From the NCBI GenBank assembly GCA_024223715.1, contig JAAEOA010000311.1, forward strand, positions 1 through 64,000: a DNA stretch of 64,000 bases, written 5' to 3'. Under the pieces are notes generated by a model. The model was not told the origin of the DNA. It saw nothing but the letters and a program-made list of their open reading frames with translations, and did not search any database. The position numbers and the translations under genes were made by a program. Below are positions 1-64,000 of the stretch, in pieces; within the stretch, counting starts at the first letter, position 1, and each line of letters starts with the position of its first letter. The stretch is from a bacterium (GTDB lineage: Bacteria; Krumholzibacteriota; Krumholzibacteriia; LZORAL124-64-63).

Positions 1-468
1 GAATTTAATCAGACGAATTTTCCAATGAGTGTCGGGGACTTTAAATTTGGTCATGTAAATTTCAGGCATCACATCGTGAACATCGAGAATGACTTTGGCC
101 CCAAACAACCGGGGCAAAATTGCTGTTCCAACCATAAAGTCGGGCATGGTATTGACGTGAACCACATCATAACGGTTTTTTAGGTGGTGATTTTGTACAG
201 CAATGGAAGCCAGAATTAAAAAGCGTACATAGCTCATTACATAAGCAACAGGGCTTCCACCACGATAACGGGGCATGGCCAGTTCGTGGAGGGTGATGCC
301 CTCGGTTTGAGAAATCCTTGATTTGCCATCACTGGAGAGGGCATAAAAATGCACATCCCAACCATGAGTAGCGGCAAGGGTTGCTTCCCGTCTGCAGCGC
401 GGATCAGTCTGATAGTGCGTGTAGGCAACCATGGCGATGCGTCCGACATGGGGGCTGGTTTTGCTCAC
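1..468 (-). CDS. Glycosyltransferase family 4, N-terminal part (truncated by window edge)
   Basis: The readable 156 residues begin with VSKTSPHVGRIAMVAY and continue with YQTDPRCRREA, a typical start of GT4 (GT-B fold) glycosyltransferases, where the first Rossmann strand is followed by the donor-independent N-domain. A later VVHVNTMPDFMV segment and ILDVHDVMPE are also characteristic of this family. The C-terminal UDP-sugar-binding half lies outside the window. The likely start is GTG, with AGAAAG six bases upstream; no in-frame ATG lies between the stop of the upstream gene and this codon. It follows the preceding minus-strand gene by 29 bp, so it is probably the third gene of a unit with the PLP enzyme and the RelA/SpoT-like protein. 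The acceptor sugar cannot be inferred. Confidence 0.8.
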   Translation of the reverse strand, partial: MSKTSPHVGRIAMVAYTHYQTDPRCRREATLAATHGWDVHFYALSSDGKSRISQTEGITLHELAMPRYRGGSPVAYVMSYVRFLILASIAVQNHHLKNRYDVVHVNTMPDFMVGTAILPRLFGAKVILDVHDVMPEIYMTKFKVPDTHWKIRLIKF

Positions 469-497
469 AGCAATCTTTCTTGTTGGGGTTTGGCTTC

Positions 498-1778
498 TTA
501 AGCCTCTGGAAACGCCGGCAACCATCCATCCCCATAAACCTCATGAGGAAAAATTTTTGGCACCACACCATACATGAATTGTCGCTTTTTCAAAGCCAAA
601 TGACTGGCTTCATGATCGCTGCATACAGTGCGCAGATAGCTTTCCAATGTAAAGATTTGAATCTCCACGGGGAAACGATAGGGCCGACTGCCTCCATACT
701 CTTCAAAGAGGATATCGACATCTCCCTTGAATACTTTAAACCCTTTACCACTGAAAGAGTTGAGGGTGCTCCCAGTGCCAAAGCCACCAAAAGCATCTGT
801 AACATTCCGCCACCCAAAGGTATTGCCCAGGCAGGAATCCAGCAGCATCAGCAATTCATTCAGGGCTTCATTGTCATTCACAATAAACATAGCCCCAATC
901 AAATCACCAATCTCATCGGGGTTATTAATGCCCTTGCGAATCATTTTCGACAGCACAGAACCGGAACTTTGCTGTCGCATTCTATCAAATCGGGTCTTTT
1001 CAACCACCCGGTGGGTTCCGTCAACAACCTCAAAGCCCATAGGAGCCACGGCCATTTTGAACCGGCAGTTATAATAGAGGACATCCAGAGAGATCAACCG
1101 TTCATCGTGTTTCTTCTCAAGGAATGTCGACCGGAAATTCCAAAGCATGTCGTCTGATTCAGGCCGGCTGGTATACTCAATTGTGCTGCCGTCGTCACCC
1201 AGACGGTAACCAACAGTCAAATCATGGATTTGCTGCGTGAATTGCCACAATCCACGGTTAAGAATCTCTTCAAAATGGGATCTGTGTCGCGGGCCATCCT
1301 GAATAATCCGACACTGATCAATGTGAAGTAAGGTCTGAGCCAGAAATAGTTTACGACGGGCCTCGAAGGAGCGCCGTGCAGCGGAACTGTCAAAGCTGAT
1401 GCGCATGAGTTCGCGCACATCCTGGCAACCGGCGACTTCGGCATTAAGGTGGACATTGCCGCGGCTGTCTTCGGGCAAACTTTCAATGGTGGCTTCCAGA
1501 AAAATATCCGCTTCCTGCAGGTACTCGCGAGCTTTCTGAAGAAGCTGGGGAAGTCGAACATCGTCGGCACCGGAGTCGATGGCATGAAAGAGTCGGCTCA
1601 GCTCCTGACGATAGGCTTCATCGTCCTGGCGCATCCGGCGGTAGCTGAGGCGGGTCAGGTGCAGCAGGCGGGAGCGTTTGTCGGCAAAATAGGGATCCAA
1701 AAGAGGGTGGGCGGTGTGATCCACCGCCCACTTCTCTTTATCAGCACTAACAACGGACTCTGTTTCGTTGGAACTCAT
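498..1778 (-). CDS. Divergent RelA/SpoT-fold-like protein of unknown function
   Basis: This 426-residue soluble protein has no signal peptide or membrane segment. Residues 1-270 are mostly charged helices with no family I recognise. Residues 272-393 resemble the (p)ppGpp synthetase fold: a K-rich helix, then IGDLIGAMFIV (290-300, compare DLIGIRII), then FPVEIQIFT (369-377, compare vEVQIRT, which carries a catalytic Glu), then HEASH (389-393, compare the AxHW region). The Arg normally following DxxG is missing, so pyrophosphate transfer may be lost or changed. No HD hydrolase or TGS/ACT domain is seen. The start ATG has GGAG five bases upstream. It lies 21 bp after the PLP enzyme gene and probably shares its transcript. 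The family call is a motif-level inference. Confidence 0.5.
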   Translation of the reverse strand: MSSNETESVVSADKEKWAVDHTAHPLLDPYFADKRSRLLHLTRLSYRRMRQDDEAYRQELSRLFHAIDSGADDVRLPQLLQKAREYLQEADIFLEATIESLPEDSRGNVHLNAEVAGCQDVRELMRISFDSSAARRSFEARRKLFLAQTLLHIDQCRIIQDGPRHRSHFEEILNRGLWQFTQQIHDLTVGYRLGDDGSTIEYTSRPESDDMLWNFRSTFLEKKHDERLISLDVLYYNCRFKMAVAPMGFEVVDGTHRVVEKTRFDRMRQQSSGSVLSKMIRKGINNPDEIGDLIGAMFIVNDNEALNELLMLLDSCLGNTFGWRNVTDAFGGFGTGSTLNSFSGKGFKVFKGDVDILFEEYGGSRPYRFPVEIQIFTLESYLRTVCSDHEASHLALKKRQFMYGVVPKIFPHEVYGDGWLPAFPEA

Positions 1779-1799
1779 CAGCTCTCCGTGTTGAGGGGC

Positions 1800-2984
1800 T
1801 TAGATCATTTCCAGAACCCTGGCCATGTCTTTTTCAATATCTTCGTAGGTTTCGCAACCTACGGCAATGCGGACCAGGTCGTCAGTAATTTCAGCTTTCA
1901 GGCGTTCCTCAAGAGGAATGCTGGCGTGGGTCATGCTGGCCGGATGTTCAATCAGGCTCTCAATTCCACCAAGGCTGACCGCCAGAGCAGGCACTTCAAC
2001 GTTGTTGATCAGGGTTTTGCCGGCCTCAAGTCCGCCTTTAACACCAAAGCTGAAAACAGCTCCAGGGCCCCGCATTTGCCTTTTACCCAATTCATACTGG
2101 GGGTGGCTTTCCAGGCCCGGATACCGGATCCATTCAATCTTCTCATGGTTTTCCAGGAAAGTGGCCAATTTCATGGCATTTTCCTGGGCACGATCCATGC
2201 GCAGGCCTAAGCTTTTTACTCCGCGAAGTACCAGCCATGCCTGATGAGGATCCATTGTTCCCCCAATATTATAGTGGACGGTGCGCAATCTGGCGAGCAC
2301 ATCCGGATCTTTTGCTACGACCATACCGGCAACTACATCGGTGTGACCGTTGATGAATTTGGTCATGCTGTGCAAAACAATGTCAGCACCCTGCAGCAAG
2401 GGGTTTTGCAGGTATGGGGAGGCAAAGGTATTGTCAACAACCAGAAGGGCGCCACCGTCGTGGGCGATTTTGGCGCAGGCTTCGACATCGGTCATGGACA
2501 GCGTTGGGTTGGCTGGGGTCTCGATGTAGACCAGCTTGGTATTTTCTTTCATGGCTGCGGCCACGTTTTCGGGGTTGGTGCTGTCGACAAAACTGCTTTC
2601 CACACCAAAACGAGGGTATTCGTTTTCCAGGATCATGCGGCTGGGGCCGTAAAGGCTTTCGGTGGCCACAATGTGGGTGCCCATGCCGAGATAAGTCAGG
2701 TAGACCATGTTTACGGCAGCCATGCCGGAAGCGGCGCCAAGGCCACCGCAGCCACCTTCGAGGGCGGCGATGTTGTCTTCAAGGGCTTCGGTTGTGGGGT
2801 TGCCGAGACGGGTGTATTTGTAGCCGGGCTCGCCGCCGAAGCAGGCTGCGCCGTGGTCGGCATCGCGGAAGGCGAAGGTGCTGGTTTGGTAGATAGGGGT
2901 GGCAACGGCACCGGTGGTTGGGTCAATGTGCTGGCCGGCGTGGATGATTTTGGTGTCCATGCCGCGTTTGTTGATGTCTTTCAT
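1800..2984 (-). CDS. Cys/Met-metabolism PLP-dependent enzyme (methionine gamma-lyase / cystathionine gamma-synthase family)
   Basis: This 394-residue fold-type I PLP enzyme belongs to the transsulfuration family, which makes or cleaves C-S bonds of cystathionine, homocysteine or methionine in the cytosol. The N-terminus TKIIHAGQ, YKYTRLGNPT (PLP-phosphate-binding Tyr57 and Arg from the partner subunit), Asp184 in VVDNTF and the Schiff-base Lys209 in HSMTKFINGH are all visible. Overall wording is closest to methionine gamma-lyase (GAACFxGE, LRMDRxxxNA, HPASMTH). However, the lyase-specific Cys in LYGC is Pro114 here, so the substrate is uncertain. The ORF is open 33 codons further upstream, but the chosen ATG has AAAGG at good spacing and matches the family N-terminus. 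It is the first gene of a minus-strand unit. Confidence 0.88.
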   Translation of the reverse strand: MKDINKRGMDTKIIHAGQHIDPTTGAVATPIYQTSTFAFRDADHGAACFGGEPGYKYTRLGNPTTEALEDNIAALEGGCGGLGAASGMAAVNMVYLTYLGMGTHIVATESLYGPSRMILENEYPRFGVESSFVDSTNPENVAAAMKENTKLVYIETPANPTLSMTDVEACAKIAHDGGALLVVDNTFASPYLQNPLLQGADIVLHSMTKFINGHTDVVAGMVVAKDPDVLARLRTVHYNIGGTMDPHQAWLVLRGVKSLGLRMDRAQENAMKLATFLENHEKIEWIRYPGLESHPQYELGKRQMRGPGAVFSFGVKGGLEAGKTLINNVEVPALAVSLGGIESLIEHPASMTHASIPLEERLKAEITDDLVRIAVGCETYEDIEKDMARVLEMI

Positions 2985-3251
2985 TATTTGAGACCTTTCT
3001 GCTAAGCCGGGTGGGTCAAGATAATATGCATGCAACCGAACCGGTCTTTCAGGGTGGAAATTCAATTCTCCGGAAATATGCAACCTGAATGAGAGTTAAT
3101 CAAAGTTTGTCATAAATGGTGCATCGAACTCAGAATGGGGGAAATCAGGGCAGATTGGTAGGGTTAGACCCAGTTGGTTTCTTGTGGCAAGGCTGTTGAT
3201 CTCCTATTTTGGTGGCAATCATTTCATGCCATTCCCCATCGGAGGTCGCTA

Positions 3252-6200
3252 ATGTTGTCCCTGAAGAAGTTATTAATCTTGGTTCTCGTACTGGTAGCAG
3301 TGGTGCAGCTCGTTCCAGCATCTTTTGCCGCCGGCCCAAAAACCTGGAACTACATGCCCTCCTCAGAAACCGGTACCCAGGCATTTATAACCGCCAACCC
3401 CACTTATGACGGCCGCGGTGTAGCAGTAGCCATCCTCGATACCGGCATCGACGCCTTCGCCCCAGGCCTCCTGCAAACCAGCACCGGCCAAACCAAACTC
3501 ATCGATGTGCGCGATTTCTCCACCGAAGGTGACTGGGAAACCTTCCTCGCCAAATACGATGAATCCGGAACCGACAAAGCTCCTGTCTTCGCCACCGAAG
3601 ACGGCCTGCTCCTGCGCGGCGCCCAGGGCCTGCCCGTTCCCCCGGTAAGCGGTGATGTCGCCTTCCCGGTATACATTAGCGAAATCGCCGAAAAAGATTT
3701 TGTAAACAACTCCGACGTGAACGACCTGAATGACGATGGTGATACTTCCGACCGTTTCGGTTTCATTGTTTACGCCGCCGACCGTGATGCGGTGGAGTCT
3801 GCTTTGGGCATTGGCCAAGGCTACGAAATGCTAACCGCTTTAAACGAAACCGCCGCCAAAACCGTAGCCACCGAACGCCTCTCCAAAAAAGTTTGGGTCG
3901 TGGTTGTCGATACTAACGGCGACGGAAACCTTTCCGACGAAGTCATGATGCGCGACTACCGCATCAACTACGATGCCTTTGCTCTGGCCAGCGACAACAA
4001 CCCGGACAGCCGAGCCCTAATGGCCTGGGAATTGAATGTTTTTGCCAACGAAGATCATCTGGGAAATCCCGAAGCCCCCACTGTTGAATTCCACTTTGAC
4101 GATGGTAGCCACGGCTCTCACTGTGCCGGCATCGCCGCTGGTTTTGAAGTCAGTGGTCAGCAGGGAATGCACGGTGGTGCTCCCGGTTCCTGGTTGCTCT
4201 CTCTCAAACTGGGTGACAACCGCCTTGCCGGTGGCGCAACCCGTACCAGCAGCATGCGCCGCGCTTACGAATACGGAGCTGAGTTCGAAGAAAAATACGG
4301 CATTCCCGTGGTTGTTAACATGAGCTTCGGTATCGCTTCTGTTGAAGAAGGCGACGATTCCATGGGTGGCTGGCTGGACAACATGCTGGCCGAAAACCCA
4401 ACCTTCTATTGCTGCACCAGCGCCGGTAACGAAGGCCCTGGTCTTTCTACCGTAGGTATCCCTGCCACCAGCCCGAGCCTGATTAGCAGTGGTGCTTCTC
4501 TTTCAGTGGAGTCCGGTGCTGATTTGTACAGTGCCCGCATGGAGCGCGCCACGCTGTTCAACTTCAGCAGCCGTGGGGGCGAAACCGCCAAGCCGGATAT
4601 CGTAGCTCCAGGTTCTGCTCTCAGTACTGTGCCTGGTTTCATCGATGGCAGTGCACGTTTTAATGGAACCAGCATGGCCTCGCCTCAAACGGCTGGTGCC
4701 GTGGCCTGCCTGGTCAGCGCCGCCATGCAGGAGGGCTTGAATATTCATTGGGGAATGATGAAACGGGCCATTATTGCCGGCGGAACCAAAATATCCGGGT
4801 TGAGCCTCACCGATCAGGGTGGTGGATTGGTCACCACCGAAGCCAGCTGGAAAGTCCTGAAAAAACTGGCTGCCAGCAAAACCGCTCATCAGGTTCTGCG
4901 CTTTGACATTGAAACGGCCTGTGTATTCCAGGAAGATGGCCTCAGCGATGCTGCTTACTGGCGCACTCCCGGTGGTGTTCCTTTCGCTCCTGAAAGAGTA
5001 ACTTTCGCCGTCAGCCCAGTCTTCCACCCCGACATGACTCCGGATGATAAAGATACTTTCTTCCGCAGCTTCAGCTTCAAAAGTGAAGCCGATTGGTTGA
5101 AGGTTGTATCCGGCGATCGATACATTCGCGGTGATATGGCCATGCAAGTTGTCTGCCAATACCAAGAAGATAAACTCACCCAGCCTGGTGCTTACAGTGC
5201 TCGCATTATTGCAAACATTGACGGAGGAGATCTGGGTGGTCTTGAAGGCCGTGAGTTCTACCTCTGGAATACTGTTATTGTAGGCGAGCCCGTAGGGCCC
5301 GAATCTGGTTATACAAAAGTTTTCGAAGGCAAAAAACTGGCACAAAGTTCAACTCTGCGACATTACGTGAATGTTCCCGCCGGCTCTTCCGCCATGCGGA
5401 TTCGTCTCGAAGTCAGCGATGATGTTGGATCCGCTGATGGTGCCATGGCCCTCACGGAAATTTGTGACCCCGAAGGTCGGGTTCGTGGTGGTTTTGCCGG
5501 GTATGCCAGCACTCAGGGCGATAACATCAAAGACATGACAGTTTTCCGTCCTGAGCTCTTTCCTGGCATCTGGGAAATCAATGTTTCCGGAGCCATTACT
5601 GCGGAAGATTTAACTGACTATCGTTTGACCGTCAGTTTTGATGGTTATGATGTGTGCCCGCCTGAATTAAAAGGTTTCGGAGTTAAAGAAACAGGCAAAA
5701 CAGCCAAGGCCAATATTAAAGTGACTCGTTCTTTTGAGGGTACTTTCCGTGGAAGCGCCACGGCTGAAATGCAGGGCTTTGTAAAAGAAAGCGAAGTGAC
5801 CATTGAAGAGACCGATGAGTGGACTCAGAGTTTCACTCTGGACAGCACCACACCCCGGGCCGCTTTCCATCTGGTTATGGAAGAATCGGTTGGAAATTAT
5901 TTCACCGATTGTGCCGTGAATATTCTCGATGGCAGTGGAAAAGCCGTTCGCAGTACAGGCTTTAATGGCACCGAAGTTGATGTCTCCATGAGGCTTCCTT
6001 CCGGGCAGGACTCGGCAACATACACTATCCAGGTTGTTGGTGCCTTCGCCATTGCCGAAGAGCAGGCCGAATGGGGCTTTAATTTTGAAGAGAAATATTT
6101 CTTCGCTCAGGCAGTCCATGGATCGGCCAACCGCGCCGGTGGTGGTCGCCTGACACTGCCTTGTGGCGTACCGACCAACATTAAGGTCAGCTTTGATGAA

Positions 6201-6332
6201 GAATGGCCTGGTGCTCCTGAAGGAATGACTGCCTTTGGGGAGTTGGAATTCCGTGATGGAAATACTGATGATCGCCGACCTGGTGATAGTGGCGGACGCT
6301 TGGTTCTGCAGGTTCCCATTTTGGTTGACTGA
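3252..6332 (+). CDS. Exported S8 subtilisin-like peptidase, tripeptidyl-peptidase-II-like
   Basis: This 1026-residue secreted serine peptidase starts with a clear Sec signal (KK, then a Leu/Val-rich core, then ASFAAG). The triad is Asp63 (VAILDTGID), His287 (HGSHCAG) and Ser474 (NGTSMASPQ), with the oxyanion Asn393 (SAGNEGPG). The 224-residue Asp-His gap is far longer than in ordinary subtilisins and matches the large insert of tripeptidyl peptidase II; GPGLSTVGIPATS also resembles that family. Residues after about 560 form a long beta-rich region like the TPPII central part, ending without an obvious anchor. The start ATG follows GGAGGT; the longer upstream ORF would bury the signal peptide. 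The gene is monocistronic and ends before a strong hairpin plus T-run. Export of a TPPII-like enzyme is the odd point. Confidence 0.9.
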   Translation: MLSLKKLLILVLVLVAVVQLVPASFAAGPKTWNYMPSSETGTQAFITANPTYDGRGVAVAILDTGIDAFAPGLLQTSTGQTKLIDVRDFSTEGDWETFLAKYDESGTDKAPVFATEDGLLLRGAQGLPVPPVSGDVAFPVYISEIAEKDFVNNSDVNDLNDDGDTSDRFGFIVYAADRDAVESALGIGQGYEMLTALNETAAKTVATERLSKKVWVVVVDTNGDGNLSDEVMMRDYRINYDAFALASDNNPDSRALMAWELNVFANEDHLGNPEAPTVEFHFDDGSHGSHCAGIAAGFEVSGQQGMHGGAPGSWLLSLKLGDNRLAGGATRTSSMRRAYEYGAEFEEKYGIPVVVNMSFGIASVEEGDDSMGGWLDNMLAENPTFYCCTSAGNEGPGLSTVGIPATSPSLISSGASLSVESGADLYSARMERATLFNFSSRGGETAKPDIVAPGSALSTVPGFIDGSARFNGTSMASPQTAGAVACLVSAAMQEGLNIHWGMMKRAIIAGGTKISGLSLTDQGGGLVTTEASWKVLKKLAASKTAHQVLRFDIETACVFQEDGLSDAAYWRTPGGVPFAPERVTFAVSPVFHPDMTPDDKDTFFRSFSFKSEADWLKVVSGDRYIRGDMAMQVVCQYQEDKLTQPGAYSARIIANIDGGDLGGLEGREFYLWNTVIVGEPVGPESGYTKVFEGKKLAQSSTLRHYVNVPAGSSAMRIRLEVSDDVGSADGAMALTEICDPEGRVRGGFAGYASTQGDNIKDMTVFRPELFPGIWEINVSGAITAEDLTDYRLTVSFDGYDVCPPELKGFGVKETGKTAKANIKVTRSFEGTFRGSATAEMQGFVKESEVTIEETDEWTQSFTLDSTTPRAAFHLVMEESVGNYFTDCAVNILDGSGKAVRSTGFNGTEVDVSMRLPSGQDSATYTIQVVGAFAIAEEQAEWGFNFEEKYFFAQAVHGSANRAGGGRLTLPCGVPTNIKVSFDEEWPGAPEGMTAFGELEFRDGNTDDRRPGDSGGRLVLQVPILVD

Positions 6333-6353
6333 TCCAAGGGAGAGTCCAGAAGA

Positions 6354-7637
6354 TCAGTTCAGAAGATCGTTAAAAATCGCCTCCAGCCGGACCATATGTT
6401 TCTGGCGGGAGGCGTTTTTTTCTGCCCAGGCGCGCGCGTTGTCCGGAGCCGCCAAGGGTAGGTTTACAGCTTCGTGGAGACCGGCCAAAATACCCTCCGG
6501 GTCACGCGGCGGGACAATAATTCCGGTATTACCGTGTTCAATCATTTCCGGAATGCCGCCGATGTTGGTTCCCACCAGAGGGATCCCAGCAGCAAGACTT
6601 TCCAAAGCTGCCATCGGGCCGTTTTCATACCATTCTGAAGTCAGTACGGAAAACCGTGCTCTGCCAAGGGCTTCACGCAAGCCGGAAATATCGAGCGGTC
6701 CCAGAATTTCCACGGTTTTGAGTTCAAGATGAGCAACGTGTGCTTTCAGGTTTTCAGAACAGGGGCCACTGCCGGCAATGCGCAATTTAAGCGGTGCTGA
6801 GGATTGCGGATTTTCAGAATATTGTTTCTCCCAAAGAGCCTGAGCATCCAAAAGAGTTCGCAAACCTTTTTCCCGTGAAATTCGACCGAAAAAGATATAA
6901 GAATCTTTTGTGGAGTTTTGTGGCAAAGCAGGAATTTGGGAAGGGTGCCAAAAATCCAAATCAACAAAATTTGGCAAATGCTCGAGTCGGTTTTCCGGAT
7001 AGCCCCATTCAGAATATTTTTGTTTGTAGCATGCACTTGGGCACAAAAAACGACTAACAGTGCTTTCGTAAGAACGCAGGCTCCTCTGCAAAAACGTCTC
7101 CACCGCCGCCAACCCGGAAGCCACCCTCGACTCCTTAACACACTTACCCATCACCGCCCGATGCAACTGCCCTCCCTTACACTCCTCACAAATCTCTCCA
7201 TCACGCAGCATATGAATTGCGGGACACAACAACCGCAAATCATGCAAAGTCATCACCACGGGAATTCCATGCTTCTTCAAAACCGGCAAAATCGAAGGGC
7301 TCAGGTGATGATAAATATTATGAAGATGAGCCACATCCGGCCGGGTCTCTTTAATCAAGGCCTCCAAATTCCGTGCTGCTTCCCGGTTCCAGATCAAACT
7401 CATGGCGTCACTGACGGCATCTAAACCATACCGTGGTTTGCTGTAATCGCGGGCTTTGACAAAGTACTTTTCGTAGGGTGAAGGACGTGCGTATTCATCG
7501 GCCATGGCAAAAGGAATAACCTCCCAGCCAGCCTTTATCAGGTCTTCTTCTTCCTGAACAAGATATCGACCCACACCACCGGCGGGACCCTTGTCGTGAT
7601 AGAATTTGTTTATTAACAGCAGTTTACGCTTGGTCAT
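6354..7637 (-). CDS. Glycosyltransferase family 4
   Basis: This 427-residue cytosolic or membrane-associated retaining GT-B enzyme has an N-terminal acceptor domain with GGVGRYLVQEEEDLIKAG and VAHLHNIYHHLSPSIL. The donor domain contains YIFFGRISREKGLRTLLDA, a LRIAGSGP strand and the family EX7E-type segment ENGPMAALESLAAGIPLVG followed by IPEMIEHGNTGIIVPP. A Cys cluster near residues 137-175 (LLCPAIHML, ICEECKGG, GKCV) is common in a GT4 subgroup that transfers to lipid-linked glycans. It stands alone between a convergent peptidase gene and a divergent histidine kinase gene, so the pathway is unknown; a role in surface polysaccharide assembly is only likely. The ribosome-binding site is weak (AGGG). 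Confidence 0.88.
   Translation of the reverse strand: MTKRKLLLINKFYHDKGPAGGVGRYLVQEEEDLIKAGWEVIPFAMADEYARPSPYEKYFVKARDYSKPRYGLDAVSDAMSLIWNREAARNLEALIKETRPDVAHLHNIYHHLSPSILPVLKKHGIPVVMTLHDLRLLCPAIHMLRDGEICEECKGGQLHRAVMGKCVKESRVASGLAAVETFLQRSLRSYESTVSRFLCPSACYKQKYSEWGYPENRLEHLPNFVDLDFWHPSQIPALPQNSTKDSYIFFGRISREKGLRTLLDAQALWEKQYSENPQSSAPLKLRIAGSGPCSENLKAHVAHLELKTVEILGPLDISGLREALGRARFSVLTSEWYENGPMAALESLAAGIPLVGTNIGGIPEMIEHGNTGIIVPPRDPEGILAGLHEAVNLPLAAPDNARAWAEKNASRQKHMVRLEAIFNDLLN
6378..6421 (+). terminator. Rho-independent terminator of the S8 peptidase gene
   Basis: CGCCTCCAGCC pairs with GGCGGGAGGCG (one mismatch, 15-base loop), followed by seven T. It begins 45 bases after the peptidase stop and lies inside the 3' coding end of the convergent glycosyltransferase gene. 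Confidence 0.8.
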
Positions 7638-7807
7638 GATGCCCTGTCAGGAAGAGTTCGAGTGCTTGCAATACTAAAGAAATAACCGAGACAAAACCAC
7701 GGGTCAACCTTTCGTGGCTTCTGCCGATAATTTTTGAGTAAAGATTACCTCACTTTTGGGAGTGGGGGAAGGTCTGTTGTCCCGGTCTTTTCCAAGCAAA
7801 GGAAGGC

Positions 7808-10099
7808 ATGCTCGAATTCTGGAAAAAAATTAATCATCGGACCCGGTTTCAAGTGAGCTTGAGGGTCTTGCCTGTGGTGATGGCTTCGGTCCTCATTCTC
7901 GGGTTTTCCAGTTGGGTGCTATTTGAACACAAAACACTGACCACTGCTTCGAACCATCAACAACATGAACTGAAGCAACTGTCGGCTGGACTCCAGTTTC
8001 AGCTGACTCGCCTGGCAATGTCCGCAGAACTCAGAAAATCAGAAATAAGCCACAATCAAAAAAAACAACATGCCTCGAAGGAATCTTGTTATCGCGATAT
8101 GGGCGAAGGAATTATTGGTCTGGCGGAAGTTTCAGCCACGGCCCAGATCGGGTTGGGAGCAGAGGGCTCACCGAGTGTGGTGTTTTCTTCGAGAATGGAA
8201 AATGAGGCAAACTCTTTCCGGGTGAAAGAATGGATTCGTTCCCACGAGTTCCCCTGGGTTAACAAAGGCATTTCAAAACCTGCGGTTCTTAACTCAGATC
8301 CTTGGCACCAAATCATGATTTTTCCGGCAATTTCTCTGGAGGAAAAAACCGAACTAAGAGATTTTGGCCAGCAGAAGTCAGTTCGGGTTCATTTGCCTGT
8401 CCTGATTCAGCAAAAAACGAATCTTTCGGATAACCAACCCAACTCCAATGATACTTTCACTTTGTTGATGGTTGATTTGTCTTTGCTCGTGGCTGGTATG
8501 AATACACCGGAATGGATGTGCCTGGTTGCCGAAAACGGAACAATAATGCTCCAGCAGGGGGATGCAGAAAAAGATTTCTTCACCGGAAAATCAGGTAAGG
8601 AACTTCTGGCCATGAGAAATGAACTTCAAAACCGAACCTTTCAGCGAGGGTTGGTCGGGCGCTGGAAAGAGCCTTGGATGGTGGCCGCAGCCCAATCATC
8701 GGTACTTCCGCTGACACTGTTTTCCGCCCATCCAGCCAATGACCTCCGGGTTCTTATTTTACGATATTTAACTTTTGTAATAGGTGTAACGACCCTGGCT
8801 TTGTTTGGATCCATCTTTGGTATTATGCGGGTAATGAAACGAGTCACCCATCGTATGGACGAACTGGCCGACAGCATGTCAGCTTTGGCCAAAGGAGATT
8901 ATTCCCGCCGCTTACCCGAAGGCCAATGGGACGAAATAGGCCAATTGACAGGCTATTTTAATCTGATGGCTGTCAGCCTGGACGAAGCTCATCGTGAGGT
9001 TAAAGAAAAAACTGTCCACCTGAAGACGGCCCTGGAAAATATGCGCATGTTGGATCAGGCCAAAGATGATTTCCTCGTCCTCATTTCTCATGAAGTGCGG
9101 ACTCCTTTGACCGCCATCATGGGTGGTGTTGATTTCCTGAAAGCAACCATTAATAAGACCAGTGACGATGAGAAGGAAATACTCGATCGTCTTAGTGTGT
9201 CTGAAATTGTTTCCATTATTCACAACAGTGGCCAACGGCTTAACGGATTCATGAGCGATGCGATTCAAATGACTGCGATCCAATCGGCCGATCGCAAGTT
9301 GACTCTCAAGCCCAACCCGGTGGCTGATTTGGTGAAAATGGGCCTCAGCAGTATCAGAACGCTGGCCGATGAGCGAGGCATTACTGTGGAAAACAGGCTC
9401 GACGAACAGCTCTGGTCTGTGCTCGGCGATTCCGAATTGCTGAAAATGGCTTTCGCCAAAGTTTTGAAAAATGCCCTGGACCATAACCGCGATGGCGGCA
9501 GAATCCTGATTCAGGAAGCTTGGGATGTTCCCGGCCAGGGAAGTCCCGGAGAATTGTTGCAACCCGAGGTTGTGCGCCAGCTTTTCGATCAACCCACTTT
9601 CAGAAAATTTGAAGATGAAGAAATGCGATGGCGCCTCATTGAAGTGTTTAATACCGGTGAGCCCATTCCGGCCAGTAGACGTAAAGCCCTGTTTGGGAAA
9701 TTTGAACTTGTTGGCCCCATTCAAAACCACAACAAAGGCTCCGGTCTTAGTTTACCTATCGCACAGGGAGCGGTGCAATGCCACGGGGGTCGCATTCTTC
9801 TGCACAGCGACAACAAAGACGGCAATTCGTTCTATCTTTTATTGCCGACCCTTTTGGATGAGTCGGCGCTGAGTGAAGCTCTGGCAGAAAATTTACGGGA
9901 CGATGCCAACCAATGTATCAGCAGCACTTCCGGGAACAAAAAGGTCTGCAAGGTGGCTGACCTCGCTTCGCTCAAGGTTGAAGTCGATGACCCGGGCGCC
10001 ACTGTTGGCGGCAGCGGCCACCAATCCGGCAGCGGGATAAACCGCCCCGGCAGTTCCAATGACCAGGAAAAGGTCACAATCAGCCGCAGCAGAAAATGA
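7808..10099 (+). CDS. Membrane sensor histidine kinase (HAMP, HisKA, HATPase)
   Basis: This 763-residue two-component sensor has a transmembrane segment near residues 22-44, an extracytoplasmic sensor of about 270 residues with no family I recognise, and a second membrane segment near 313-337. These are followed by a HAMP domain (ALAKGDYSRRLP), an HisKA dimerisation helix with phospho-acceptor His428 (LISHEVRTPLTA) and a HATPase_c domain with N-box KVLKNALDHN and G2-box GSGLSLPIAQ. The G1 box is degenerate (FNTGEPIP instead of DTGxGI). No response regulator lies nearby, so it is an orphan kinase. The last 69 or so codons run antisense over the sirtuin gene and look like a low-complexity tail. 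The start ATG follows GGAAGG. Confidence 0.9.
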   Translation: MLEFWKKINHRTRFQVSLRVLPVVMASVLILGFSSWVLFEHKTLTTASNHQQHELKQLSAGLQFQLTRLAMSAELRKSEISHNQKKQHASKESCYRDMGEGIIGLAEVSATAQIGLGAEGSPSVVFSSRMENEANSFRVKEWIRSHEFPWVNKGISKPAVLNSDPWHQIMIFPAISLEEKTELRDFGQQKSVRVHLPVLIQQKTNLSDNQPNSNDTFTLLMVDLSLLVAGMNTPEWMCLVAENGTIMLQQGDAEKDFFTGKSGKELLAMRNELQNRTFQRGLVGRWKEPWMVAAAQSSVLPLTLFSAHPANDLRVLILRYLTFVIGVTTLALFGSIFGIMRVMKRVTHRMDELADSMSALAKGDYSRRLPEGQWDEIGQLTGYFNLMAVSLDEAHREVKEKTVHLKTALENMRMLDQAKDDFLVLISHEVRTPLTAIMGGVDFLKATINKTSDDEKEILDRLSVSEIVSIIHNSGQRLNGFMSDAIQMTAIQSADRKLTLKPNPVADLVKMGLSSIRTLADERGITVENRLDEQLWSVLGDSELLKMAFAKVLKNALDHNRDGGRILIQEAWDVPGQGSPGELLQPEVVRQLFDQPTFRKFEDEEMRWRLIEVFNTGEPIPASRRKALFGKFELVGPIQNHNKGSGLSLPIAQGAVQCHGGRILLHSDNKDGNSFYLLLPTLLDESALSEALAENLRDDANQCISSTSGNKKVCKVADLASLKVEVDDPGATVGGSGHQSGSGINRPGSSNDQEKVTISRSRK

Positions 10100-10624
10100 T
10101 GCTTCCATAATTTCAGGATCAATTCCTTCTCCAAACCAAACCACAGCCGGGCGTTCCAATCCGCCACATTTTTCGCAATGGGGCAGACCTTCCAGGGGTG
10201 TCTTTCTTTCGTAACGCTCATAATTGCAATCGAGGCAGCGCACCCGCCACAGGGACCCATGAAATTCATGAACAGTGGTATTACCAGCTTGCTGATGGTA
10301 GCCATCCACGTTTTGAGTCACGATGACCAAGTCCGATTTTTTCTCCAGATCGGCAAGGGCATAATGGGCCGCATTGGGTTCCGAATCGGCAATAAGTTGC
10401 CGCCGCCAGTCGTACCATTTCCAAATCAATTCTGTGTCAGCGTGAAAAGCCCGGGCTGTGGCCATTTCTTCAGGGCGATACTGGCTCCACAGGGCGTCTT
10501 CTCCACTTCGAAAAGTTGGAATACCACTGGCAGCCGAGATGCCGGCACCAGTCAAAACAGTTATTTTAGTTTCGGGTGTAATACCCTTGCGGTATTCTTC
10601 CAGGGTAGTGGGTTCAGCATTCAT
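9893..10624 (-). CDS. cobB: Sir2-family NAD-dependent protein deacylase
   Basis: This 243-residue sirtuin removes acyl groups from protein lysines using NAD+ in the cytosol. Visible motifs are GAGIS (26-30), FRS, TQNVDGYH (103-110), catalytic His122 in HEFHGSLW and a four-Cys zinc site (Cys130, 133, 150, 153). The pair Tyr71/Arg74 in WYDWRR corresponds to the Tyr-x-x-Arg signature of class III sirtuins such as CobB and SIRT5, which prefer succinyl-lysine and other acidic acyl groups, although deacetylation is also possible. AAGGAG precedes the ATG. The gene converges with the histidine kinase and overlaps it by 207 bp. It is divergent from a membrane peptidase gene. The gene symbol reflects family resemblance only. 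Confidence 0.92.
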   Translation of the reverse strand: MNAEPTTLEEYRKGITPETKITVLTGAGISAASGIPTFRSGEDALWSQYRPEEMATARAFHADTELIWKWYDWRRQLIADSEPNAAHYALADLEKKSDLVIVTQNVDGYHQQAGNTTVHEFHGSLWRVRCLDCNYERYERKTPLEGLPHCEKCGGLERPAVVWFGEGIDPEIMEASFSAAADCDLFLVIGTAGAVYPAAGLVAAAANSGARVIDFNLERSEVSHLADLFVPGSAADTLVGIVP

Positions 10625-10687
10625 GGTTGCTCCTTTTCGTCATTTCAGGATTTTCCCACTTTAACCGATTTTCGAGGATCAAAAAAG

Positions 10688-11596
10688 ATGAACATATTGG
10701 ATCGGGGTTTATTCTTGGCCACTGTAATACTGGTCATGATGCTAAGTTTTTTATTATACCTGCCTTCAGCTGCTCAATCGGCCATGCCGCCGGTTCATTT
10801 TAAATTTGAGAGTGATGCCGGTCTGGAAATGGCCCGCACCTGCGGCGAAATATGGAAATCCGAAGGCCCGACTCTGGTTTCAGATCTGGCCCCCTTTACG
10901 GCTTCTTTTGATACTGTAACCTGTTTTATTCTGGATACTGATTCTTTTACCAGGAATTTTTCAGGACGTCTTCCCGACTGGGGTGTCGGTGTTGCCATGC
11001 CTGGCGGCCGGCTTGTCGCCATCGACTATTCCCGTTTACCTGCCATTGGACGGGGCATAAAGGAAGTCTTTCTGCATGAAATGGTGCATGCCATTTTGTT
11101 TCAGGTTTCAGCAGATACCTGGTTGCCCACCTGGTTCCATGAAGGCTGCGCCATGAAGTTTTCCGGAGAATGGAAGTTTTCCGATACCGTATCTCTGGTT
11201 TTGGATGGAAAGGTTCCCAGCTTGGATCATCTTCAGGGCCGATTCCCTATTCCCGCTGGTCAGGCAGACCGGGCTTATCGAACCAGTTTGTTGGCAGTCA
11301 ATCGGCTGATCGATCAATATGGCTCGCACATCTTGGGGGAAATTCTTTCGGAAACGGCATCCTCAGAAACTTTCTCCCTGGCCTTTAAGAAGTCAACGGG
11401 CGTGGGAATGAGTGAATTTACCGATGATTTCGCATCGGCCATGAATTTGCGCCTGGGCTGGGCGGTGATTCTCACTCGCTGGCCTACTCTTTTTGTTTTG
11501 ATGTCGCTGATCTTTGCTACCGGGGCTGCGCGAAAAATGATCCAGACCCGGCGTCGTTTGGCAGAAATGGATGATGAGGAAGAAAGTATCGATTGA
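10688..11596 (+). CDS. Membrane-anchored MA-type metallopeptidase (HExxH)
   Basis: This 302-residue protein has an N-terminal hydrophobic signal or anchor (about residues 7-30) and a C-terminal membrane segment (about 262-285), followed by a charged cytosolic tail rich in Glu and Asp. Between them lies a gluzincin-like catalytic segment: His130-Glu131-x-x-His134 (FLHEMVHAILF) with the third ligand probably Glu152 in WFHEGCAMKF, as in the peptidase_MA-like family. The substrate is unknown. The catalytic part should face outside the cytoplasm if the first segment is a signal. The reading frame is open far upstream, antisense to the sirtuin gene, but this ATG, with GAGG nearby, is where the signal-like sequence begins. 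It is divergent from the sirtuin gene with a 63-bp gap. Confidence 0.78.
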   Translation: MNILDRGLFLATVILVMMLSFLLYLPSAAQSAMPPVHFKFESDAGLEMARTCGEIWKSEGPTLVSDLAPFTASFDTVTCFILDTDSFTRNFSGRLPDWGVGVAMPGGRLVAIDYSRLPAIGRGIKEVFLHEMVHAILFQVSADTWLPTWFHEGCAMKFSGEWKFSDTVSLVLDGKVPSLDHLQGRFPIPAGQADRAYRTSLLAVNRLIDQYGSHILGEILSETASSETFSLAFKKSTGVGMSEFTDDFASAMNLRLGWAVILTRWPTLFVLMSLIFATGAARKMIQTRRRLAEMDDEEESID

Positions 11597-11817
11597 TGCA
11601 ATCCGCACGATTTGTCCATGGATCTTCTTTTAACGGTAGCGTTTCCCATGGTTCCCCATAAATCCTTAAAAAATCTTCAATGACCCAGAAATTTCTCAAA
11701 ACTACCTCTAAAGGTCACCAATCGTTTTTTGGCACTGCCTATGCAACTGATGAATTGGGTGTCTAAATGCGGGACATTTAACAATTCGCAATACCAGGAC
11801 CTTTTGAGGGGATCATC

Positions 11818-12465
11818 GTGAAAACAATCAGCCAAATATTTTTTTTGAGCATCATTCTAATTTTGGGGATGGCTCCTGCAGCTTTGGCTGAAAATGTCGA
11901 TTACCATTTTCATTGGTCTCCGTGCCCGGTAATTGATGACAACGAAGGGGCCCTCTCGGTTGCAGTTTATTATGAAATTTGGGTCAAAAAAGGCAACCAG
12001 CCTGAAGAACGCGTAGCCACTCAAAGGTCAGACACTACTTATGTATTGTCTGCCGAACCTAGTGTTGTGCAGCGAATTAGGGTCAACGGTGTGGATGCGT
12101 CCGGTCGAAAATCTGAGGTTAGTGAGTGGTCAGAACCTATTTATTTTGAAGCGAGCCGTTCGTCGAGCTCCCCTCCGCCAGTTGCTGAAATGAAATCGAA
12201 CTACCCCAATCCGTTTAACCCTGAAACCCGAATTGTTTATGGTGTACCTTCTGATTTGCAGGCCGGCGACCCGGTTCGTCTGGACATTTACAATGTTGCC
12301 GGACTGCGGGTTCGCACTCTTGAAGTTGACCCCACTCCGGGTTGGCACGAAGCCACCTGGGATGGTAAAAACGATCGGGGTGAGACTCAAGCCACCGGTA
12401 TGTATGTCTCTCAGTTTACTGCAGGTTCTGTTTCCGCTACGCAAAAAATGCTGATGGTTAAGTAA
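11818..12465 (+). CDS. Exported protein with C-terminal NPFNP / FlgD-Ig-like domain
   Basis: This 215-residue secreted protein has a Sec signal peptide (residues 1-24, ending ALAEN). Residues 25-115 look like a fibronectin-III-like beta fold (YYEIWVKKG, IRVNGVDASGRKSE). Residues 130-215 form the FlgD-Ig-like C-terminal module with YPNPFNPETRIVYG, VRLDIYNVAGLRVRTLE and GMYVSQFTAG. This module is widespread in secreted proteins of FCB-group bacteria, where it resembles a sorting or attachment domain; no type IX secretion gene is visible here. The start is GTG with GAGGGG upstream. The gene is monocistronic and followed by a very strong hairpin. Confidence 0.85.
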   Translation: MKTISQIFFLSIILILGMAPAALAENVDYHFHWSPCPVIDDNEGALSVAVYYEIWVKKGNQPEERVATQRSDTTYVLSAEPSVVQRIRVNGVDASGRKSEVSEWSEPIYFEASRSSSSPPPVAEMKSNYPNPFNPETRIVYGVPSDLQAGDPVRLDIYNVAGLRVRTLEVDPTPGWHEATWDGKNDRGETQATGMYVSQFTAGSVSATQKMLMVK

Positions 12466-12490
12466 GGCGTTTGTTGCAATTTTAAATAAT

Positions 12491-12564
12491 GTTGCCCCCG
12501 CAACTATTTTTCCCGCCCGAATGCCCAAGGAGGGACGGAAAAATAGTTGCGGGGGCAACTTTTT
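12491..12564 (+). terminator. Very long perfect hairpin with T-run
   Basis: Two 23-base arms (12491-12513 and 12537-12559) are perfectly complementary around a 23-base loop and are followed by TTTTT. It begins 25 bases after the NPFNP-protein stop. It is unusually long and GC-rich at the base (GTTGCCCCCGCAAC), so it may also be a dispersed palindromic element. Confidence 0.75.
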
Positions 12565-12671
12565 GTGAACACCCTATATACACAACTGCATTGCTGCTCT
12601 CCAGCACATAACAAATCCGAAAATTCCACTACCAGCGGCCAATTTCTTTCCTATCGCCCCCTTTTGAGTTA

Positions 12672-12693
12672 TTATTGCGACTCTTATTGCGAC
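12672..12693. repeat. Two 10-bp direct repeats upstream of greA
   Basis: TTATTGCGAC occurs twice with a 12-bp period, about one helical turn, 31 bases before the greA start codon. It could be a regulator site or chance; I see no matching known operator. Confidence 0.35.
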
Positions 12694-12723
12694 AAAAGAT
12701 CCAAATTTTTGTAGAGGAAAAAA

Positions 12724-14970
12724 ATGACAGAAATCGAGAGCGGGGGCCCTTCCCTGATCAAGTTGGGTAAGTTGGCCAATGCCAAGGATTTCGATAAGTT
12801 GGATGGCCTTTGGGTCGAAGCTCTGGAGATGCAGGATTATACCTGGCGCGAGCTAATTCCCATTGCCGGTCAAGTTGGACGACAAAACGCCCAAGACCGC
12901 GCCGACACCCTAATCGAAGCTCTGATTAGCACCGTTGAAGAAAAAAATGGCCTCGAAGAGGCTTTTGAAGTTTGTCTTGAAGCTGCCCTTCAACTGCCCA
13001 AAGGTAAAAACCTCCGTGGCACTCTGATTCGCCTTTACAATCTCTCCAATCCTGACTTTGAAGACCTTGACGTGCTGCTTGAATTGCTCATGCCTGAAGG
13101 ATCGGTTTTGAGCGAATCAGTTACTCTAGTAAATCTCTATCTTCAGTTGAAACCGGGCGATTTTGTCATGGATCTGGCCTGGCTGGTTGCCGGAATTGTG
13201 GAAACTCTCGATGTGACCAATGGTGAAGTTACCGTGCGTTTTGATGACCGCCGGGAAGACTACACTCTGGAGACCATTACTAAACTGCTGCCCAGACCGG
13301 AAGACTTTTTCCCGGCACTGGTTCTTTACAACCCGGATCGGTTGCGGGCTGAAGCCGATGAAGATGGCGTCGCTTTCGTAAAAATGGCCCTGCGTTCCCA
13401 GCGAGAAGGCCGCCTGACGTATCGGGAGCTGAAAGGCCATGTGGTTAACCTGCTCGGTGAAAAAGGCTGGAAAAAATGGTGGACCCAGGCCAAACGCGAA
13501 CTCAAACGCGATCCCATGATTGGCATGTCCAAGGGAAGCCAGCCCACCTTCCGAATGCTGCGTCAAGCCGATAAATACGAAGACCGCCTCAAACGAGAAT
13601 TCGATTTCTGCAAAACATCTCTAGAAAAATTGGGTAAAATCATTGCCTATCTTGATGAAATCAGCAGAGAAGAAAAGCGTGCCGGTAGCGAAAACTGCGC
13701 CGATGATGAACTTTTGGTCCATTTTGGCAATGGGGCTGCAAAAGTGGCTATGCAGTCACTGAAAGATGATCCTTCCCTGGCTTTGGCCGGCCTGACCCTG
13801 CACGCCGAAGTGGCTGCCCGTGGCGTGGCTGTTGCCAAACCCAATCCCAAAGCTGCCTCTGCGGTTTTGGCTCGCATTCCCGATGCTGGCGTTCTGGTCA
13901 GCAACCTGTCTGAAGCCTTGCTGCAACGGGTGATGCAATATGTACGGAAATCTGTTCCGGACCGCTGGGGAGAGGTATGGGCTCTGGTTCTGCGTCGTGC
14001 AGGCAAACGTCTTTGCGATACCATAACGCGGGGGTTGCTTGAAGGCGGTCAAACCGACGAGTTGGAAAAAGCATTGATTCAGGTAGTGGACAAACCATCG
14101 GCCAGCCCGGATTTGATGGGCTGGTTGTGGCGCACGATTCACACAAATGGCACGGCTGGAAAATACCTTGCCAGTCTGGAAAGCCTGCCCATTCGCAAAG
14201 TGGGCGATGCCATGTTTAGCCTGCTGGACAGTATTGGCAAACTGTACGCCCTCAGCTCCGAAGAAAAATATCTTGTGGATCTGGAGAGTGCCAGAGTTGC
14301 CTTTGCCATGCAGAGCATGGGGCCGGTTTTGAAGCTTATCGATGAGGCCAGTAAATCCGAAGCTCTGGCCTTAAAAACCACCCTGACCGACAATCACGGT
14401 CTTTCCCCGGCAATGCGCACCCAGTTATTGGGTTATTTGCGCAGTCGTCATTCGGGAATTTTCCTGGATGTGACCCGGGAGTGGGAAGACAGCACAATTA
14501 TTTACACCACCGAAGCGGGACTGCGGAAAACCGAAGATGCTTTGAACTTTATCGTTACCGATGAAATTCCCGCCGTAGCCAAGCAAATTGGTGAGGCTGC
14601 CAGCTTTGGCGATCTCAGTGAAAATGCTGAATTTACGGCAGCTCTGGAAAAACGTGATCAGCTGGCCAGTCGGGCAACAGGCCTGGAAAATGAATTAAAA
14701 TTGGCTCAGGTCATAAAATTCGATATGGCCCAAAGCGATTTCGTAAATGTTGGAACCCGGGTGTCGACCAAAAACATGGAATCCGGCGATGAAGAGACTT
14801 ACACCTTTTTTGGGCCCTGGGATACCAACTTGGACGAGAAAATTCTGAATTACCAAGCCCCTCTTTCCATGGCCTTTATGGGTGCCAGAGTGGGGGACAT
14901 TGTGAAGTTTGGTGAAGAAGGAGATTCACGCTCCTGGGAGGTCCTGGCCATCGAGTCAGCCATTGATTAG
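12724..14970 (+). CDS. greA: Transcription elongation factor GreA with long N-terminal extension
   Basis: This 748-residue cytosolic protein ends in the GreA/GreB module, which rescues backtracked RNA polymerase by stimulating transcript cleavage. A coiled coil begins near residue 600 and carries the acidic tip GDLSENAEF (about 629-637), followed by the C-terminal FKBP-like domain with VGTRVSTKN and MGARVGDIVKF. The first 600 or so residues are helical repeats of unknown role. Near residues 140-270 there is a small beta segment (LKPGDFVMDLAW, VTVRFDDRRED) and a GEKGWKKWWTQAKREL motif. Similarly enlarged GreA proteins are known, for example in chlamydiae. GAGG precedes the ATG. The gene is monocistronic with its own terminator. 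Confidence 0.88.
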   Translation: MTEIESGGPSLIKLGKLANAKDFDKLDGLWVEALEMQDYTWRELIPIAGQVGRQNAQDRADTLIEALISTVEEKNGLEEAFEVCLEAALQLPKGKNLRGTLIRLYNLSNPDFEDLDVLLELLMPEGSVLSESVTLVNLYLQLKPGDFVMDLAWLVAGIVETLDVTNGEVTVRFDDRREDYTLETITKLLPRPEDFFPALVLYNPDRLRAEADEDGVAFVKMALRSQREGRLTYRELKGHVVNLLGEKGWKKWWTQAKRELKRDPMIGMSKGSQPTFRMLRQADKYEDRLKREFDFCKTSLEKLGKIIAYLDEISREEKRAGSENCADDELLVHFGNGAAKVAMQSLKDDPSLALAGLTLHAEVAARGVAVAKPNPKAASAVLARIPDAGVLVSNLSEALLQRVMQYVRKSVPDRWGEVWALVLRRAGKRLCDTITRGLLEGGQTDELEKALIQVVDKPSASPDLMGWLWRTIHTNGTAGKYLASLESLPIRKVGDAMFSLLDSIGKLYALSSEEKYLVDLESARVAFAMQSMGPVLKLIDEASKSEALALKTTLTDNHGLSPAMRTQLLGYLRSRHSGIFLDVTREWEDSTIIYTTEAGLRKTEDALNFIVTDEIPAVAKQIGEAASFGDLSENAEFTAALEKRDQLASRATGLENELKLAQVIKFDMAQSDFVNVGTRVSTKNMESGDEETYTFFGPWDTNLDEKILNYQAPLSMAFMGARVGDIVKFGEEGDSRSWEVLAIESAID

Positions 14971-15015
14971 CTGCTGATCCATTTTTTTCCAGCACTAGTC
15001 CAGAATATTTCAGTG

Positions 15016-15053
15016 ACCGGCCGTGAGTGAAAATCTCCGGCCGGTTTTTTTTT
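15016..15053 (+). terminator. Rho-independent terminator of greA
   Basis: ACCGGCC pairs with GGCCGGT around a 16-base loop, followed by eight more T. It starts 46 bases after the greA stop. The rest of the 299-base gap up to the pilin operon holds a repeated TGCCTCATT (15083 and 15122) and probably the operon promoter, which I cannot place. Confidence 0.85.
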
Positions 15054-15269
15054 GATTTACAAGGTTGTCGATTTTTGAAATGTGCCTCATTACCGCCTCA
15101 AATATGCCTTTTAGGTTAAGTTGCCTCATTTTGTTATGGGAAATCTTTAGGTTTTGTTTTTTAAGGGCAGAATAATAACTCCGGAATGGATTTTGCGTTT
15201 TTTCCTCGAGTAATTCCGGGTCCCCGGCAAAATGGGCCCAAGAAGTGAACTTTTTTGAAGGGAAAAATC

Positions 15270-15956
15270 ATGCGGAACGCGCGTCCAGCTGGGTTCTCAC
15301 TGTTCGAAATTCTTATTGCCGTGGCAATTGTGGCTATTCTGGCAGTAGCAGTGGGTATTCCTGTGGCCAAAAACCTGAATCAGGGAAAAGTGGCCCGGGC
15401 TCAGAGCGATGCCAAAGTTATTGGCAATGCCATCCTTGATTTTTATAAAGATGTGGGCCAATGGCCTGCCCAAACGGACCTGGACAGCAACCCGGAAGCC
15501 TTTCGTCTGGTGGGGAATTATGAACTGGGCAGCGGCAACGAGGGAATTTCCCGGGGAACAGACTTAGCCACGGGTTCCAATACCTGGGCAAGCTATGGCA
15601 CACCAACCACACTGACTGAACAATTGATTCGAAACCAATCGGGTAATATCCACCCACTATATAATCTCAGTGACAAACCTCATGTAAGTCCCGGTTGGAA
15701 CGGTCCGTACATAGACCAGATTCCTCTCGATCCTTGGGGCCGCCCATATGTGGTCAATATTGGCTACGCCCTTCCTGCGGTGTCCGGGACCATAACCCAG
15801 GAAAATGAATACCATAATGTGATGGTTCTTTCAGCCGGCAAAGATGGGGTTTTCAATACAACTTTCGACGCCCGGGTTTATAACGAAAAAGCTGATGGTG
15901 ACGATGTGGGTTTTGTCATTCTGGGTGCTCGTAAATTCAAACGGAACCAGGACTAG
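15270..15956 (+). CDS. Type II secretion pseudopilin (GspG-like)
   Basis: This 228-residue prepilin-like protein has the leader MRNARPAG, then FSLFEILIAVAIVAILAVAV, the class III N-methylation motif with Glu+5 and a hydrophobic helix; cleavage is expected after Gly8. The globular part has the GspG-type signature, with a long helix (SDAKVIGNAILDFYKDVGQWP) and a DPWGRPYVVNIGY strand followed by SAGKDGVFNT, like the calcium-binding loop of major pseudopilins. It would polymerise in the inner-membrane-anchored pseudopilus. The start ATG has GAAGGG eight bases upstream. It is first in the secretion operon and is followed by gspE after 26 bp. Confidence 0.88.
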   Translation: MRNARPAGFSLFEILIAVAIVAILAVAVGIPVAKNLNQGKVARAQSDAKVIGNAILDFYKDVGQWPAQTDLDSNPEAFRLVGNYELGSGNEGISRGTDLATGSNTWASYGTPTTLTEQLIRNQSGNIHPLYNLSDKPHVSPGWNGPYIDQIPLDPWGRPYVVNIGYALPAVSGTITQENEYHNVMVLSAGKDGVFNTTFDARVYNEKADGDDVGFVILGARKFKRNQD

Positions 15957-15982
15957 AAAACCGACAGTATCAGGGAGCAGCA

Positions 15983-17659
15983 ATGGGTCATATTAAAACA
16001 AAACGACTGGGCGAAATTCTGGTGGACGCGGGAATAATTACCCCGGAAAAACTGGATTTGGCTCTACGTGAACAAAGCCAAACCAAAGAAAAACTGGGTA
16101 CCATTTTTCAGCGTTTGGGTATTTGTTCCGAAAAGGATATTTCCAAGGTACTGGCTGGTCAGGCTGGTGTCGATTCCATTGACCTGAATGTCACGGAAGT
16201 GGACACTGCACAGCTGGAAATCATTGAACGGGAATATGCTGAAAAATTTTCAGTTATTCCCATTAATCGAAAAGGCAGCACTCTGCGGGTGGCTATGGCC
16301 AACCCCTTGGATCTGCAAATTATTGACGAACTGGGCTCCAAATCCGGCAAGTACATTGAAGTTGTTCACGCCCCTGAAAGTGAAGTCCAGGATGCCATTG
16401 TTCGCTATTACGGTTCGAAAGCCGGTGCGTCCAATGATGTCAACGATCTGATTTCCAAAAGCCAGAAAGCTTTGGCCAGTGGTGTGAAACTGGGACAGGG
16501 CGACTCGCCGTTCATTCGCCTGGTAGATCAAATTATTGGCCAGGGTATTGAAGAAGGCGCCACGGATATTCACATCGAACCGGAAGAAAAGGTTTTGCGT
16601 TGCCGGTACCGTGTGGATGGCCGCCTGATTCAGGGGCCGATTCTGCCGGTTGAGCTTCTGGGTATTGTCATCACCCGAATAAAAATCATGTCGGAAATGA
16701 ATATTTCCGAAAGCCGAATTCCCCAGGATGGTCGCATTTTATTCGATACTGGAAAGCGCAAAATTGATTTGCGTGTTTCTTCTTTCCCCACGGTCAATGG
16801 CGAAGGAATTGTCGCCCGTATTCTGGACAAGGAAGCCCTAATTGTAGGCCTGGAAAAACTGGGTATGGAAAAGGATATGCAGACCATATTCCGCAAGGAT
16901 ATTGTCAAGCCCAACGGAATTATTCTGGTGACTGGACCCACTGGTTCCGGTAAGACCACGACACTGTATTCGGCCCTTACCTACCTGAACAAACCTGATA
17001 CCAAAATTATTACTCTGGAAGATCCAGTGGAATATGAATTGCCGGTTATTAATCAGGCTCAAATCAACACCGCCAAGGGGTTCACTTTTGCCAAAGGCCT
17101 GCGGGCCATTTTGCGGCAGGATCCGGACATTCTGCTCGTCGGTGAAATTCGCGATGTAGAAACGGCCCAAATGGCTATTCGAGCAGCTCTTACCGGTCAC
17201 TTGGTATTCAGTACACTGCACACCAACAGTGCCGCCGGTGCCATTCCCCGACTTCTGGACATGGGTGTGGAGCCTTTCCTGCTTTCAGCCACTCTGGTTT
17301 CCATTATTGCTCAGCGTTTGGTACGCCAGATCTGCCAGCAGTGTGGTGAACCCACCGAATTAAACGCTGAAGATATGGAAACCATGAATCTGACAGCTGA
17401 AGATGTAGCCGGAGGAACCCTGCTTGAAGGCAAAGGTTGTGATCTTTGCAGAAACAGCGGGTATCGTGGCCGCCTGGCTGTTTTTGAGTATCTGCATGTG
17501 GACAAACCCATTCGCAAACTCATTGCTGAAGGTAAAAATGCTTCTGAAATTGAAGAGTCGGCACGCGCCACCGGACAAGCGGCTTTGCGTGACGATGCAA
17601 TACACAAGATGATGAATGGAAAAACCACCCTGAGTGAAGTCATGAGGGTGGTCTCATGA
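15983..17659 (+). CDS. gspE: Type II secretion / type IV pilus assembly ATPase
   Basis: This 558-residue hexameric cytosolic ATPase powers pseudopilus assembly. An N-terminal MshEN/T2SSE_N domain (GEILVDAGIITPEKLDLAL, residues about 10-150) is followed by the core. The core has Walker A GPTGSGKTTT near residue 318, an Asp box (ITLEDPVEYE), Walker B ILLVGEIRD and the His box FSTLHTN. A four-Cys zinc module follows (ICQQC near 450, CDLC near 487). All catalytic parts are intact and the length is normal. The stop codon overlaps the start of gspF as ATGA, implying translational coupling. It could serve a pilus rather than secretion; the absence of a PilT-like retraction ATPase nearby slightly favours secretion. 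Confidence 0.95.
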   Translation: MGHIKTKRLGEILVDAGIITPEKLDLALREQSQTKEKLGTIFQRLGICSEKDISKVLAGQAGVDSIDLNVTEVDTAQLEIIEREYAEKFSVIPINRKGSTLRVAMANPLDLQIIDELGSKSGKYIEVVHAPESEVQDAIVRYYGSKAGASNDVNDLISKSQKALASGVKLGQGDSPFIRLVDQIIGQGIEEGATDIHIEPEEKVLRCRYRVDGRLIQGPILPVELLGIVITRIKIMSEMNISESRIPQDGRILFDTGKRKIDLRVSSFPTVNGEGIVARILDKEALIVGLEKLGMEKDMQTIFRKDIVKPNGIILVTGPTGSGKTTTLYSALTYLNKPDTKIITLEDPVEYELPVINQAQINTAKGFTFAKGLRAILRQDPDILLVGEIRDVETAQMAIRAALTGHLVFSTLHTNSAAGAIPRLLDMGVEPFLLSATLVSIIAQRLVRQICQQCGEPTELNAEDMETMNLTAEDVAGGTLLEGKGCDLCRNSGYRGRLAVFEYLHVDKPIRKLIAEGKNASEIEESARATGQAALRDDAIHKMMNGKTTLSEVMRVVS

Positions 17660-18858
17660 GAGAGTACCGTTACAGCGCTCTTTCCAGCAACGGACAAACG
17701 GTGTCGGGTATTCGCCAAGCCGAAAACACGGATTCGCTGACTCTTGAGTTGCAGGAAATCGGCCTCATTCTCCTGAAGGCCAAACCGACTTTAGGCAGCT
17801 TTGGCAATTTGTTCTCTTCCAGTGGGCGAGCAGGCAAAAAAGAACTACGGGACTTTACCCAGCACATGTCCACTTGCCTTTCAGCAGGAATCACAGCGGT
17901 TTCCGCCCTGGCCGATTTTCAGGAAATGAGTGACGGGGCCTTTGGTGAAGTCGTCGCTGATATTCGTGGTGATGTAAGCAGTGGAACTGCTCTGGATGAA
18001 GCCTTCGCCAGGCATCCTCAAATTTTTCCCACAGTTTACCTGGCCATGCTTTCCGCTGGTCAGAACTCAGGTAATCTGGATGAAATATTTGAAGAACTGG
18101 TAGCGTACCTGGAATGGAACGACAACCTGAAAAGTCAGACCACTCAGGCCCTTATTTATCCGTCCATGCTCTTGGTGGGTATAATTGGGTTAATTCTTTT
18201 GATGATGCTTTTTGTGATCCCCCGATTTGAATCCATTTTTGAAGATGTGGGTTTCGAATTGCCTACCCTCACGGTCAAAATGATGGCTATGGGAAATTTC
18301 ATGGGCACCTGGTGGTGGCTGATTTTTGCATCTATCGCCGCGCTGACCGTGGCCATGAAAATGTATTTCCGCACCGACCAGGGCGCATACAACCGAGACC
18401 GCGTTCTGTTGAAAATTCCAGTCCTTGGCGGTTTCATTCAAAAGATTGCTCTTTCACGGTTCTCAAAATCCTTTGCTCTGATTTTTGCTTCAGGCTTGGA
18501 TTTATTGCGCCTGCTGGATCTTATGGAAGGTGTGGTTGGCAACAAAGTAATGGGAAGGCAAATAGCCTCCATTCGCCAGCGGGTGGCAACGGGCGAATCG
18601 CTCTCCGAGAGTTTTGCCGGGGCTGATGCTTTTCCCACACTCATCCAGCGCCTGGTGGCAGTTGGAGAAAAAACCGGTTCCCTGGACAACTCCCTCATGC
18701 GAGCCAGTCTGTATCTTGATAAAGAAATACCTCGGGATTTAAAAAAAGCCTTTTCCATTTTTGAAGGGGTCATCATTGCTGTCATGGGCGCGGTGGTTTG
18801 CGTGGCGGCGATGTCCCTGTTAATGCCCATCATGCAAATGGGAGGGAACCTGCATTGA
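17656..18858 (+). CDS. gspF: Type II secretion / pilus inner-membrane platform protein
   Basis: This 400-residue polytopic membrane protein has two repeats of the T2SSF four-helix domain. The first is around residues 60-185 (LRDFTQHMSTCLSAGI and GNLDEIFEELVAYLE) and the second around 265-385 (ALSRFSKSFALIFASGLDLL and GEKTGSLDNSLMRASLYLD). Membrane helices lie near 170-195, 215-235 and 370-395. It anchors the ATPase and pseudopilus base. The N-terminal YRYSALSSNGQTVSG is the usual PilC/GspF start. The start overlaps the gspE stop (ATGA), and its own stop overlaps the TTG start of the next pseudopilin. Confidence 0.94.
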   Translation: MREYRYSALSSNGQTVSGIRQAENTDSLTLELQEIGLILLKAKPTLGSFGNLFSSSGRAGKKELRDFTQHMSTCLSAGITAVSALADFQEMSDGAFGEVVADIRGDVSSGTALDEAFARHPQIFPTVYLAMLSAGQNSGNLDEIFEELVAYLEWNDNLKSQTTQALIYPSMLLVGIIGLILLMMLFVIPRFESIFEDVGFELPTLTVKMMAMGNFMGTWWWLIFASIAALTVAMKMYFRTDQGAYNRDRVLLKIPVLGGFIQKIALSRFSKSFALIFASGLDLLRLLDLMEGVVGNKVMGRQIASIRQRVATGESLSESFAGADAFPTLIQRLVAVGEKTGSLDNSLMRASLYLDKEIPRDLKKAFSIFEGVIIAVMGAVVCVAAMSLLMPIMQMGGNLH

Positions 18859-19895
18859 GTTGTTCAAACAAAAACCGTCAAGGCTTCACGCTCATTGAAA
18901 TCATTATTGCAGTGGCTATTGTGGCGGTCCTTGCCGGTGCTGTGACGCCTCTGGTGTATAAGCAGATGATTTCTGCGCGAGAAGAGGCCACTGAAAAAGA
19001 GTTGGGTCACTTGAATGATTCTCTGGTGGAATTCTATGAAGATTGCGGACGTTTCCCCACCGAGTCCGAAGGGCTGGCCGCTTTGGTTGCCGATCCCGGA
19101 GTTACCGGTTGGCAGGGACCATATTTGGGAACCGACCGTTCCGACCCGGTTCAGGAAGTCAGTACCGATTCTTTTCAGGAGACCTACGTTTACGATCTGC
19201 AGCCAAGTACTAATCCCTCAGGGGCCGCCGATTTATTGCTGGCCAGTGTGGGGGCTGACCGTCAGATGACTTTTGGCGGGTTGAACCAGACCTGGAACTT
19301 GTCAGGCGATGGTGATGACCTTCTGGCCCTCGTTTCGGTCGGACCCATCAACCGCGACAAAATGATCGATTGCCAGAATGAATTGCAAAAAATAGGGGAG
19401 GCTGCCAGCCGGTATTTTGAAGACCATGCCAGCTTTCCAGGCAACTCCGGAGCTCTGGTAAATGATTATCTGGACCCGGGAATTTCCGGGGGAAACTTCA
19501 TCGATCCCTGGAACATGCCTTATGTGTTGGCCGAAACCGGAGGCAGCGGATCGCCGGTGGTCTTCCTGACCCGAAGCTTTGGCCCAAATCGCAGTAACGA
19601 CGACGGTGGAAGTGATGATTTGACTCTGAATATCAGCAGTGTTCCGCCCGGGCGAAAATCGACTCAGTGGAAGTTGGGAGTTGCCCAAACGGTCCTGAAC
19701 AATAATGGCTCACTGGCTCTGACAGGTGTCTGGGCAACGGACCGCACGGCCCTGGGTCTGGATGGAACTTTTGATGTGGATGGCTGGGGTCAGGACCTGG
19801 CCATAAATGTATCTTCCCGAACGATTTTTTCCGTGGGACCAGATGGCAACGCCGTCTTGGTTACCGATAATTTACCCGCGGGAGTGGGGCCTTAG
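18855..19895 (+). CDS. Pseudopilin with apparently repeated GspG-like globular domains
   Basis: This 346-residue prepilin has the leader SCSNKNRQG, then FTLIEIIIAVAIVAVLAGAV with Glu+5. A first GspG-like region follows (ELGHLNDSLVEFYEDCGRFP, GWQGPYLG). It is about twice the usual GspG length. After residue 175 a second helix-plus-strand unit appears (LQKIGEAASRYFEDHASFPG, FIDPWNMPYVLAETG, FGPNRSNDDGGSDDL), then a third shorter one (DVDGWGQDLAINVSSR, FSVGPDGNAV). The start is TTG: it overlaps the gspF TGA as TTGA and has GGAGGG eight bases upstream. It may be a tip or minor pseudopilin, or an alternative major subunit. Confidence 0.85.
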   Translation: MSCSNKNRQGFTLIEIIIAVAIVAVLAGAVTPLVYKQMISAREEATEKELGHLNDSLVEFYEDCGRFPTESEGLAALVADPGVTGWQGPYLGTDRSDPVQEVSTDSFQETYVYDLQPSTNPSGAADLLLASVGADRQMTFGGLNQTWNLSGDGDDLLALVSVGPINRDKMIDCQNELQKIGEAASRYFEDHASFPGNSGALVNDYLDPGISGGNFIDPWNMPYVLAETGGSGSPVVFLTRSFGPNRSNDDGGSDDLTLNISSVPPGRKSTQWKLGVAQTVLNNNGSLALTGVWATDRTALGLDGTFDVDGWGQDLAINVSSRTIFSVGPDGNAVLVTDNLPAGVGP

Positions 19896-19907
19896 AAGGA
19901 GTTTGCC

Positions 19908-21437
19908 TTGAGTAAGAAAAAAGGCTACAGCATTAGGTACAGCGGTGATGGTTTCTGTGCCATGACGGTTTCGCGCCAGGAAAAATATCGATGGAGAATT
20001 GAGCAACTGGAGCAAAACAAAGCTGAAGAAGGGCCTTCGGCCAGTCTTGCAAAAATCCTGGACAAAAACAGCGATTCTTTGACGATGGTTGTGGATGGCT
20101 CTGAGGTCACCACATCGTTGGTCACTTTGCCTAAGCTGAAGAAGAAACAAATGGGACTTGCTGCGGTCGGCTGGGTGGCCAGGACAGAGGCCACACCTGC
20201 CGATCAGTGGGCTGTGAACTGGAGTGAGAGACCTCGGCTTGAGGGTGCACCCGGCAATGAGCAATCAGATGTTTTTCTGCTATATGCGCAACGAAGTTTT
20301 GTTGAACAGCAACAAGCTTTGCCCTTGAAGTGGGGCGTTTCTCCCAATCGTATGGTTCCCGATTTTCTGGCCTTGGAAAACATGTTTCGCCGCTACGGTC
20401 CCGGTCATGATGAACTGGAAGCCTGGAATGTTGTGTTTGTTGATGGGAATAATCACTTCCTCTGTATCAGCACTCCTTCAGGCTTAATAATGACCCGCCC
20501 ACTGCCCGAAGATTTATCTAACGGAGCCGATGGAGATGAGTATCTCGCCCGGTTGGCTACGGAAGTGGATCGTTCCATTTTCTTTGCCCGTCAAACGGAA
20601 TATAACCCCAATATTCAGCGTATTGTTGTTTGTGGTGATTCGGTGCTGGCCCAGGGGTTGGTTGAACGCTTGAAAGATGAAACTTCGGTTCCGGCCGAAT
20701 TCTGGGATGTCTCTTCCCTGTTTGATTTTGAAGGTGGCAACCTGAACTCCAGTTTGTTTTTGCCGGCCATGGCTGCAGTTATGGCGACCAAACCCAGCAA
20801 AAGCAATCTGTTACCAAAAAAATCCAAGTCACTATTTAATCCAGTTGTCCGGCGCCGTTTGCTGGTGGCCTCTTCCACTGCCGCGGCGGTAGTGGTTCCC
20901 ATTCTTGCGGTGGGTGGATTTCTTACTTCCAGCATTCAAGACCAATATCTTGAAAAAGCTCACCGTCATCTTGATGAAGCTCAAATCCTGGCCGATGAAG
21001 CAACTCAGATTTATGTGGCCCAAAAAGTATTGCAGGCCAAGGAAGAGCACATTCGTACAGCAAAAGAAAATGAGAGGGATTTTGCAGGAGTCCTGTTGCA
21101 CCTGGCCTCCCTTACTCCAGGTGAAATTATCTTCAAGGATCTGCGCCTTAAAGAAAACTCCTCCGGGGAATTGGTTCTCCAGTTGATTGGAGTAAGTAAC
21201 TCCCAACAGAACCAGATGGCTCAGCAGGCGTTTGTCGATTTTCAAAAAGCTTTAGATGACAGCGAAATTTTGAAAGCTACCGGAGAGCCACGCAAGCTGG
21301 TCATTGCTGCTGAAACAGACGAAGGCAAGGATATTAAAAAAGTGGAATTCAGCATGGAATACCGGGTCGATACCCAATCCGCTGGTCATTCCAAAACTCA
21401 AGAGGTTGCCGTGGTGGCAGCCCGCACCGAAGGATAA
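19908..21437 (+). CDS. PilM-PilN-like (GspL-like) assembly platform protein
   Basis: This 509-residue protein has one membrane helix near residues 305-330 (RRRLLVASSTAAAVVVPILAV). The N-terminal cytosolic part resembles the actin-like PilM/GspL fold (YSIRYSGDGF, then VVDGSEVTTSLVTLP, and IQRIVVCGDSVLAQGLVERL). After the helix come a coiled coil and a PilN-like periplasmic domain (LLHLASLTPGEIIFKDLRLKE). One polypeptide therefore covers what PilM and PilN do in type IV pili, as GspL does in type II systems. The start is TTG with AAGGAG upstream. It lies 12 bp after the pseudopilin and 3 bp before the PilO/GspM-like gene. Sequence similarity is weak, so the call depends partly on position and topology. 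Confidence 0.72.
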   Translation: MSKKKGYSIRYSGDGFCAMTVSRQEKYRWRIEQLEQNKAEEGPSASLAKILDKNSDSLTMVVDGSEVTTSLVTLPKLKKKQMGLAAVGWVARTEATPADQWAVNWSERPRLEGAPGNEQSDVFLLYAQRSFVEQQQALPLKWGVSPNRMVPDFLALENMFRRYGPGHDELEAWNVVFVDGNNHFLCISTPSGLIMTRPLPEDLSNGADGDEYLARLATEVDRSIFFARQTEYNPNIQRIVVCGDSVLAQGLVERLKDETSVPAEFWDVSSLFDFEGGNLNSSLFLPAMAAVMATKPSKSNLLPKKSKSLFNPVVRRRLLVASSTAAAVVVPILAVGGFLTSSIQDQYLEKAHRHLDEAQILADEATQIYVAQKVLQAKEEHIRTAKENERDFAGVLLHLASLTPGEIIFKDLRLKENSSGELVLQLIGVSNSQQNQMAQQAFVDFQKALDDSEILKATGEPRKLVIAAETDEGKDIKKVEFSMEYRVDTQSAGHSKTQEVAVVAARTEG

Positions 21438-21440
21438 CTC

Positions 21441-22124
21441 ATGGCTGGAAATGCCAGAATTAAACACTGGTTGGCTCAATCAAAAATTCGTTGGGCAGCT
21501 GTCACGATCATCTGGGTGGTCCTCCTGGTAACGGTTGCCATTCCATCCTGGCAGGGTGTTCAGAAACGCCATGCAGAGATCAACGTTTTGGAAGAGCGTC
21601 TTGCTAACATGGATGACTGGACAGTAGCCGGAATGTGGCTGGCCCCGTCCGTGCAGGAGCGCACACTGCCAGTGAATTCCCAATTCAGCGTCCTGTTTCC
21701 TGACCGCCGGAACCGTGAAGAATTATTCTTGTCGCTGGCACGCATTGCTGACCAAAGCGGTGTGACTGATTTTGGCCTGAGTGAAGCCAACGAATTCTCC
21801 ATGGGCGGAAACGATGTCTGGAGTGATGGAGCCGGCATGGGAACCGGATCACCTACTGATAATATGGGTGACCCTCCACCCCCAACCGACGGTGCCATGG
21901 GTGATAATGCGATGGGACCGTCTATTGCCATTCCTGAAGTGGAATTATCGACTTACCGGGTTAACGCCCGTTTTAATGCAGATTACAAGCGAATCGCCCA
22001 GTTTATGGGCGGTCTCAAAAAAATTGAAAGAACCCTGAAAGTGCACAGCCTGACGGTGCGGCCTGAAAAGGATGGCATCGGGGTGGATTTGGAGCTGGAC
22101 GTTTATGTCAGCAAAGCAAGCTAA
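21441..22124 (+). CDS. GspM/PilO-like assembly platform protein
   Basis: This 227-residue bitopic protein has a short cytosolic N-terminus, one membrane helix (residues about 18-37, WAAVTIIWVVLLVTVAIP), a periplasmic coiled coil and a ferredoxin-like domain. The segment NREELFLSLARIADQSGV and the C-terminal YKRIAQFMGGLKKIERTLKVHSL resemble PilO. Between them is a Gly/Met/Pro-rich insert of about 40 residues (118-157) not typical of the family, probably a flexible loop. It would pair with the PilN-like part of the preceding protein. Its 3' end overlaps the following gene by 20 bp. Confidence 0.7.
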   Translation: MAGNARIKHWLAQSKIRWAAVTIIWVVLLVTVAIPSWQGVQKRHAEINVLEERLANMDDWTVAGMWLAPSVQERTLPVNSQFSVLFPDRRNREELFLSLARIADQSGVTDFGLSEANEFSMGGNDVWSDGAGMGTGSPTDNMGDPPPPTDGAMGDNAMGPSIAIPEVELSTYRVNARFNADYKRIAQFMGGLKKIERTLKVHSLTVRPEKDGIGVDLELDVYVSKAS

Positions 22125-22707
22125 CAAAAAAATCCCAATCATTCTTTCGGTAGTGGCTGTGATGCTGGTCTTCGTGGTTTATCTGAACCTGCAGACTTTT
22201 GGGGTCATTGGGGATAACAAAACATCACGAGGTTACAGGGTTCAGGCTCATCCGCCGGTACCATCAGACCTGGGGCAGTTCGCCAGCCATGAGGCTCAGC
22301 CTGAAGTTGCCTGGTCAATGACAGGGGCTTCTGCTGAATTGTTGATCAGGGATCCGTTTTTCCCACAACAATCGCAGCCCGAGCCTGTGGTCATGGCAAC
22401 GCAAAAAAAGCCAACCAGGAAAGCAGTGCCCAGGAAGAGAACCAAGTCACTTCAATGTTCGGCCATCATGCTCGGGGGCAAGTCGCCCATGGCAATTATT
22501 GATGGGGAAGGCCGACACATCGGTGACCGCATCAGAGGTATGGTTCTAACAAAAATTGATGCCGACGGTCTAACTTTCAGACGGAGCAATGGCACCGCAA
22601 AATATTTACCCATCGGGGTTCAGGAAGACGATGAAAATTCCTACCGGGTTGTGACTCGGACAAGAAATAATAATGACCAGGGAAGAACATCCCTACAGGG
22701 ACAATAA
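22105..22707 (+). CDS. GspC/PilP-like inner-membrane linker protein
   Basis: This 200-residue protein has a membrane helix at about residues 10-29 (IPIILSVVAVMLVFVVYLNL), a Pro/Gln/Lys-rich periplasmic linker and a C-terminal beta domain (CSAIMLGGKSPMAIIDGEGRHIGDRI). That domain matches the homology-region pattern of GspC and the PilP fold, which contact the secretin. The start ATG lies inside the end of the preceding gene and has GGAGCTGG upstream; a longer frame exists but would put charged out-of-family residues before the helix. It is followed by the secretin after 30 bp. The assignment relies on fold pattern and operon position. Confidence 0.68.
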   Translation: MSAKQANKKIPIILSVVAVMLVFVVYLNLQTFGVIGDNKTSRGYRVQAHPPVPSDLGQFASHEAQPEVAWSMTGASAELLIRDPFFPQQSQPEPVVMATQKKPTRKAVPRKRTKSLQCSAIMLGGKSPMAIIDGEGRHIGDRIRGMVLTKIDADGLTFRRSNGTAKYLPIGVQEDDENSYRVVTRTRNNNDQGRTSLQGQ

Positions 22708-22737
22708 GCCCAATAATGCCAAGGAAGGTAATTTGAA

Positions 22738-24225
22738 ATGACAAGGATCAAAACATTAATGCTAGGGGCGATAATCCTAATCGCTCTGACAATGTTTGCC
22801 GGCCCGGTTCTCTCGTCCGAAGACTGGACTGAAGGTCGACCCCCGGTAACCATCGTGACCAACGGCTGGGTGGGCGTGCGCGATATTCTTCGGAATGTGG
22901 CCGAAAATGCGGGTCTGGGCCTGCAAATGGCCCCAGATGTAACAGGGAAGGTCAACGTGCATCTGCAGGATGTTTCGGTGGACCGAGCCTTGGATGCCTT
23001 GTTGGTTCCTGCTGAATTGGGCTACGAAGTGGTCGATAATGTCCTGGTTGTTTATAAGCAGGGCATGGTGACCCGGTGGATTACTTTTGACTATCCGGTA
23101 ACCAATCGCGTGGGTCGCGGGGAATTGGAAATTTCCGCCAGTAGAAGTGGTGGTGGTGGTGGTGGAGGCGGAGAAGAAGGCAGCAACAAAAGTCACGTTA
23201 CCAGCACTTCAGTCATGAGTATCTGGCCTGAAATCATGGACGCTTTAAAAGTTGTGGTTTTTGACAATCAGGAAAATGTTCAGGGCTCTTCAGGCGGGGA
23301 TGAAAAACTATCGGTTAGTGTTTCGGATCCGCAAGGTCGGGTTCTGGTGGTGCATCCCATGGCCAGCATGGTCATGATTACAGCTGAATGGAATCGGGTA
23401 AACCGGGCGGAGAAAATGCTGGCTCGCCTGGAAGAGTCGCTTCAACGGCAGGTGGCCATTGAGGTGCGAATAATGGAAGTCTATCTGGACGATGAAACCC
23501 AAACAGGAATCAATTGGAGTATTCTGAATTTGAATTCAGACATTGCTTCGGTTGGGTTGCAAACTTTGGATGCGACCAGTCATATTTCGGACAGCTTTTT
23601 CCAATTCACCATGGATTCCAGTCATCTGGCCGGAGTTATGGAGGCCATTAGTTCCAGTGGTGATATTAACAATGTCAGTACGCCAAAAATTACCACCTTG
23701 AACAACCAAAAGGCCGTAGTGCGTATTGTCACCGAAGAAGTATTTTATGAGTCTCAGGTGGAACCGGCAATAATAACCAATGGAGTTGCCAGTGAACCGG
23801 TCATCAATTATACGGCACGCAGTTACCCGGTGGGAGTGGTTCTGGATGTGACTCCTCAAGTAGGGCAGGACCGGGTCATTACTTTGAATGTCCATCCAAC
23901 AATTAGCGATATTGTGGGTATTGCGGAGAGCCCAAATCTGGATACGGCTCCGGTGCTCTCCATTCGTGAGCTCGATACCGTTGGCAAGGTCAAAGCCGGT
24001 GATACCCTGGTGATTGCCGGACTAATGAGTGAGCGGGTTAATACGCGGCGAACGGGTATTCCCATTTTGAAAGATTTGCCGTTGCTGGGATATATCTTTG
24101 GCAAGACGTCTCATAAAAAAACTAATATTGAATTGGTCATGCTGTTGACGCCGGTGATCATGGATGGCGATGCTCTTGACAAACTGGCCAAGGCGGAGCG
24201 GGAGCGAATCGAAGGTCAGATGTAA
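22738..24225 (+). CDS. gspD: Secretin (GspD/PilQ family outer-membrane channel)
   Basis: This 495-residue protein has a Sec signal peptide (residues 1-26). A short N-terminal secretin domain follows (VGVRDILRNVAENAGLGLQMAPDVTGKVNVHLQDVSVDRALDALL in the genome, residues about 42-88), then one N1-type ring domain (VLVVHPMASMVMITAEWN). The secretin core contains VAIEVRIMEVYLDDETQTGINWS, the VSTPKITTLNNQKA gate region and the C-terminal VKAGDTLVIAGLMSE, with IPILKDLPLLGYIFG. It is short compared with GspD, having fewer N-domains. A poly-Gly run (about residues 137-144) is encoded by repeated GGT. It is last in the operon and followed by a terminator. Confidence 0.94.
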   Translation: MTRIKTLMLGAIILIALTMFAGPVLSSEDWTEGRPPVTIVTNGWVGVRDILRNVAENAGLGLQMAPDVTGKVNVHLQDVSVDRALDALLVPAELGYEVVDNVLVVYKQGMVTRWITFDYPVTNRVGRGELEISASRSGGGGGGGGEEGSNKSHVTSTSVMSIWPEIMDALKVVVFDNQENVQGSSGGDEKLSVSVSDPQGRVLVVHPMASMVMITAEWNRVNRAEKMLARLEESLQRQVAIEVRIMEVYLDDETQTGINWSILNLNSDIASVGLQTLDATSHISDSFFQFTMDSSHLAGVMEAISSSGDINNVSTPKITTLNNQKAVVRIVTEEVFYESQVEPAIITNGVASEPVINYTARSYPVGVVLDVTPQVGQDRVITLNVHPTISDIVGIAESPNLDTAPVLSIRELDTVGKVKAGDTLVIAGLMSERVNTRRTGIPILKDLPLLGYIFGKTSHKKTNIELVMLLTPVIMDGDALDKLAKAERERIEGQM

Positions 24226-24248
24226 AAACAACTAGCCATAATGGATGC

Positions 24249-24281
24249 AAAAACGCCCGGCAAACATGCCGGGCGTTTTTG
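24249..24281 (+). terminator. Terminator of the secretion operon, probably bidirectional
   Basis: AAAACGCCCGGCA pairs perfectly with TGCCGGGCGTTTT around a 4-base loop. A-run on the left and T-run on the right let it act on both strands, serving the secretin operon and the convergent pseudopilin gene. Confidence 0.9.
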
Positions 24282-24310
24282 TTTTCAAACCCAAACTGTC
24301 CAAAATCAGA

Positions 24311-24979
24311 TCAGTTGACGATTGTGATCAAAGATCCAACATCATCACCCTGAATGTCTTCAGATGTAGCATCGGCGTAACCGGTTTCCCATGTGCCGTT
24401 GGGTCCGGCACTCAGTACAAAAACCTTGTGGCGAACGGTTCCAGCATAACGTCCGGGAAAATACCGGGCATTGACGATGTATGCATTTCCCCAGGGATCA
24501 GTCAGGTCGTAAGAATCGATGTATGGCCCTTTCCAGGAATTGGGACCCGAAGTGGGCCAATCCTGGTTGTTCTCGTTGGCTCCGTCACCATCGGCTGAAG
24601 AGTCATTATCTGGATTGTTGTAATACAAATAGTCACCCAGATTTTTGGATATACCATAAGTACCCCAGTTGGTGGCACCTGAAGCGGCACCGGATCCAGC
24701 TCCCGTAGCCAAGGTGGAACTGCTGACCACACGGTCAAGGGCGGCTCCAGATGGGCCGTCAGCATTGGTGATGGGCCATTTGCCGACATCTTTAAAATAA
24801 CTCAAAATAGCGGTGGCAATAACTTCGGTTTCATTTTGAGCTTTACCAACTTTTGCATCTGCAAGATGCCGGAAAACCATGGGACTCATGGCCGCGGCAA
24901 AAATAGCTACAATAGCAACGGCAATAACAATTTCAATGAGGGTAAATCCTCGACGGTCCATTTTCCTAGTGTTGATCAT
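24311..24979 (-). CDS. Type II secretion pseudopilin (GspG-like), stand-alone
   Basis: This 222-residue prepilin has the leader MINTRKMDRRG, then FTLIEIVIAVAIVAIFAAAM with Glu+5. The globular part contains TEVIATAILSYFKDVGKWP, a Gly/Ala/Ser-rich stretch, then GPYIDSYDLTDPWGNAYIVNAR and SAGPNGTWETG. These are the same elements as in the first operon pseudopilin, so the two are probably paralogues. It is transcribed toward the secretion operon from its own promoter. GAAAGGA precedes the ATG. It may be the abundant pseudopilus subunit, made at a different level from the machinery. Confidence 0.88.
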   Translation of the reverse strand: MINTRKMDRRGFTLIEIVIAVAIVAIFAAAMSPMVFRHLADAKVGKAQNETEVIATAILSYFKDVGKWPITNADGPSGAALDRVVSSSTLATGAGSGAASGATNWGTYGISKNLGDYLYYNNPDNDSSADGDGANENNQDWPTSGPNSWKGPYIDSYDLTDPWGNAYIVNARYFPGRYAGTVRHKVFVLSAGPNGTWETGYADATSEDIQGDDVGSLITIVN

Positions 24980-25217
24980 GACCGAATCCTTTCGGTGTTA
25001 CTCGGGCTGGTTGCGCCCGAATGGCCTCTCAATGAGGTTTGGGCGGGATGGCCTCCATTTGAGAAGCCTGTTATTTAGATTATATCGGTGGAAAAACGGG
25101 AGACTTTAACTGAATTAATCGGATTTATTCGAATTTGGGATATTTTTTTTGCCCACCCGGGGCTAGAATTAGTGGATTGGAGCCAGTGTGAATGGGTACA
25201 CAGGTCTTTGATAAAGG

Positions 25218-25991
25218 TCATTCAACTCCTCTGGCATGCGATGCATAAACGGCCGCCTGATCCTGAGGCATTACCAATACATCATGAATGTTCACATGAG
25301 GGGGGCGAGTGGCGCAAAACAGCACGGTTTCCGCAATATCCACCGGCTGCAAGGGAGGGAAATTCTGATAAACGGGTTCGGCCTTCTCTTTATCACCGCG
25401 AAAGCGTACTTCACTAAACTCAGATTCCACCAGTCCAGGATCCACTGAGGAGCAACGAACCTTACTTCCCAGTAAATCGATGCGCATGCCCTGGGTAATG
25501 GCTTTAACGGCGTGTTTTGTGGCACAATATACATTTCCCCCGGGATAAACCTGTCGCCCGGCTATGCTGCCAATATTAATGACATGCCCGAAGTCGCGCT
25601 CCACCATGCCAGGCATGACCGCCCGGCTGACCCATAGCAGGCCTTTAACGTTTGTATCAATCATCTCGTCCCAATCCAGATAATAAGCTTCCTGAACCTT
25701 ATCCAAACCCCGGCTCAGGCCAGCATTATTAATGAGGATGTCGATATTGGCCCATTCCTGAGGTAAATCTTCGATGGTTTTATTCACAGCCAGACGATCT
25801 CGAACATCGAGAGTCAGAACATGGGTCTTAATTCCGTATTGCTCCTCAAGATAGCTGGCTACGGTTTCGGTTTTGTCCCTGCGGCGGGCAGCCAGGATCA
25901 GATGTGAGCCTTCCCTGGCGAAACTATGGGCGCAGGCTTCACCAATACCAGCTGAGGCCCCAGTAATAAGAGTGATTTTATTTTTCAGCAT
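25218..25991 (-). CDS. NADP-dependent SDR, YdfG-like 3-hydroxy acid dehydrogenase
   Basis: This 257-residue cytosolic short-chain dehydrogenase has a nucleotide-binding TGASAGIG (10-17), ARRRDK favouring NADP(H), the NNAG motif and the catalytic Ser and YCATK. Wording such as IDILINNAGL, DWDEMIDTNVKGLLWVSRAVMPGMVER, INIGSIAG and the C-terminal HVNIHDVLVMP closely follows E. coli YdfG. That enzyme oxidises L-allo-threonine, serine and other 3-hydroxy acids and can reduce malonic semialdehyde. AAGGGAG precedes the ATG. No operon partner is seen. Confidence 0.9.
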   Translation of the reverse strand: MLKNKITLITGASAGIGEACAHSFAREGSHLILAARRRDKTETVASYLEEQYGIKTHVLTLDVRDRLAVNKTIEDLPQEWANIDILINNAGLSRGLDKVQEAYYLDWDEMIDTNVKGLLWVSRAVMPGMVERDFGHVINIGSIAGRQVYPGGNVYCATKHAVKAITQGMRIDLLGSKVRCSSVDPGLVESEFSEVRFRGDKEKAEPVYQNFPPLQPVDIAETVLFCATRPPHVNIHDVLVMPQDQAAVYASHARGVE

Positions 25992-26096
25992 GGGTGACTC
26001 CCTTAATGTTAGTTAGTTTCTTTAATTCCCAACAGGTTAGCAGGCCTTCCCAAACCTTGCAAGGGCCTAAGAAACCAATAAATTTGCACTTTGGTG

Positions 26097-26125
26097 TTGA
26101 AAAATGATGAAAAATATGTCATAAT
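26097..26125 (+). promoter_or_regulatory. Sigma70-type promoter for the small exported protein gene
   Basis: TTGAAA and CATAAT are separated by exactly 17 bases in an A/T-rich stretch. The start codon is 60 bases downstream. Confidence 0.5.
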
Positions 26126-26185
26126 ATCAAAAACACAGGACAATACCTTGGTCAGCACATTCCAGTAGCACCCCGGAGGTCTCTT

Positions 26186-26485
26186 TTGAAAAAGCCGGTA
26201 TTGATGATAATTTTTTTAATGGCAGTCCTGAGTACAGCACAACTCGCCAGTGCTGACTCCCGGACGGCCAACGGTCTGCAATTCCAGAATATTTTGGTAT
26301 CCATTAGTCAATCTTCTTCTCTTCCCGAATTTGCCACCACTGCTGATGATGGCGGAGCCTTGGGCGAAAAAGCCAAAGTCCGGGCCATGATGGCCGCTCC
26401 TGTTCCTGTTGAAGTTTCCGCCCATACTCAGGCGACCAGTCTGATTCTGGGAACCAGCCTGGCCGCCCTGCACGAAGAGAATTAA
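26186..26485 (+). CDS. Small exported protein, unknown function
   Basis: This 99-residue protein has a Sec signal peptide (KK, then LMIIFLMAVLSTAQLASA; cleavage near residue 23). The mature part is Ala/Ser-rich with no recognised domain, cysteine or repeat. The start is TTG with GGAGG eight bases upstream, preceded by a good promoter candidate, which together make the gene credible despite its size. Its stop overlaps the end of the convergent lipoprotein gene by 4 bp. No function can be proposed. Confidence 0.55.
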   Translation: MKKPVLMIIFLMAVLSTAQLASADSRTANGLQFQNILVSISQSSSLPEFATTADDGGALGEKAKVRAMMAAPVPVEVSAHTQATSLILGTSLAALHEEN

Positions 26486-27240
26486 TACCAACCGGGATCA
26501 TAGATCGGGTAAATGGTGGAAAACATATATTCAGCATAAGAACTGTACAGTGCCCCCATACCCGGCCCACCAATGAATGCCCCAATAACATCTTCAAAAA
26601 TGACAATGCGCCAATACCAGGGTTCATCTTCCATGTATACCTTGTTGCCCATGGAACGCTCCAGCGAACCCAGAAAAACTCCCAGAACTCCTTTGATTTC
26701 CTGGTTTGAATTTTCATCAGCCCAAAGCTGCAATTCGATTAATTTCGCCTGAAGCTTTTGCGGATTATCTGAGTGCAATAACGCCAGAGCCTGCACCAGG
26801 TCAACGGCCAGCAGGGGCGGGCAATGGGCGCGCAAAACAAAACCCGAAAGACAGCGCAAGGCTATGTTGTGAATATCCTGAAGGGCCAGGAGATTGCCCG
26901 GCAAGTTTATCAGAGTTGATAATACCCGCTGACCATTGGCGAGCTGATCTTCAGAGCACTCCAAATCGGGACTGCGGGCCATCAAGTGTTTCATCAGAAG
27001 AGGAAATTCTTCGATCGTATCTTTGGCCAGGCATCCGTTTTGTTGGCTGCGGCGCAACAGGTGTTCTACTTCTGAATTGTGATAATTGGCATAATCCCGA
27101 ACGGTGACCGGAGACAAATCCACCAACTTAAGATCCGCATTTACTGCTTCAGTTGGAGATTGTTCATTACAGCCGGCAGCCAAAACCAGCAGACAAAGGG
27201 TTCCGAAAAGCAACGCAAGTGTGCTCCACTGTTTTCGCAT
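26482..27240 (-). CDS. Lipoprotein of unknown function
   Basis: This 252-residue protein has a lipoprotein signal (LVLAAGC; lipidated Cys22). The mature part is mainly helical with several conserved-looking Cys and Leu-rich stretches (LINLPGNLLALQDIHNIALRCLSG). Its C-terminal part contains a hydrophobic Gly-rich segment (FEDVIGAFIGGPGMGALYSS) that could touch the membrane. I recognise no family. The ATG has AGGAG upstream; a longer open frame lacks a signal at its start. It converges with the small exported protein gene. Confidence 0.75.
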   Translation of the reverse strand: MRKQWSTLALLFGTLCLLVLAAGCNEQSPTEAVNADLKLVDLSPVTVRDYANYHNSEVEHLLRRSQQNGCLAKDTIEEFPLLMKHLMARSPDLECSEDQLANGQRVLSTLINLPGNLLALQDIHNIALRCLSGFVLRAHCPPLLAVDLVQALALLHSDNPQKLQAKLIELQLWADENSNQEIKGVLGVFLGSLERSMGNKVYMEDEPWYWRIVIFEDVIGAFIGGPGMGALYSSYAEYMFSTIYPIYDPGWY

Positions 27241-27384
27241 ATTAACTCCTGATGGGAGGAAAAAAATATTCTGACAAATACCCTCCCTACAGGAATTATG
27301 CCGCCAAAACCTGGCCCCAAATAACAAATCCGGCCACTTCATGGAAATGACCGGATCCGTGAGATGTCAGAATTTATTAATCTG

Positions 27385-27936
27385 TCAACTGGCGGGAGCA
27401 CCCTCCGCCGATTTTTCAGCCATCATTTTCAAACGTGTTAAACCGTCGTCGAACATAGGGCCTACCATGGGGTCCATGAGCAGGTTGAAAAACCGTCCCG
27501 GCAAATTCCACCCCATGTCTCCGTCCATGCGCCAAATCACCTTCGTGCTGTCGGCCATGGTTTCGTAGTTCATGGTGTAAACGGAATTGGGTCTACTTTT
27601 TGAAAGATCCATTTTATAGGATACGCCCCAATTGGGTTCACTGCGAGTGACAGTCAAATGACCGCCGCCCTTTTCAGCTTCCCATTCCTGGCTGGCTCCC
27701 ACACCCCGGGTAATTTCGCCCAAGGTGATTTTCAGGGTGGGATCGTCTTTAAACCAAGGCGTCCAACGGGGCCAGGTTTCCAGGTCGCTGGTCAGTTCAT
27801 GAATGCGTTCGTTGCTGGTATTGATAACCAGTTCCCGCTGCACACTGTACTGACTGGGCAGCAAAAGCCCAATAATGACAACCACCAAAGTGGCTGCCAA
27901 AATTCCAATTCCTACAAGTTTCATTACCGGGCCCAT
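27385..27936 (-). CDS. Membrane-anchored SRPBCC (START-like) protein
   Basis: This 183-residue protein has an N-terminal membrane helix (about residues 5-26, KLVGIGILAATLVVVIIGLLLP). It then follows the pattern of the polyketide-cyclase/SRPBCC family: SVQRELVINTSNERIHELTSDLETWPRWTPWF, a central TKVIWRMDGDMGWNLPGRF and a final helix FDDGLTRLKMMAE. Such domains bind hydrophobic ligands; no enzymatic role is implied. GAGGA precedes the ATG. It is 37 bp downstream of the S9 peptidase gene and probably in its transcript. Confidence 0.8.
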   Translation of the reverse strand: MGPVMKLVGIGILAATLVVVIIGLLLPSQYSVQRELVINTSNERIHELTSDLETWPRWTPWFKDDPTLKITLGEITRGVGASQEWEAEKGGGHLTVTRSEPNWGVSYKMDLSKSRPNSVYTMNYETMADSTKVIWRMDGDMGWNLPGRFFNLLMDPMVGPMFDDGLTRLKMMAEKSAEGAPAS

Positions 27937-27973
27937 GCTGATTCATCCTCGTTGTTTGTTGGTTCAAATGGGG

Positions 27974-30085
27974 TCAATTGGTCCATTTCTGGATCCAGCT
28001 CATTACTTCGTCGTGCCACTGAATGCTGTTCTGCGGTTTCAGAACCCAGTGGTTTTCATCGGGGAAATAGAGCAACCGTGCAGGCACTCCCTGACGACGC
28101 AGGGCAGTAAACACACTCATGCCCTGAGTATCGACTACGCGATAATCCAAAGCGCCATGCACCACCAAGGTTGGCACGTGCCAGTTCTTTACATGGTCAA
28201 TGGGATTGTGCAGAGAGTATCCACTGCCTTCGGCGTAGGGAGGTCCACCGTGTTCCCATTCGGGGAACCACAATTCTTCGGTATCATAGTAGGCCATGCG
28301 CTCGTCCAGGTTTCCGTCATGACTGACAAAAGCTTTGAAGTTGCGGGAGAACTCCGGCTGACCGGCCATCCAGTTGATCATATAAGCGCCGTAGCTGGCA
28401 CCAGTGGCGACAATTTTTTCGTCATCAATCCAGGTGTAGTTTTCCAGGGCTGCAGCCAGGCCTTTGACCAGATCTTCATAAGGACGGTCGCCCCAGTGGC
28501 CACTGATGGCGTCGGTGAAATCCTGGCCGTAACCGGTGGAACCGTGGAAGTCCACCGCAACAGTGGCAAAACCAGCACCAACGTAAGACTGAGGATTCCA
28601 GCGGTAATGGAAGTCGTTACCGAAGCTGCCCTGAGGTCCACCGTGGACCAGGAAAGCCAGGGGCCACTTCTGACCGGCGGCGGCTTTTTCCGGTGTCCAG
28701 TCGTAGGGTTTGACCACGTAGGCGTGCACGATTTCGTCGTTCCAGCCTTTGAAAGTCATTTGCTCGGGTTCACCCATATAACAGGCAGCCAGCTTGTCAC
28801 CATTGAGGTTGGTGATTTGCTTCAGGTCTTTGCCGTTGGTTTTGATGGTGAACAATTCGGTGGGCGATTTCAGGCTTTGCATGGCAAAAAGCAGGCGACC
28901 TTTGAGCAGTCCCACATTGGAGTGGCGGCCCATTTTGTCCACCAGGGAAACCTTGCCCGATTTGATGTCCAGCTTGAACAGGGAGCGCTGTCCCAGATAT
29001 CCAGCAGTGCAATAGGCTGTTTTGCCGTTGCTGGAAAATTTAAGACCGTGAGCGGTGAGCTTCAGGCCGTCGTAAATAAAATCGATGCGACGGCTTTCAC
29101 CGGTTTCCCAGTCCATGAGTTCAATGTGGAAACGATCGGCTTCGAAGTTGGGGCGGTCCATGGCCAAATAGACCAGGGTTTTACCGTCGGGAGTGAACTG
29201 AGGTTCGGTATCCCAGGCCTGGTTCTCTTCGGTGATGCAGCGCATGGTTCCGCTGCCATCGGTGGGTACGGCGTACAGATCGTAATCGGTGCTCCAGGCT
29301 GGCTCGCTGCCAGGCAAAACCTTTGCCGTGAAGACGACTTCGCTGCCGTCGGGGGAAACCACAAATTCTTCACTGCCACCCCAGGGGCGGGTGGGTACAT
29401 CGGTGTCCAGGTCTTTCATCAGGTCAATGGGATCGCCGTCGGGGTTCATGCCATCGAGCAGGAAAAGGTGGCTGCGTTTGCCATCTTCCCAGGTATCCCA
29501 GTGGCGGAACATAAGTTCGTCGTAAACCAGACCGGTAGTAGGGTCGTTGGATATTTCTTCATCTTTGGCCAGGGTCTCAGCGGGGCTCATTCCCGGGTAT
29601 ACTTCCATGGAGAAGATGAAGCTGTGCAGACTGGGGGCCAGTTCAAAGTTGCCCATGTCCAGCAGCAGGTCGGTAATTTGTCGGGCCTCGCCACCGGTGG
29701 GGTCGATGTTCCAGATCTGAGAGGAGCCACTGCGGGTGCTCAGGAAAAACAGAGTTCCGTTCAGACACCAGCGGGGATTCCAGTCGCCGGCTTCGTTGGC
29801 AGTCAGGCGTTTGGTCTCGCTGCCATCGGTGCTGGCCAGCCAGACATCGGTGCGGCCGCTGTTGGCTTCCAGATCGGTTTTGCGCACAGTGAAGGCAACC
29901 CAGTCGCCATCAGGACTGATTTGCGGGTCGCTGATGCGATCCATGGCCAGCATGTCGTGAATGGAAAAAGGGTGTTTCTCCACAGACGTTTCCTGGGCAG
30001 GAGCAGGAGCAAAAGGACTCAGAAGAAGGACCAGAGCCAACAGGCTCAGGGACAGAATATTGGGGAACAGTCTTTTGACGCGCAA
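27974..30085 (-). CDS. Exported S9 family peptidase (acylaminoacyl / dipeptidyl peptidase type)
   Basis: This 703-residue secreted serine peptidase starts with a signal peptide (residues 1-31). A beta-propeller follows with TolB/DPP-like repeats (PQISPDGDWVAFTV, PRWCLNGTLFFLST, PQFTPDGKTLVYL). The alpha/beta-hydrolase domain has the triad Ser564 (GASYGAYM), Asp647 (GALDYRV) and His679 (DENHWV); HGGPQGSFGN supplies the oxyanion region. It probably releases dipeptides or acyl-amino acids from oligopeptides in the periplasm. The start is TTG with GGAGG seven bases upstream. It is co-directional with the SRPBCC gene and divergent from an exported-protein gene. Confidence 0.93.
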   Translation of the reverse strand: MRVKRLFPNILSLSLLALVLLLSPFAPAPAQETSVEKHPFSIHDMLAMDRISDPQISPDGDWVAFTVRKTDLEANSGRTDVWLASTDGSETKRLTANEAGDWNPRWCLNGTLFFLSTRSGSSQIWNIDPTGGEARQITDLLLDMGNFELAPSLHSFIFSMEVYPGMSPAETLAKDEEISNDPTTGLVYDELMFRHWDTWEDGKRSHLFLLDGMNPDGDPIDLMKDLDTDVPTRPWGGSEEFVVSPDGSEVVFTAKVLPGSEPAWSTDYDLYAVPTDGSGTMRCITEENQAWDTEPQFTPDGKTLVYLAMDRPNFEADRFHIELMDWETGESRRIDFIYDGLKLTAHGLKFSSNGKTAYCTAGYLGQRSLFKLDIKSGKVSLVDKMGRHSNVGLLKGRLLFAMQSLKSPTELFTIKTNGKDLKQITNLNGDKLAACYMGEPEQMTFKGWNDEIVHAYVVKPYDWTPEKAAAGQKWPLAFLVHGGPQGSFGNDFHYRWNPQSYVGAGFATVAVDFHGSTGYGQDFTDAISGHWGDRPYEDLVKGLAAALENYTWIDDEKIVATGASYGAYMINWMAGQPEFSRNFKAFVSHDGNLDERMAYYDTEELWFPEWEHGGPPYAEGSGYSLHNPIDHVKNWHVPTLVVHGALDYRVVDTQGMSVFTALRRQGVPARLLYFPDENHWVLKPQNSIQWHDEVMSWIQKWTN

Positions 30086-30300
30086 GATCGGACCTCCGTT
30101 TGGGGCGGCTGAAAAATTTTAACCGCTGAAATATAGTCACGGGAATGGCTGGATGCGAATTGTGAGGAGTATTTTGGCTATTTCTGTGGTCTTGGGGGTG
30201 AGAAAAATGCCCAAATGAAAGAATTTTCTTCCCCATTGCCAAATATGGTAGGATATCCCGCCTGTTTGTATTCTCGCCATCATTGCAAAAAGGAGACATT

Positions 30301-31002
30301 ATGAAAAAGGTCATTGTCACGCTTATCGCTTTGGTTCTTTTGTCTGCCGCCTTGGCTCAAGCCAAGCCCCTGATTTATGGATCAGAAAAACCCCTTGGCG
30401 GAGTTCCCTCTTTGGATGCCTTTCACTGCCAACCGTTAAACCCTTACTGGAATGTGCATCAGTCCAGCACGGGATTCAGCAGCGAATTTGCCGACGATAT
30501 TCCCCTGGAATACCTAGGCACGGAAATCCACCAGGTGTCACTCTATGTTGGTGAATTTTATGGTGACTGGATTGATCCCGATGGTATTATTTTGAATTTC
30601 TACCACAGCGAGTGCATGCCTTCTCTGGACCCGGACCAAAGCTTTTTTTTCGCCTGGGATGATATCGAAAAAGAAGTAGTCTACGACAGTAGCTGGCGAG
30701 TTTATCTGGTGCAGCTGGTTTTGCCCGAGTCGGTTATGGTTCTCAATGAAATGACCATGGGCGCTGTGGTCGATAACAGCTGGGGAACTGAAGAACCCTT
30801 CTGCGGTGTGGGCGTAACTGATTATGACGATGTTTATGGCGCCTGTCATGGTGTTGTTGATGCAGTGGACTGGGGATATCCTCGTTGGACTTATAGCTCT
30901 CATTATACTGGTATGGGAATGGATCTGGCTTTTTGTCTGGAGACCGGGCCTGTGGCTGTGGTTCCTGCCAGGTGGGATGCTTTGAAGGCTAATTATCGGT
31001 AA
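30301..31002 (+). CDS. Exported protein of unknown function
   Basis: This 233-residue secreted protein has a Sec signal peptide (residues 1-21, ending AQAKP). The mature part is rich in aromatic and acidic residues and looks beta-structured (HQVSLYVGEFYGDW, WRVYLVQLVLPESVMVLNEMTMGAVV). It has four or five Cys, suggesting disulfides. It ends in VPARWDALKANYR, a compact basic/aromatic tail of the kind that closes many exported proteins in this group of bacteria; that comparison is from memory and unverified. AAAAGGAG precedes the ATG. The gene is divergent from the S9 peptidase. Confidence 0.75.
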   Translation: MKKVIVTLIALVLLSAALAQAKPLIYGSEKPLGGVPSLDAFHCQPLNPYWNVHQSSTGFSSEFADDIPLEYLGTEIHQVSLYVGEFYGDWIDPDGIILNFYHSECMPSLDPDQSFFFAWDDIEKEVVYDSSWRVYLVQLVLPESVMVLNEMTMGAVVDNSWGTEEPFCGVGVTDYDDVYGACHGVVDAVDWGYPRWTYSSHYTGMGMDLAFCLETGPVAVVPARWDALKANYR

Positions 31003-31135
31003 CTTTTTTTGGTGCTGGGGCCATGGTTGTGGCCCCGGCCTTAATATTTGTATTGCCAACTCTGGTGACAGTATCCTGGTCTCCAGAGATGAGAAACCCA
31101 GGCAAATTGAAATTGGACTCAGGATCCTCTCCTGG

Positions 31136-32500
31136 TCAACTTTTCACCAGCACCGTCTTCTGATTCACAAACTCCCTAATCCCCAAAGCATGCAATTCCC
31201 GCCCGTAACCACTCTGCTTAGTTCCCCCAAAAGGAAGCCTGGGGTCTGACTTCACAAAGTCATTAACAAAACAGCAACCGGCCTGAAGTTCTTCTGCAGC
31301 AATGCGCTGTCCTCGTTCCAGATCCTGGGTATAAACCGCAGCCCCCAACCCAAAAATGGTATCGTTGGCAATGCGAATGGCGTCTGCTTCATCCTTTGCC
31401 GAGATGACGGAAGCCACCGGGCCAAAAAGCTCATCATCGTAAGCGGGCATCCCGGGTTTCACCTGGGTCAGAACTGTTGCTGGATAAAAGGCACCCTGAT
31501 TGTCAGGCACTTCACCGCCAAGAACCAATTTTGCTCCTGCGGCCACACTTTCGAGAACCTGCTGATGGAGTTCATCGCGAAGGTCGGTTCTGGCCATGGG
31601 GCCGAGGTCTGTATTTTCAGCGAGGGGATCACCAATTTTCCGTTGGGCCATTTCAGCAGACAGCAACCGGGTGAATTCTTCAAGAACCGATTCCACCACC
31701 ACAAAGCGTTTGGCGGCGATGCAACTTTGGCCACTGTTGAGCAAGCGGCTGGCGGCGCAACTGGTGGCAGCCATGGGCAGGTCTGCGTCTTCCAGAATTA
31801 CATAAGGATCGCTGCCGCCCAATTCCAGAACGGTTTTTTTGATGGCCCTGCCTGCGGCAGCGGCTACCTGCTGACCCGCGGGGGTGCTGCCGGTCAGGGT
31901 GACAGCCTTCACGCCGGAATGCTCAATGATTTTGGCCACCCGGTTGCCGCCAACCATCAGAGTGCGGAAAGTATTTTCAGGGAACCCGGCATCGCGGAAA
32001 ACTTCTTCAATAGCCAGAGCACAACCTGGCACATTTGAAGCGTGTTTCAACAGTCCGGTATTGCCGGCCATAAGCGTGGGTGCGGCAAACCGGAAAACCT
32101 GCCAGAAGGGGAAATTCCAAGGCATGATAGCCAGAACCGGGCCTATGGGCTGAAAGGTCAGAAAGCTGCGAGATGCTTCTGTGGGAATTTCCTGGTCGGC
32201 CAGATGAGCTTCGGCGTTTTCGGCATAATAGTCACAAACAAGGGCGCATTTGTTAACCTCGGCAGTGCCTTCAGCAAGGGTTTTTCCCATTTCAGTGGTG
32301 ATCAGGCGTCCATACTGTTTGGCCCGGGAGCGCAGAATTTCTGCTGCTTTTTTCATTTGGGTGCTGCGGGTGGAAAAGGAGGTGCGCCGCCAGGTTGCGA
32401 AGGCCAGTTCCGAGGATTCCACAATTTGGGCAGCTTCCATGTCATTGTGCTGTACATAGGATTGGATCAATTGGCCTGTTGCCGGGTTAATGGCTTTCAC
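31136..32500 (-). CDS. NAD(P)-dependent aldehyde dehydrogenase, succinate-semialdehyde type
   Basis: This 454-residue cytosolic enzyme oxidises an aldehyde to an acid. The catalytic Cys260 is in NSGQSCIAAKR and the general-base Glu226 in VLELGGSDP. MPWNFPFWQVFR and GSTPAGQQV form the cofactor site, and the C-terminal LPFGGTKQSGYGRELHALGIREF is the usual ending. The wording fits the short succinate-semialdehyde dehydrogenases (E. coli Sad/YneI group), which lack the N-terminal extension of GabD. The start is GTG with AGGAG upstream. No aminotransferase or other GABA gene is nearby, so the exact aldehyde is uncertain. Confidence 0.9.
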   Translation of the reverse strand: MKAINPATGQLIQSYVQHNDMEAAQIVESSELAFATWRRTSFSTRSTQMKKAAEILRSRAKQYGRLITTEMGKTLAEGTAEVNKCALVCDYYAENAEAHLADQEIPTEASRSFLTFQPIGPVLAIMPWNFPFWQVFRFAAPTLMAGNTGLLKHASNVPGCALAIEEVFRDAGFPENTFRTLMVGGNRVAKIIEHSGVKAVTLTGSTPAGQQVAAAAGRAIKKTVLELGGSDPYVILEDADLPMAATSCAASRLLNSGQSCIAAKRFVVVESVLEEFTRLLSAEMAQRKIGDPLAENTDLGPMARTDLRDELHQQVLESVAAGAKLVLGGEVPDNQGAFYPATVLTQVKPGMPAYDDELFGPVASVISAKDEADAIRIANDTIFGLGAAVYTQDLERGQRIAAEELQAGCCFVNDFVKSDPRLPFGGTKQSGYGRELHALGIREFVNQKTVLVKS

Positions 32501-32745
32501 CGGAAATCTCCTTTGAGGGGTTGCAGTTTACGGGCACTCAACAAGATATCATCGGGCATGTTCTGAGGCTAATGGGGAATTTGATAATATTTTTTTCCCA
32601 CTTTCCCGGGGATGTCTTTCATTGGGTCGGAAAGTTGCTCAGGAAACTCCGGATATTAGGTTGCAGGCGGGGGAGCAGAGGCTATTGAGTGGGGACTGAC
32701 GGGGCTTAAATAGAAATAGGACTTGGTAAAACGACTTCACCTGCT

Positions 32746-32779
32746 AATCTCCTCTTGGGAACTTATCCAAGGGGAGATT
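32746..32779 (+). promoter_or_regulatory. Hairpin that sequesters the ribosome-binding site of the DUF2007 gene
   Basis: AATCTCCTCTTGG pairs with CCAAGGGGAGATT (one G-U pair) around an 8-base loop. The 3' arm contains the Shine-Dalgarno GGGGAG and ends two bases before the ATG, so the folded form should block translation. It also resembles a terminator stem, but only four T follow. Confidence 0.6.
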
Positions 32780-32781
32780 TT

Positions 32782-33294
32782 ATGAATACCAATCTGACAA
32801 CCATTGCCCGGTTCGACAATTCAGCCAACGCCAACCTTTCTCTGGGCCTTTTACAGGCTTCTGGTATTGAGGCCGTTCTCGCCGATGAGGCCACAATGGG
32901 TATGGCATGGCATATGGGCCCCGCCCTTGGGGGCATTCGTTTGCAAGTGCGCCAGGAAGATGAAGAGAAAGCCCGATCTGTTTTGGAGGACCAGGGGACC
33001 GATCCGGATTCACAGGAAAAGAATTTTCCCGAAGGTTTTTTTGAAGAGGAGGAACTGACTCCTGAAGAAATTCAGAACCAAAAGAAACAGGCTCTGGCCA
33101 ACAGGGCTTTCAAAGCGGGAATTATTGGTATGGGAATAGGGCCTTTGCTTTTGTATTCCCTGGTTCTGTGTGGCAAGGCCTGGAGTTCCAAAGGCAGCAT
33201 CTCTGGTGGCGATAAACTAAAACTGGCTTCGATCAGCATTCTGACTCCGGTAATGATTGTTGGGTATGTGGTTCTATATTCTCGGTTGTTTTGA
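32782..33294 (+). CDS. DUF2007-domain membrane protein
   Basis: This 170-residue protein has residues 5-75 matching the DUF2007 'putative signal transducing protein' pattern (ANLSLGLLQASGIEAVLADE, then GIRLQVRQEDEEKARSVLED). An acidic linker follows, then two membrane helices near 112-130 and 148-167. The function of the family is unknown. The chosen ATG directly follows the GGGGAG inside a hairpin. A longer frame beginning upstream would start within the hairpin. It is followed after 15 bp by a TPR-peptidase gene, probably in one transcript. Confidence 0.8.
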   Translation: MNTNLTTIARFDNSANANLSLGLLQASGIEAVLADEATMGMAWHMGPALGGIRLQVRQEDEEKARSVLEDQGTDPDSQEKNFPEGFFEEEELTPEEIQNQKKQALANRAFKAGIIGMGIGPLLLYSLVLCGKAWSSKGSISGGDKLKLASISILTPVMIVGYVVLYSRLF

Positions 33295-33309
33295 TAGGAA
33301 GGTGCTTTG

Positions 33310-34416
33310 ATGCGTTTTACTAATATTTCCAAAGCCCACTGGTTTTTGGCCAATGCAATTTTCCTGTTGACGATTTTAAGCACCACGTTGGTTTTTGCCC
33401 AGGCAAACGGCCCTGCTGATGCATTATGGGAGCTCTATAAAGAAGGCAATTTCGCCGAAGTGGTTGTCCAGGGCAAACTATTGATCAACACAGACAAGGA
33501 AACGGCCCAGGTCAACCTGGCTGTGGGGCGAAGCCTGGTTCATCTGGAAAAATACGATGACTCGTTTGTATATCTGACCAAAGCCGTTCAGTTGGATTCA
33601 GACAAAACCTGGGTCTACGCCTGGGGACAGGTCTATCTGGGAATGGCTAATTGGAAAATGGGTGATTACGCTCGTGCCGGGCAGGCTTTTATTTTGGCTC
33701 GAGACTGCAACGCCACGCGCAATGCCACCCGGAACGCCACCACCTACATGACACGTCTGGGGCTTTCAGAATCATATGCGAATTGGCAATCTTTCGAGAC
33801 CGATAACTTTTCGTTTCTTTTTTCTGATCGTCTGGAAGATTTTGACAAAGTAAAATTTGCAACTCGCCATGAAGAAGCCTTCCTGAATATTTCCCAATGG
33901 TTTGGTGGCCAACCAGATGAGAAAATCAGATTCCTGCTGTACGCCAACCAGGAAGAGGCCGACGAGGCCGGGGTTGGGACTTTGGGTTTTAGCAAACCAA
34001 CCATGTTTTTGACCCACGCCAGGATTGGCCAAACAGTAGGCCACGAGATGACTCATAACATTGCCTTTCATGCCCTGAATCCGCAAACAATGACGGGGCT
34101 TATCAATGAAGGTATTGCCGTTCACATGGACCAAACGGGCCGGAATCAGCTAAAGAGGGCGCGAAAGGCCAGAAAAGACAAGGGCGGTGAATCGTTCAAC
34201 GTTTCCATACCCGCTATCTGGAAAGACTGGACTCTGGCACCCGATGAATATTCATATCCTCTGGCAGGGGCTTTTGTGGCTCGTTTGCTGGAAAAAGGTG
34301 GCAAAGAGAAGTTTTTTGAGTTCTTTACTGACCAGAGTTATGAACACGCTCAGGAAATTTACGGGCAGGATTTAAACCAATGGGTCAGGGAATTTGAAGA
34401 AGATTTGTACAAATAA
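33310..34416 (+). CDS. Exported TPR protein with MA-type metallopeptidase domain
   Basis: This 368-residue secreted protein has a signal peptide (residues about 8-31). It has TPR repeats at about residues 35-130 (ALWELYKEGNFAEVVVQGKLL, AWGQVYLGMANWKMGDYARAGQAF), then a gluzincin-like catalytic domain with His245-Glu246-x-x-His249 (GHEMTHNIAFH) and probably Glu267 (INEGIAVH) as third ligand. A repeat-like CNATRNATRNATT stretch joins the two parts. It may clip or scaffold cell-envelope proteins; the substrate is unknown. The last 23 bp overlap the start of the next gene, so the two are coupled. Confidence 0.8.
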   Translation: MRFTNISKAHWFLANAIFLLTILSTTLVFAQANGPADALWELYKEGNFAEVVVQGKLLINTDKETAQVNLAVGRSLVHLEKYDDSFVYLTKAVQLDSDKTWVYAWGQVYLGMANWKMGDYARAGQAFILARDCNATRNATRNATTYMTRLGLSESYANWQSFETDNFSFLFSDRLEDFDKVKFATRHEEAFLNISQWFGGQPDEKIRFLLYANQEEADEAGVGTLGFSKPTMFLTHARIGQTVGHEMTHNIAFHALNPQTMTGLINEGIAVHMDQTGRNQLKRARKARKDKGGESFNVSIPAIWKDWTLAPDEYSYPLAGAFVARLLEKGGKEKFFEFFTDQSYEHAQEIYGQDLNQWVREFEEDLYK

Positions 34417-35044
34417 AATATGGATGGTTTTGTTGATCCTTTTGCCAGTCTCTGCATTTGCCGGAGTACCGGAAGAATTGCAGCCTGAATCTGGTTTGGT
34501 CAATTTCAATTGTCTGAGTTTCCTGTACGAAGTGACATTTATGAGTATAGATGTGGCTGTAGTGGAGGTGTGTTACGAAGATTCCACCGCCGGTCTCATC
34601 ACTTCCGTGGTTCAGAATAATGATCCCGACCAAACCTCCCTGAAAAATATTGAAAAGATTTTGAATGAAACTGAAAAACTGGTTTTCAGCATGACCTTTC
34701 AGCGTGATGCGGGCATTGATCGCCTGGCCAAAGGCAGCATAAAAAACTTAAAACGGGGAATGCAAAACAATCTGATAACCGAAAATGAATGCCAGTTATT
34801 GTGCCAACGATTCGAAGAGCTGTTTTCTCCCTTCCAGGAACGTGGCGGAATAGAAGGCGATCGGCTGTTTTATCTTGTCGGGGCAAATCAGGTGCAACTT
34901 GTTTTTCTGGGATTCGATGAAGAGGTTCTTTTCGATTCTCTGGAAGAAGGCGAAGTCTGGGGCCGGGGCGTGAAGAGTATTTTTCTGGGAAAAGACTCAA
35001 AATTAAGAGAAGAGCTTTTGCGAGCAGCATGGCCAAACCCCTGA
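34394..35044 (+). CDS. Exported chalcone-isomerase-like protein
   Basis: This 216-residue protein has a signal peptide (residues about 8-23, MVLLILLPVSAFAG). The rest follows the bacterial chalcone-isomerase-like domain: LVFSMTFQRDAGIDRLAKGSIK, a middle helix FEELFSPFQERGGIEGDRL, FYLVGANQVQLVFLG, and the ending WGRGVKSIFLGKDSKLREELL. This domain family often occurs in exported proteins without isomerase activity and may bind lipids. The start is TTG inside the preceding peptidase gene, with AGGG upstream; an alternative ATG ten codons later would shorten the signal. Confidence 0.65.
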   Translation: MKKICTNKIWMVLLILLPVSAFAGVPEELQPESGLVNFNCLSFLYEVTFMSIDVAVVEVCYEDSTAGLITSVVQNNDPDQTSLKNIEKILNETEKLVFSMTFQRDAGIDRLAKGSIKNLKRGMQNNLITENECQLLCQRFEELFSPFQERGGIEGDRLFYLVGANQVQLVFLGFDEEVLFDSLEEGEVWGRGVKSIFLGKDSKLREELLRAAWPNP

Positions 35045-35155
35045 TGGGGTTTTCTTTGAGAAACATTTGAAAGGGTTTATCGTATTGTAGCGGCCGACCG
35101 GGTATTGTTCTTATACTGGGATGGCAATCAATTTTGTTATACAAGGAGACGGATC

Positions 35156-35653
35156 ATGAGAAATATCGCCCTCAGTTTTTTATTGTGTCTGGCCATGACT
35201 GTGGCTGCTGTTTCAGTGTTTGCCGGACCGGCAACGGTTTCGGAATCCGGCTGGTTTGATTATGAAAACTGCGAGTTCTGCAAAACCCTTTTGGAAGATC
35301 CCGGCCTGTTGGCTCATTCCACCTGGGAAAACTTTTCCATTAAAAACGGTGCCATGAATGTTATGACCGTGGAACCGGAATATGCAGCGGCAATGCGAAC
35401 GGCTGAAGGAAAAATGTCTGCCTTGGGCAATAAAATCGGAAGTGGAGAAGTGAATCCCATGACCCTGAAAATGTGTGGCCATTGCATGAGTTTTGGCATG
35501 ATGATGATGGGTGGTGCGCAAATGGAACGCATTGAGTCCGATGTGGCGGTTATTACCCTGATGACGTCAGACAACCCGGATATGGTCAAGCGTTTGCAGG
35601 AACAGGCCAAGCGTGATACCAAAGAAATGGCGTTGTTGAAGCACCAGCATTGA
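35156..35653 (+). CDS. Exported Cys/Met-rich protein, possible metal or thiol function
   Basis: This 165-residue protein has a signal peptide (residues 1-23). The mature part has two CxxC-type pairs: Cys39/Cys42 in ENCEFCKT and Cys107/His109/Cys110 in MCGHCMSFGMMMMGG, the latter followed by four consecutive Met. A Cys/Met/His-rich exported protein could bind copper or another soft metal, or act in thiol chemistry, but I recognise no family. The C-terminus is helical and charged, ending in KHQH. AAGGAG precedes the ATG. It stands alone between the chalcone-isomerase-like gene and the convergent Bax-like gene. Confidence 0.72.
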   Translation: MRNIALSFLLCLAMTVAAVSVFAGPATVSESGWFDYENCEFCKTLLEDPGLLAHSTWENFSIKNGAMNVMTVEPEYAAAMRTAEGKMSALGNKIGSGEVNPMTLKMCGHCMSFGMMMMGGAQMERIESDVAVITLMTSDNPDMVKRLQEQAKRDTKEMALLKHQH

Positions 35654-35751
35654 TTGGGTTCCAATAATCATCGTGGGGCCTTGGGAGTTTGTTTTTCAAG
35701 GCTCTATGTCTATTCAAAGACACCAACAGGAATCCTCAAAAACAACGCACA

Positions 35752-36510
35752 CTACTGATCATACCGCTGAAAATGATTGTACCGAATCATGGACGCGAGT
35801 TCGACCCCGTAGGCGGCCCTTTTTTCAGAATACCGATCCAGTTTTTTTACCAGTTTATAGGGGTCGTCAGTTTTCATTTTTAACTGGCAAAAGGCTCCAA
35901 AGTTTTTTCTATTAGACAAGACCCGATAATAATCTCGAATGGATGCATCCAGGGATTCGTATTTTTTTACCCAGATGGTGTTTTCGCCTCTTTGTTGTCC
36001 GGCAGCAATGCGGGGTTCATTTTTATTGAACGACCAAACTCCAAAAATGTTGTTGGCTTCTCTGAAGAACCGGGACGTTCCCCAGGCACTTTCCATGGCA
36101 GCTTGAGCCATGGCAATGCTCCGGGGATGAGGTTTGAGCACCATGAGCAGGTCCTGGTTGGTTTTGGTTTTGTATTTCAGGCGTAACGTGGCGAGCCGCC
36201 TCTGGTCTTTGCCTGTTTCCACGGCCTCATTAACAGATTCGTATTGGGCCATCAATTCCGCATAAACTTTCTGCACCGAAGGGGCCACCAAAGCTTCAAA
36301 GCGCTCTTTCTTTTCGGCAACCGTCATACCCGGGGGAACAATTTCAGGAGAGTATTTCGTTTCCACAGGTTTTGTTTCAGGAGCGTGAGTCTGGAGGTCC
36401 GGGGTGGGTTTTTCCAGTGTTGAACTATTGTGGAGTTTTTCACCGCAGGCAGGAATCAAGAGAAGAATCCCCAGAGTGAATAACAGCAGTATGAATTTTC
36501 GGAAGCTCAT
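35752..36510 (-). CDS. Bax-like lipoprotein, glucosaminidase (peptidoglycan hydrolase) family
   Basis: This 252-residue protein has a lipobox (LLLIPAC; Cys22), a Pro/Thr/Glu-rich linker and a Bax-type N-acetylglucosaminidase domain. It has SIAMAQAAMESAWGTSRFFREANNIFGVW in the genome (about residues 135-163), including the putative catalytic Glu of AAMESAWG. YESLDASIRDYYRVLSNRKNFGAF and a final KLDRYSEKRAAYGVEL follow. It would cut peptidoglycan glycan strands from the outer- or inner-membrane periplasmic face. The ATG has AGGAG five bases upstream; a TTG one codon earlier is too close to it. Confidence 0.85.
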   Translation of the reverse strand: MSFRKFILLLFTLGILLLIPACGEKLHNSSTLEKPTPDLQTHAPETKPVETKYSPEIVPPGMTVAEKKERFEALVAPSVQKVYAELMAQYESVNEAVETGKDQRRLATLRLKYKTKTNQDLLMVLKPHPRSIAMAQAAMESAWGTSRFFREANNIFGVWSFNKNEPRIAAGQQRGENTIWVKKYESLDASIRDYYRVLSNRKNFGAFCQLKMKTDDPYKLVKKLDRYSEKRAAYGVELASMIRYNHFQRYDQ

Positions 36511-36589
36511 CAAATCTCCTGGTCTGAAACAGTCGTCTATTTTCGTGATGCTAATTTAGTTGATTTTAGGGGGTGAATCAAAAAAGGGG

Positions 36590-37186
36590 TCAGGACTCAC
36601 GATCGAGGGCAGGCGGCGAATCACCCATTAGAGGATGCAGAAAGGGCTTGTGCTCTTTAATTTCATCCATGCTCAAACCACTGATTTCGTAGGGAAAAAC
36701 CAGCCAGTCATCGGTTTGATGCTGGCTGAAATCGGGTTTTAATTCAGTTTCCCGAAGGGAAGGACGTTCCCACAGTGTGGCAACGCGGACCTCACGGGGC
36801 ATGTTTCTTTTTAAGTGTTTGCTCAAGCGTTTGATAACCGCGTCAATGTTGTTACCGGTGCTGAATACATCGTCGACCAGGAGAAGGGAATCGTCGGCGT
36901 TGAGGCTTTCGAGTAAGTATTGGGTTCCGTGAACCCTGATTTCAGCATCGGGCGAAGCCACCATTTCATGATAATAAGGCTGACCGCGGTAAGATGTGCG
37001 TAAGGAAATGTGGTTGGTTTCCACACCCAGAGTTTGCAGGCATTCCTGGACATAAATGCCCACGGAGCTGCCGCCGCGCCACAGACCTACAATGAAAGTT
37101 GGCCGGAAGCCACTTTCAAATACTTGCACTCCCAGGCGGAATGAATCAAGAATAAGGGTTTCTTCATCCAGGAAGATTTTTTTCAT
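36590..37186 (-). CDS. Phosphoribosyltransferase (paralogue A of divergent pair)
   Basis: This 198-residue cytosolic type I PRTase-fold protein has the N-terminal GLWRGGSSVGIYVQE (the conserved loop I region), then the PRPP-binding motif LLLVDDVFSTGNNI (about residues 100-113) and the hood-region DWLVFPYEISGL. It would transfer phosphoribose to a purine-type base such as hypoxanthine, guanine or xanthine, as in archaeal-type and Gpt-like PRTases. It is about half identical in layout to the divergent gene 122 bp away. Its ATG lacks a clear Shine-Dalgarno sequence. Downstream lies the Bax-like gene's promoter. Confidence 0.88.
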   Translation of the reverse strand: MKKIFLDEETLILDSFRLGVQVFESGFRPTFIVGLWRGGSSVGIYVQECLQTLGVETNHISLRTSYRGQPYYHEMVASPDAEIRVHGTQYLLESLNADDSLLLVDDVFSTGNNIDAVIKRLSKHLKRNMPREVRVATLWERPSLRETELKPDFSQHQTDDWLVFPYEISGLSMDEIKEHKPFLHPLMGDSPPALDRES

Positions 37187-37308
37187 AAGGAGCGCCCATG
37201 GAAGGTGGAGAGTCTATCAAGTTCTGCTTCAGGTGGAATTCAGGATACACTTTTTTGGGTATTCCGTGTATAAAAAGATGAGCTTGCAGATTATTACCAA
37301 GGAGAATC

Positions 37309-37884
37309 ATGGAAAAGATGTATTTAACGGCCCAGGGCCTGTTGGAAGATTCCTTCAAACTCGGTCGACAGGTTCACGCCAGCGGTTTTAAGCCGACTTT
37401 CATTATTGCCATTTGGCGGGGCGGTGCCCCCATCGGTATTGCAGTTCAGGAATATTTGGCGTTTAAGGGTATTCATGCCGACCATATTGCCATTCGCACA
37501 TCTTCGTACAGTGGCATTGATAACCAATCCCGGGAAATAAAAACCTTCGGGTTAAATTATCTGGTAAAAAACATGACCCACAGCGACCGCCTGCTCATTG
37601 TGGACGACGTGTTTGATACGGGTCGTTCCATTGAGGCCATTGTGGATGAATTGCAACGGCGACTGCGGTTGAATACTCCGGAAGATATCAGGGTGGCGGT
37701 GCCGTATTACAAACCGTCCAGGAACCAGACCGATCGGGAGCCGGATTTTGTAGTGCATGAAACTGCTGAGTGGATCAAATTTCCGCATTCTCTCGAGGGG
37801 TTGAGTGTGGATGAGATTCGGGAGAAGCGGCCGGCTATTTATGAGATTTTGAAGGATAGTTTATTGGGGTTGCAGGCTGAGTGA
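37309..37884 (+). CDS. Phosphoribosyltransferase (paralogue B of divergent pair)
   Basis: This 191-residue PRTase-fold protein has IAIWRGGAPIGIAVQEYL, PRPP loop LLIVDDVFDTGRSIEA (about residues 96-111) and EWIKFPHSLEGLSVDEI near the C-terminus. The shared order (SFxLGxQVxxSGFxPTFI, WRGG, VDDVF, FP...GLS.DEI) shows common origin with the divergent gene. Differences at the PRPP loop (DTGRS against STGNN) suggest different bases or regulation. AAGGAG precedes the ATG. A 27-codon open frame with its own Shine-Dalgarno sequence lies just upstream on the same strand. Confidence 0.88.
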   Translation: MEKMYLTAQGLLEDSFKLGRQVHASGFKPTFIIAIWRGGAPIGIAVQEYLAFKGIHADHIAIRTSSYSGIDNQSREIKTFGLNYLVKNMTHSDRLLIVDDVFDTGRSIEAIVDELQRRLRLNTPEDIRVAVPYYKPSRNQTDREPDFVVHETAEWIKFPHSLEGLSVDEIREKRPAIYEILKDSLLGLQAE

Positions 37885-37941
37885 ACTATTTCAACAGGGT
37901 CAATGTTTTGGAAAAAGACCATTTTTTGAACTACCTGTGCC

Positions 37942-37976
37942 TTGATAAAGAAAGAATTTGTCTTAAATTAGGACAA
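37942..37976 (+). promoter_or_regulatory. Promoter with inverted repeat over the -10 (probable operator)
   Basis: TTGATA (37942-37947) and TAAATT (37964-37969) are 16 bases apart. A 19-bp near-perfect inverted repeat, TTGTCTTAAATTAGGACAA (37958-37976; 16 of 18 arm positions match), covers the -10. This is the usual layout for repression. It precedes the three-gene ABC/GTPase operon. Confidence 0.55.
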
Positions 37977-38007
37977 CAAGGTCCATTTTAGGTATTAGTG
38001 AAATAAT

Positions 38008-38021
38008 TGCGGAATTCCGCA
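38008..38021. promoter_or_regulatory. Perfect 14-bp palindrome next to the ribosome-binding site
   Basis: TGCGGAATTCCGCA is a perfect palindrome abutting the Shine-Dalgarno AGGAGG of the substrate-binding-like gene. It may be a second operator or a small RNA hairpin. Confidence 0.45.
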
Positions 38022-38033
38022 GGAGGATAGCCC

Positions 38034-39281
38034 ATGGGAAAAATAGAGATTGGTCCCGGAATGACCCTTTTCGAAATTACAGAAAAACACCCTGAGACCA
38101 TTGATGCGTTTGTGGCCAATGGTTTTGAAAACATGGGTGAAGAGGATAAAAGAAAAACTCAGGGAAAAATGGTTACCCTGGTTCAGGCTGTAAAAGCCAA
38201 AGGTAAAGACCTGAAGTTTTTTATTAACCTGCTGGAAAATGCGGTCAATGAAAACCAGGATGAGCAAGATGTCACTTTAAAAACCGTTGACCATGAGAGC
38301 AAGGTTTTCCCCAGTGAAGGCGATATTCGGGTAGCCGGTTTGCTGCCATGCCCCGTGCGCATTCCCATGCTGGAAGCCTTCGATGAAGTGGCCAAAAGCA
38401 TTACTGAAGAAACAGGTCTGACGGTGGGCGCTCGCTTGGCGGCTGCCTCTGTTGGGGCCGATGTTTTGGAAGAAGGAATGAATGCCATCGACGGGGAAAA
38501 TGATTTGCCCGACTTGTTTTTGTCTGCTGGTTTTGAAGCATTTTTTGACAAGAAGAACATGGCCCGTTTCAAGGACCGGGGCGTTTTTGTGGACCGTTCC
38601 TGGCCCACACATAACAAAATTTTTGATGGTTACGATATGATGGACCCGGATGGCCATTACGCAATGTTGGCTGTAGTTCCAGCTGTGTTCCTGGTGGATA
38701 AAACTCAGCTTGAAGAAGGCGAAGCCGTTCCCCAAACCTGGGAAGAAATTCTCAGTCCCAGGTTCGTTAATAAAATAGCTATGCCTGTGGGTGACTTCGA
38801 TTTGTTCAACGGAATTCTATTGACCATCTGGAAGTATTTTGGTGATGAGGGTGTCGCGGCAATTGGACGGAATCTGCTGGAAGGAATGCACCCCAGCCAG
38901 GCTGCCGGACGGTTTGCACCTAAAGGTGGAAAAGGCCCCATGGTCTCGGTCATTCCTTATTTCTTCAGCAAAATGGCGCAGTTTAATCCAGACGCTGAAA
39001 TTGTTTGGCCGACCGACGGTGCTGTAATCAGCCCCATTTTTATGTTGCTGAAAGAATCATCTGTGGAACCAGCGGGACGTCTGGCCGATTTCTTTGCCAG
39101 CCGTGAGGTGGGCGAAATCTTGTCTCACCGCGGATTGTTCCCCAGCTGCCACCCTGAAGTGGAAAACAACGTTCCCGAAAGCTGTCCTTTCATGTGGCTT
39201 GGCTGGGACTTTATTAAAGAGAACGATCTGGGCGAATTAATTCCCAGAGTGAATGATATTTTCCTGAAAGCGGGCGAATAA
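38034..39281 (+). CDS. DUF1858-like domain fused to ABC substrate-binding-like domain, no signal peptide
   Basis: In this 415-residue protein, residues 1-70 resemble DUF1858 (MTLFEITEKHPETIDAFVANGF), but without the usual cysteines. Residues about 95-410 resemble a type II periplasmic-binding-protein fold of the ferric-iron/extracellular solute-binding type (IRVAGLLPCPVRIPMLEAFDEV, DLFLSAGFEAFF, VPAVFLVDKTQL, PQTWEEILSPRFVNKIAMP, PEIV-like WPTDGAVISPIFMLLKES). There is no signal peptide, lipobox or membrane helix, so it should stay in the cytosol, which is abnormal for a transport receptor. It may sense or deliver a cofactor or metal to partners. AGGAGG precedes the ATG. It is first of three tightly packed genes with a GTPase and an ABC ATPase. 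Confidence 0.75.
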   Translation: MGKIEIGPGMTLFEITEKHPETIDAFVANGFENMGEEDKRKTQGKMVTLVQAVKAKGKDLKFFINLLENAVNENQDEQDVTLKTVDHESKVFPSEGDIRVAGLLPCPVRIPMLEAFDEVAKSITEETGLTVGARLAAASVGADVLEEGMNAIDGENDLPDLFLSAGFEAFFDKKNMARFKDRGVFVDRSWPTHNKIFDGYDMMDPDGHYAMLAVVPAVFLVDKTQLEEGEAVPQTWEEILSPRFVNKIAMPVGDFDLFNGILLTIWKYFGDEGVAAIGRNLLEGMHPSQAAGRFAPKGGKGPMVSVIPYFFSKMAQFNPDAEIVWPTDGAVISPIFMLLKESSVEPAGRLADFFASREVGEILSHRGLFPSCHPEVENNVPESCPFMWLGWDFIKENDLGELIPRVNDIFLKAGE

Positions 39282-39282
39282 A

Positions 39283-40023
39283 ATGCGTTTTGTTACGGTC
39301 AGCGGACCGCCGTCATCGGGAAAAACAGCGGTGATTCTCAAAACCCTGGAACATCTGGTGAAGCAGGGTTTGAAGGTGGGCGTCGTAAAATTTGACTGTC
39401 TGTCCACCGATGACGACCAGCTTTTTCGCAAGCACGGCATTATGGTGCGCAAAGGATTGGCTGGGGCCTTGTGTCCCGATCACTATTTTGTTTCCAATGT
39501 GGAAGAATGTGTGCAGTGGGGCATTAGTGAAGGCCTCGATGTGCTGGTAAGTGAAAGCGCTGGCTTGTGCAATCGTTGCTCCCCGCATATTCGGGAAGTT
39601 TTGGCCATTTGTGTCATCGATAATTTGAGCGGCATTGGGACACCAAAAAAAATTGGCCCCATGCTAAAAGCAGCTGATTTGGTAGTTATTACCAAGGGTG
39701 ATATTGTCAGTCAGGCTGAGCGGGAAGTTTTTGCAGCCAGGGTTCATATGGTGAATACAAAAGCCAGAATTCTTCATGTAAATGGCATTACCGGGCAGGG
39801 CAGTTTTGAGCTGAGTACTGTTTGGGCGGACATTGAAGACACCGATACCGTGGAAGGAAAGCGGTTGCGGTTCTCCATGCCGGCCGCTTTGTGTTCTTAC
39901 TGTTTGGGTGAAACACGCATTGGGTCGGATTTCCAAATGGGCAACGTGCGGAAAATGAATCTTGATTTGCCTACTGGTTTGAAAACCGATGGTGGTCCTC
40001 AGGACTTGGGGGGCAACTCATGA
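39283..40023 (+). CDS. SIMIBI-type GTPase with cysteine motifs (HypB/UreG/CobW-like)
   Basis: This 246-residue cytosolic P-loop protein has P-loop GPPSSGKT (8-15), a switch-like VLVSESAGLCNRCSPH with Cys96 and Cys99, the GTP-specificity-like segment VVITKGD and the C-terminal pair Cys204/Cys207 (LCSYCLGE). Nickel and cobalamin chaperone GTPases of the G3E class share this order, including cysteines placed at the E-x-x-G region. It is therefore likely to couple GTP hydrolysis to handling of a metal or an Fe-S-type cofactor; this is inference. It starts 1 base after the preceding stop and overlaps the ABC ATPase start as ATGA. Confidence 0.72.
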   Translation: MRFVTVSGPPSSGKTAVILKTLEHLVKQGLKVGVVKFDCLSTDDDQLFRKHGIMVRKGLAGALCPDHYFVSNVEECVQWGISEGLDVLVSESAGLCNRCSPHIREVLAICVIDNLSGIGTPKKIGPMLKAADLVVITKGDIVSQAEREVFAARVHMVNTKARILHVNGITGQGSFELSTVWADIEDTDTVEGKRLRFSMPAALCSYCLGETRIGSDFQMGNVRKMNLDLPTGLKTDGGPQDLGGNS

Positions 40024-40991
40024 GCCGTCAATTAAACTCCCTGAGCGTTGAATTCTGTTTGGGCAAATGGCCTTTTGTGGAACAGTTTTTTCAAGACAAA
40101 AATTTTGGAGAAATGATTGACCAACCTGAAGCAGTTCTCTCGGATTTTCTTTCCAGCGAATTACTGGTTGAATTGGATGCTTTCATTTCCATGATGGAAG
40201 AATTCCTGGGAACCACAGAAGAAGAAGTTCATGAAATTACCATTTATGGCGGTAAGGCCAAAGATGGCAGTGATGAAAAAGTTCGTGAATTGAAAGTTCG
40301 CTCGGGTGAAATTGTGTGCATTGTCGGACCTACCGGAAGTGGAAAAAGTCGTTTGCTGGCGGACATAGAATGGGTTGCTCGTGGTGATACACCAACCGAA
40401 CGGCACGTTCTTGTAAACGGCGAAGTGCCAGGCGATAAATGGCGTTTCAGCAGTGAGTACAAGCTGGTGGCCCAGCTCAGTCAGAACATGAATTTTGTAA
40501 TGGATTTAACGGTTGAAGAGTTTTTGGCCCTTCATGCGGAAAGCCGTCTGGTAACCAACGCGGAAGAGAAAATCCAGCGTATTTGGAACTGGGCCAATGA
40601 GTTAGCTGGAGAGCCGTTTGCTCTCGATACTCCAGTGACGAGTCTTTCCGGCGGGCAATCACGCGCTTTGATGATTGCCGATACTGCTGTGCTCAGCTCC
40701 AGCCCGGTTGTTTTGATCGATGAAATTGAAAACGCAGGCATTGACCGTCAACAGGCATTGGACATTCTCATCCAGCAGGAAAAAATTGTTTTGATGGCTA
40801 CTCACGACCCCATTCTTGCTTTGATGGGTGACCGTCGGGTGATCATCAACAACGGGGCCATGGTGGATGTTATTGAGCCGAGTGAAAAAGAGAAATCGAA
40901 CCTCGATGAATTACGGGCAATCGATTCAAAAATGATGAACCTTCGCCACCGGTTGCGGATGGGGGAGCGGTTGGATAATATCGCTGGATGA
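40020..40991 (+). CDS. Soluble ABC-type ATPase with N-terminal extension
   Basis: In this 323-residue protein, residues 1-85 are an unrecognised helical domain. They are followed by an ABC ATPase with Walker A GPTGSGKS (about 103-110), a Q-loop region (KLVAQLSQNMNFVMDLTVEEF), signature LSGGQSRALMIAD (from about 209), Walker B VVLIDEIENAGID and His switch LMATHDP. The usual Walker B end DEP is DEI here. No permease gene or membrane segment is in the operon, so the ATPase probably works on soluble partners, as SufC or RLI-type ABC proteins do. It is coupled to the GTPase by an ATGA overlap. The stop codon lies in a 13-bp tandem repeat. Confidence 0.82.
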   Translation: MSRQLNSLSVEFCLGKWPFVEQFFQDKNFGEMIDQPEAVLSDFLSSELLVELDAFISMMEEFLGTTEEEVHEITIYGGKAKDGSDEKVRELKVRSGEIVCIVGPTGSGKSRLLADIEWVARGDTPTERHVLVNGEVPGDKWRFSSEYKLVAQLSQNMNFVMDLTVEEFLALHAESRLVTNAEEKIQRIWNWANELAGEPFALDTPVTSLSGGQSRALMIADTAVLSSSPVVLIDEIENAGIDRQQALDILIQQEKIVLMATHDPILALMGDRRVIINNGAMVDVIEPSEKEKSNLDELRAIDSKMMNLRHRLRMGERLDNIAG

Positions 40992-41016
40992 TATCGCTGG
41001 ATGATATCGCTGGATG
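40978..41016. repeat. Three perfect tandem copies of a 13-bp unit at the ABC ATPase stop codon
   Basis: ATATCGCTGGATG is repeated three times without a break. The stop TGA (40989-40991) spans copies one and two. Because 13 is not a multiple of 3, loss of copies would alter the C-terminus. Confidence 0.85.
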
Positions 41017-41050
41017 ATTGTTATAGCCGGAACATTTATATAAAAAAGTA

Positions 41051-41110
41051 ACGACTCTCACCCAAGGTCCAGGTTTGGGTGCTTACCCGTTCCCATTTGG
41101 TGAGAGTCGT
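41051..41110. promoter_or_regulatory. Overlapping alternative hairpins (terminator or attenuator-like)
   Basis: ACGACTCTCACC (41051-41062) pairs perfectly with GGTGAGAGTCGT (41099-41110). Its CACC also belongs to CACCCAA, which pairs with TTGGGTG just downstream. The two structures exclude each other. There is no T-run after the outer stem. It lies between the ABC operon and the glycan operon leader. Confidence 0.5.
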
Positions 41111-41233
41111 GACTTTATAAATCTATCAATTGTTGTCTTGGAATTCCAGTGTTTTTTCGGTAGTCTTTCTTTGATGATAAAATCTGGTTGATGAACCAGA
41201 GAGGGTAACTCCTTAATTCAAAGAGGAAATTTT

Positions 41234-41962
41234 TTGACCCAAGGAAAATCTCAACTTCATAATGCAGTGGTCGTGGTTCAGGCGCGAATGGGATCATCCC
41301 GTTTGCCGGGCAAAATGATGGAAGACCTGATGGGGCAACCATTGCTTTGGCACATCCTGCAACGGGCCAAACAAGTGCGACCTGATTTGCCAGTTGTGCT
41401 GGCCACCACTGATAAAACCGGCGATCAGATTTTAGCCGAGGTTGCGGCACAGTGTGATGTGTCAGTAGTTCGGGGAAGCGAAAACAATGTTCTTTCGCGG
41501 TTTTTTGATGCGTTAAAATTATGCCCGGCCCGTTGGGTTGTTCGCGTGTGTGGAGACTCCCCATTATTTGATCCTGCTTTTCTTGAACTGTGTTTGCAAA
41601 GGGCTGAGGACACCGAAGCTGATGTTATTAAATTTGAAGGAAATCCGGAATCACTTTTTCAGGGAGGGGAAGTTGTCTCTGCACATGCTCTTGAATTTAG
41701 CCTGGAACAAGCAGGAGATGATCCTTTGGTCTTTGAACATGTGACAGCCTGGGCAATGAGACATTCCGAAAAACATGCGAATGATTTAAAAACAGCTTAC
41801 GTTCCCCAGGTGCCGGGAATGATGTCGGGTACTAAATTATCCATAGATACACCGTATGACCTGCAACGTTTGCGCCAGCTTTATGGTGCTTTGTACAATG
41901 GAAAATCCATTTTGGATTTGAAACTTGCCGCGCAGTGGATTCAGGAAGGAGGTTGGAATTGA
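41234..41962 (+). CDS. SpsF-like cytidylyltransferase (nucleotide-sugar activation)
   Basis: This 242-residue cytosolic nucleotidyltransferase has a GT-A-like fold starting with VVVVQARMGSSRLPGKMM, the signature of the CMP-sugar transferase / SpsF family. VVLATTDKTGDQIL, VVRGSENNVLSRFFDAL and VVRVCGDSPLFDP follow. It would activate an acidic sugar (KDO- or nonulosonate-type) with CTP, matching the Maf-type transferase encoded next. The start is TTG, with AGAGGAAA upstream; no suitable ATG is nearby. Its TGA overlaps the TTG start of the following gene. Confidence 0.88.
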   Translation: MTQGKSQLHNAVVVVQARMGSSRLPGKMMEDLMGQPLLWHILQRAKQVRPDLPVVLATTDKTGDQILAEVAAQCDVSVVRGSENNVLSRFFDALKLCPARWVVRVCGDSPLFDPAFLELCLQRAEDTEADVIKFEGNPESLFQGGEVVSAHALEFSLEQAGDDPLVFEHVTAWAMRHSEKHANDLKTAYVPQVPGMMSGTKLSIDTPYDLQRLRQLYGALYNGKSILDLKLAAQWIQEGGWN

Positions 41963-43830
41963 ATAACGAATTGCGGGACTCCATCCTTAAGAAAAATTTG
42001 CAGCGCCTGGGAGTTGCCCGGGCCACAATTGACGCTTTGGTCAAGCAACCCCGACCCGATGTCCAGATAAGTGTAGATGCTCACGATCAGCCGTCATTTA
42101 TGCTAAATCAAGAATCTGTTTACCCAAGTGGCAATACATTGCAAATCATTGCGACTGAATCAGCGGGACTGGTGGACAAAAAAAATCCTGCTTTGATTCT
42201 GTTTTTCGGGTTTGGTTTGGGGCTTCATTTTGATTTCATGAGAAAATCAACCAACGCTCCCATAGTGGTTTATGAACCTGACCTGGCCGTGCTGAAGGAA
42301 GTTCTCAGTACGGTTGAAGTGGAGCTGGAGAACACAACTCTAGTTACTAATACGGGCCATTTGACTGACTTGGCACAAAGCATCCTGACTCATAATTCAG
42401 AGGATATGGTTGCTGGTGCTTTGCCACATTGGGTTCAACGATTTCCCGTCGAATTTGAGCAGTTTAAACAAGCCATAAAACAAGCTTCCACAAAAGTGGA
42501 GTTGGATCATCGCACACGTTTGGCTTATTCAGCGGAGTGGATCAACAACATTGCTGAAAATTTGCCCCGTTTGGTTCAAATGCCTCATCAGGAATCGCTG
42601 GGAGAGGCATTTAAGGACAAACCAGCCATTCTTGTGGGTGCTGGTCCTTCTTTGGATGGCAGTCTAGAATATCTCCGAAAAATCAAAGGAAAGGCTTTGA
42701 TTTGTGCTGTTCATACGGCGGTAAAACCGTTGGCCTTGGCCGGAATTTATCCGGACCTGGCGGTGATTATTGAAGGACAGCATTTGGTTCATTATTTTGA
42801 AGGTTTTGACGGTTTGGAAAACATCACACTTTTGCCGGGTGTGCAAACTCATCCGGAGCACCTGGAGTTGGGGTTCCGGGCATTTATGTCGGTTGCTTCC
42901 GAAGGAAATGTTGTTTCAGATTGGTTGAAACAGGGATTTGGCATTGAACCGTTGCGCAGCAGTTCCAGTGTCTCAGGCATTTCGTTTTCCTTTTTGCATT
43001 CGTTGGGTTGTAATCCTTTGGTTTTGGTGGGAATGGATTGTGCTCTGACGGGAAACCGCACTCATGCGGGTGGCTCCATTCAGGGCAACATGCGGCTTGG
43101 AGAATCGGTGGAAAATGGACGGATGAAATTTTTTGATGTCGAAGCTGAACACACTGGTGAAATCAATACTCATGAAGTTATTGCCTGGGGCGGGGAAGGA
43201 ACGGTGCTGGCTCGGCCTGTTTACACTACTTATCGAAATTGGTTTGAAGGGGCGTCCCAGACTTGGGCCTCAGATAGAAAATTGATAAATGCCACAGAAG
43301 GCGGGGCTCGAATTCATGGCTTTGATGAAGTGACTTTGGCTGAAGTGTTTAAGGCCTATTGCCAGATGGGGGTTAATCCGGAAGATGCCATAGCTGATAT
43401 CCTGGCTCAGTCCGGGTCTCCTGATCCATTGGTTTTTGCTGACTGCATTGAAAATGAATTGAAGATTATTGAACAGGCTGAAAAGGTTGGTCTTATGGCC
43501 GATCAGTCTGCTGTTCGGGTTTTGTTGAAGTTGAGCAGGAAAGAGCTTTCCACTGTTCAGAAATATCTCGACCAGTTGGCTCATGAGGAAGAAGAATTGC
43601 GTGGCTTGACCCGGCAAACCAGATTGTTGAACACACTTGTGGGAATGAGGGCTCAAGACATTGTGGCTGAAAAGTGTCAAAGTGATGACAGGGTTGTGCT
43701 GACAATGTATTCAGTAAAACAAAGCCAGGCCATTACTGGTTTGGTTGTTGAAGGCTCCAGGGAATTGCTTCAGAAATTCAGGCCGGTGATTCAGGAAATC
43801 CGTAACTCCAGGGAAAAGGGCAAACATTGA
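41959..43830 (+). CDS. Maf / DUF115 (MptE-like) glycosyltransferase
   Basis: In this 623-residue cytosolic protein, residues about 195-480 match the DUF115/MptE-like domain of motility accessory factors: NLPRLVQMP, AILVGAGPSLDGSLEYL, VHTAVKPLALAGIYPDLAVIIE, PLVLVGMDCALTG and AGGSIQG. Such proteins transfer nonulosonic acids onto flagellin or other surface proteins. N- and C-terminal helical regions flank the core, as in the family. No flagellin gene is in the window. The start is TTG, overlapping the cytidylyltransferase stop (TTGA) with GGAGG six bases upstream; its own stop overlaps the radical SAM start in the same way. Confidence 0.86.
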   Translation: MNNELRDSILKKNLQRLGVARATIDALVKQPRPDVQISVDAHDQPSFMLNQESVYPSGNTLQIIATESAGLVDKKNPALILFFGFGLGLHFDFMRKSTNAPIVVYEPDLAVLKEVLSTVEVELENTTLVTNTGHLTDLAQSILTHNSEDMVAGALPHWVQRFPVEFEQFKQAIKQASTKVELDHRTRLAYSAEWINNIAENLPRLVQMPHQESLGEAFKDKPAILVGAGPSLDGSLEYLRKIKGKALICAVHTAVKPLALAGIYPDLAVIIEGQHLVHYFEGFDGLENITLLPGVQTHPEHLELGFRAFMSVASEGNVVSDWLKQGFGIEPLRSSSSVSGISFSFLHSLGCNPLVLVGMDCALTGNRTHAGGSIQGNMRLGESVENGRMKFFDVEAEHTGEINTHEVIAWGGEGTVLARPVYTTYRNWFEGASQTWASDRKLINATEGGARIHGFDEVTLAEVFKAYCQMGVNPEDAIADILAQSGSPDPLVFADCIENELKIIEQAEKVGLMADQSAVRVLLKLSRKELSTVQKYLDQLAHEEEELRGLTRQTRLLNTLVGMRAQDIVAEKCQSDDRVVLTMYSVKQSQAITGLVVEGSRELLQKFRPVIQEIRNSREKGKH

Positions 43831-45626
43831 ATTTTCTGTTTATTGTTCCCCGGGACAAGCATTTTGATATGGTGAGCATCCCTCCTGGTGTTATCTATGT
43901 GGCAACAAATCTAAAAGCTTCAGGTTACTCAGTGACCGGGCTGCACTTGAGCTTTGAAGAGGGCGACGAGCAGGCCATTTCCTCAGCCATCAAAAATAAT
44001 AATATTGATGTGGTTCTGGTGGGTGGATTGTCTTCTCAATATACGGCCATCAAAACCATAATAAAAACTGTCAAAACCCTAAATTCGGGCATTAAGACCG
44101 TCGTTGGCGGCGGCATGGTCACCGCCGAACCGGAATTGGTTATGGCCAATATTGGTGCTGATTTTGGCGTCGTCGGCCAGGGTGAAAACACCGTATGCTG
44201 CTTGGCCGGGGTTCTGGAAACTGGAGCTGATCCTGGTTCGGTTGATGGGCTGATTTATTGGCTGGATGGCCGGTTGAAACACAACCCGCCCCGGGCTGAA
44301 GTTAAAGATTTGGACAGTCTTCCTTTCCCGGATTACAGCATTTTTGATTACCCGCAAATACCCAACATGGTTCAACACGTTTCCGGCCTACCAAAAAAAG
44401 TACTCAGCATTACCGCAAGTCGTTCGTGTCCGTACAATTGCACATTTTGTTATCATCCCAGCGGTTCAAAATACCGGCGTCGCAGCATTGATAATATTTT
44501 CGAAGAAATCGATGAAATGCTTCAGAAGTATGAAATTGATCATGTGTCCATGGTGGATGAATTATTTGCTTCAGGGAAAGGGCGGTTGGAAGAATTTTGT
44601 GACCGGATGAAGCCTTATGATTTGACCTTTGCCTGTCAACTGAGGGTCGATGGGGTTGATGAAGACATGCTAATGCAGCTGAAAGAGGCTGGTTGCATAC
44701 TGATAAGTTATGGCATTGAGAGTGCCGATAATGCCATTTTGAAAAGCATGCGGAAAAATACAACCATTGAACAAACGGAAAAAGCCCTGGAAGCCACCAG
44801 AAAAGCCGGAATTTTCATTCAGGGCTTTTTCATTTTCGGAGATATTGAAGAAACCCAGGCCTCGGTGCAAACCACTTTGAAGTGGTGGTTGAACCATCTT
44901 GAATATGGCATCAATCTGGAAGTAATTGATATTTTCCCAGGCACGTACCTCTATAAATATGCAGTGGAAAGAGGCATTATTGCCAACCGTTTGGAATTTC
45001 TTGAAAAAGGATGCCCGCGCACCAATGTCTCAAAACTTTCTGACGGGGAAATGAACCAGCTTTTGGACAAAGTGATTTATTTGAGTGAAGAATTCCGAGG
45101 GGCAACGGCTGGGACCCGGGTTCAACGTCTTCATAAAAATGGAGCCTGCGATATGGCCGCTCCCTGTTTGCATTGTGGCCATGTAAATCATTTTCCTGAG
45201 GTGTTTTTTGAATTTAAAAACACCAGGAGCTCTGCAGCGGGAAGCTGCGAAAAATGTAAATCCAAAATGAAGATGCCTCCGGCTGATGCTATTTCTCGTT
45301 CCACATATAAGGTTGTATTAGACAAGGCGTTAGATGTTTATTTTGAGAAATGGGCAAACAAACGGATTGTCATTTGGGGAGCCACCGAAAAGACATCATG
45401 TCTGTTGCTGGGTTCACAATGCTTGCGCGACAGTGTGGTGGCTGTGGTGGACCGGGATTTTACATTCAAGGCTGGTCGATTGCTTGATTTATTCGAAATT
45501 CAGGATCCCCAAATACTTCAAAATATGGAGTTTGATGCCTTGGTGATTGGGGCTGCGGGATACGAAGAGGAAATCCTCGATACTTTACATACCATGGGCC
45601 GGAAGTTTGAATTTTTGGATATTTAG
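43827..45626 (+). CDS. B12-binding-type radical SAM protein with C-terminal zinc-ribbon and Rossmann-like domains
   Basis: In this 599-residue protein, residues 1-140 form a cobalamin-binding-like Rossmann domain (IPPGVIYVATNLKASGYSV, VVGGGMVTAEPELVM). A radical SAM core follows with Cys201/205/208 (SCPYNCTFC) and IESADNAILKSMRK. After residue 440 comes a zinc-ribbon-like segment (CLHCGHVNHFPEV, CEKCKSKM) and a terminal Rossmann-like unit IVIWGATEKTSCLLL to the end. It could methylate or rearrange a sugar or lipid in the glycan pathway. The start is TTG, coupled as TTGA to the preceding stop. A hairpin follows the stop. Confidence 0.88.
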   Translation: MNFLFIVPRDKHFDMVSIPPGVIYVATNLKASGYSVTGLHLSFEEGDEQAISSAIKNNNIDVVLVGGLSSQYTAIKTIIKTVKTLNSGIKTVVGGGMVTAEPELVMANIGADFGVVGQGENTVCCLAGVLETGADPGSVDGLIYWLDGRLKHNPPRAEVKDLDSLPFPDYSIFDYPQIPNMVQHVSGLPKKVLSITASRSCPYNCTFCYHPSGSKYRRRSIDNIFEEIDEMLQKYEIDHVSMVDELFASGKGRLEEFCDRMKPYDLTFACQLRVDGVDEDMLMQLKEAGCILISYGIESADNAILKSMRKNTTIEQTEKALEATRKAGIFIQGFFIFGDIEETQASVQTTLKWWLNHLEYGINLEVIDIFPGTYLYKYAVERGIIANRLEFLEKGCPRTNVSKLSDGEMNQLLDKVIYLSEEFRGATAGTRVQRLHKNGACDMAAPCLHCGHVNHFPEVFFEFKNTRSSAAGSCEKCKSKMKMPPADAISRSTYKVVLDKALDVYFEKWANKRIVIWGATEKTSCLLLGSQCLRDSVVAVVDRDFTFKAGRLLDLFEIQDPQILQNMEFDALVIGAAGYEEEILDTLHTMGRKFEFLDI

Positions 45627-45662
45627 GAGGCTTTCGGGAAATCCAGTGCCGAAAACAGCCTC
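45627..45662. terminator. Hairpin between convergent glycan operons
   Basis: GAGGCT/AGCCTC and TTCGG/CCGAA form a stem with a 3-base bulge and an 11-base loop. It fills the 39-base gap between two convergent genes; T-runs are short, so termination strength is uncertain. Confidence 0.45.
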
Positions 45663-45665
45663 TTA

Positions 45666-46979
45666 TCAGGCTAATTGTTCATGAATCCATTGCACAATGT
45701 TCTGACTTTTTTCTTCTACTGAAACGTATTGAAGCTGGTATTTTTCGGTGAGTGTTTTTATATCCTCAGCCAATTGAATTTTCCCTTCAGGTTGAAGCCA
45801 TTGCTCTGCTTCATTCCAGAAGTCCCCTGAGTTTTGAACTACTTTCATGACGTTGGCCGAAAGGGGGATATTCCCTTTTTGGGTCCATTCAGGTTTGGGG
45901 CTGGGAACTAAAAAAGGTGGAGTCCAAACCAGAGTGGGTTTACCAAGCTGAAAGGCATCAAACAATACACTGCTGAAGCCAATACCGCCGACCAGATCCG
46001 AAGCATTCAAAACATCGGGCAGTTGGTCGCCAAAAATACGTGGTGGAGTAAGATTAAATTTTCGGGCCATATTTTCCAGACAGGAAGTGATGTTGGCAAA
46101 GACCTCTGGTCTGGCTTCCGCAGGGTGAAGTTTGATAAGAAACTCCAGGTTGTTTTTGAAGTCATTTTTGGCCAACTCAGCAAACAGAGATTCAAACAAA
46201 TTGATGGTATTGAGTTGGCCCCGGACCAGATTGTTGAGGGAGCGGGCTTCAATCCAACGACCCATCATGCTGATGACTGTTTTGTCGGGATCGATCCCCA
46301 ATTTCAGGCAAGATTCATTTCGCGTTCCAACATTTCCGGCTACGGTGTCCACGGGAGTTCCCAGGCCAAGAAATTTGGTTCCCTGGTCCGGGAAATTCTC
46401 CAGCAATTCTTCGAATAGTTCCACTTCCATGGGTGAATCAAGGTTCACAAATTCAGAAGTGAAAAACATGGGCATATGACCTTTTACTTCCGAAAATTCC
46501 CAGCGAATTTGATTGAAGAAAAACCCGTGCTCCAAATTCATTGTAATAATTCCCAGATCTCTGGCAGCACGGACAATGCTGCGGGCATGGCTGCCATAGT
46601 CGGCACCACTGAGGACCAAATCGATAGGGTGCTTTTTATGTAGCAGTCGAAAGTAAGCCGCTTGTTTCAGAAGTTGGGTCACTTTGGGACGAAGAGAGTT
46701 CTGAGAATCTATCTTGGCCGTTTGAAAACCCAGGGCCTGGATATCGTTCTGAAGGTTCTCCTCAAGGACTTTAACGTTGCGGTCAATGTCATTCTGCAAG
46801 CAATTGTGGTCTTCTCCCATCATGGCGCCGGTGATCTCAAAAGGATTGCTCACCTTAAGGCTGGGATTAGATTTCAACGCATCCAGACCATTGCCAATGA
46901 TGTGAAAATTGTCCGCCAGATGTTTGAATAGAATTTGGCTGCGTTCGGGCATAAGGCCATTGATGTAAATAGTTTTCAC
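45666..46979 (-). CDS. GT-B-fold-like glycan transferase of unknown family
   Basis: This 437-residue cytosolic protein has two Rossmann-like halves. Recognisable parts are DLVLSGADYGSHARSIVRAARDLGI with MNLEHGFFF in the first half. In the second half are VISMMGRWIEARSL, FLIKLHPAEARPEVF and LVGGIGFSSVLFDAFQLGKPTLVW. The HPAE and gGfSSVlfDA patterns recall CDP-glycerol/capsule-type glycosyltransferases and UDP-GlcNAc 2-epimerase-like folds. The start is GTG, overlapping the preceding stop as GTGA, with GGAGG upstream. It is last gene of the long minus-strand glycan unit. Donor and acceptor are unknown. Confidence 0.65.
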   Translation of the reverse strand: MKTIYINGLMPERSQILFKHLADNFHIIGNGLDALKSNPSLKVSNPFEITGAMMGEDHNCLQNDIDRNVKVLEENLQNDIQALGFQTAKIDSQNSLRPKVTQLLKQAAYFRLLHKKHPIDLVLSGADYGSHARSIVRAARDLGIITMNLEHGFFFNQIRWEFSEVKGHMPMFFTSEFVNLDSPMEVELFEELLENFPDQGTKFLGLGTPVDTVAGNVGTRNESCLKLGIDPDKTVISMMGRWIEARSLNNLVRGQLNTINLFESLFAELAKNDFKNNLEFLIKLHPAEARPEVFANITSCLENMARKFNLTPPRIFGDQLPDVLNASDLVGGIGFSSVLFDAFQLGKPTLVWTPPFLVPSPKPEWTQKGNIPLSANVMKVVQNSGDFWNEAEQWLQPEGKIQLAEDIKTLTEKYQLQYVSVEEKSQNIVQWIHEQLA

Positions 46980-47707
46980 TGGGCCGCCTCCGGGTCCTGT
47001 GACTGAGACTTCATTTGTCCCACAAGAATTTCATTGATCAGGAAATGGTACTCCTGGCCCAGATCCAGAATAATCTCCGGGACCTCTTCAGCACCCATAA
47101 GTTTGGGACGCAAATAATCGATGATATCTGCATCGGACTGATTGGTATCCATTTTCAGAAGCTCTGGGTAGTTGTTTTGCAGGCAGGATTTTACTGAATT
47201 ATGGTCCATTAGTATTTGGCCAAAACAATTTGGACAAAGAAAAGAGCGGCAAACCAGCAAACTGACCAGGACCTGAGCTCGAAGTTCATGTTTGCAATGA
47301 GGGCAGGGGCCAGAAAAAATGAATATTGATGGGCCGTTGGCCACCGAGATATCCACTTGGTCAGGTACGAACACACTTTGGTTGTCGTGCCCGTCGGTCA
47401 ACAGTTCAACCAGCCAGACCGGTTGCTTGGGGACAGGAATGTTATTAAGCAAATCACGTCGGTCAAGCATAAGGGCCAACCGCACCAGAGCTTCCGGTTC
47501 CAGACTGTAGGCGGAATTGGCTGCGGCAAAATTTTGGTACAAAGAGCTGGCTGTTTCGGCTTGTCCGGCAAGGATAAGCAAGCGGATGGTCTCGGCCATA
47601 AGCTCATAATCGCCCGGGTTTTTACCCAGAATTTCCCCGGCTTGCTGCATGGCTGGAGTCAATTGGCCTTTCAACCGCAATTCCTTAATGGAAGCAGTAA
47701 TGCTCAC
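46976..47707 (-). CDS. TPR-like/zinc-ribbon protein, unknown function
   Basis: In this 243-residue soluble protein, residues 1-95 look like TPR-type helical pairs (AMQQAGEILGKNPGDYELMAETIRLLILAGQ). Residues about 130-165 contain two Cys pairs (CPHC and CPNC) that form a probable zinc ribbon. The C-terminus is helical and acidic. I know no family with this combination. It is coupled to both neighbours: its GTG start overlaps the stop of the GT2 gene and its stop overlaps the GTG start of the next transferase. This suggests a structural or regulatory partner of glycan enzymes. Confidence 0.7.
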   Translation of the reverse strand: MSITASIKELRLKGQLTPAMQQAGEILGKNPGDYELMAETIRLLILAGQAETASSLYQNFAAANSAYSLEPEALVRLALMLDRRDLLNNIPVPKQPVWLVELLTDGHDNQSVFVPDQVDISVANGPSIFIFSGPCPHCKHELRAQVLVSLLVCRSFLCPNCFGQILMDHNSVKSCLQNNYPELLKMDTNQSDADIIDYLRPKLMGAEEVPEIILDLGQEYHFLINEILVGQMKSQSQDPEAAQ

Positions 47708-48765
47708 AGGTTTTCCCCAGTGGGTTTGAGTTCACCCGGGCCACTTTCAAGAGAAAGGGAACCGGCGGGTAATGGATAAGGAGCTCCCGGTCCGTTGCTT
47801 TGGGGGGCGATTTCAGCCCAGGCGGAGCGAAGGCTTTCACTGGTCCAGTCATCTTTGCCAAGGGCTTCAGCAAGGAATTGATACAACGGACTATCGGTAA
47901 TTTCAAGCCAGAAACTGGCGGCCAGATGCATGTATTGGCGACACAGATCGTGGTCACCCCAGGCCAGGACATCTATTCCATAGGTGTGCAGGCAAATGTA
48001 GGCCAGCCGTTGCATTATTTGCGGATGAAGGTCCATCAGGTGCTTGGCGTTGTCTGGCAAACAGGCATTCAGAACAAAGGTTTTGGTCAAATGAATGGAC
48101 AGAACCAGAGACTTGTCCTGAATCATGCGGGTGGAAGCGCTGAAGGGGTGCTTGCGGTATTGAACCAGCGGTTCCTTTAGGTACCCAACATCCCATTTCA
48201 GGTTCAAAAGGAGCAGGGCGAGACTGTCGGTGAAGTTGTAACCGCCAATGGCCCGCAGGCATTCGGTTCGCATCAGGGTTTGTACCGGGACGGTGTGCCA
48301 GCCCAGCAAATTGACTCTTGCTTCGGACAAGCCGGGAATGATGCCGCTTTCCCGGTAAATCATTTGCGGTTCGCCTTCGTTGCCCTGTCCGTCGATATAC
48401 TGTTTTTCACTGTAAACATAACCCAGGTCAGGGCGATGCTGATACACTTCCAGGCATTTTTCGATGTACGTGGGCGTCAGTCGGTCGTCTGCGTGCAGGA
48501 AGTTTATGTAAGTGCCTTGGGCTTTCTCCAGGCATCGGTTCCAGTTATCGATGGGTATGGAAGTGTGTTGAGTGGGGAAATAAGGCCTCACTCGGGAGTC
48601 CTTGCCGGCCCAGTGCTCAATCACCTGCCGGCTATTGTCTGTGGAGGCATTATCCACTACCACAATTTCAATGTTCCGGTAAGTCTGACTCAGGGCGCTG
48701 GCCAGACTTTCATCCAGATAGTGACCCTGGTTAAAGTTGGGTATGGCAATTGTTACCAGGGGCAT
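47704..48765 (-). CDS. Glycosyltransferase family 2
   Basis: This 353-residue GT-A enzyme has the N-terminal VTIAIPNFNQGHYLDESLASALSQ, IEIVVVDNASTDNS and an INFLHADDRL segment with the metal-binding DxD-type pair. The C-terminal 150 residues are helical. No membrane helix is seen, so it acts on the cytosolic face. GAGAGG precedes the ATG. It sits between a radical SAM gene and a zinc-ribbon gene in the same unit. Confidence 0.9.
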   Translation of the reverse strand: MPLVTIAIPNFNQGHYLDESLASALSQTYRNIEIVVVDNASTDNSRQVIEHWAGKDSRVRPYFPTQHTSIPIDNWNRCLEKAQGTYINFLHADDRLTPTYIEKCLEVYQHRPDLGYVYSEKQYIDGQGNEGEPQMIYRESGIIPGLSEARVNLLGWHTVPVQTLMRTECLRAIGGYNFTDSLALLLLNLKWDVGYLKEPLVQYRKHPFSASTRMIQDKSLVLSIHLTKTFVLNACLPDNAKHLMDLHPQIMQRLAYICLHTYGIDVLAWGDHDLCRQYMHLAASFWLEITDSPLYQFLAEALGKDDWTSESLRSAWAEIAPQSNGPGAPYPLPAGSLSLESGPGELKPTGENL

Positions 48766-48776
48766 GGGTGGCCTCT

Positions 48777-49781
48777 CTAGAATAGGTCCAACAGACGATC
48801 GGCATTGCTGTCCAGTTCATCTTCCATATTGGCTGAAGTATCGGGGGCCGTGCAGTTTTTGCAAATGGGATTTTTCATCCGATTACCTTTTAACTGCATG
48901 CGAAGGAAAGATTTCTGTTTGCCGCCATTCCATATTTCCGTCAAAGGCGTTTGAGTAATATTACCAAGACCTGCGGGATCTGATTCCATACAGCATGGGT
49001 ACACATCGCCATTGGGATAAACTGTCAGGGTGTAGAAACAAATGGGACACACCAGTCTTGGGTCGTGTTCCTGACCCCAGAGGTCGACCAGGGTTTGTTC
49101 CTTAATCATGTCGGTGTAATCAATTTCGTGAAATACGGGCACAATTTTTTCCACAAACATTCGATCACTGATATCGCGGAATAGGTCGTAAAACTTCTCT
49201 TCGTCACCTTCTTCGAGGGCAACATCGGCAATTTTCACGTACACCAGACAGTCTTTTTTGTTTTCGTTGAAGTAGCGGATGTTTTCCACCAGACCATCGA
49301 AATCGATACGGGCACCGCAGACCTCATAATATTTTTCAGCTGTCAGGCCCTGCATGCTGATGCGCAGAGTATCGAGGCCGGCGTCAATAAGGGCACGGCT
49401 GGTTTCGGGTTTGAGCAGGGCGCCGTTGGTAATAAAGGCCAGATTTTCCGCCACATCGAGTTTTTTGAGATGGGCAATCTTTTTGGCCAGCAGTTTGTTG
49501 GTCAAAGGTTCGCCCACGCCATAAAGGAAAAGAGTTTTAATGCGGTCTGGAAAAGCCCTGAGCTGCTCCGCAGCCTCCAGAAAAATTTCCCAGCTCATAA
49601 TTTCCGGGATGAAACCTTTTGCTTTGAGATCGTCTTTGGGTAAAACCTGCACACAGTATTTGCATTTAAAATTGCAAACGGTTGAAACCGAAAGAAACAC
49701 TGAAAAAGGTGTTTTCAGGGGAAGGACTTCTTTTAACTGCACCCGATCCATTCCGTAGCCGGGTTTTATTTCCGAACCCAT
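48777..49781 (-). CDS. Radical SAM / SPASM-domain protein
   Basis: This 334-residue protein has Cys36/40/43 (VCNFKCKYC), which bind the catalytic 4Fe-4S cluster. LFLYGVGEPLTNKLL and FITNGALLKPE are typical of the core. The C-terminal SPASM-type cysteines (CPICFYTLTVYPNGDVYPCC, and CKNC near the end) hold auxiliary clusters. It is clearly paralogous to the C-terminal half of the epimerase-radical SAM fusion in the same unit. No precursor peptide is nearby, so a sugar or lipid-linked substrate is more likely than a RiPP. AGGAG precedes the ATG. Confidence 0.9.
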   Translation of the reverse strand: MGSEIKPGYGMDRVQLKEVLPLKTPFSVFLSVSTVCNFKCKYCVQVLPKDDLKAKGFIPEIMSWEIFLEAAEQLRAFPDRIKTLFLYGVGEPLTNKLLAKKIAHLKKLDVAENLAFITNGALLKPETSRALIDAGLDTLRISMQGLTAEKYYEVCGARIDFDGLVENIRYFNENKKDCLVYVKIADVALEEGDEEKFYDLFRDISDRMFVEKIVPVFHEIDYTDMIKEQTLVDLWGQEHDPRLVCPICFYTLTVYPNGDVYPCCMESDPAGLGNITQTPLTEIWNGGKQKSFLRMQLKGNRMKNPICKNCTAPDTSANMEDELDSNADRLLDLF

Positions 49782-49795
49782 GGGATCTCCTTTGC

Positions 49796-51229
49796 CTAAT
49801 TGGCTTGTTGCTTGCCTTGTTGTAAATCTTTGGCGCGCTGGGAATATATCCTGAATTCCTGGAATTTTTCATGGAATTCATTCAACTCGGACAGTTCCAT
49901 ATTGTATGGCTTGAGGTAAAGCTGGTTAGGGTTGTCCGCGTGCAGTCCCAGATTTCCCTCCCAAAGCCGGTTCAGGTCTACATCGTTGACAAAAAGATTG
50001 TCTTTGACGGCCTGATTGAAAAGCCTTGTTCCCGGGAAAGGAATCAAATTGAATACGTTGTTCATGTCCAGTTTCAATTCCTGAATCATGTTCAGGGTAT
50101 CGTTCATGGTCTGGGTGGTTTCTTCTGGAAAGCCCATAATAAAATAAGCCCTGGTTAGCAGGTTATGGCTTTTGTAAATATCCGTCACCTCAAAAATTTT
50201 CTCCCGATCAAGCCGCTTGCCGATGATCTCGTTTCGCATGTGGTCGTTTCCATGCTCTATGGGCATAATCACATAAACACAACCGGCTTCCACCATAGCG
50301 GCGGCAATTTCCTCGTCAATACTACTAATGATGTATCCGTTGATGCTTTCAAACTGAATTTTCATGTCTCGCTGAACAATTTCATTACAGATGCCAATAA
50401 TATGTTTCTTGTTGAGGGTCAGGTTGTCATCAATGAAACCAAAATAATTCAGGTCGAATTTATCGTATAGCATTTCCATTTCGTCCACAACCAGAGAGGG
50501 GCTGCGCAAACGCAAACCCTTGCCCATTAATGGGTGTATGGAGCAGAAAGAGCAATCGTAAGGACAACTGCGGCTGGTGAGAATGGGCACCGACATTTTG
50601 ATGTCCAGACCCCTCGGGTTGTACCAGGTGCTGTGGTCGGTAAAATAATCGGGCAGGTTGAACAAATCCCAGGCAGGGGTTGCCAGCTGGTCCAGATCTT
50701 TCAGGAATTTTTTCCGGGGTGTGCTGATGGTATCATTTTTATGGTCCACGAAAGTGATACCGGCTATGTGGTTCAAGTTTTTGCTGGGACCGCTTTGCCA
50801 GGCTTCCGAAAGGCCCACGGCCTGGCTTTCACCTTCTCCGAGAACAACCGCATCGATGTCTGGGCAATTGCGAACAATGTCTTCGGCAAAAAGAGTGGGG
50901 TGGATGCCTCCAATGGCAATGGCACGATCCTGTTGATCCTCTTTCAGGGCGGTGGCCAGTTTTCGGACAAAAGGAAAATGCTCGGACAAAAGACAGTTAA
51001 TACCCACCCAACCGGCTTGGCTGTCATGAGCCTGGTCAAGAACCGCTTGAATGTAAAAGGAGTCAGGGTCGACACCCTCATCGGGTTGCAGCATGTTGAG
51101 ATCAAGAATGTTGGGGTCGTGCCCTCCTTGCCGTAAGGCAGCGGCCAGACACAAAAGAGAAAGGGAAGGATGGCGGTCTACTCTTTTTACGTAATCCATG
51201 GTGTAGGCTGAAACGAGTAGGACTTTCAA
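49796..51229 (-). CDS. B12-binding-domain radical SAM protein
   Basis: In this 477-residue protein, residues 1-140 match the cobalamin-binding-like N-domain (SLLCLAAALRQGGHDPNILDL, IAIGGIHPTLFAEDIV, VVLGEGE). The radical SAM core has SCPYDCSFC near residue 195 and PIEHGNDHMRNEIIGKR, with MGFPEETTQ further on. Such enzymes often methylate unactivated carbons or rearrange skeletons. The start is TTG with AAGGAG eight bases upstream. It follows the transferase-methyltransferase fusion after 99 bp, the longest gap but one in this unit. Confidence 0.9.
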   Translation of the reverse strand: MKVLLVSAYTMDYVKRVDRHPSLSLLCLAAALRQGGHDPNILDLNMLQPDEGVDPDSFYIQAVLDQAHDSQAGWVGINCLLSEHFPFVRKLATALKEDQQDRAIAIGGIHPTLFAEDIVRNCPDIDAVVLGEGESQAVGLSEAWQSGPSKNLNHIAGITFVDHKNDTISTPRKKFLKDLDQLATPAWDLFNLPDYFTDHSTWYNPRGLDIKMSVPILTSRSCPYDCSFCSIHPLMGKGLRLRSPSLVVDEMEMLYDKFDLNYFGFIDDNLTLNKKHIIGICNEIVQRDMKIQFESINGYIISSIDEEIAAAMVEAGCVYVIMPIEHGNDHMRNEIIGKRLDREKIFEVTDIYKSHNLLTRAYFIMGFPEETTQTMNDTLNMIQELKLDMNNVFNLIPFPGTRLFNQAVKDNLFVNDVDLNRLWEGNLGLHADNPNQLYLKPYNMELSELNEFHEKFQEFRIYSQRAKDLQQGKQQAN

Positions 51230-51328
51230 ACTCGGAGCTCCTTGAAAGGGTCAGATGTCCCGCTTAATATACATGAGAATAGCCGTCATGGTAAGGGGTT
51301 AAGAGATTTGAAATGGAATCAAACAATT

Positions 51329-53854
51329 TTACGTCGGTGAGTTCACTCCATTATCAATTAAGGTGATAATCTGGCCTTTGAACCCCAGGGCCAGGGCAGA
51401 GTCAACTACGGCCTCAGTGTGAGCTACAGCAGTTACCAGCAATACGGAATCATCGGGTGCGTCTTTTAAGATTTGGGCAGGGCCGATGCTCATGCCGGCA
51501 ATAGTATGAGTCGCCTGTTTTAAGGTATTCAAATCGATAAGACCTTTGAGGTTGCATTGGGATAATTTGGTGGATTCGTGCAGGTATTCAAACTCGCGCC
51601 CAATGCCCCAGGCATAAACGGGTTTTTGGTTTACCGAAAATTCTTCCAGGGTTGTTTGCCGCCGGGATAATAACTGAGCCTGTTGCGCCAGATAATGTGC
51701 CATGGTTTGTTTCAATTCCTGAGAATTTGAACCGGAAGTGTTTTGTGTGGAGGGTTGCCCTGTTAGGCGAAAGATTCCGTACAAAGTGGGCATGACCATT
51801 TTATCACTCATGACATCGTGGTTCGTCTGATGTGAACTGAGAAGTTCAAAGCCTTCATTTTGGGCCAATTGTTTCAAATGCGGGGTGTCGAAATGTTGAA
51901 TGTGTTCGCGCAACAGTACCCAGTAGTAGTCGAAGTATGGTTCGTCGGAATATCGGGCGGCGTCGGGCACACCAATGCAAAGAATGCCATTTTTACGCAT
52001 GACCCGGGCTGCTTCTCGAAAAGCCAGGCCAGGGTTAATGAGATGCTCCATTACTTGTTCGAGTACCAGAAAGTCGAATTGATCTTCTTCAAAAGGAAGC
52101 GATTCGGCCTGTCCATGTTCGACAGTGCAACCAGTGTTTTTGCGCGCCTGTTCAACGTAGTTATTAGCCATGTCAACGCCGGCTAAATCGTGAAATCCTT
52201 TGGTTTTCAGGAATTGGAGGAAACCACCAACGGCGCAGCCAACATCCAAAACCCGATGATCAGGTTTCAGGTATTCTTCAACAAATCCATACATTTGCAA
52301 ATAGCGGGCGCTCGTCAGACTGTCTGCACTGCCGGGCCGGTCGCCTTTGCTGCCCGAGGCTTTTAAATTAATGGGTGCATATTCTTCATTATAATATTGG
52401 TACAATCCGTTCAATTCATCTTCGGTAATGTTGTTGTAAACGTGTCCACATTGCTGACAACAAGCCAGCCGGACGGTGGAGTAGAGAGTGGACCCATCGA
52501 GATTTCCGGTTTCCATTTCCAACAGATTATCATCGTTGGGGCTTTGGCAAACGCTGCAGGGGAAAAACTTCATGTCCATCCTTTGAATTCGTTGAGCCCA
52601 TTTTTTAAGGTCGTCGTTGTGAGGGAAGGTTTGGGAAAAATGCTGCACCGATCCTTTGGTCTTTTCAAAAAACGTTGGTCGTTTGTCCGATTTGGAGCTG
52701 GGAAGGGGCTTGTTATTGAGGAAAATATCAGGGTCGCTTTGACCAGCCAGAAACCACTCAGTGCTGGAGGTCCCCAGGGCGCCGGTAAAATCAATAATCG
52801 ACTTATCCCGGTTCATTAGTGAGGAGAATGCCTGGTCAAATTTTGCAGATATACCTGGTGAGGAGAAATTTCGTCGGACCCAGTCGGAGGCTGCTTGGCC
52901 CAACTTCACTCTTTGACCAGGATTGGCATTAAGATATTCCATGGCTTGGGCGAATTGCCGTGAATTGCTGACCACCAGGCCAGTGACCTGGTCCTGGACA
53001 ATAATTTTCTCAACGGGGTGGTCAAGAACAACTGGTACAACGGCAGAGGCCATGGCCTCAAGCAGAGCGTTTTCTGTGGTGCCGTAATGATGCGGGTTGA
53101 GCAGGTACGGCATGACATTCATGCGAGCCAGGGCTCCCACCGGGTCAGCTGTGTAACCCAGAAAATTGAGCAGTTGGGGACGTCCGCATTCCTTGGCCTG
53201 CTCCTGAAGGAGTTCCAGATGAAGCCGGTCGGCATAAATATCGATTGAAAATATTGTATCTTCAATTGCCGCCAGGTAAGCGACAAAATCAGGATTCAGT
53301 TTGGAGAAATTCAAACTGCCAAGATACCCTGCTTTCAAAGGTTCATTGGCAGACCGGTTGACAGGTTCAATTTGGGGGAACCCGGCGCAACTGTTAATGA
53401 CAGTGGCCTTTTCAGTTTTGTTCAGAACTGACTGGAGATTGGGGCACGAAAGAGTGCTGGCCGAAGTGAAAGCAATGATATGAGAGGCATGAACAATTCC
53501 CGGAGGAATCAAAGGGGTGCTGAGGCCATTGACATGGACCCAGGTAAGTAAACGCATGGAAGGGAGCGGACGGTTGCAAAGGCGTTGATAAAGTGCCGGG
53601 TGCTGCCACCATTCAATCTGAACGATATCCGCTTCATTAATTTTCTGATCCAGGAAAGAGTCGTCAGGGGCAATGTGCACTTCACAGCCCAAGGCGATCA
53701 ATTCATCAGCGGCCACAACTTTTTCAGGAACTTCCAGGCAACAAATTTCATGTTTCCAGGCGGAATGATGTTGCTTCTGTGCGGCGACCATGCCAGCGAG
53801 GGCTCGGCCCACACCCCCGCCAAGATGGGGCGTTATGTGCAGAACCCGGTTCAT
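51329..53854 (-). CDS. Fusion: GT4-like glycosyltransferase plus SAM C-methyltransferase
   Basis: In this 841-residue protein, residues 1-375 are GT-B-like (VLHITPHLGGGVGRALAGM, AGYLGSLNFSKLNPDFV, TTENALLEAMASAVVPVVLDHP). Residues about 465-510 have Cys pairs (CSVC, CCQQCGHV) like the zinc site of TDP-sugar C-methyltransferases. Residues about 565-680 are a class I methyltransferase (VLDVGCAVGGFLQFL, FLVLEQVMEHLINPG). Residues about 770-841 are a Rossmann-like cap (VYAWGIGREFEYLHES). The second half as a whole resembles C-methyltransferases of branched deoxysugars. The start ATG overlaps the preceding stop as ATGA. Confidence 0.85.
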   Translation of the reverse strand: MNRVLHITPHLGGGVGRALAGMVAAQKQHHSAWKHEICCLEVPEKVVAADELIALGCEVHIAPDDSFLDQKINEADIVQIEWWQHPALYQRLCNRPLPSMRLLTWVHVNGLSTPLIPPGIVHASHIIAFTSASTLSCPNLQSVLNKTEKATVINSCAGFPQIEPVNRSANEPLKAGYLGSLNFSKLNPDFVAYLAAIEDTIFSIDIYADRLHLELLQEQAKECGRPQLLNFLGYTADPVGALARMNVMPYLLNPHHYGTTENALLEAMASAVVPVVLDHPVEKIIVQDQVTGLVVSNSRQFAQAMEYLNANPGQRVKLGQAASDWVRRNFSSPGISAKFDQAFSSLMNRDKSIIDFTGALGTSSTEWFLAGQSDPDIFLNNKPLPSSKSDKRPTFFEKTKGSVQHFSQTFPHNDDLKKWAQRIQRMDMKFFPCSVCQSPNDDNLLEMETGNLDGSTLYSTVRLACCQQCGHVYNNITEDELNGLYQYYNEEYAPINLKASGSKGDRPGSADSLTSARYLQMYGFVEEYLKPDHRVLDVGCAVGGFLQFLKTKGFHDLAGVDMANNYVEQARKNTGCTVEHGQAESLPFEEDQFDFLVLEQVMEHLINPGLAFREAARVMRKNGILCIGVPDAARYSDEPYFDYYWVLLREHIQHFDTPHLKQLAQNEGFELLSSHQTNHDVMSDKMVMPTLYGIFRLTGQPSTQNTSGSNSQELKQTMAHYLAQQAQLLSRRQTTLEEFSVNQKPVYAWGIGREFEYLHESTKLSQCNLKGLIDLNTLKQATHTIAGMSIGPAQILKDAPDDSVLLVTAVAHTEAVVDSALALGFKGQIITLIDNGVNSPT

Positions 53855-55755
53855 GAATTGTTTTTTCTGGCATCGAGAAGGTTTGACAGAACCCGGGAGG
53901 CAAATGGGTCGATGTTGTCGGGGGAGCAATGAGACAGTTGGCCGCATTCAGCGCAGAATTCATCCTCCTTGCGGCGGCCTTCAAGATGGGCCACCCGGTG
54001 ATTGTGCAGTTTGTCGCCATTCCAAATGGAAAGCAGGCTCTCGTTTCTGATATCACCAAGAACAAGTTTGCGGGCCCAGTCCAGGAAGCACAGGCTGGTA
54101 ATTCCATCGGCGTTTATGGCCAGAGAATAGAAAATATAAGGACAGGTATTTACTTCGCCGATGGGTTGATCGTAAATGCCCTGATTGATGGAAATGTTGC
54201 AGCGCTCTTCAACATCGAATTCGGGCCAGCAGGGAGCCATGTTTTCAATGAAGATGCGGTCGGCGTAATTGCCAAAAGTATCGTAGAAGAATTTCTTGTC
54301 GTCTTCTTTCAGGTGATCACCAGCAATTTTTATACAGATCTCACAGTTGCCTTTGGCTTCATATAAGAGCTGGATGTTTTTAACATAGCGCTCGAAGTTT
54401 ACCGAACGGCCGGTGAATTCCTGGAATTGTTCATCGGAAAGACCATCGACAGAAATGTTGATTCGGTCCAGACCAGCCTGCAACGCGGGTCCAATAACCT
54501 CGGGCGTAAGAAGAAAACCGTTGGTGGTTGTATCTACGGTTTCGGCCACGCCGCTATCTTTAGCCAGTTGAACCATTTGGGCGAAGTTTTTATTCAGCAA
54601 AGGTTCGCCGTCTTTGTACAGGCGCAATACTTTTAAGGGGTCGGGAAAGGCTTTCAGGTCTTCAATGATTTTTAAATACAAATCCCAGGGTAGTTGTCCC
54701 TGCCAGCGACCGGTTTTTTTAATGAGATCCGGATCACCCGTGGGGCAGAACTGACATTTAAAATTACAGCTGCTTGAAGGGTCAACAAAGAGAACCATGG
54801 GAGTGGCCAGAGGGATAACTTTTTCCAGCCGGGTGCGCCCTTCCTGATTGATGCGCGGCTTTATTTCAGCTTTCATTTTGGGCTGGTTCTGGTTTTGAGG
54901 TTGGTTGTCCAGGGCATTCTCCAATTGAGTAAGAACTTCGCGGTTTCCCCAGAAAGCCTTAGGCTCGTATTCCGGGCATGGATAATGGCCGGTGAGGAGT
55001 TTCATTTCTGAAGATCGTTTTTCCAAATGATTTTCAACCAGACTGAGAATAGAGACCGGCTGGCCCGAGCAAATATTCACAATGCCGGAAAAACCGGGGC
55101 TTTCGGCAATTGTGCAAAGGTTCACCACAGTCTTAAACACCGGTTGGAAATCGCGAATTTGATCGCCTGGGGACATTTTGAAATCGGCATCGCCGTTGGC
55201 AATGGCCTGGTCCAAAAGTGAAAAAAGGCTTCCGGAATGTTGTCCTGGGCCAAACATGTAAAAAAGCCGGGCCCATTGAAGGTTGGCGTTGTATTGGGCC
55301 GCTGATTTTTCAAGCGCCAGTCGAAGTTTATTTTTGGCTTTGGCATACTTGGTAACGGGATTAACTCCGGAGGTCTCTTCCTGAGAACCTTCGGCCAATC
55401 CGTATTCAAAACAGGTTCCGGTGACCAGAAGTCTGTTCATGCCAGAGCCGAGCAATTGAGTAAGAAAATCAATTTCTGCCGGAAGGGTTTCATCGAGGTG
55501 GTAGTTTGCCTGGAAGTTTGGCAGGCCGGGCCAGGCCAAATGAATGGTAAGGTCTACGGAGGGGATTTTCTGAACCAGATTTGGGATGTCTTGGTGCAGG
55601 TCCCCCTGAATCCAATTGACTGCTGCAGCCAGGGGCAGGTTTCTGGCTTTGGCCTCATCCCGGACAATAGCCGTGACTTGGTGACCCCGACCCAGAAGCA
55701 TGGGTAAAAGATGTCGCCCCACAAAACCGGTGGCGCCAGTCAGGAGAATGTGCAT
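53851..55755 (-). CDS. Fusion: nucleotide-sugar epimerase/reductase plus radical SAM/SPASM
   Basis: In this 634-residue protein, residues 1-285 form an extended SDR of the epimerase/dehydratase family, with GATGFVG (7-13), LLVTGTCFEYG and the catalytic YAKAK. Residues about 315-634 form a radical SAM enzyme with Cys330/334/337 (SCNFKCQFC) and LRLYKDGEPLLNK. Cysteines of a SPASM-type domain follow (NTCPYIFYSLAINADGITSLC, and CAECG near the end). A Gln/Asn-rich linker (NQPQNQNQPK) joins them. The SDR part may be the 4-ketoreductase of a CDP-deoxysugar route. AAGGAG precedes the ATG and the stop overlaps the next start. Confidence 0.9.
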   Translation of the reverse strand: MHILLTGATGFVGRHLLPMLLGRGHQVTAIVRDEAKARNLPLAAAVNWIQGDLHQDIPNLVQKIPSVDLTIHLAWPGLPNFQANYHLDETLPAEIDFLTQLLGSGMNRLLVTGTCFEYGLAEGSQEETSGVNPVTKYAKAKNKLRLALEKSAAQYNANLQWARLFYMFGPGQHSGSLFSLLDQAIANGDADFKMSPGDQIRDFQPVFKTVVNLCTIAESPGFSGIVNICSGQPVSILSLVENHLEKRSSEMKLLTGHYPCPEYEPKAFWGNREVLTQLENALDNQPQNQNQPKMKAEIKPRINQEGRTRLEKVIPLATPMVLFVDPSSSCNFKCQFCPTGDPDLIKKTGRWQGQLPWDLYLKIIEDLKAFPDPLKVLRLYKDGEPLLNKNFAQMVQLAKDSGVAETVDTTTNGFLLTPEVIGPALQAGLDRINISVDGLSDEQFQEFTGRSVNFERYVKNIQLLYEAKGNCEICIKIAGDHLKEDDKKFFYDTFGNYADRIFIENMAPCWPEFDVEERCNISINQGIYDQPIGEVNTCPYIFYSLAINADGITSLCFLDWARKLVLGDIRNESLLSIWNGDKLHNHRVAHLEGRRKEDEFCAECGQLSHCSPDNIDPFASRVLSNLLDARKNNS

Positions 55756-55770
55756 GAAGGCTCCTTTCGA

Positions 55771-56325
55771 TTAGGGCTCGGGGGTAAAAACAAAAGGGGA
55801 CAAATAGTCTTCAAGGGTTGGCCATTGCAGATCACGTTCGGAAATAATGGGTTCCCGGTCTGGCCAGGGAATGCCGCAGGAGTCCCAGAGAATTCCTTTG
55901 TCGTTGTCCGGAGCATGCACCGAAGCAACCTTGTACATCATAAGAGTGTGTTCCTCGAGAGCCATAAACCCGTGGGCCATACCCCGGGGAATATACAGCA
56001 TGTTGGCTTTCCGTGAATCGAGAGTCAGGGTCAGGTATTGACCATAAGTTGGTGAGCCTGTTCTCAGATCTACCACAACATCGAAAGCTCGACCGGCAGC
56101 ACAATGCACAATTTTTTCATGATCAAAGGGAGGTGTCTGAAAATGCAGTCCCCGCAGAACATCTTTATTGGAGAAAGAGTAATATTCCTCCTGCCAGTTG
56201 GTGGTTAAGCCATGTTCGGTAAAAAAATCCTGATTGAAGGTTTTGACAAAAGACCCTCGGTTATCTTTAAAAGCAGGCACCAGAATTTCCAGACAGCCAG
56301 GCAATGAGGTTGGGCGAATTTCCAC
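55771..56325 (-). CDS. rfbC: RmlC-like nucleotide-4-keto-sugar 3,5- or 3-epimerase
   Basis: This 184-residue cupin enzyme follows the dTDP-4-dehydrorhamnose 3,5-epimerase pattern: DNRGSFVKTFNQDFF, LRGLHFQ with the catalytic His, VVVDLRTGSPTYGQYL, and YIPRGMAHGFMAL with a Tyr-containing loop further on. Here it is surrounded by CDP-sugar genes, so the substrate may be a CDP-4-keto sugar rather than the dTDP form. The start is GTG, 2 bp after the stop of rfbH. Confidence 0.88.
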   Translation of the reverse strand: MEIRPTSLPGCLEILVPAFKDNRGSFVKTFNQDFFTEHGLTTNWQEEYYSFSNKDVLRGLHFQTPPFDHEKIVHCAAGRAFDVVVDLRTGSPTYGQYLTLTLDSRKANMLYIPRGMAHGFMALEEHTLMMYKVASVHAPDNDKGILWDSCGIPWPDREPIISERDLQWPTLEDYLSPFVFTPEP

Positions 56326-56327
56326 TG

Positions 56328-57692
56328 TTATACTCCCGCGGCCTGGCGCAAAATACTGATGGTGTGACTCAATCGGGCATTGTCCAGACCAGGATAAACT
56401 CCCAGCCAGAAAGAATCACGCATGACACGGTTGGTCTGGGACAGGTCACCTACGACCCGGTAACCGGAACCGGAATTTCGCATTTCATCAAAGCAGGGAT
56501 GGCTCAACAGGTTTCCCGCAAAAAGCATCCTCGTTTGAATGCCATTTTTTTCCAGATGGTCGACCAGCTGGTCCCGGTTAAGCCCGGAGCCTTCGCGCAC
56601 GGTCATAAGAAAGCCAAACCACGAGGGTTTGGAGTTGGGGGCCGCCTCGGGAAGTATGATTCGGTCGGCCAGATCCTCGAGGTTGTCGTGCAGGGTTTGC
56701 CAGTTGTTGCGACGGGCTTCCACAAAACCAGGCAACTTCAACAATTGGGCACACCCAATGGCGGCTTGCATTTCAGTAGTCTTCAGGTTGTACCCGAAGT
56801 GGGAGTAAACAAATTTGTGGTCGTAACCCCTGGGAAGCAGGCCAAATTCACCCTCGAAACGTTTGCCGCAGGTGTTGTCTCGACCCGAGGCACACCAGCA
56901 ATCGCGTCCCCAGTCACGGAATGAAGTGACCAGTTTTTTCAGACGTGTTTCCTGAGTCACAATGGCTCCTCCTTCGCCCATGGTCATGTGGTGGGGAGGA
57001 TAAAAACTGGAGGTGCCCAAGTGACCAATGGTTCCAGTATTCTGCCACTGACCATCTATCATAACTTCTGAACCGAGAGCGTCGCAGTTGTCTTCGATTA
57101 ACCATAGATCGTTTTGCTCACAAAACCCTTTGATGGCAACAATGTCGAAAGGATTGCCCAGAGTGTGGGCCACCATGACTGCTTTTGTCCGGGGACTGAG
57201 GGCCTCTTCCAGCTGCCCGACATCCAGATTGTACTGAGGAATGGTGATATCCAGGAATACAGGTATGGCACCATATTGAATGATGGGAGTAACAGTTGTG
57301 GGAAAACCGGCGGCAATGGTGATGACTTCATCGCCCACCATAATGCGGCGGTCCCCAAGAGTTGGGGACGTAAGAGCCATAAATGCCAATAGGTTGGCCG
57401 ATGATCCACTGTTTGTTAAACTGGCGTGTTTTACTTGCAGATATTGGGCAAATTGTTTTTCAAATTGATGCGCATAGCGACCGGCGGTGAGCCAGAAATC
57501 GAGAGATGAATCGACCAGATTCAACATTTCCTGCTCGTCAAAAACCCGACCTCCGTAGGAAATTCGGTCGCCGGCTTTGAATGAATCCGGAGAGCCATGG
57601 ACCCACTGAAAATATTCAGCGGTGGCTTCAAGAACTTTGGTGCGCAGTTCTTTCTCTTTGGATTTGTTGTTGTCGGGATTTTTCAATTCCAT
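56328..57692 (-). CDS. rfbH: CDP-4-keto-6-deoxyglucose-3-dehydrase (E1, RfbH/DdhC)
   Basis: This 454-residue PLP- and [2Fe-2S]-dependent dehydrase removes the C3 hydroxyl of CDP-6-deoxy-4-hexulose. It has a DegT/AHBA fold with GSSANLLAF, IEDNCDALGS and SSFYPPHHMTMGEGG, where His replaces the usual PLP-lysine, the hallmark of E1. The cluster-binding cysteines CWCASGRDNTCGKRF are present. The N-terminal RISYGGRVFDEQEM is typical. The ATG touches AGGAG directly; a TTG two codons later has better spacing (6 bases) and may be the real start. It lies 9 bp after rfbF. Its reductase partner E3 is not in the window. Confidence 0.95.
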   Translation of the reverse strand: MELKNPDNNKSKEKELRTKVLEATAEYFQWVHGSPDSFKAGDRISYGGRVFDEQEMLNLVDSSLDFWLTAGRYAHQFEKQFAQYLQVKHASLTNSGSSANLLAFMALTSPTLGDRRIMVGDEVITIAAGFPTTVTPIIQYGAIPVFLDITIPQYNLDVGQLEEALSPRTKAVMVAHTLGNPFDIVAIKGFCEQNDLWLIEDNCDALGSEVMIDGQWQNTGTIGHLGTSSFYPPHHMTMGEGGAIVTQETRLKKLVTSFRDWGRDCWCASGRDNTCGKRFEGEFGLLPRGYDHKFVYSHFGYNLKTTEMQAAIGCAQLLKLPGFVEARRNNWQTLHDNLEDLADRIILPEAAPNSKPSWFGFLMTVREGSGLNRDQLVDHLEKNGIQTRMLFAGNLLSHPCFDEMRNSGSGYRVVGDLSQTNRVMRDSFWLGVYPGLDNARLSHTISILRQAAGV

Positions 57693-57701
57693 CTCCTGAT
57701 G

Positions 57702-58493
57702 TTAATCCCAGGTTTTCCATTGGGGGTTGCCTGCTGTCCACATCTGTTCCAGTTCTTCCTTGTCCCGCAAAGCATCCATGCATTTCCAGAAACCGCTGTG
57801 TTTGTACGCGGCCAGTTGCCCTTTTTGAGAAAGCTGGGCCATGGGCTCGTGTTCCCACATAACCAGATCGTTGTCTTCAGGTATGAAATCAAAAACTTCT
57901 GGTTGCAGAACAAAAAAACCACCGTTGATCCAGCCGCCTCCGTTGGTGGGTTTTTCCTGAAAGTCGCAAACTAAATTGTCGTCAGTCAGGCCCAGCAAAC
58001 CAAAACGTCCGGCAGGCCGAACAGCGGTGACGGTGGCGGCTTTTCCACTCTGTTTGTGAAAGGAAACCAGTTTTTTCAGGTCAACATCTGCCAGCCCGTC
58101 ACCATAGGTCATCAGGAAAGGTTCATCTTTAACATATCGCTGAATTCGCTTGAGGCGACCAGCGGTAAGGGTTTTTTGACCCGTATCGACCAGGGTGACT
58201 TTGAATTTCTCGGTATTGCTGCGGTGGATCTGGTGAGTATTGGTCGCCAGATCCACCGTAATGTCTGAATTGTAATGAAAATAATTAAGGAAGTAGTCTT
58301 TAATCATGGCCCCTTTATAACCCAGGCAAATGATAAAATCATCGAACCCCTGATTTTCAAAACCCTTCATTATGTGCCACAGAATGGGGCGCCCACCAAT
58401 TTCAATCATTGGCTTGGGTTTCAAAAAAGATTCTTCCGAGATGCGTGTGCCCAAGCCGCCGGCAAGGATTACGACCTTCATGCTGCAGTCCAT
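57702..58493 (-). CDS. rfbF: Glucose-1-phosphate cytidylyltransferase
   Basis: This 263-residue enzyme makes CDP-glucose from glucose-1-phosphate and CTP, the entry step to CDP-3,6-dideoxyhexoses. The signature VVILAGGLGTRISEE, KPKPMIEIGGRPILWHIM, FLMTYGDGLADVDL and the C-terminal YKHSGFWKCMDALRDKEELEQ match RfbF/DdhA. AGGA precedes the first ATG; a second ATG four codons later is possible. The following gene rfbH performs a later step. The intermediate CDP-glucose 4,6-dehydratase is not in the window, except that it may lie upstream beyond the edge. Confidence 0.95.
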   Translation of the reverse strand: MDCSMKVVILAGGLGTRISEESFLKPKPMIEIGGRPILWHIMKGFENQGFDDFIICLGYKGAMIKDYFLNYFHYNSDITVDLATNTHQIHRSNTEKFKVTLVDTGQKTLTAGRLKRIQRYVKDEPFLMTYGDGLADVDLKKLVSFHKQSGKAATVTAVRPAGRFGLLGLTDDNLVCDFQEKPTNGGGWINGGFFVLQPEVFDFIPEDNDLVMWEHEPMAQLSQKGQLAAYKHSGFWKCMDALRDKEELEQMWTAGNPQWKTWD

Positions 58494-58521
58494 TCGGTTA
58501 ATCCTGGGGTTCTCCCCAAAT

Positions 58522-59730
58522 TTACATGATCAGATGTTCATCATCCGGACCATCAACTCTGTTTACTTCCCTTTCGAAGGCCATATTTGGAGCTTCCTGG
58601 GGACCTGGGTGATTCATTACCGTATCCGCTGGAATCCATTGGCCATCGGAATTTTTTTGCCAGAAATCAGGGTCTCTTTTAGAGTCCATAATTCCATAAA
58701 AATCTTCCAGGGTCATTTCGATTCTTTCGAGGTAAATTTTAAGATCCGCTGGTGTTCGGGAATCATATTCTTTGACGATATCAATTCCCTGCTGGCGGGT
58801 CATCAGTCCTTTGCGAATGTCGATTCCCACATCGTCAGTGGCACGACCGTGGCCAACCTTCAGGTATCGCAGATAATCGTGCACTCCGCTGCAATGATGG
58901 CATTCAGCATTGGCGTAACAATCGTAAGTGCGATCATGGTCTTTGGTTTTGAACCCGTATTCCTTAATCAGGAATTCAGTAATTTCTTTGCTGTCCCACT
59001 GAATGAAGTCAGTGATGCAAATTCCCCGGACACCAATTTCGTCAAGCTCTTCCTGAGGCGGGCGCTGGAATTGAACCAGGTCTTTGGCGTAAATCCCCCG
59101 TTCTTCATTGACCATTTCCGGAGCTTCGGCACGAATACCAAAAATTCGATCCTGAGGGTCAACCTTATTATACAAACCACCTTCAGCCGAAAGGATGCCA
59201 TAATATTTTTCCTGAGAGACCAGAAGAGGAATGCGTTGCTGGTGGGCCACCCGCAATGGAAAGGTGAAAATTCCACAATGACAGTGCCAGCAGGAATCGC
59301 CAAATTTTTCCATGCTGAGTCGGGCCAGCTTGGGAATCAGCTGTGGGTTGGGGGTGAATCGGATGATGTCGACCCCCATTTTTTCAACCATGTTTCGCAG
59401 GTTAAACAGTCCCACTTCGCTGTTGAAAGTATGATTGAACGTTACCAGAAGAGGGTTGAAGCCCATTTCTTTTTTCATCAGATGAACCTGATAAAGACTG
59501 TCTTTTCCACCGCTGACGGGAATAATCATATCGTAGTTGCTGCCGTCTTTACTGCGGTATCTTTCCAAAATATCCACAAAGGCCTGTCGCCGGGATGCTC
59601 TTTCTGATTCGCTGGGGAAGTTGTTCACATATTCTTCATAACCCCGGCATCGGTTGCAAACACCTTCTTCGTCGAAAGTAATTCCACCGTAAATATTTTC
59701 AGGATTAACACACCTTGTGCAATATTGCAT
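58522..59730 (-). CDS. N-acetyl sugar amidotransferase (PseA/WbpG/LegA-like)
   Basis: This 402-residue PP-loop ATPase begins YCTRCVNPENIYGG with a CNRC pair and has PVSGGKDSLYQVHLMKKE, the ATP-pyrophosphatase motif. Additional CWHCHCG and CHHCSGVHDYLRYLKVGHG regions are family-typical. Members convert an acetamido or carboxyl group of a sugar to an amidino or amide form, as in pseudaminic, legionaminic and O-antigen uronic acid pathways. AAAGGA precedes the ATG. No HisH/HisF-like glutaminase subunits are nearby, so the ammonia donor is unclear. Confidence 0.92.
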   Translation of the reverse strand: MQYCTRCVNPENIYGGITFDEEGVCNRCRGYEEYVNNFPSESERASRRQAFVDILERYRSKDGSNYDMIIPVSGGKDSLYQVHLMKKEMGFNPLLVTFNHTFNSEVGLFNLRNMVEKMGVDIIRFTPNPQLIPKLARLSMEKFGDSCWHCHCGIFTFPLRVAHQQRIPLLVSQEKYYGILSAEGGLYNKVDPQDRIFGIRAEAPEMVNEERGIYAKDLVQFQRPPQEELDEIGVRGICITDFIQWDSKEITEFLIKEYGFKTKDHDRTYDCYANAECHHCSGVHDYLRYLKVGHGRATDDVGIDIRKGLMTRQQGIDIVKEYDSRTPADLKIYLERIEMTLEDFYGIMDSKRDPDFWQKNSDGQWIPADTVMNHPGPQEAPNMAFEREVNRVDGPDDEHLIM

Positions 59731-59757
59731 TTTCGAATCCTTTCGAAGATTCCTGGT

Positions 59758-60978
59758 TTATTCCATTTCAAAGACAATTGATTTGATGGCTTTTTCCACT
59801 CGGGCTTCCGCTTCCTGACGACCCGAACCCATAGCAATAATAAAGCCAGCCCGATCCGGATGAGCTTTCACCTGGGGAATAACATCACCCTCATTGCAGT
59901 ACAAAACCGCTTTGCAAATTCCAGGCTGATCGGACAAATCCGCTAATCCTGAGACACACTTGATGGTTCCTTCAGGAGGGAAAAAATACCTGATAGCAAC
60001 ACCGGAATCCCGGATTGGTTTGACCATATCAGGAGTAACGTCCGAACCCAGGGCGTGCAATATAGCCAATGCCACAAGGTCAATTCCTGTCGCAAGTGGT
60101 ATTTGGTCCGTGGCGAAATAGCCTCCACTGAGGCGGGCGGCAATTTCAATAACACAGGGCCCATCAGGCCCCACTACGATGTCTCCTTTTACAATACCAT
60201 CGGAAATACCCATGGCCAGGGCCGCACTCTCAACCAGATTGTTGATTTCCCAACGCTGGTTGGCTGTCAGCCGCGCCGGTTGAGTACCGCCGTCTTCAAT
60301 AATATAAGGCTTGAATTGTTGCAATCGCCCGTAATTTCGATCTGCATAGGCGGCAGTGTGGCATTTGCGCTTGATCATCATGGACTCAGTGCTGATTTGA
60401 GGGCCGACAATAAAATTTTCGACCATGAGACGACCTACAGAAGAAAAGCTCATGGATTCGTCCCAGGCTTCCTGCAAATCCATGGATTCGTCGAGCAGCA
60501 AAACTCCCCGTGCTCCGCGTCCGTCAACCGGTTTTAGAATCAGGGGCCAATTCCAGTCTCTGGCTGCTATTAAAATATCCTGAGGCTCGGTAACAGGTCT
60601 GAAGAGTGCCGTGGCCACATTGTTATCTGCAAAAACCCTTTTCATCAGCATTTTGTCTGCTGCAATTTCTGCCGCCTTAATGCCGATGCTGGGCAAACCA
60701 AAATACTCCGCCACTGTAGCCACTGTAACCGGTACATCGTTGGCAATTGTCATAACCCCGGCCAAGGGGTATCCAGGATTTTCCTGGCAGTATTTTATAA
60801 CGGCATTCAGGGTGTCCTGAGGGTCCCGTGTGCTGGCAATAATGCGGTCATCGGCAAGGTTGAAGGCAGGGGCCTCGGGGTCCCAATCGGTTCCCACAAC
60901 ATGATACCCCATACTGGAGGCAAGTTCATAAGCCCGAACCTGTTCTATTCCCGCTCCTATTATCAGAAATGAATTCAT
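59758..60978 (-). CDS. ATP-grasp ligase-like protein
   Basis: This 406-residue cytosolic protein has an N-terminal Rossmann segment (FLIIGAGIEQVRAYELASSMGYHVVGTD) and the ATP-grasp core. DKMLMKRVFADNNV, PLILKPVDGRGARGVLL, VENFIVGPQISTESMM and the metal-binding GPCVIEIAARLSGGYF are present. It resembles carbamoyl-phosphate-synthase/PurK-type ATP-grasp proteins that join a carboxylate to an amine or thiol. In a glycan cluster it could attach an amino acid or acyl group to a sugar. It is coupled to the TPP enzyme gene by an ATGA overlap; a longer frame would start inside that gene. Confidence 0.88.
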   Translation of the reverse strand: MNSFLIIGAGIEQVRAYELASSMGYHVVGTDWDPEAPAFNLADDRIIASTRDPQDTLNAVIKYCQENPGYPLAGVMTIANDVPVTVATVAEYFGLPSIGIKAAEIAADKMLMKRVFADNNVATALFRPVTEPQDILIAARDWNWPLILKPVDGRGARGVLLLDESMDLQEAWDESMSFSSVGRLMVENFIVGPQISTESMMIKRKCHTAAYADRNYGRLQQFKPYIIEDGGTQPARLTANQRWEINNLVESAALAMGISDGIVKGDIVVGPDGPCVIEIAARLSGGYFATDQIPLATGIDLVALAILHALGSDVTPDMVKPIRDSGVAIRYFFPPEGTIKCVSGLADLSDQPGICKAVLYCNEGDVIPQVKAHPDRAGFIIAMGSGRQEAEARVEKAIKSIVFEME

Positions 60979-62693
60979 TGTTGATGGCCTTTTGGGCGGG
61001 AAGTCCACATTTGATTCAGGGGTTGTCCCCCGAGCAGCATCGGGTCTATATCAGCGTTAGGATCGAGTCGACAATGCACCAAGGCAGGTCCCGGGTGCTC
61101 CAAAGCCTTTTGGCAAATGACTGGCAATTGATCGGGTTGATCAAGTAACCAGCTTTTGATTCCATATGCCTGGCCAATCGCTTTAAAGTCAGGATTGGTT
61201 TTGTTGCCGCAGGTCAGATCTTCGGGCCAGTTCATCAACTGAAATTGAGAGACAAGAGCCAGGCGGGAATTATCCATGACGAATATTTTCACTGGCAGAT
61301 TGAAGTCCACAATGGTTTGTAATTCCTGAATGTTGATTTGAAAAGATCCATCGCCTGCAAAACAAATTACGGTGTGGTCGGGGCAGGCAAAAGCGGCCCC
61401 AACTGCGCTGGGTAAATCGTAGCCCATGGCACCATGGCCGGCGGAAGTCAGAAAGAGGCGGTCCGGTGAATGAAAAGAGAAATGACGGGCGGCCCAATGC
61501 TGATGGCTGCCAACACCAGTGGTGGCAACAATGCGTTGTCCCTTGGTTAATTGGTTTATGGCTTCCACAAGAGTTTGGGGGAGGATTTTTTCTTTTCCAG
61601 GCGCCACACTCAGAGAGTGTTCCTGCTTCCAGGTTTCTATTTTCTCATGCCACGATTTAAGATCGTTGGGCGATGTCGGTTTCAGCAGATTGTTGACCCG
61701 ACTCAAAAACTGATCAACATCGGCAAAAATCTTCAATTGAGTATCCACTCTGCAGTGTTCCAGCTCGTCAACATCCAGGTCTACGTGAATGATTTTTCCA
61801 TCAGCAGCCAGGCTGCTTGTTTCAGAGCCGGTAATGCGAACATCCAGACGGGACCCAAGGACCAGTAACAGGTCGGCTTCATGCAGGGCCAGACCGGCGT
61901 ATTGATTTCCGGTATGACCGGCAAAGCCCAGACTCAAATCAGAGTCTTCATCAAAAGAACCAATTCCCGGCAAGGTTGTGACCACGGGAATGCGGAACTT
62001 TACAGCCAGATCATTCAGGCTCTTGGTTGCACCGGAAATTAATACGCCTTGTCCGGCAAGAATGACCGGGCGTTGGGCCTGGGCAATCATTTCGGCAGCA
62101 TTTTGCGTGAGATCCTGATCCAGGTCGGGCAAATCCAGCATACCCGCTGGGGGTGCAATTTTTTCAGGAGACCCTTTAATGGAATCACGTTGCACATCCA
62201 TGGGCAAATCGATAACCACCGGACCGCAGCGCCCATCAACTGCCAGCTGGAAAGCCTGTTCCAGTCTTGGGGCGGCATCGTCCGGTTTGGCGGGTTGCCA
62301 GGCGGCTTTGCAGATACCATTCATCAGGCCAAGGCAATCTATTTCCTGGAAGCCCAGCTGCCGAACCTTTCGACCACTGAACAGATCACCGGTTCCCACC
62401 TGGCCGCAAATGGCGACCAGGGGAGTTGAGTCGTAAAACGCATCAGCAATAACGGTGGCTAAGTTGGTGGCACCGGGACCGGAAGTAACCATGACCACCT
62501 GAGGCTGGCCAGTCAGTCGAGAAGCAGCGAGAGCCATGTATCCGGCACCTTGTTCGTGACGGGCGCAAACAATTTCAATTCCCAGCTGTGAAAGAGCGTC
62601 GTAAAGGGGAGCAATGGTGCCACCGGGAAAAGTGAAAACCCGTTTTAATCCCTGGTCCCGAATTACCTGGGCCATGCTCAATGCACCGGTCAT
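60975..62693 (-). CDS. Acetolactate-synthase-like TPP-dependent enzyme (possible YerE-type)
   Basis: This 572-residue ThDP enzyme has three domains. The N-terminal pyrimidine-binding domain has VFTFPGGTIAPLYDAL and the activating Glu47 (ARHEQGAGYMA). A middle domain (VILAGQGVLISGATKSL) follows, then a C-terminal pyrophosphate-binding domain with GDGSFQINIQELQTIVDFNL and DNSRLALV. It could be a biosynthetic acetolactate synthase, but its place in a deoxysugar cluster suggests the YerE type. That enzyme adds a two-carbon acetyl unit from pyruvate to a CDP-3,6-dideoxy-4-hexulose. The ATG was preferred over a TTG four codons earlier because neither has a clear ribosome-binding site and the family begins here. 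Confidence 0.85.
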   Translation of the reverse strand: MTGALSMAQVIRDQGLKRVFTFPGGTIAPLYDALSQLGIEIVCARHEQGAGYMALAASRLTGQPQVVMVTSGPGATNLATVIADAFYDSTPLVAICGQVGTGDLFSGRKVRQLGFQEIDCLGLMNGICKAAWQPAKPDDAAPRLEQAFQLAVDGRCGPVVIDLPMDVQRDSIKGSPEKIAPPAGMLDLPDLDQDLTQNAAEMIAQAQRPVILAGQGVLISGATKSLNDLAVKFRIPVVTTLPGIGSFDEDSDLSLGFAGHTGNQYAGLALHEADLLLVLGSRLDVRITGSETSSLAADGKIIHVDLDVDELEHCRVDTQLKIFADVDQFLSRVNNLLKPTSPNDLKSWHEKIETWKQEHSLSVAPGKEKILPQTLVEAINQLTKGQRIVATTGVGSHQHWAARHFSFHSPDRLFLTSAGHGAMGYDLPSAVGAAFACPDHTVICFAGDGSFQINIQELQTIVDFNLPVKIFVMDNSRLALVSQFQLMNWPEDLTCGNKTNPDFKAIGQAYGIKSWLLDQPDQLPVICQKALEHPGPALVHCRLDPNADIDPMLLGGQPLNQMWTSRPKGHQQ

Positions 62694-62797
62694 TTTTGAT
62701 GCCAATCTGAAGAAGTTTTTGGGCTCCAGCCCATAGGGTAACCTTTAGTATTGGCAGATTAGAGGCAACTGGAGCAATGGTCAAGTGCGGAGGAGCT

Positions 62798-63862
62798 TTA
62801 AAGGGAAATTGAAATAGCGGAATATTCATGGAAGCCGTCTTGGTCCGAAGCGGCAATGGCCACAACTTGACCGGAATAATTCTGCGGAAGCCGGGGGGCG
62901 ATGATTTTTTCGAATAAGCCTTCGCCAATGCGCAAGGGAGTCATGACAATAAGGTTGTAGGGAGTGAGGTCCACAGTGGTAGCGTCGAGCAGGGTGTGGG
63001 TTTCGAATTTTAGCCCCACTTCTTCAGGCAATCCGCTGCAAAAATCAACATTGGCTTTGAGGTCACTATTCATATTATCGAGAATGAAGCTGGACACGGT
63101 GCCTGCTCCATAAAAAAGGGCATGGGTCCCGGGTTGATTCAGAAGGGAAATGAGGTCAGGTGCCAGGCGGCTTTGTTGTTCATACTGTATCCAGGCGGGA
63201 TCCACGTGTTCTTTGACTATTTCGTTCCACATCTTCTGTTCAATAATGTAGCTGGTGGAACTAAACTTTTTGTCTGGATTGTTTTTGGTGCTGATGCCGC
63301 CATGAAATAAAAAGTGTTCGATTACTCCTACGGTGAATCCGTGCTTTCGAGCGTCGCAAATAAAAATGAATTCACCCCAGCGGTTGGCCCCCTGTTCGTT
63401 AAAATGATTGATTTTGGTTAGAACTTTTTTTGCCACAAACAGGAAACACCCGCAAACTGCGTCACAGTGACGGAATTCAAAAGGTTTTAACCCAGTCGGG
63501 TTTTTGCCTCGGTCTTTGGCGACCAGTGGAATTTGACCATCATTATTGACCAGATCGTAACCCCGGTCCTGAACCAGATTTGTTTCCGGATAAATCATGG
63601 TCATGCCCAGAATGTCGGCCTTGGATTGGTGTTTTTGCAGGGCCTCGTACCAGCCATCGGAAAAGATGATGTCGTCCCCGACAAAGAGGGTGTCCTCAGG
63701 GGAATCCAGGCTATCCAAAGCAAAATTCAGGGTTTGTTCCCTGAAATTGCGTTCACGGATAAGGTGAATGTCGAACGAGGCTTGAGGTGCCGTGCTAAGC
63801 AGGGAATCAAGGCAGCGCTGAGCGGTTTGGTTGCCCAAAGAACTGAGAATGATGACTCTCAT
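62798..63862 (-). CDS. GT2-like glycosyltransferase with C-terminal Rossmann-like domain
   Basis: In this 354-residue protein, residues 1-220 resemble a GT-A nucleotide-sugar transferase (VIILSSLGNQTAQRCLDSLLST, DTLFVGDDIIFSDGWYEAL, CDAVCGCFLFVAKKVL), with FVGDD probably the metal-binding acidic pair. Residues about 245-345 form a separate unit starting ALFYGAGTVSSFILDNM and ending YSGQVVAIA. It is the same kind of Rossmann-like cap seen on the B12 radical SAM protein and on the methyltransferase fusion. GGAAGGG precedes the ATG, which overlaps the stop of the gene upstream. Confidence 0.78.
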   Translation of the reverse strand: MRVIILSSLGNQTAQRCLDSLLSTAPQASFDIHLIRERNFREQTLNFALDSLDSPEDTLFVGDDIIFSDGWYEALQKHQSKADILGMTMIYPETNLVQDRGYDLVNNDGQIPLVAKDRGKNPTGLKPFEFRHCDAVCGCFLFVAKKVLTKINHFNEQGANRWGEFIFICDARKHGFTVGVIEHFLFHGGISTKNNPDKKFSSTSYIIEQKMWNEIVKEHVDPAWIQYEQQSRLAPDLISLLNQPGTHALFYGAGTVSSFILDNMNSDLKANVDFCSGLPEEVGLKFETHTLLDATTVDLTPYNLIVMTPLRIGEGLFEKIIAPRLPQNYSGQVVAIAASDQDGFHEYSAISISL

Positions 63863-64000
63863 GAGTTAACCCTTCCTGGGGGTGCCTGGGGGCTGAAGGT
63901 GAACCCGATGGTGGAGTTGCCCGTAATTGTTACCGGTTGATAAATCTTATCCCAGGGAGGAAGAGATTCAGGTTCATCCAGCAGGTACATCTTCACATAG
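63859..64000 (-). CDS. C-terminal fragment of an unidentified protein (truncated by window edge)
   Basis: The last 46 codons of an upstream gene read YVKMYLLDEPESLPPWDKIY, then a beta-like stretch ending in PPGRVNS. The Pro-rich beta-strand-like ending gives no family. Its TGA overlaps the ATG of the following transferase as ATGA, showing that the glycan transcription unit continues beyond the window. Confidence 0.6.
   Translation of the reverse strand, partial: YVKMYLLDEPESLPPWDKIYQPVTITGNSTIGFTFSPQAPPGRVNS

Follow-up and report, generated by a model that had tools for sequence, protein, structure and literature searches.

Results

A Pseudopilin with Three Serial GspG-Like Units

The pseudopilin described here consists of one pilin helix followed by three serial GspG-like units in a single chain. 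A pseudopilin of a secretion fibre normally has one head per subunit. The protein is probably a multi-unit minor pseudopilin that sits at the filament tip or initiates the filament, in a minimal T2SS/MSHA-like machine of the type IV filament class in Krumholzibacteriota. All positions in Table 1 refer to the stretch of 64,000 nucleotides that was analysed, hereafter the window.

The start of the gene overlaps the stop of the GspF gene, and a Shine-Dalgarno-like GGGAGGG is found ahead of it at 18840. Sites obtained in a promoter and terminator scan were no commoner than in shuffles. Behind the leader, MSCSNKNRQG, comes FTLIEIIIAVAIVAVLAG. The prepilin motif reads ...RQG/FTLIE, with Phe as the first mature residue (codon at 18885), and the mature protein comprises 336 of the 346 prepilin residues. 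The motif was recognized both by N_methyl of Pfam (E 2.7e-9, 36.6 bits against a cut-off of 21.2) and by TIGR02532 of NCBIfam (30.7 bits, cut-off 16.3).

Profiles of the three units, U1, U2, and U3, were cut from an alignment of 28 homologs, 23 with and five without Glu5, and compared by hhalign. U1 and U2 matched with a probability of 98.2, E 5.5e-14, and a score of 78.8, while the highest score in 100 column shuffles was 27.4. For U2 and U3 the probability was 87.5, with E 3.6e-6 and a score of 35.0 (maximum 25.6 in 100 column shuffles). The direct comparison of U1 with U3 was not significant (probability 8.2, score 20.8 against a maximum of 21.0 in 100 column shuffles), and the kinship of U3 therefore rests on its matches to U2 and to G1. 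G1 and G2, the two single-domain pseudopilins of the window, had profiles that matched all three units above the shuffles. The profile of G1 and its relatives scored 68.2, 55.3, and 40.6 against U1, U2, and U3, respectively (40 shuffles of each reached at most 16.3, 16.7, and 22.6), and the G2 profile scored 39.0, 32.3, and 33.0 (maxima 18.1, 19.7, and 21.2). U1 and U2 have in common a helix ending in FP, a strand starting with D-x-F/W, and an S-x-G-x-D/N ... D-D loop; in U3 the helix lacks FP, the strand begins with D-G-W-G, and the loop reads S-x-G-P-D ... D-N. An Asp-rich loop is thereby kept towards the end of all three units, and it may correspond to the calcium site of GspG. Searched as a single sequence, the protein exceeded the T2SSG cut-off of Pfam in U1 alone (precursor residues 35-138, E 3.7e-16, 59.6 bits against 21), U2 stayed under it with 14.1-15.3 bits, and the U3 piece had no Pfam match.

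The whole protein was modelled by AlphaFold2 on 15 sequences, with pLDDT 80.8 and pTM 0.58, the latter making the geometry between the domains unsure. In the model, helices at mature residues 3-54, 157-181, and 253-273 are each followed by strands, giving three helix-plus-sheet units. A Foldseek search with the whole model returned nothing at E 0.001 or better, the best match being EpsG at 0.010, and for this reason we relied on VIA-align. Residues 26-149 aligned with crystal structures of GspG, best with the EpsG entry 3fu1 (Z 11.3, rmsd 2.1, 23% identity across 100 aligned residues), followed by four more at Z 10.5-11.2. Residues 154-252 aligned with the type IV pilins 4noa (Z 7.2, rmsd 2.9, 79 aligned), 6t8s (7.2), 6xxd (6.8), and PilJ 4ixj (6.6), values which lie under 8 and can reflect a common arrangement according to the warning of the program. 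The matches to U2 in rows 7-10 were all type IV pilins, in agreement with the sequence profile; non-pilin matches all had Z of 5.1 or less, and the pilins 7t31 and 2hi2 were also near 5. U3 modelled alone reached pLDDT 82.1, and among 16 chains compared with it only two gave Z of at least 2, both of them pilins, PilA1 (4.3) and PilE (4.0). As modelled, U3 is a reduced unit with a helix, short helices, and one hairpin.

The original prediction was that serial GspG-like units, two or three in number, follow one pilin helix, and both the profiles and the model bear out three. The boundaries it proposed, precursor residues 50-165, 175-265, and 300-335, fit these units, except that each unit starts earlier with a helix of its own. 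A single globular domain with no internal repeat is contradicted by the profiles and by the predicted structure. A single large pilin head whose loop region is enlarged, with motifs that resemble each other by chance, could account for the non-significant U1-U3 comparison and for the sub-threshold scores of U2 and U3 as single sequences. We regard it as highly improbable, as U1-U2, U2-U3, and each unit against G1 beat every shuffle, the modelled units are separate, and natural two-unit versions without U3 exist.

Table 1. Positions and supporting evidence of the three-unit pseudopilin, its parts, and the neighbouring genes.
Feature	Position	Strand	Evidence or remark
G1, single-domain GspG-like pseudopilin	15270..15956	+	T2SSG 1.8e-9; synteny
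GspE/PilB-type assembly ATPase	15983..17659	+	T2SSE 1.3e-130, MshEN 4.3e-18
GspF/PilC platform protein	17656..18858	+	T2SSF 2e-48; TIGR02120 330.8 bits against cut-off 424
Three-unit pseudopilin gene	18855..19895	+	TTG start, 346-aa precursor
Prepilin leader	18855..18884	+	10 aa, last residue Gly; N_methyl and IV_pilin_GFxxxE matches
N-terminal pilin helix, mature 3-54	18885..19046	+	Glu5 present; model and alignment
Unit 1 (U1), mature 28-157, GspG-like head	18966..19355	+	T2SSG 3.7e-16; Z 11.3 to 3fu1
Unit 2 (U2), mature 156-257, helix 157-181 and sheet	19350..19655	+	hhalign to U1 E 5.5e-14; Z 7.2 to 4noa, 6t8s
Unit 3 (U3), mature 256-336, reduced, helix 253-273 and hairpin	19650..19892	+	hhalign to U2 E 3.6e-6; G1 score 40.6; pLDDT 82.1; Z 4.3 to 6t8s
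GspL/PilM-like protein	19908..21437	+	TIGR01709 1.9e-4 (under cut-off); PilM_2 0.0018; co-occurrence
GspM/PilO-like protein	21441..22124	+	weak: NF040576 0.0063, PilO 0.047
PilP/GspC/GspB-like protein, weak assignment	22072..22707	+	Y4YQ_C 0.0034, T2SSB 0.16
Secretin, best family match MshL	22738..24225	+	Secretin 2.9e-36; TIGR02519 189.2 bits against cut-off 250.2
G2, convergent single-domain GspG-like pseudopilin	24311..24979	-	T2SSG 1.4e-7; G1-G2 hhalign E 1.4e-33

The Surrounding Operon

The genes from G1 to the secretin are tightly packed on the forward strand, with short gaps or overlaps. The three-unit gene is placed directly after the GspF gene and before the GspL/PilM-like gene; in the classical T2SS gene order, gspG-K lie between gspF and gspL. 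The assembly ATPase, platform protein, and secretin all exceeded the Pfam cut-offs of T2SSE, T2SSF, and Secretin, and the NCBIfam equivalog cut-offs for GspE, GspF, and GspD were not reached by the operon proteins. Matches to GspL, GspM, and GspC were weak and all sub-threshold in both Pfam and NCBIfam. No gspH, I, J, or K was found among the open reading frames of the operon, nor was a retraction ATPase found there; distant gspH-K genes could be missed, since the metagenome-assembled genome (MAG) is 90% complete and in 439 contigs. In the same genome there were 11 prepilin matches, nine of them over the cut-off, of which three belong to the window locus, one to a paralog, and five to type IV pilus clusters containing PilB/PilT or PilV- and PilY1-like genes. 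A second ATPase pair of PilB/PilT type is encoded in a type IV pilus cluster apart from the operon.

At 11818-12465 the window encodes a short secreted-looking protein with a C-terminal FlgD_ig domain (8.6e-7), and several relatives have a similar gene upstream of their operon. It is a possible candidate for the cargo.

Conservation of the Multi-Unit Pseudopilin

With the protein as query at 1e-5, matches were obtained in 62 of 146 genomes. Homologs from different genera and families keep the three-unit length with identities of 39-75%, and outside the class the matches listed cover U1 alone, as expected of ordinary pilins. A multi-unit gene was present in 26 of the 80 genomes of the class (profile A1 at 1e-20), and the search of the phylum comprised the same 80. 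All named loci are from Krumholzibacteriota, plus one MAG labelled Gemmatimonadales.

Neighbourhoods were examined by tblastn of the window proteins at 18 loci, 17 of them distinct (L150 is L062). Twelve of the 17 had the order E-F-multi-unit-L-M-P-D, and every one of these 12 complete loci also had a single-domain partner, G1, G2, or both. Among the remaining five, L055 and L061 are cut off by the contig end, L054 is masked from some point on, the locus in L066 has diverged, and L040 has two three-unit genes away from any operon. An apparent loss of the secretin end and G2 in L054 was discounted, since that stretch is masked. With the GspL-like protein of the window as query, which very distant L genes could escape, 24 of the 78 genomes searched in the class gave a match, and all 24 had the multi-unit gene. 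In the two multi-unit genomes without a GspL match, G019 and G035, the multi-unit gene is close to a contig end.

The number of units varies. Two-unit proteins were found in L030, L031 (two, side by side), and L041, and in L113 the second unit is degenerate and matches poorly. L066 encodes two neighbouring pseudopilins of two units each, with Gln5 in the first and Glu5 in the other, separate from the paralog pair. Side-by-side copies of the multi-unit gene occur in L029 and L065. In genome G044, whose operon copy is the one in L113, two adjacent three-unit genes are located away from any secretion operon (L040, 6019-8184). In L064, amplification of G2 has left four copies in tandem on the reverse strand (9884-12706), and the three-unit gene of that genome has a frameshift in unit 3. 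Low-complexity tails of about 38-71 residues follow unit 3 in several proteins, rich in Gly and Asn in L010, L013, L016, and L018 and acidic, rich in Asp, in L036. Frames of 760-785 aa in L013, L018, L020, and L024, suggesting a fusion of GspF with the pseudopilin, were rejected as they look like a shifted reading of gspF in GC-rich DNA.

Some of these observations would suit a body subunit, many copies of which polymerise with units 2 and 3 pointing radially to form a thick or knobbed pseudopilus. Glu5 is present in 27 of 32 multi-unit proteins, two copies stand side by side in L029 and L065, and the Gly/Asn-rich tails are suited to surface exposure. We consider such a role rather unlikely. 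The single-domain pseudopilin accompanying all 12 complete loci, in four copies in L064, is what is expected of the major subunit, and bulky extra heads along the fibre would need either to get through the secretin or to fill it. Of the two roles first proposed for the protein, to thicken or to cap the pseudopilus, capping agrees better with this constant partner, with the operon lacking gspH-K, and with the Glu5-less paralog described below, while nothing directly supports thickening.

A search with units 2-3 spanned 387 genomes, and nine of its loci with odd lengths were examined. Outside the phylum, at least two two-unit GspG pseudopilins were recognized among these by reading and by Pfam T2SSG, L180 (238 aa) and L181, with one T2SSG stretch in the former and two in the latter. 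The serial heads in L066, L180, and L181 are possibly of separate origin. A prepilin motif was seen by reading in L184, L186, and L187, and none was seen in L182, L183, L185, and L188. L182, L183, and L185 combine a C-terminal GspG-like head (T2SSG 21.3 bits in L182 by Pfam, by reading only in the other two) with one membrane helix and a long cytoplasmic-looking N-terminal part, which we take to be DUF4388-like. In L188 a GspG-like domain (T2SSG 27.9 bits, over the cut-off) is inside a larger protein, presumably alpha-2-macroglobulin-like.

A Paralog Lacking Glu5

The genome of the window encodes a second three-unit protein (L048/L002; L048 1405-2577, G000:C425), which is 44% identical to the first over residues 5-346 and adjoins unrelated genes. 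It has Ser at position 5 and a C-terminal CBM5/12 domain (6.1e-10). Its relatives L027, L037, L038, and L039 have Gly or Thr at this position and an extra beta-rich-looking domain, and L037 also has CBM5/12. This chitin-type module, seen in L048 and L037, is unusual for a pseudopilin. Beta-rich-looking C-terminal domains were noted in L027, L037, L038, L039, and L041; archaeal flagellin PF01917 was matched on two of the extra domains with E 0.07 and 0.19, far under the cut-off. When the 32 multi-unit proteins were labelled by hand, an extra C-terminal domain was present in five of five Glu5-less and one of 27 Glu5 proteins (Fisher 3e-5), a p-value that is not independent evidence, since the five form one clade (support 100/99) and represent one event. 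Such a paralog was found in five of the 26 multi-unit genomes.

The CBM5/12 modules of L048 and L037, together with MshL as the best family match of the secretin, would also fit a surface pilus for display or adhesion, without secretion, in which units 2 and 3 (in the paralogs the CBM5/12 or beta domain) bind chitin, for example. Modular pilins with lectin modules are moreover widespread (PMC8179133). We hold this to be quite unlikely for the window protein, which has no known binding module, while its operon has no retraction ATPase and the PilB/PilT-type pair is in the separate type IV pilus cluster. Display would fit a position at the tip as well, and in that form it differs from the tip and initiation role favoured here in function alone.

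Discussion

The position of the three-unit protein in the filament, its order relative to the paralog, and the function of units 2 and 3 are what we infer beyond the profiles, the model, and the gene neighbourhoods. A tip or initiation role is suggested by the single-domain partner, by the gene slot, by the operon without gspH-K, and by the Glu5-less sister. After cleavage between Gly10 and Phe11, the helix would enter the inner membrane as in any pilin. The three-unit subunit would then start the filament, or take the place next below a cap without Glu5, for which the paralog with CBM5/12 is an example, while single-domain G1 and G2 would polymerise beneath it as the body of the fibre. Units 2 and 3 would extend ahead of the tip, either towards the secretin or through it, and one chain could do the job of the GspH-I-J-K heads in priming, pushing or binding cargo, and opening the secretin. 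Several observations speak against this reading. The protein keeps Glu5 and could therefore be inserted along the fibre; the Glu5-less paralog was found in no more than five of the 26 genomes; three units are not strictly needed, as seen from the two-unit forms and L113; and the matches to the modelled U3 are weak (Z 4.3 and 4.0).

The likeness to GspG/PulG/EpsG (T2SSG, PF08334) comprises the prepilin helix, Glu5, and U1. The window protein differs from them by two more GspG-like units in the same chain, it scores 71.4 bits against the cut-off of 88.85 bits of the GspG equivalog TIGR01710, and the probable major subunits at its locus are encoded by separate single-domain genes. PilJ of Clostridioides difficile has a dual-pilin fold, the second head of which extends from the pilus (PMC9556784), and thus resembles the window protein in carrying a second pilin-fold head behind the first in one chain. 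The window protein, however, has three units, is GspG-derived by sequence, and belongs to a diderm operon with a secretin. The head duplications of the two may be independent; PilJ was missing from the phmmer list at E 1, and such absence counts as weak evidence.

With TcpB and CofB the window protein has in common that a single large multi-domain subunit with Glu5 is found beside a major subunit (at the window locus, a probable one), in an operon without a retraction ATPase. TcpB is the one large minor pilin of its system and starts both assembly and retraction without a retraction ATPase (PMC5207764), and it presents cargo at the pilus tip (PMC9565799). CofB adds beta-repeat and beta-sandwich domains to one pilin module (PMC8179133), whereas the window protein adds pilin folds. 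Taken together, the subunit would in our favoured interpretation probably work like TcpB/CofB and be built like PilJ.

GspK (XcpX), one of the GspH-I-J-K subunits, is similar in its slot between F and L and in being a large subunit. XcpU-V-W-X (GspH-I-J-K) form the tip of the T2SS (PMC6211770), and filaments start from a tip complex of minor pilins with a cap subunit lacking Glu5 (PMC10191384). GspK is large and lacks Glu5, as does the C425 paralog, but the window protein keeps it, and GspK owes its bulk to an alpha domain placed within the sheet (PMC5207764), whereas the window protein is modelled with two serial C-terminal helix-plus-sheet units.

Modular pilins such as Streptococcus sanguinis PilB/PilC also have an extra module behind the pilin module. 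The survey of such proteins took as extra domains those that are not particular to the biology of type IV pili (PMC8179133), and serial pilin-fold units therefore lie outside it. The CBM5/12 paralogs L048 and L037 belong to modular pilins in this sense and the window protein does not, no such domain being found in it with Pfam and NCBIfam. Minor pilins with several domains and chains with two pilin heads have precedents, so that having more than one domain is no novelty in itself. No report on serial GspG units or on this operon was found in a literature search by title and start of abstract, a scope that mostly leaves out subscription papers. We find it quite possible, though short of probable, that Krumholzibacteriota have an undescribed filament machine in which fused serial heads replace the GspH-I-J-K tip and a Glu5-less, carbohydrate-binding sister is the outermost cap.

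Annotation by Pfam alone hides the serial heads, because units 2 and 3 stay under the cut-off. As a module, the GspG head can be repeated and moved: pseudopilins carry it in series, and in L182, L183, L185, and L188 it is joined to non-pilins. If the serial heads of L066, L180, and L181 are indeed of separate origin, pseudopilins would be able to change their number of heads in evolution. The way in which the tip of a pseudopilus begins assembly and makes contact with cargo is a hard question, partly since four separate subunits need to be rebuilt together. A machine that apparently unites several heads in a single polypeptide could be studied directly by expressing that one protein. The three-head design is conserved across a group of uncultured bacteria within the Krumholzibacteriota, which probably use three heads in a row to start or to cap the fibre.

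Follow-up and report, generated by a model that had tools for sequence, protein, structure and literature searches.

The question raised by this locus is whether one polypeptide truly joins an extended SDR to a radical-SAM enzyme and, if so, what the two halves would do together. In the window, i.e., the whole 64,000-nucleotide stretch of DNA analyzed here, a minus-strand frame opens with an ATG at 55755 and ends with a stop at 53851, without internal stops, whereas the plus-strand reading of 53851–55755 contains stops throughout. Pfam matches are arranged along its 634 aa in the order Epimerase (5.7e-25, aa 3–205), Radical_SAM (4.2e-20, aa 327–470), and SPASM (8.8e-13, aa 538–604), and three such matches in one frame are far above chance level. 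The fusion is real in the assembly. The first-pass annotation of this DNA had described one frame encoding an SDR with GATGFVG and YAKAK, a Gln/Asn-rich linker, and a radical-SAM core with Cys330/334/337; all of these were located, GATGFVG at aa 7–13, the linker with a length of 10 residues, and the cysteines at exactly the stated positions in a CX3CX2C motif, and its description holds except for the SPASM assignment. The architecture is a rare fusion of operon neighbors, for which a mechanism is proposed.

Organization of the Fused Gene

The gene and its parts are as follows.

53851–55755, minus strand: SDR::radical-SAM/Twitch fusion gene, 634 aa, with an AAGGAG ribosome-binding site ahead of the ATG
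54907–55755, minus strand: extended SDR domain, aa 1–283 (TGATGFVG, T6–G13; GTCFEYG, 113–119; YAKAK, 137–141)
54877–54906, minus strand: linker NQPQNQNQPK, aa 284–293, followed by an ATG without a ribosome-binding site
53851–54876, minus strand: radical-SAM/Twitch domain, aa 294–634, whose Met294 aligns with orthologue start codons (50–52% identity)
54745–54768, minus strand: CNFKCQFC, radical-SAM cluster ligands C330/C334/C337, from motif and alignment
54217–54231, minus strand: CWPEF with C509, candidate H-atom donor
54127–54144, minus strand: C538, auxiliary cluster ligand 1, from alignment
54076–54090, minus strand: C556, auxiliary ligand 2 (CX12GX4C), from alignment
53944–53955, minus strand: CAEC with C601/C604, auxiliary ligands 3 and 4, from alignment

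Stand-alone orthologues of the second half (50–52% identity) are found on a Brachyspira plasmid, in three Desulfobacterota genomes, and on one viral contig. Their N-termini, MKAKIKPRID or MKAEIKPRIE, align with Met294 of the fusion, and the radical-SAM half therefore corresponds to a whole protein. On the other side of the junction, SDR homology continues in frame up to the SDR C-terminus. An assembly or consensus error, in which two genes were merged by the loss of a stop or frame shift at the junction, is improbable. The source is a fragmented draft (439 contigs, 6.65% contamination), the parts are separate in all relatives, and a TGA in the +1 frame lies within an ATGA overlap exactly at Met294. 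However, an ATGA is frequent by chance at an ATG-AAA start, the SDR end and the radical-SAM start are both intact, and the internal Met294 ATG has no ribosome-binding site, whereas the SDR (AAGGAG), a radical-SAM paralogue nearby (AAAGGAG), and RfbH (CAGGAG) each have one.

The Radical-SAM/Twitch Half

The radical-SAM half matches PF04055 with 73 bits, and seven cysteines, arranged as CX3CX2C, CX12GX4C, and CX2C, are invariant among ten aligned members. Twitch and SPASM domains have been defined previously (PMC9012708); a SPASM domain carries the seven-Cys motif CX9-15GX4C ... CX2CX5CX3C ... C and two auxiliary clusters. A full two-cluster SPASM domain was rejected here despite a PF13186 match, because the conserved auxiliary cysteines are only C538, C556, C601, and C604, C610 is variable, and the CX3C element is absent. 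The SPASM-type cysteines of the first-pass annotation thus number only four, all assigned to one auxiliary cluster, and the C-terminal domain is, as judged from the alignment, a BtrN-type Twitch with one predicted four-Cys auxiliary cluster.

The same relationship emerges from the fold and from the family profile. Structure prediction, which had been proposed as a check on the fusion, was performed with AlphaFold on each half by itself. The model of the radical-SAM half (pLDDT 92.7) has BtrN (2-deoxy-scyllo-inosamine dehydrogenase, 4M7T) as its top PDB fold (E 6e-14), and BtrN is also the top solved structure in the family profile search (4e-26), with all seven cysteines in register. Both proteins comprise a radical-SAM core and a four-Cys Twitch, and the substrate of BtrN is sugar-like, although identity over the fold alignment is 19% and the radical-SAM half comprises about 340 residues against about 250 in BtrN. 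Furthermore, unlike BtrN, the fused enzyme has an additional clade-invariant C509, is encoded in a CDP-sugar operon, and is attached to an SDR.

C509 is present in 10/10 radical-SAM orthologues of its own clade and in 0/11 paralogues. In the radical-SAM epimerase NeoN, an extra cysteine, Cys249, donates the hydrogen atom (PMC10991966), and the Twitch enzyme HygY becomes a dehydrogenase upon mutation of a single cysteine, according to the title of Besandre 2021 as cited in PMC10991966. HygY and NeoN act on sugar substrates, and C509 would be the counterpart of these cysteines. Since C509 is clade-specific and the cysteines of NeoN and HygY have these roles, an epimerase is proposed for the radical-SAM half; the candidates we tentatively favor are an epimerase resembling HygY/NeoN, in which C509 would supply the hydrogen, or else a BtrN-like dehydrogenase.

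The SDR Half and the CDP-Sugar Operon

The SDR half matches PF01370 with 88.5 bits (cut-off 20.9). Its nucleotide-binding TGxxGxxG motif corresponds to T6–G13, with the glycines invariant in the alignment, and the catalytic positions T114, Y137, and K141 are invariant across seven relatives. The solved folds nearest to its AlphaFold model (pLDDT 93.1) come from UDP-sugar epimerases and other extended SDRs related to them, MoeE5 ranking first (E 3e-20).

The neighboring genes indicate a CDP-sugar setting, the operon being RfbF-RfbH-RmlC-[SDR::radical SAM]-[GT::MT2].

48777–49781, minus strand: stand-alone radical-SAM/Twitch paralogue, 35–36% identity
49796–51229, minus strand: B12-binding radical-SAM protein, same cluster
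51329–53854, minus strand: GT4-type glycosyltransferase::class I methyltransferase (MT2), next operon gene, with an ATGA overlap with the fusion stop
55771–56325, minus strand: RmlC-like 3,5-epimerase, upstream gene in the same operon
56328–57692, minus strand: RfbH, CDP-4-keto-6-deoxyglucose 3-dehydrase
57702–58493, minus strand: RfbF, glucose-1-phosphate cytidylyltransferase
60975–62705, minus strand: ThDP enzyme, acetolactate-synthase-like, within the CDP-sugar cluster

A WbuX-type amidotransferase and an ATP-grasp protein are also found around the fusion. The stand-alone paralogue starts at the Met294 equivalent and has no equivalent of C509. RfbF and RfbH are present, although no convincing candidate for RfbG (CDP-glucose 4,6-dehydratase) was found in the 90%-complete assembly, and the CDP-sugar pathway is therefore incomplete as assembled. 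The ThDP enzyme was considered as YerE, and this was rejected by sequence because acetolactate synthases are closer; a YerE-type sugar-branching role is possible from context only.

The closest SDRs (39–45% identity) are stand-alone proteins in the last sugar-forming slot of RfbF-RfbG-RmlC-MT1-SDR operons without a recognized radical-SAM gene (L055, L057, L085, L086, L093, and L218). Such operons occur in several phyla and on plasmids, and the 4,6-dehydratase is a gene of its own in them. For instance, the SDR of Desulfolutivibrio plasmid p1 is 43% identical to the fused SDR and occupies the same operon slot, but it is stand-alone, its substrate is uncharacterized, and no recognized radical-SAM gene adjoins it. 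From this operon position and the known logic of CDP-deoxysugar pathways, the SDR half most likely reduces a CDP-4-keto-deoxysugar.

This assignment bears on the earlier proposal that the SDR, as a dehydratase or epimerase type, makes a keto sugar and channels it to the radical chemistry. The extended-SDR fold and the top match to MoeE5, a UDP-sugar epimerase, are compatible with that proposal, but a place among CDP-sugar genes suits a reductase step and the 4,6-dehydratase slot (RfbG) belongs to a different gene in relatives. Because the SDR occupies the putative ketoreductase slot of CDP-deoxysugar operons, many of them without a recognized radical-SAM gene, it is more likely to consume a keto sugar than to supply one; the direction of channeling was probably stated the wrong way round, and we consider the original proposal very improbable.

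The Same Two Enzymes as Separate Genes

In Desulfobacterota and on the Brachyspira plasmid, the SDR and the radical-SAM enzyme are encoded by separate genes within one CDP-sugar operon. The two genes abut in frame in G258 with a single TAA between them, and gaps of 42 nt and 62 nt separate them in G293 and G205, respectively. A 652-aa frame in G293 was examined as a second fusion and rejected, the SDR stop lying 42 nt before the radical-SAM gene. The gene order RfbF-RfbG-RmlC-(MT1)-SDR-radical SAM-(MT2/GT) is seen at two loci (L079 and L081), and a third (L080) has the same SDR-radical SAM order on a fetched stretch without the RfbF-RmlC end. In these three loci the gene following the SDR is an orthologue of the radical-SAM half, and in L083, L084, and L090 it is a more distant radical-SAM gene. 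The fused SDR is only 26–30% identical to the SDRs beside radical-SAM orthologues, compared with 43% to the group without radical SAM, and the slot was therefore probably refilled at least once.

No second fusion was found among 72,556 plasmids or about 1,000 genomes, i.e., 80 genomes of the same phylum and samples of 395, 68, 400, and 77 genomes of other phyla, the three best candidates per genome being scored in the 395- and 400-genome samples. A scan of 84,980 species genomes was limited to a few exact peptide patterns, and open frames of >540 aa picked up by weak matches in relatives involved matches below the level of true orthologues. These searches thus gave no indication that the fusion is common. 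No paper was found in the literature search on an SDR and a radical-SAM enzyme paired in one protein or on the chemistry of this BtrN-like radical-SAM family. The first-pass annotation stated that no characterized enzyme with this pairing was known; no second fused form appeared in the collections searched, but the two enzymes are known as neighboring separate genes in the same operon slot, and the protein is therefore a lineage-specific gene fusion rather than a novel type of enzyme. At 1e-20, neither half had relatives in the 79 remaining genomes of the phylum, which is the pattern expected if a surface-glycan locus was acquired laterally.

On plasmid pBHWA1 of Brachyspira hyodysenteriae, the corresponding block is BHWA1_02678–02681 (radical SAM, GT, NAD epimerase, and rfbC), the correspondence being deduced from gene order and product names. 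Its radical-SAM protein is 50% identical to the fused domain, and relatives of the GT, SDR, and RmlC are also present as around the fusion, but the SDR and radical-SAM genes are separate and non-adjacent, and the SDR is just 26% identical. BHWA1_02678–02681 are found in virulent B. hyodysenteriae strains and are missing from low-virulence strains (PMC4267127). Several radical-SAM/Twitch genes stand in tandem on pBHWA1 (L054).

Radical-SAM orthologues (43–52%) are also encoded on viral contigs (IMG/VR L098, L100, L101, and L104) with the same GT and/or MT2, and no CDP-sugar genes were found within their 3-kb flanks. The substrate of the radical-SAM half may consequently not be the SDR product. 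If the functions are independent, the radical-SAM enzyme would act on the glycan or on a GT/MT2 acceptor or donor, and the fusion would be a neutral accident. Besides the viral association, the next gene, GT::MT2, is itself a fusion (junction ATG at 52573), whereas G258 (L059) and G205 (L060) encode its two parts in separate genes; this suggests that fusions arise freely at this locus. By contrast, SDR-radical SAM adjacency recurs across several genomes, and independence is regarded as a possible but less probable explanation.

Proposed Function

A complete extended SDR and a complete BtrN-like Twitch radical-SAM enzyme, as assigned by homology, are encoded by separate adjacent genes in relatives. 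We modestly favor the view that the fused protein is a bifunctional CDP-deoxysugar or surface-glycan enzyme that arose when two adjacent operon genes merged into one frame. The SDR half would act as an NAD(P)H-dependent ketoreductase and reduce the RfbF/RfbH/RmlC product at its 4-keto group to give an alcohol. The radical-SAM half would then take a carbinol hydrogen from the SDR-made sugar, either free or after transfer, and the resulting carbon radical would be quenched by C509, leading to HygY/NeoN-like epimerization, or oxidized via the auxiliary cluster in a BtrN-like dehydrogenation. The fusion would hold the reductase and radical steps together, although relatives make the parts separately and the chemistry therefore does not require it.

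The reverse order of events has also been considered, in which the radical-SAM half oxidizes a sugar hydroxyl to a ketone and the SDR reduces it from the opposite face, with net inversion of one carbon. The SDR adjoins the radical-SAM gene in several genomes, and both the fold search and the profile search place the dehydrogenase BtrN nearest; in BtrN, the four-Cys auxiliary cluster has been proposed to accept the electrons. Nevertheless, members of the SDR family also function where no radical-SAM gene is recognized in the operon, implying another substrate for the SDR, and the clade-specific cysteine suits a one-enzyme epimerase at least equally well; this order appears rather unlikely. A more specific form of the bifunctional reading is similarly doubtful: a single-polypeptide sugar isomerase in which the SDR would set one stereocenter of a CDP-deoxysugar by hydride transfer and the BtrN-like half would invert another, unactivated carbinol with C509 as hydrogen donor, the cassette being common to bacteria and viruses and tied to virulence-associated gene content in Brachyspira.

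The fusion itself is a modest one-off, and the underlying cassette is the more interesting as a pointer to a widespread uncharacterized surface-sugar modification. A fusion of operon neighbors indicates enzymes that work together, and it links an uncharacterized, widely spread BtrN-like radical-SAM family, whose reach includes viral contigs and a gene block lacking in low-virulence B. hyodysenteriae, to CDP-deoxysugar biosynthesis. Furthermore, the fusion is a single expressible protein in which what one half makes can be presented to its partner.

Two further observations concern the surrounding glycan region. The B12-binding radical-SAM protein has a 59% identical relative in G363 (L084:16660–18075), encoded in an RfbF-RfbG-RmlC-SDR-radical SAM-GT operon. 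On the same contig beyond the window (L052:10846–12735), a NeuB-family synthase (Pfam) carries a C-terminal extension that is PseG-like by eye (GGPGMGHAARLL), and this protein is possibly a third fusion of the region.
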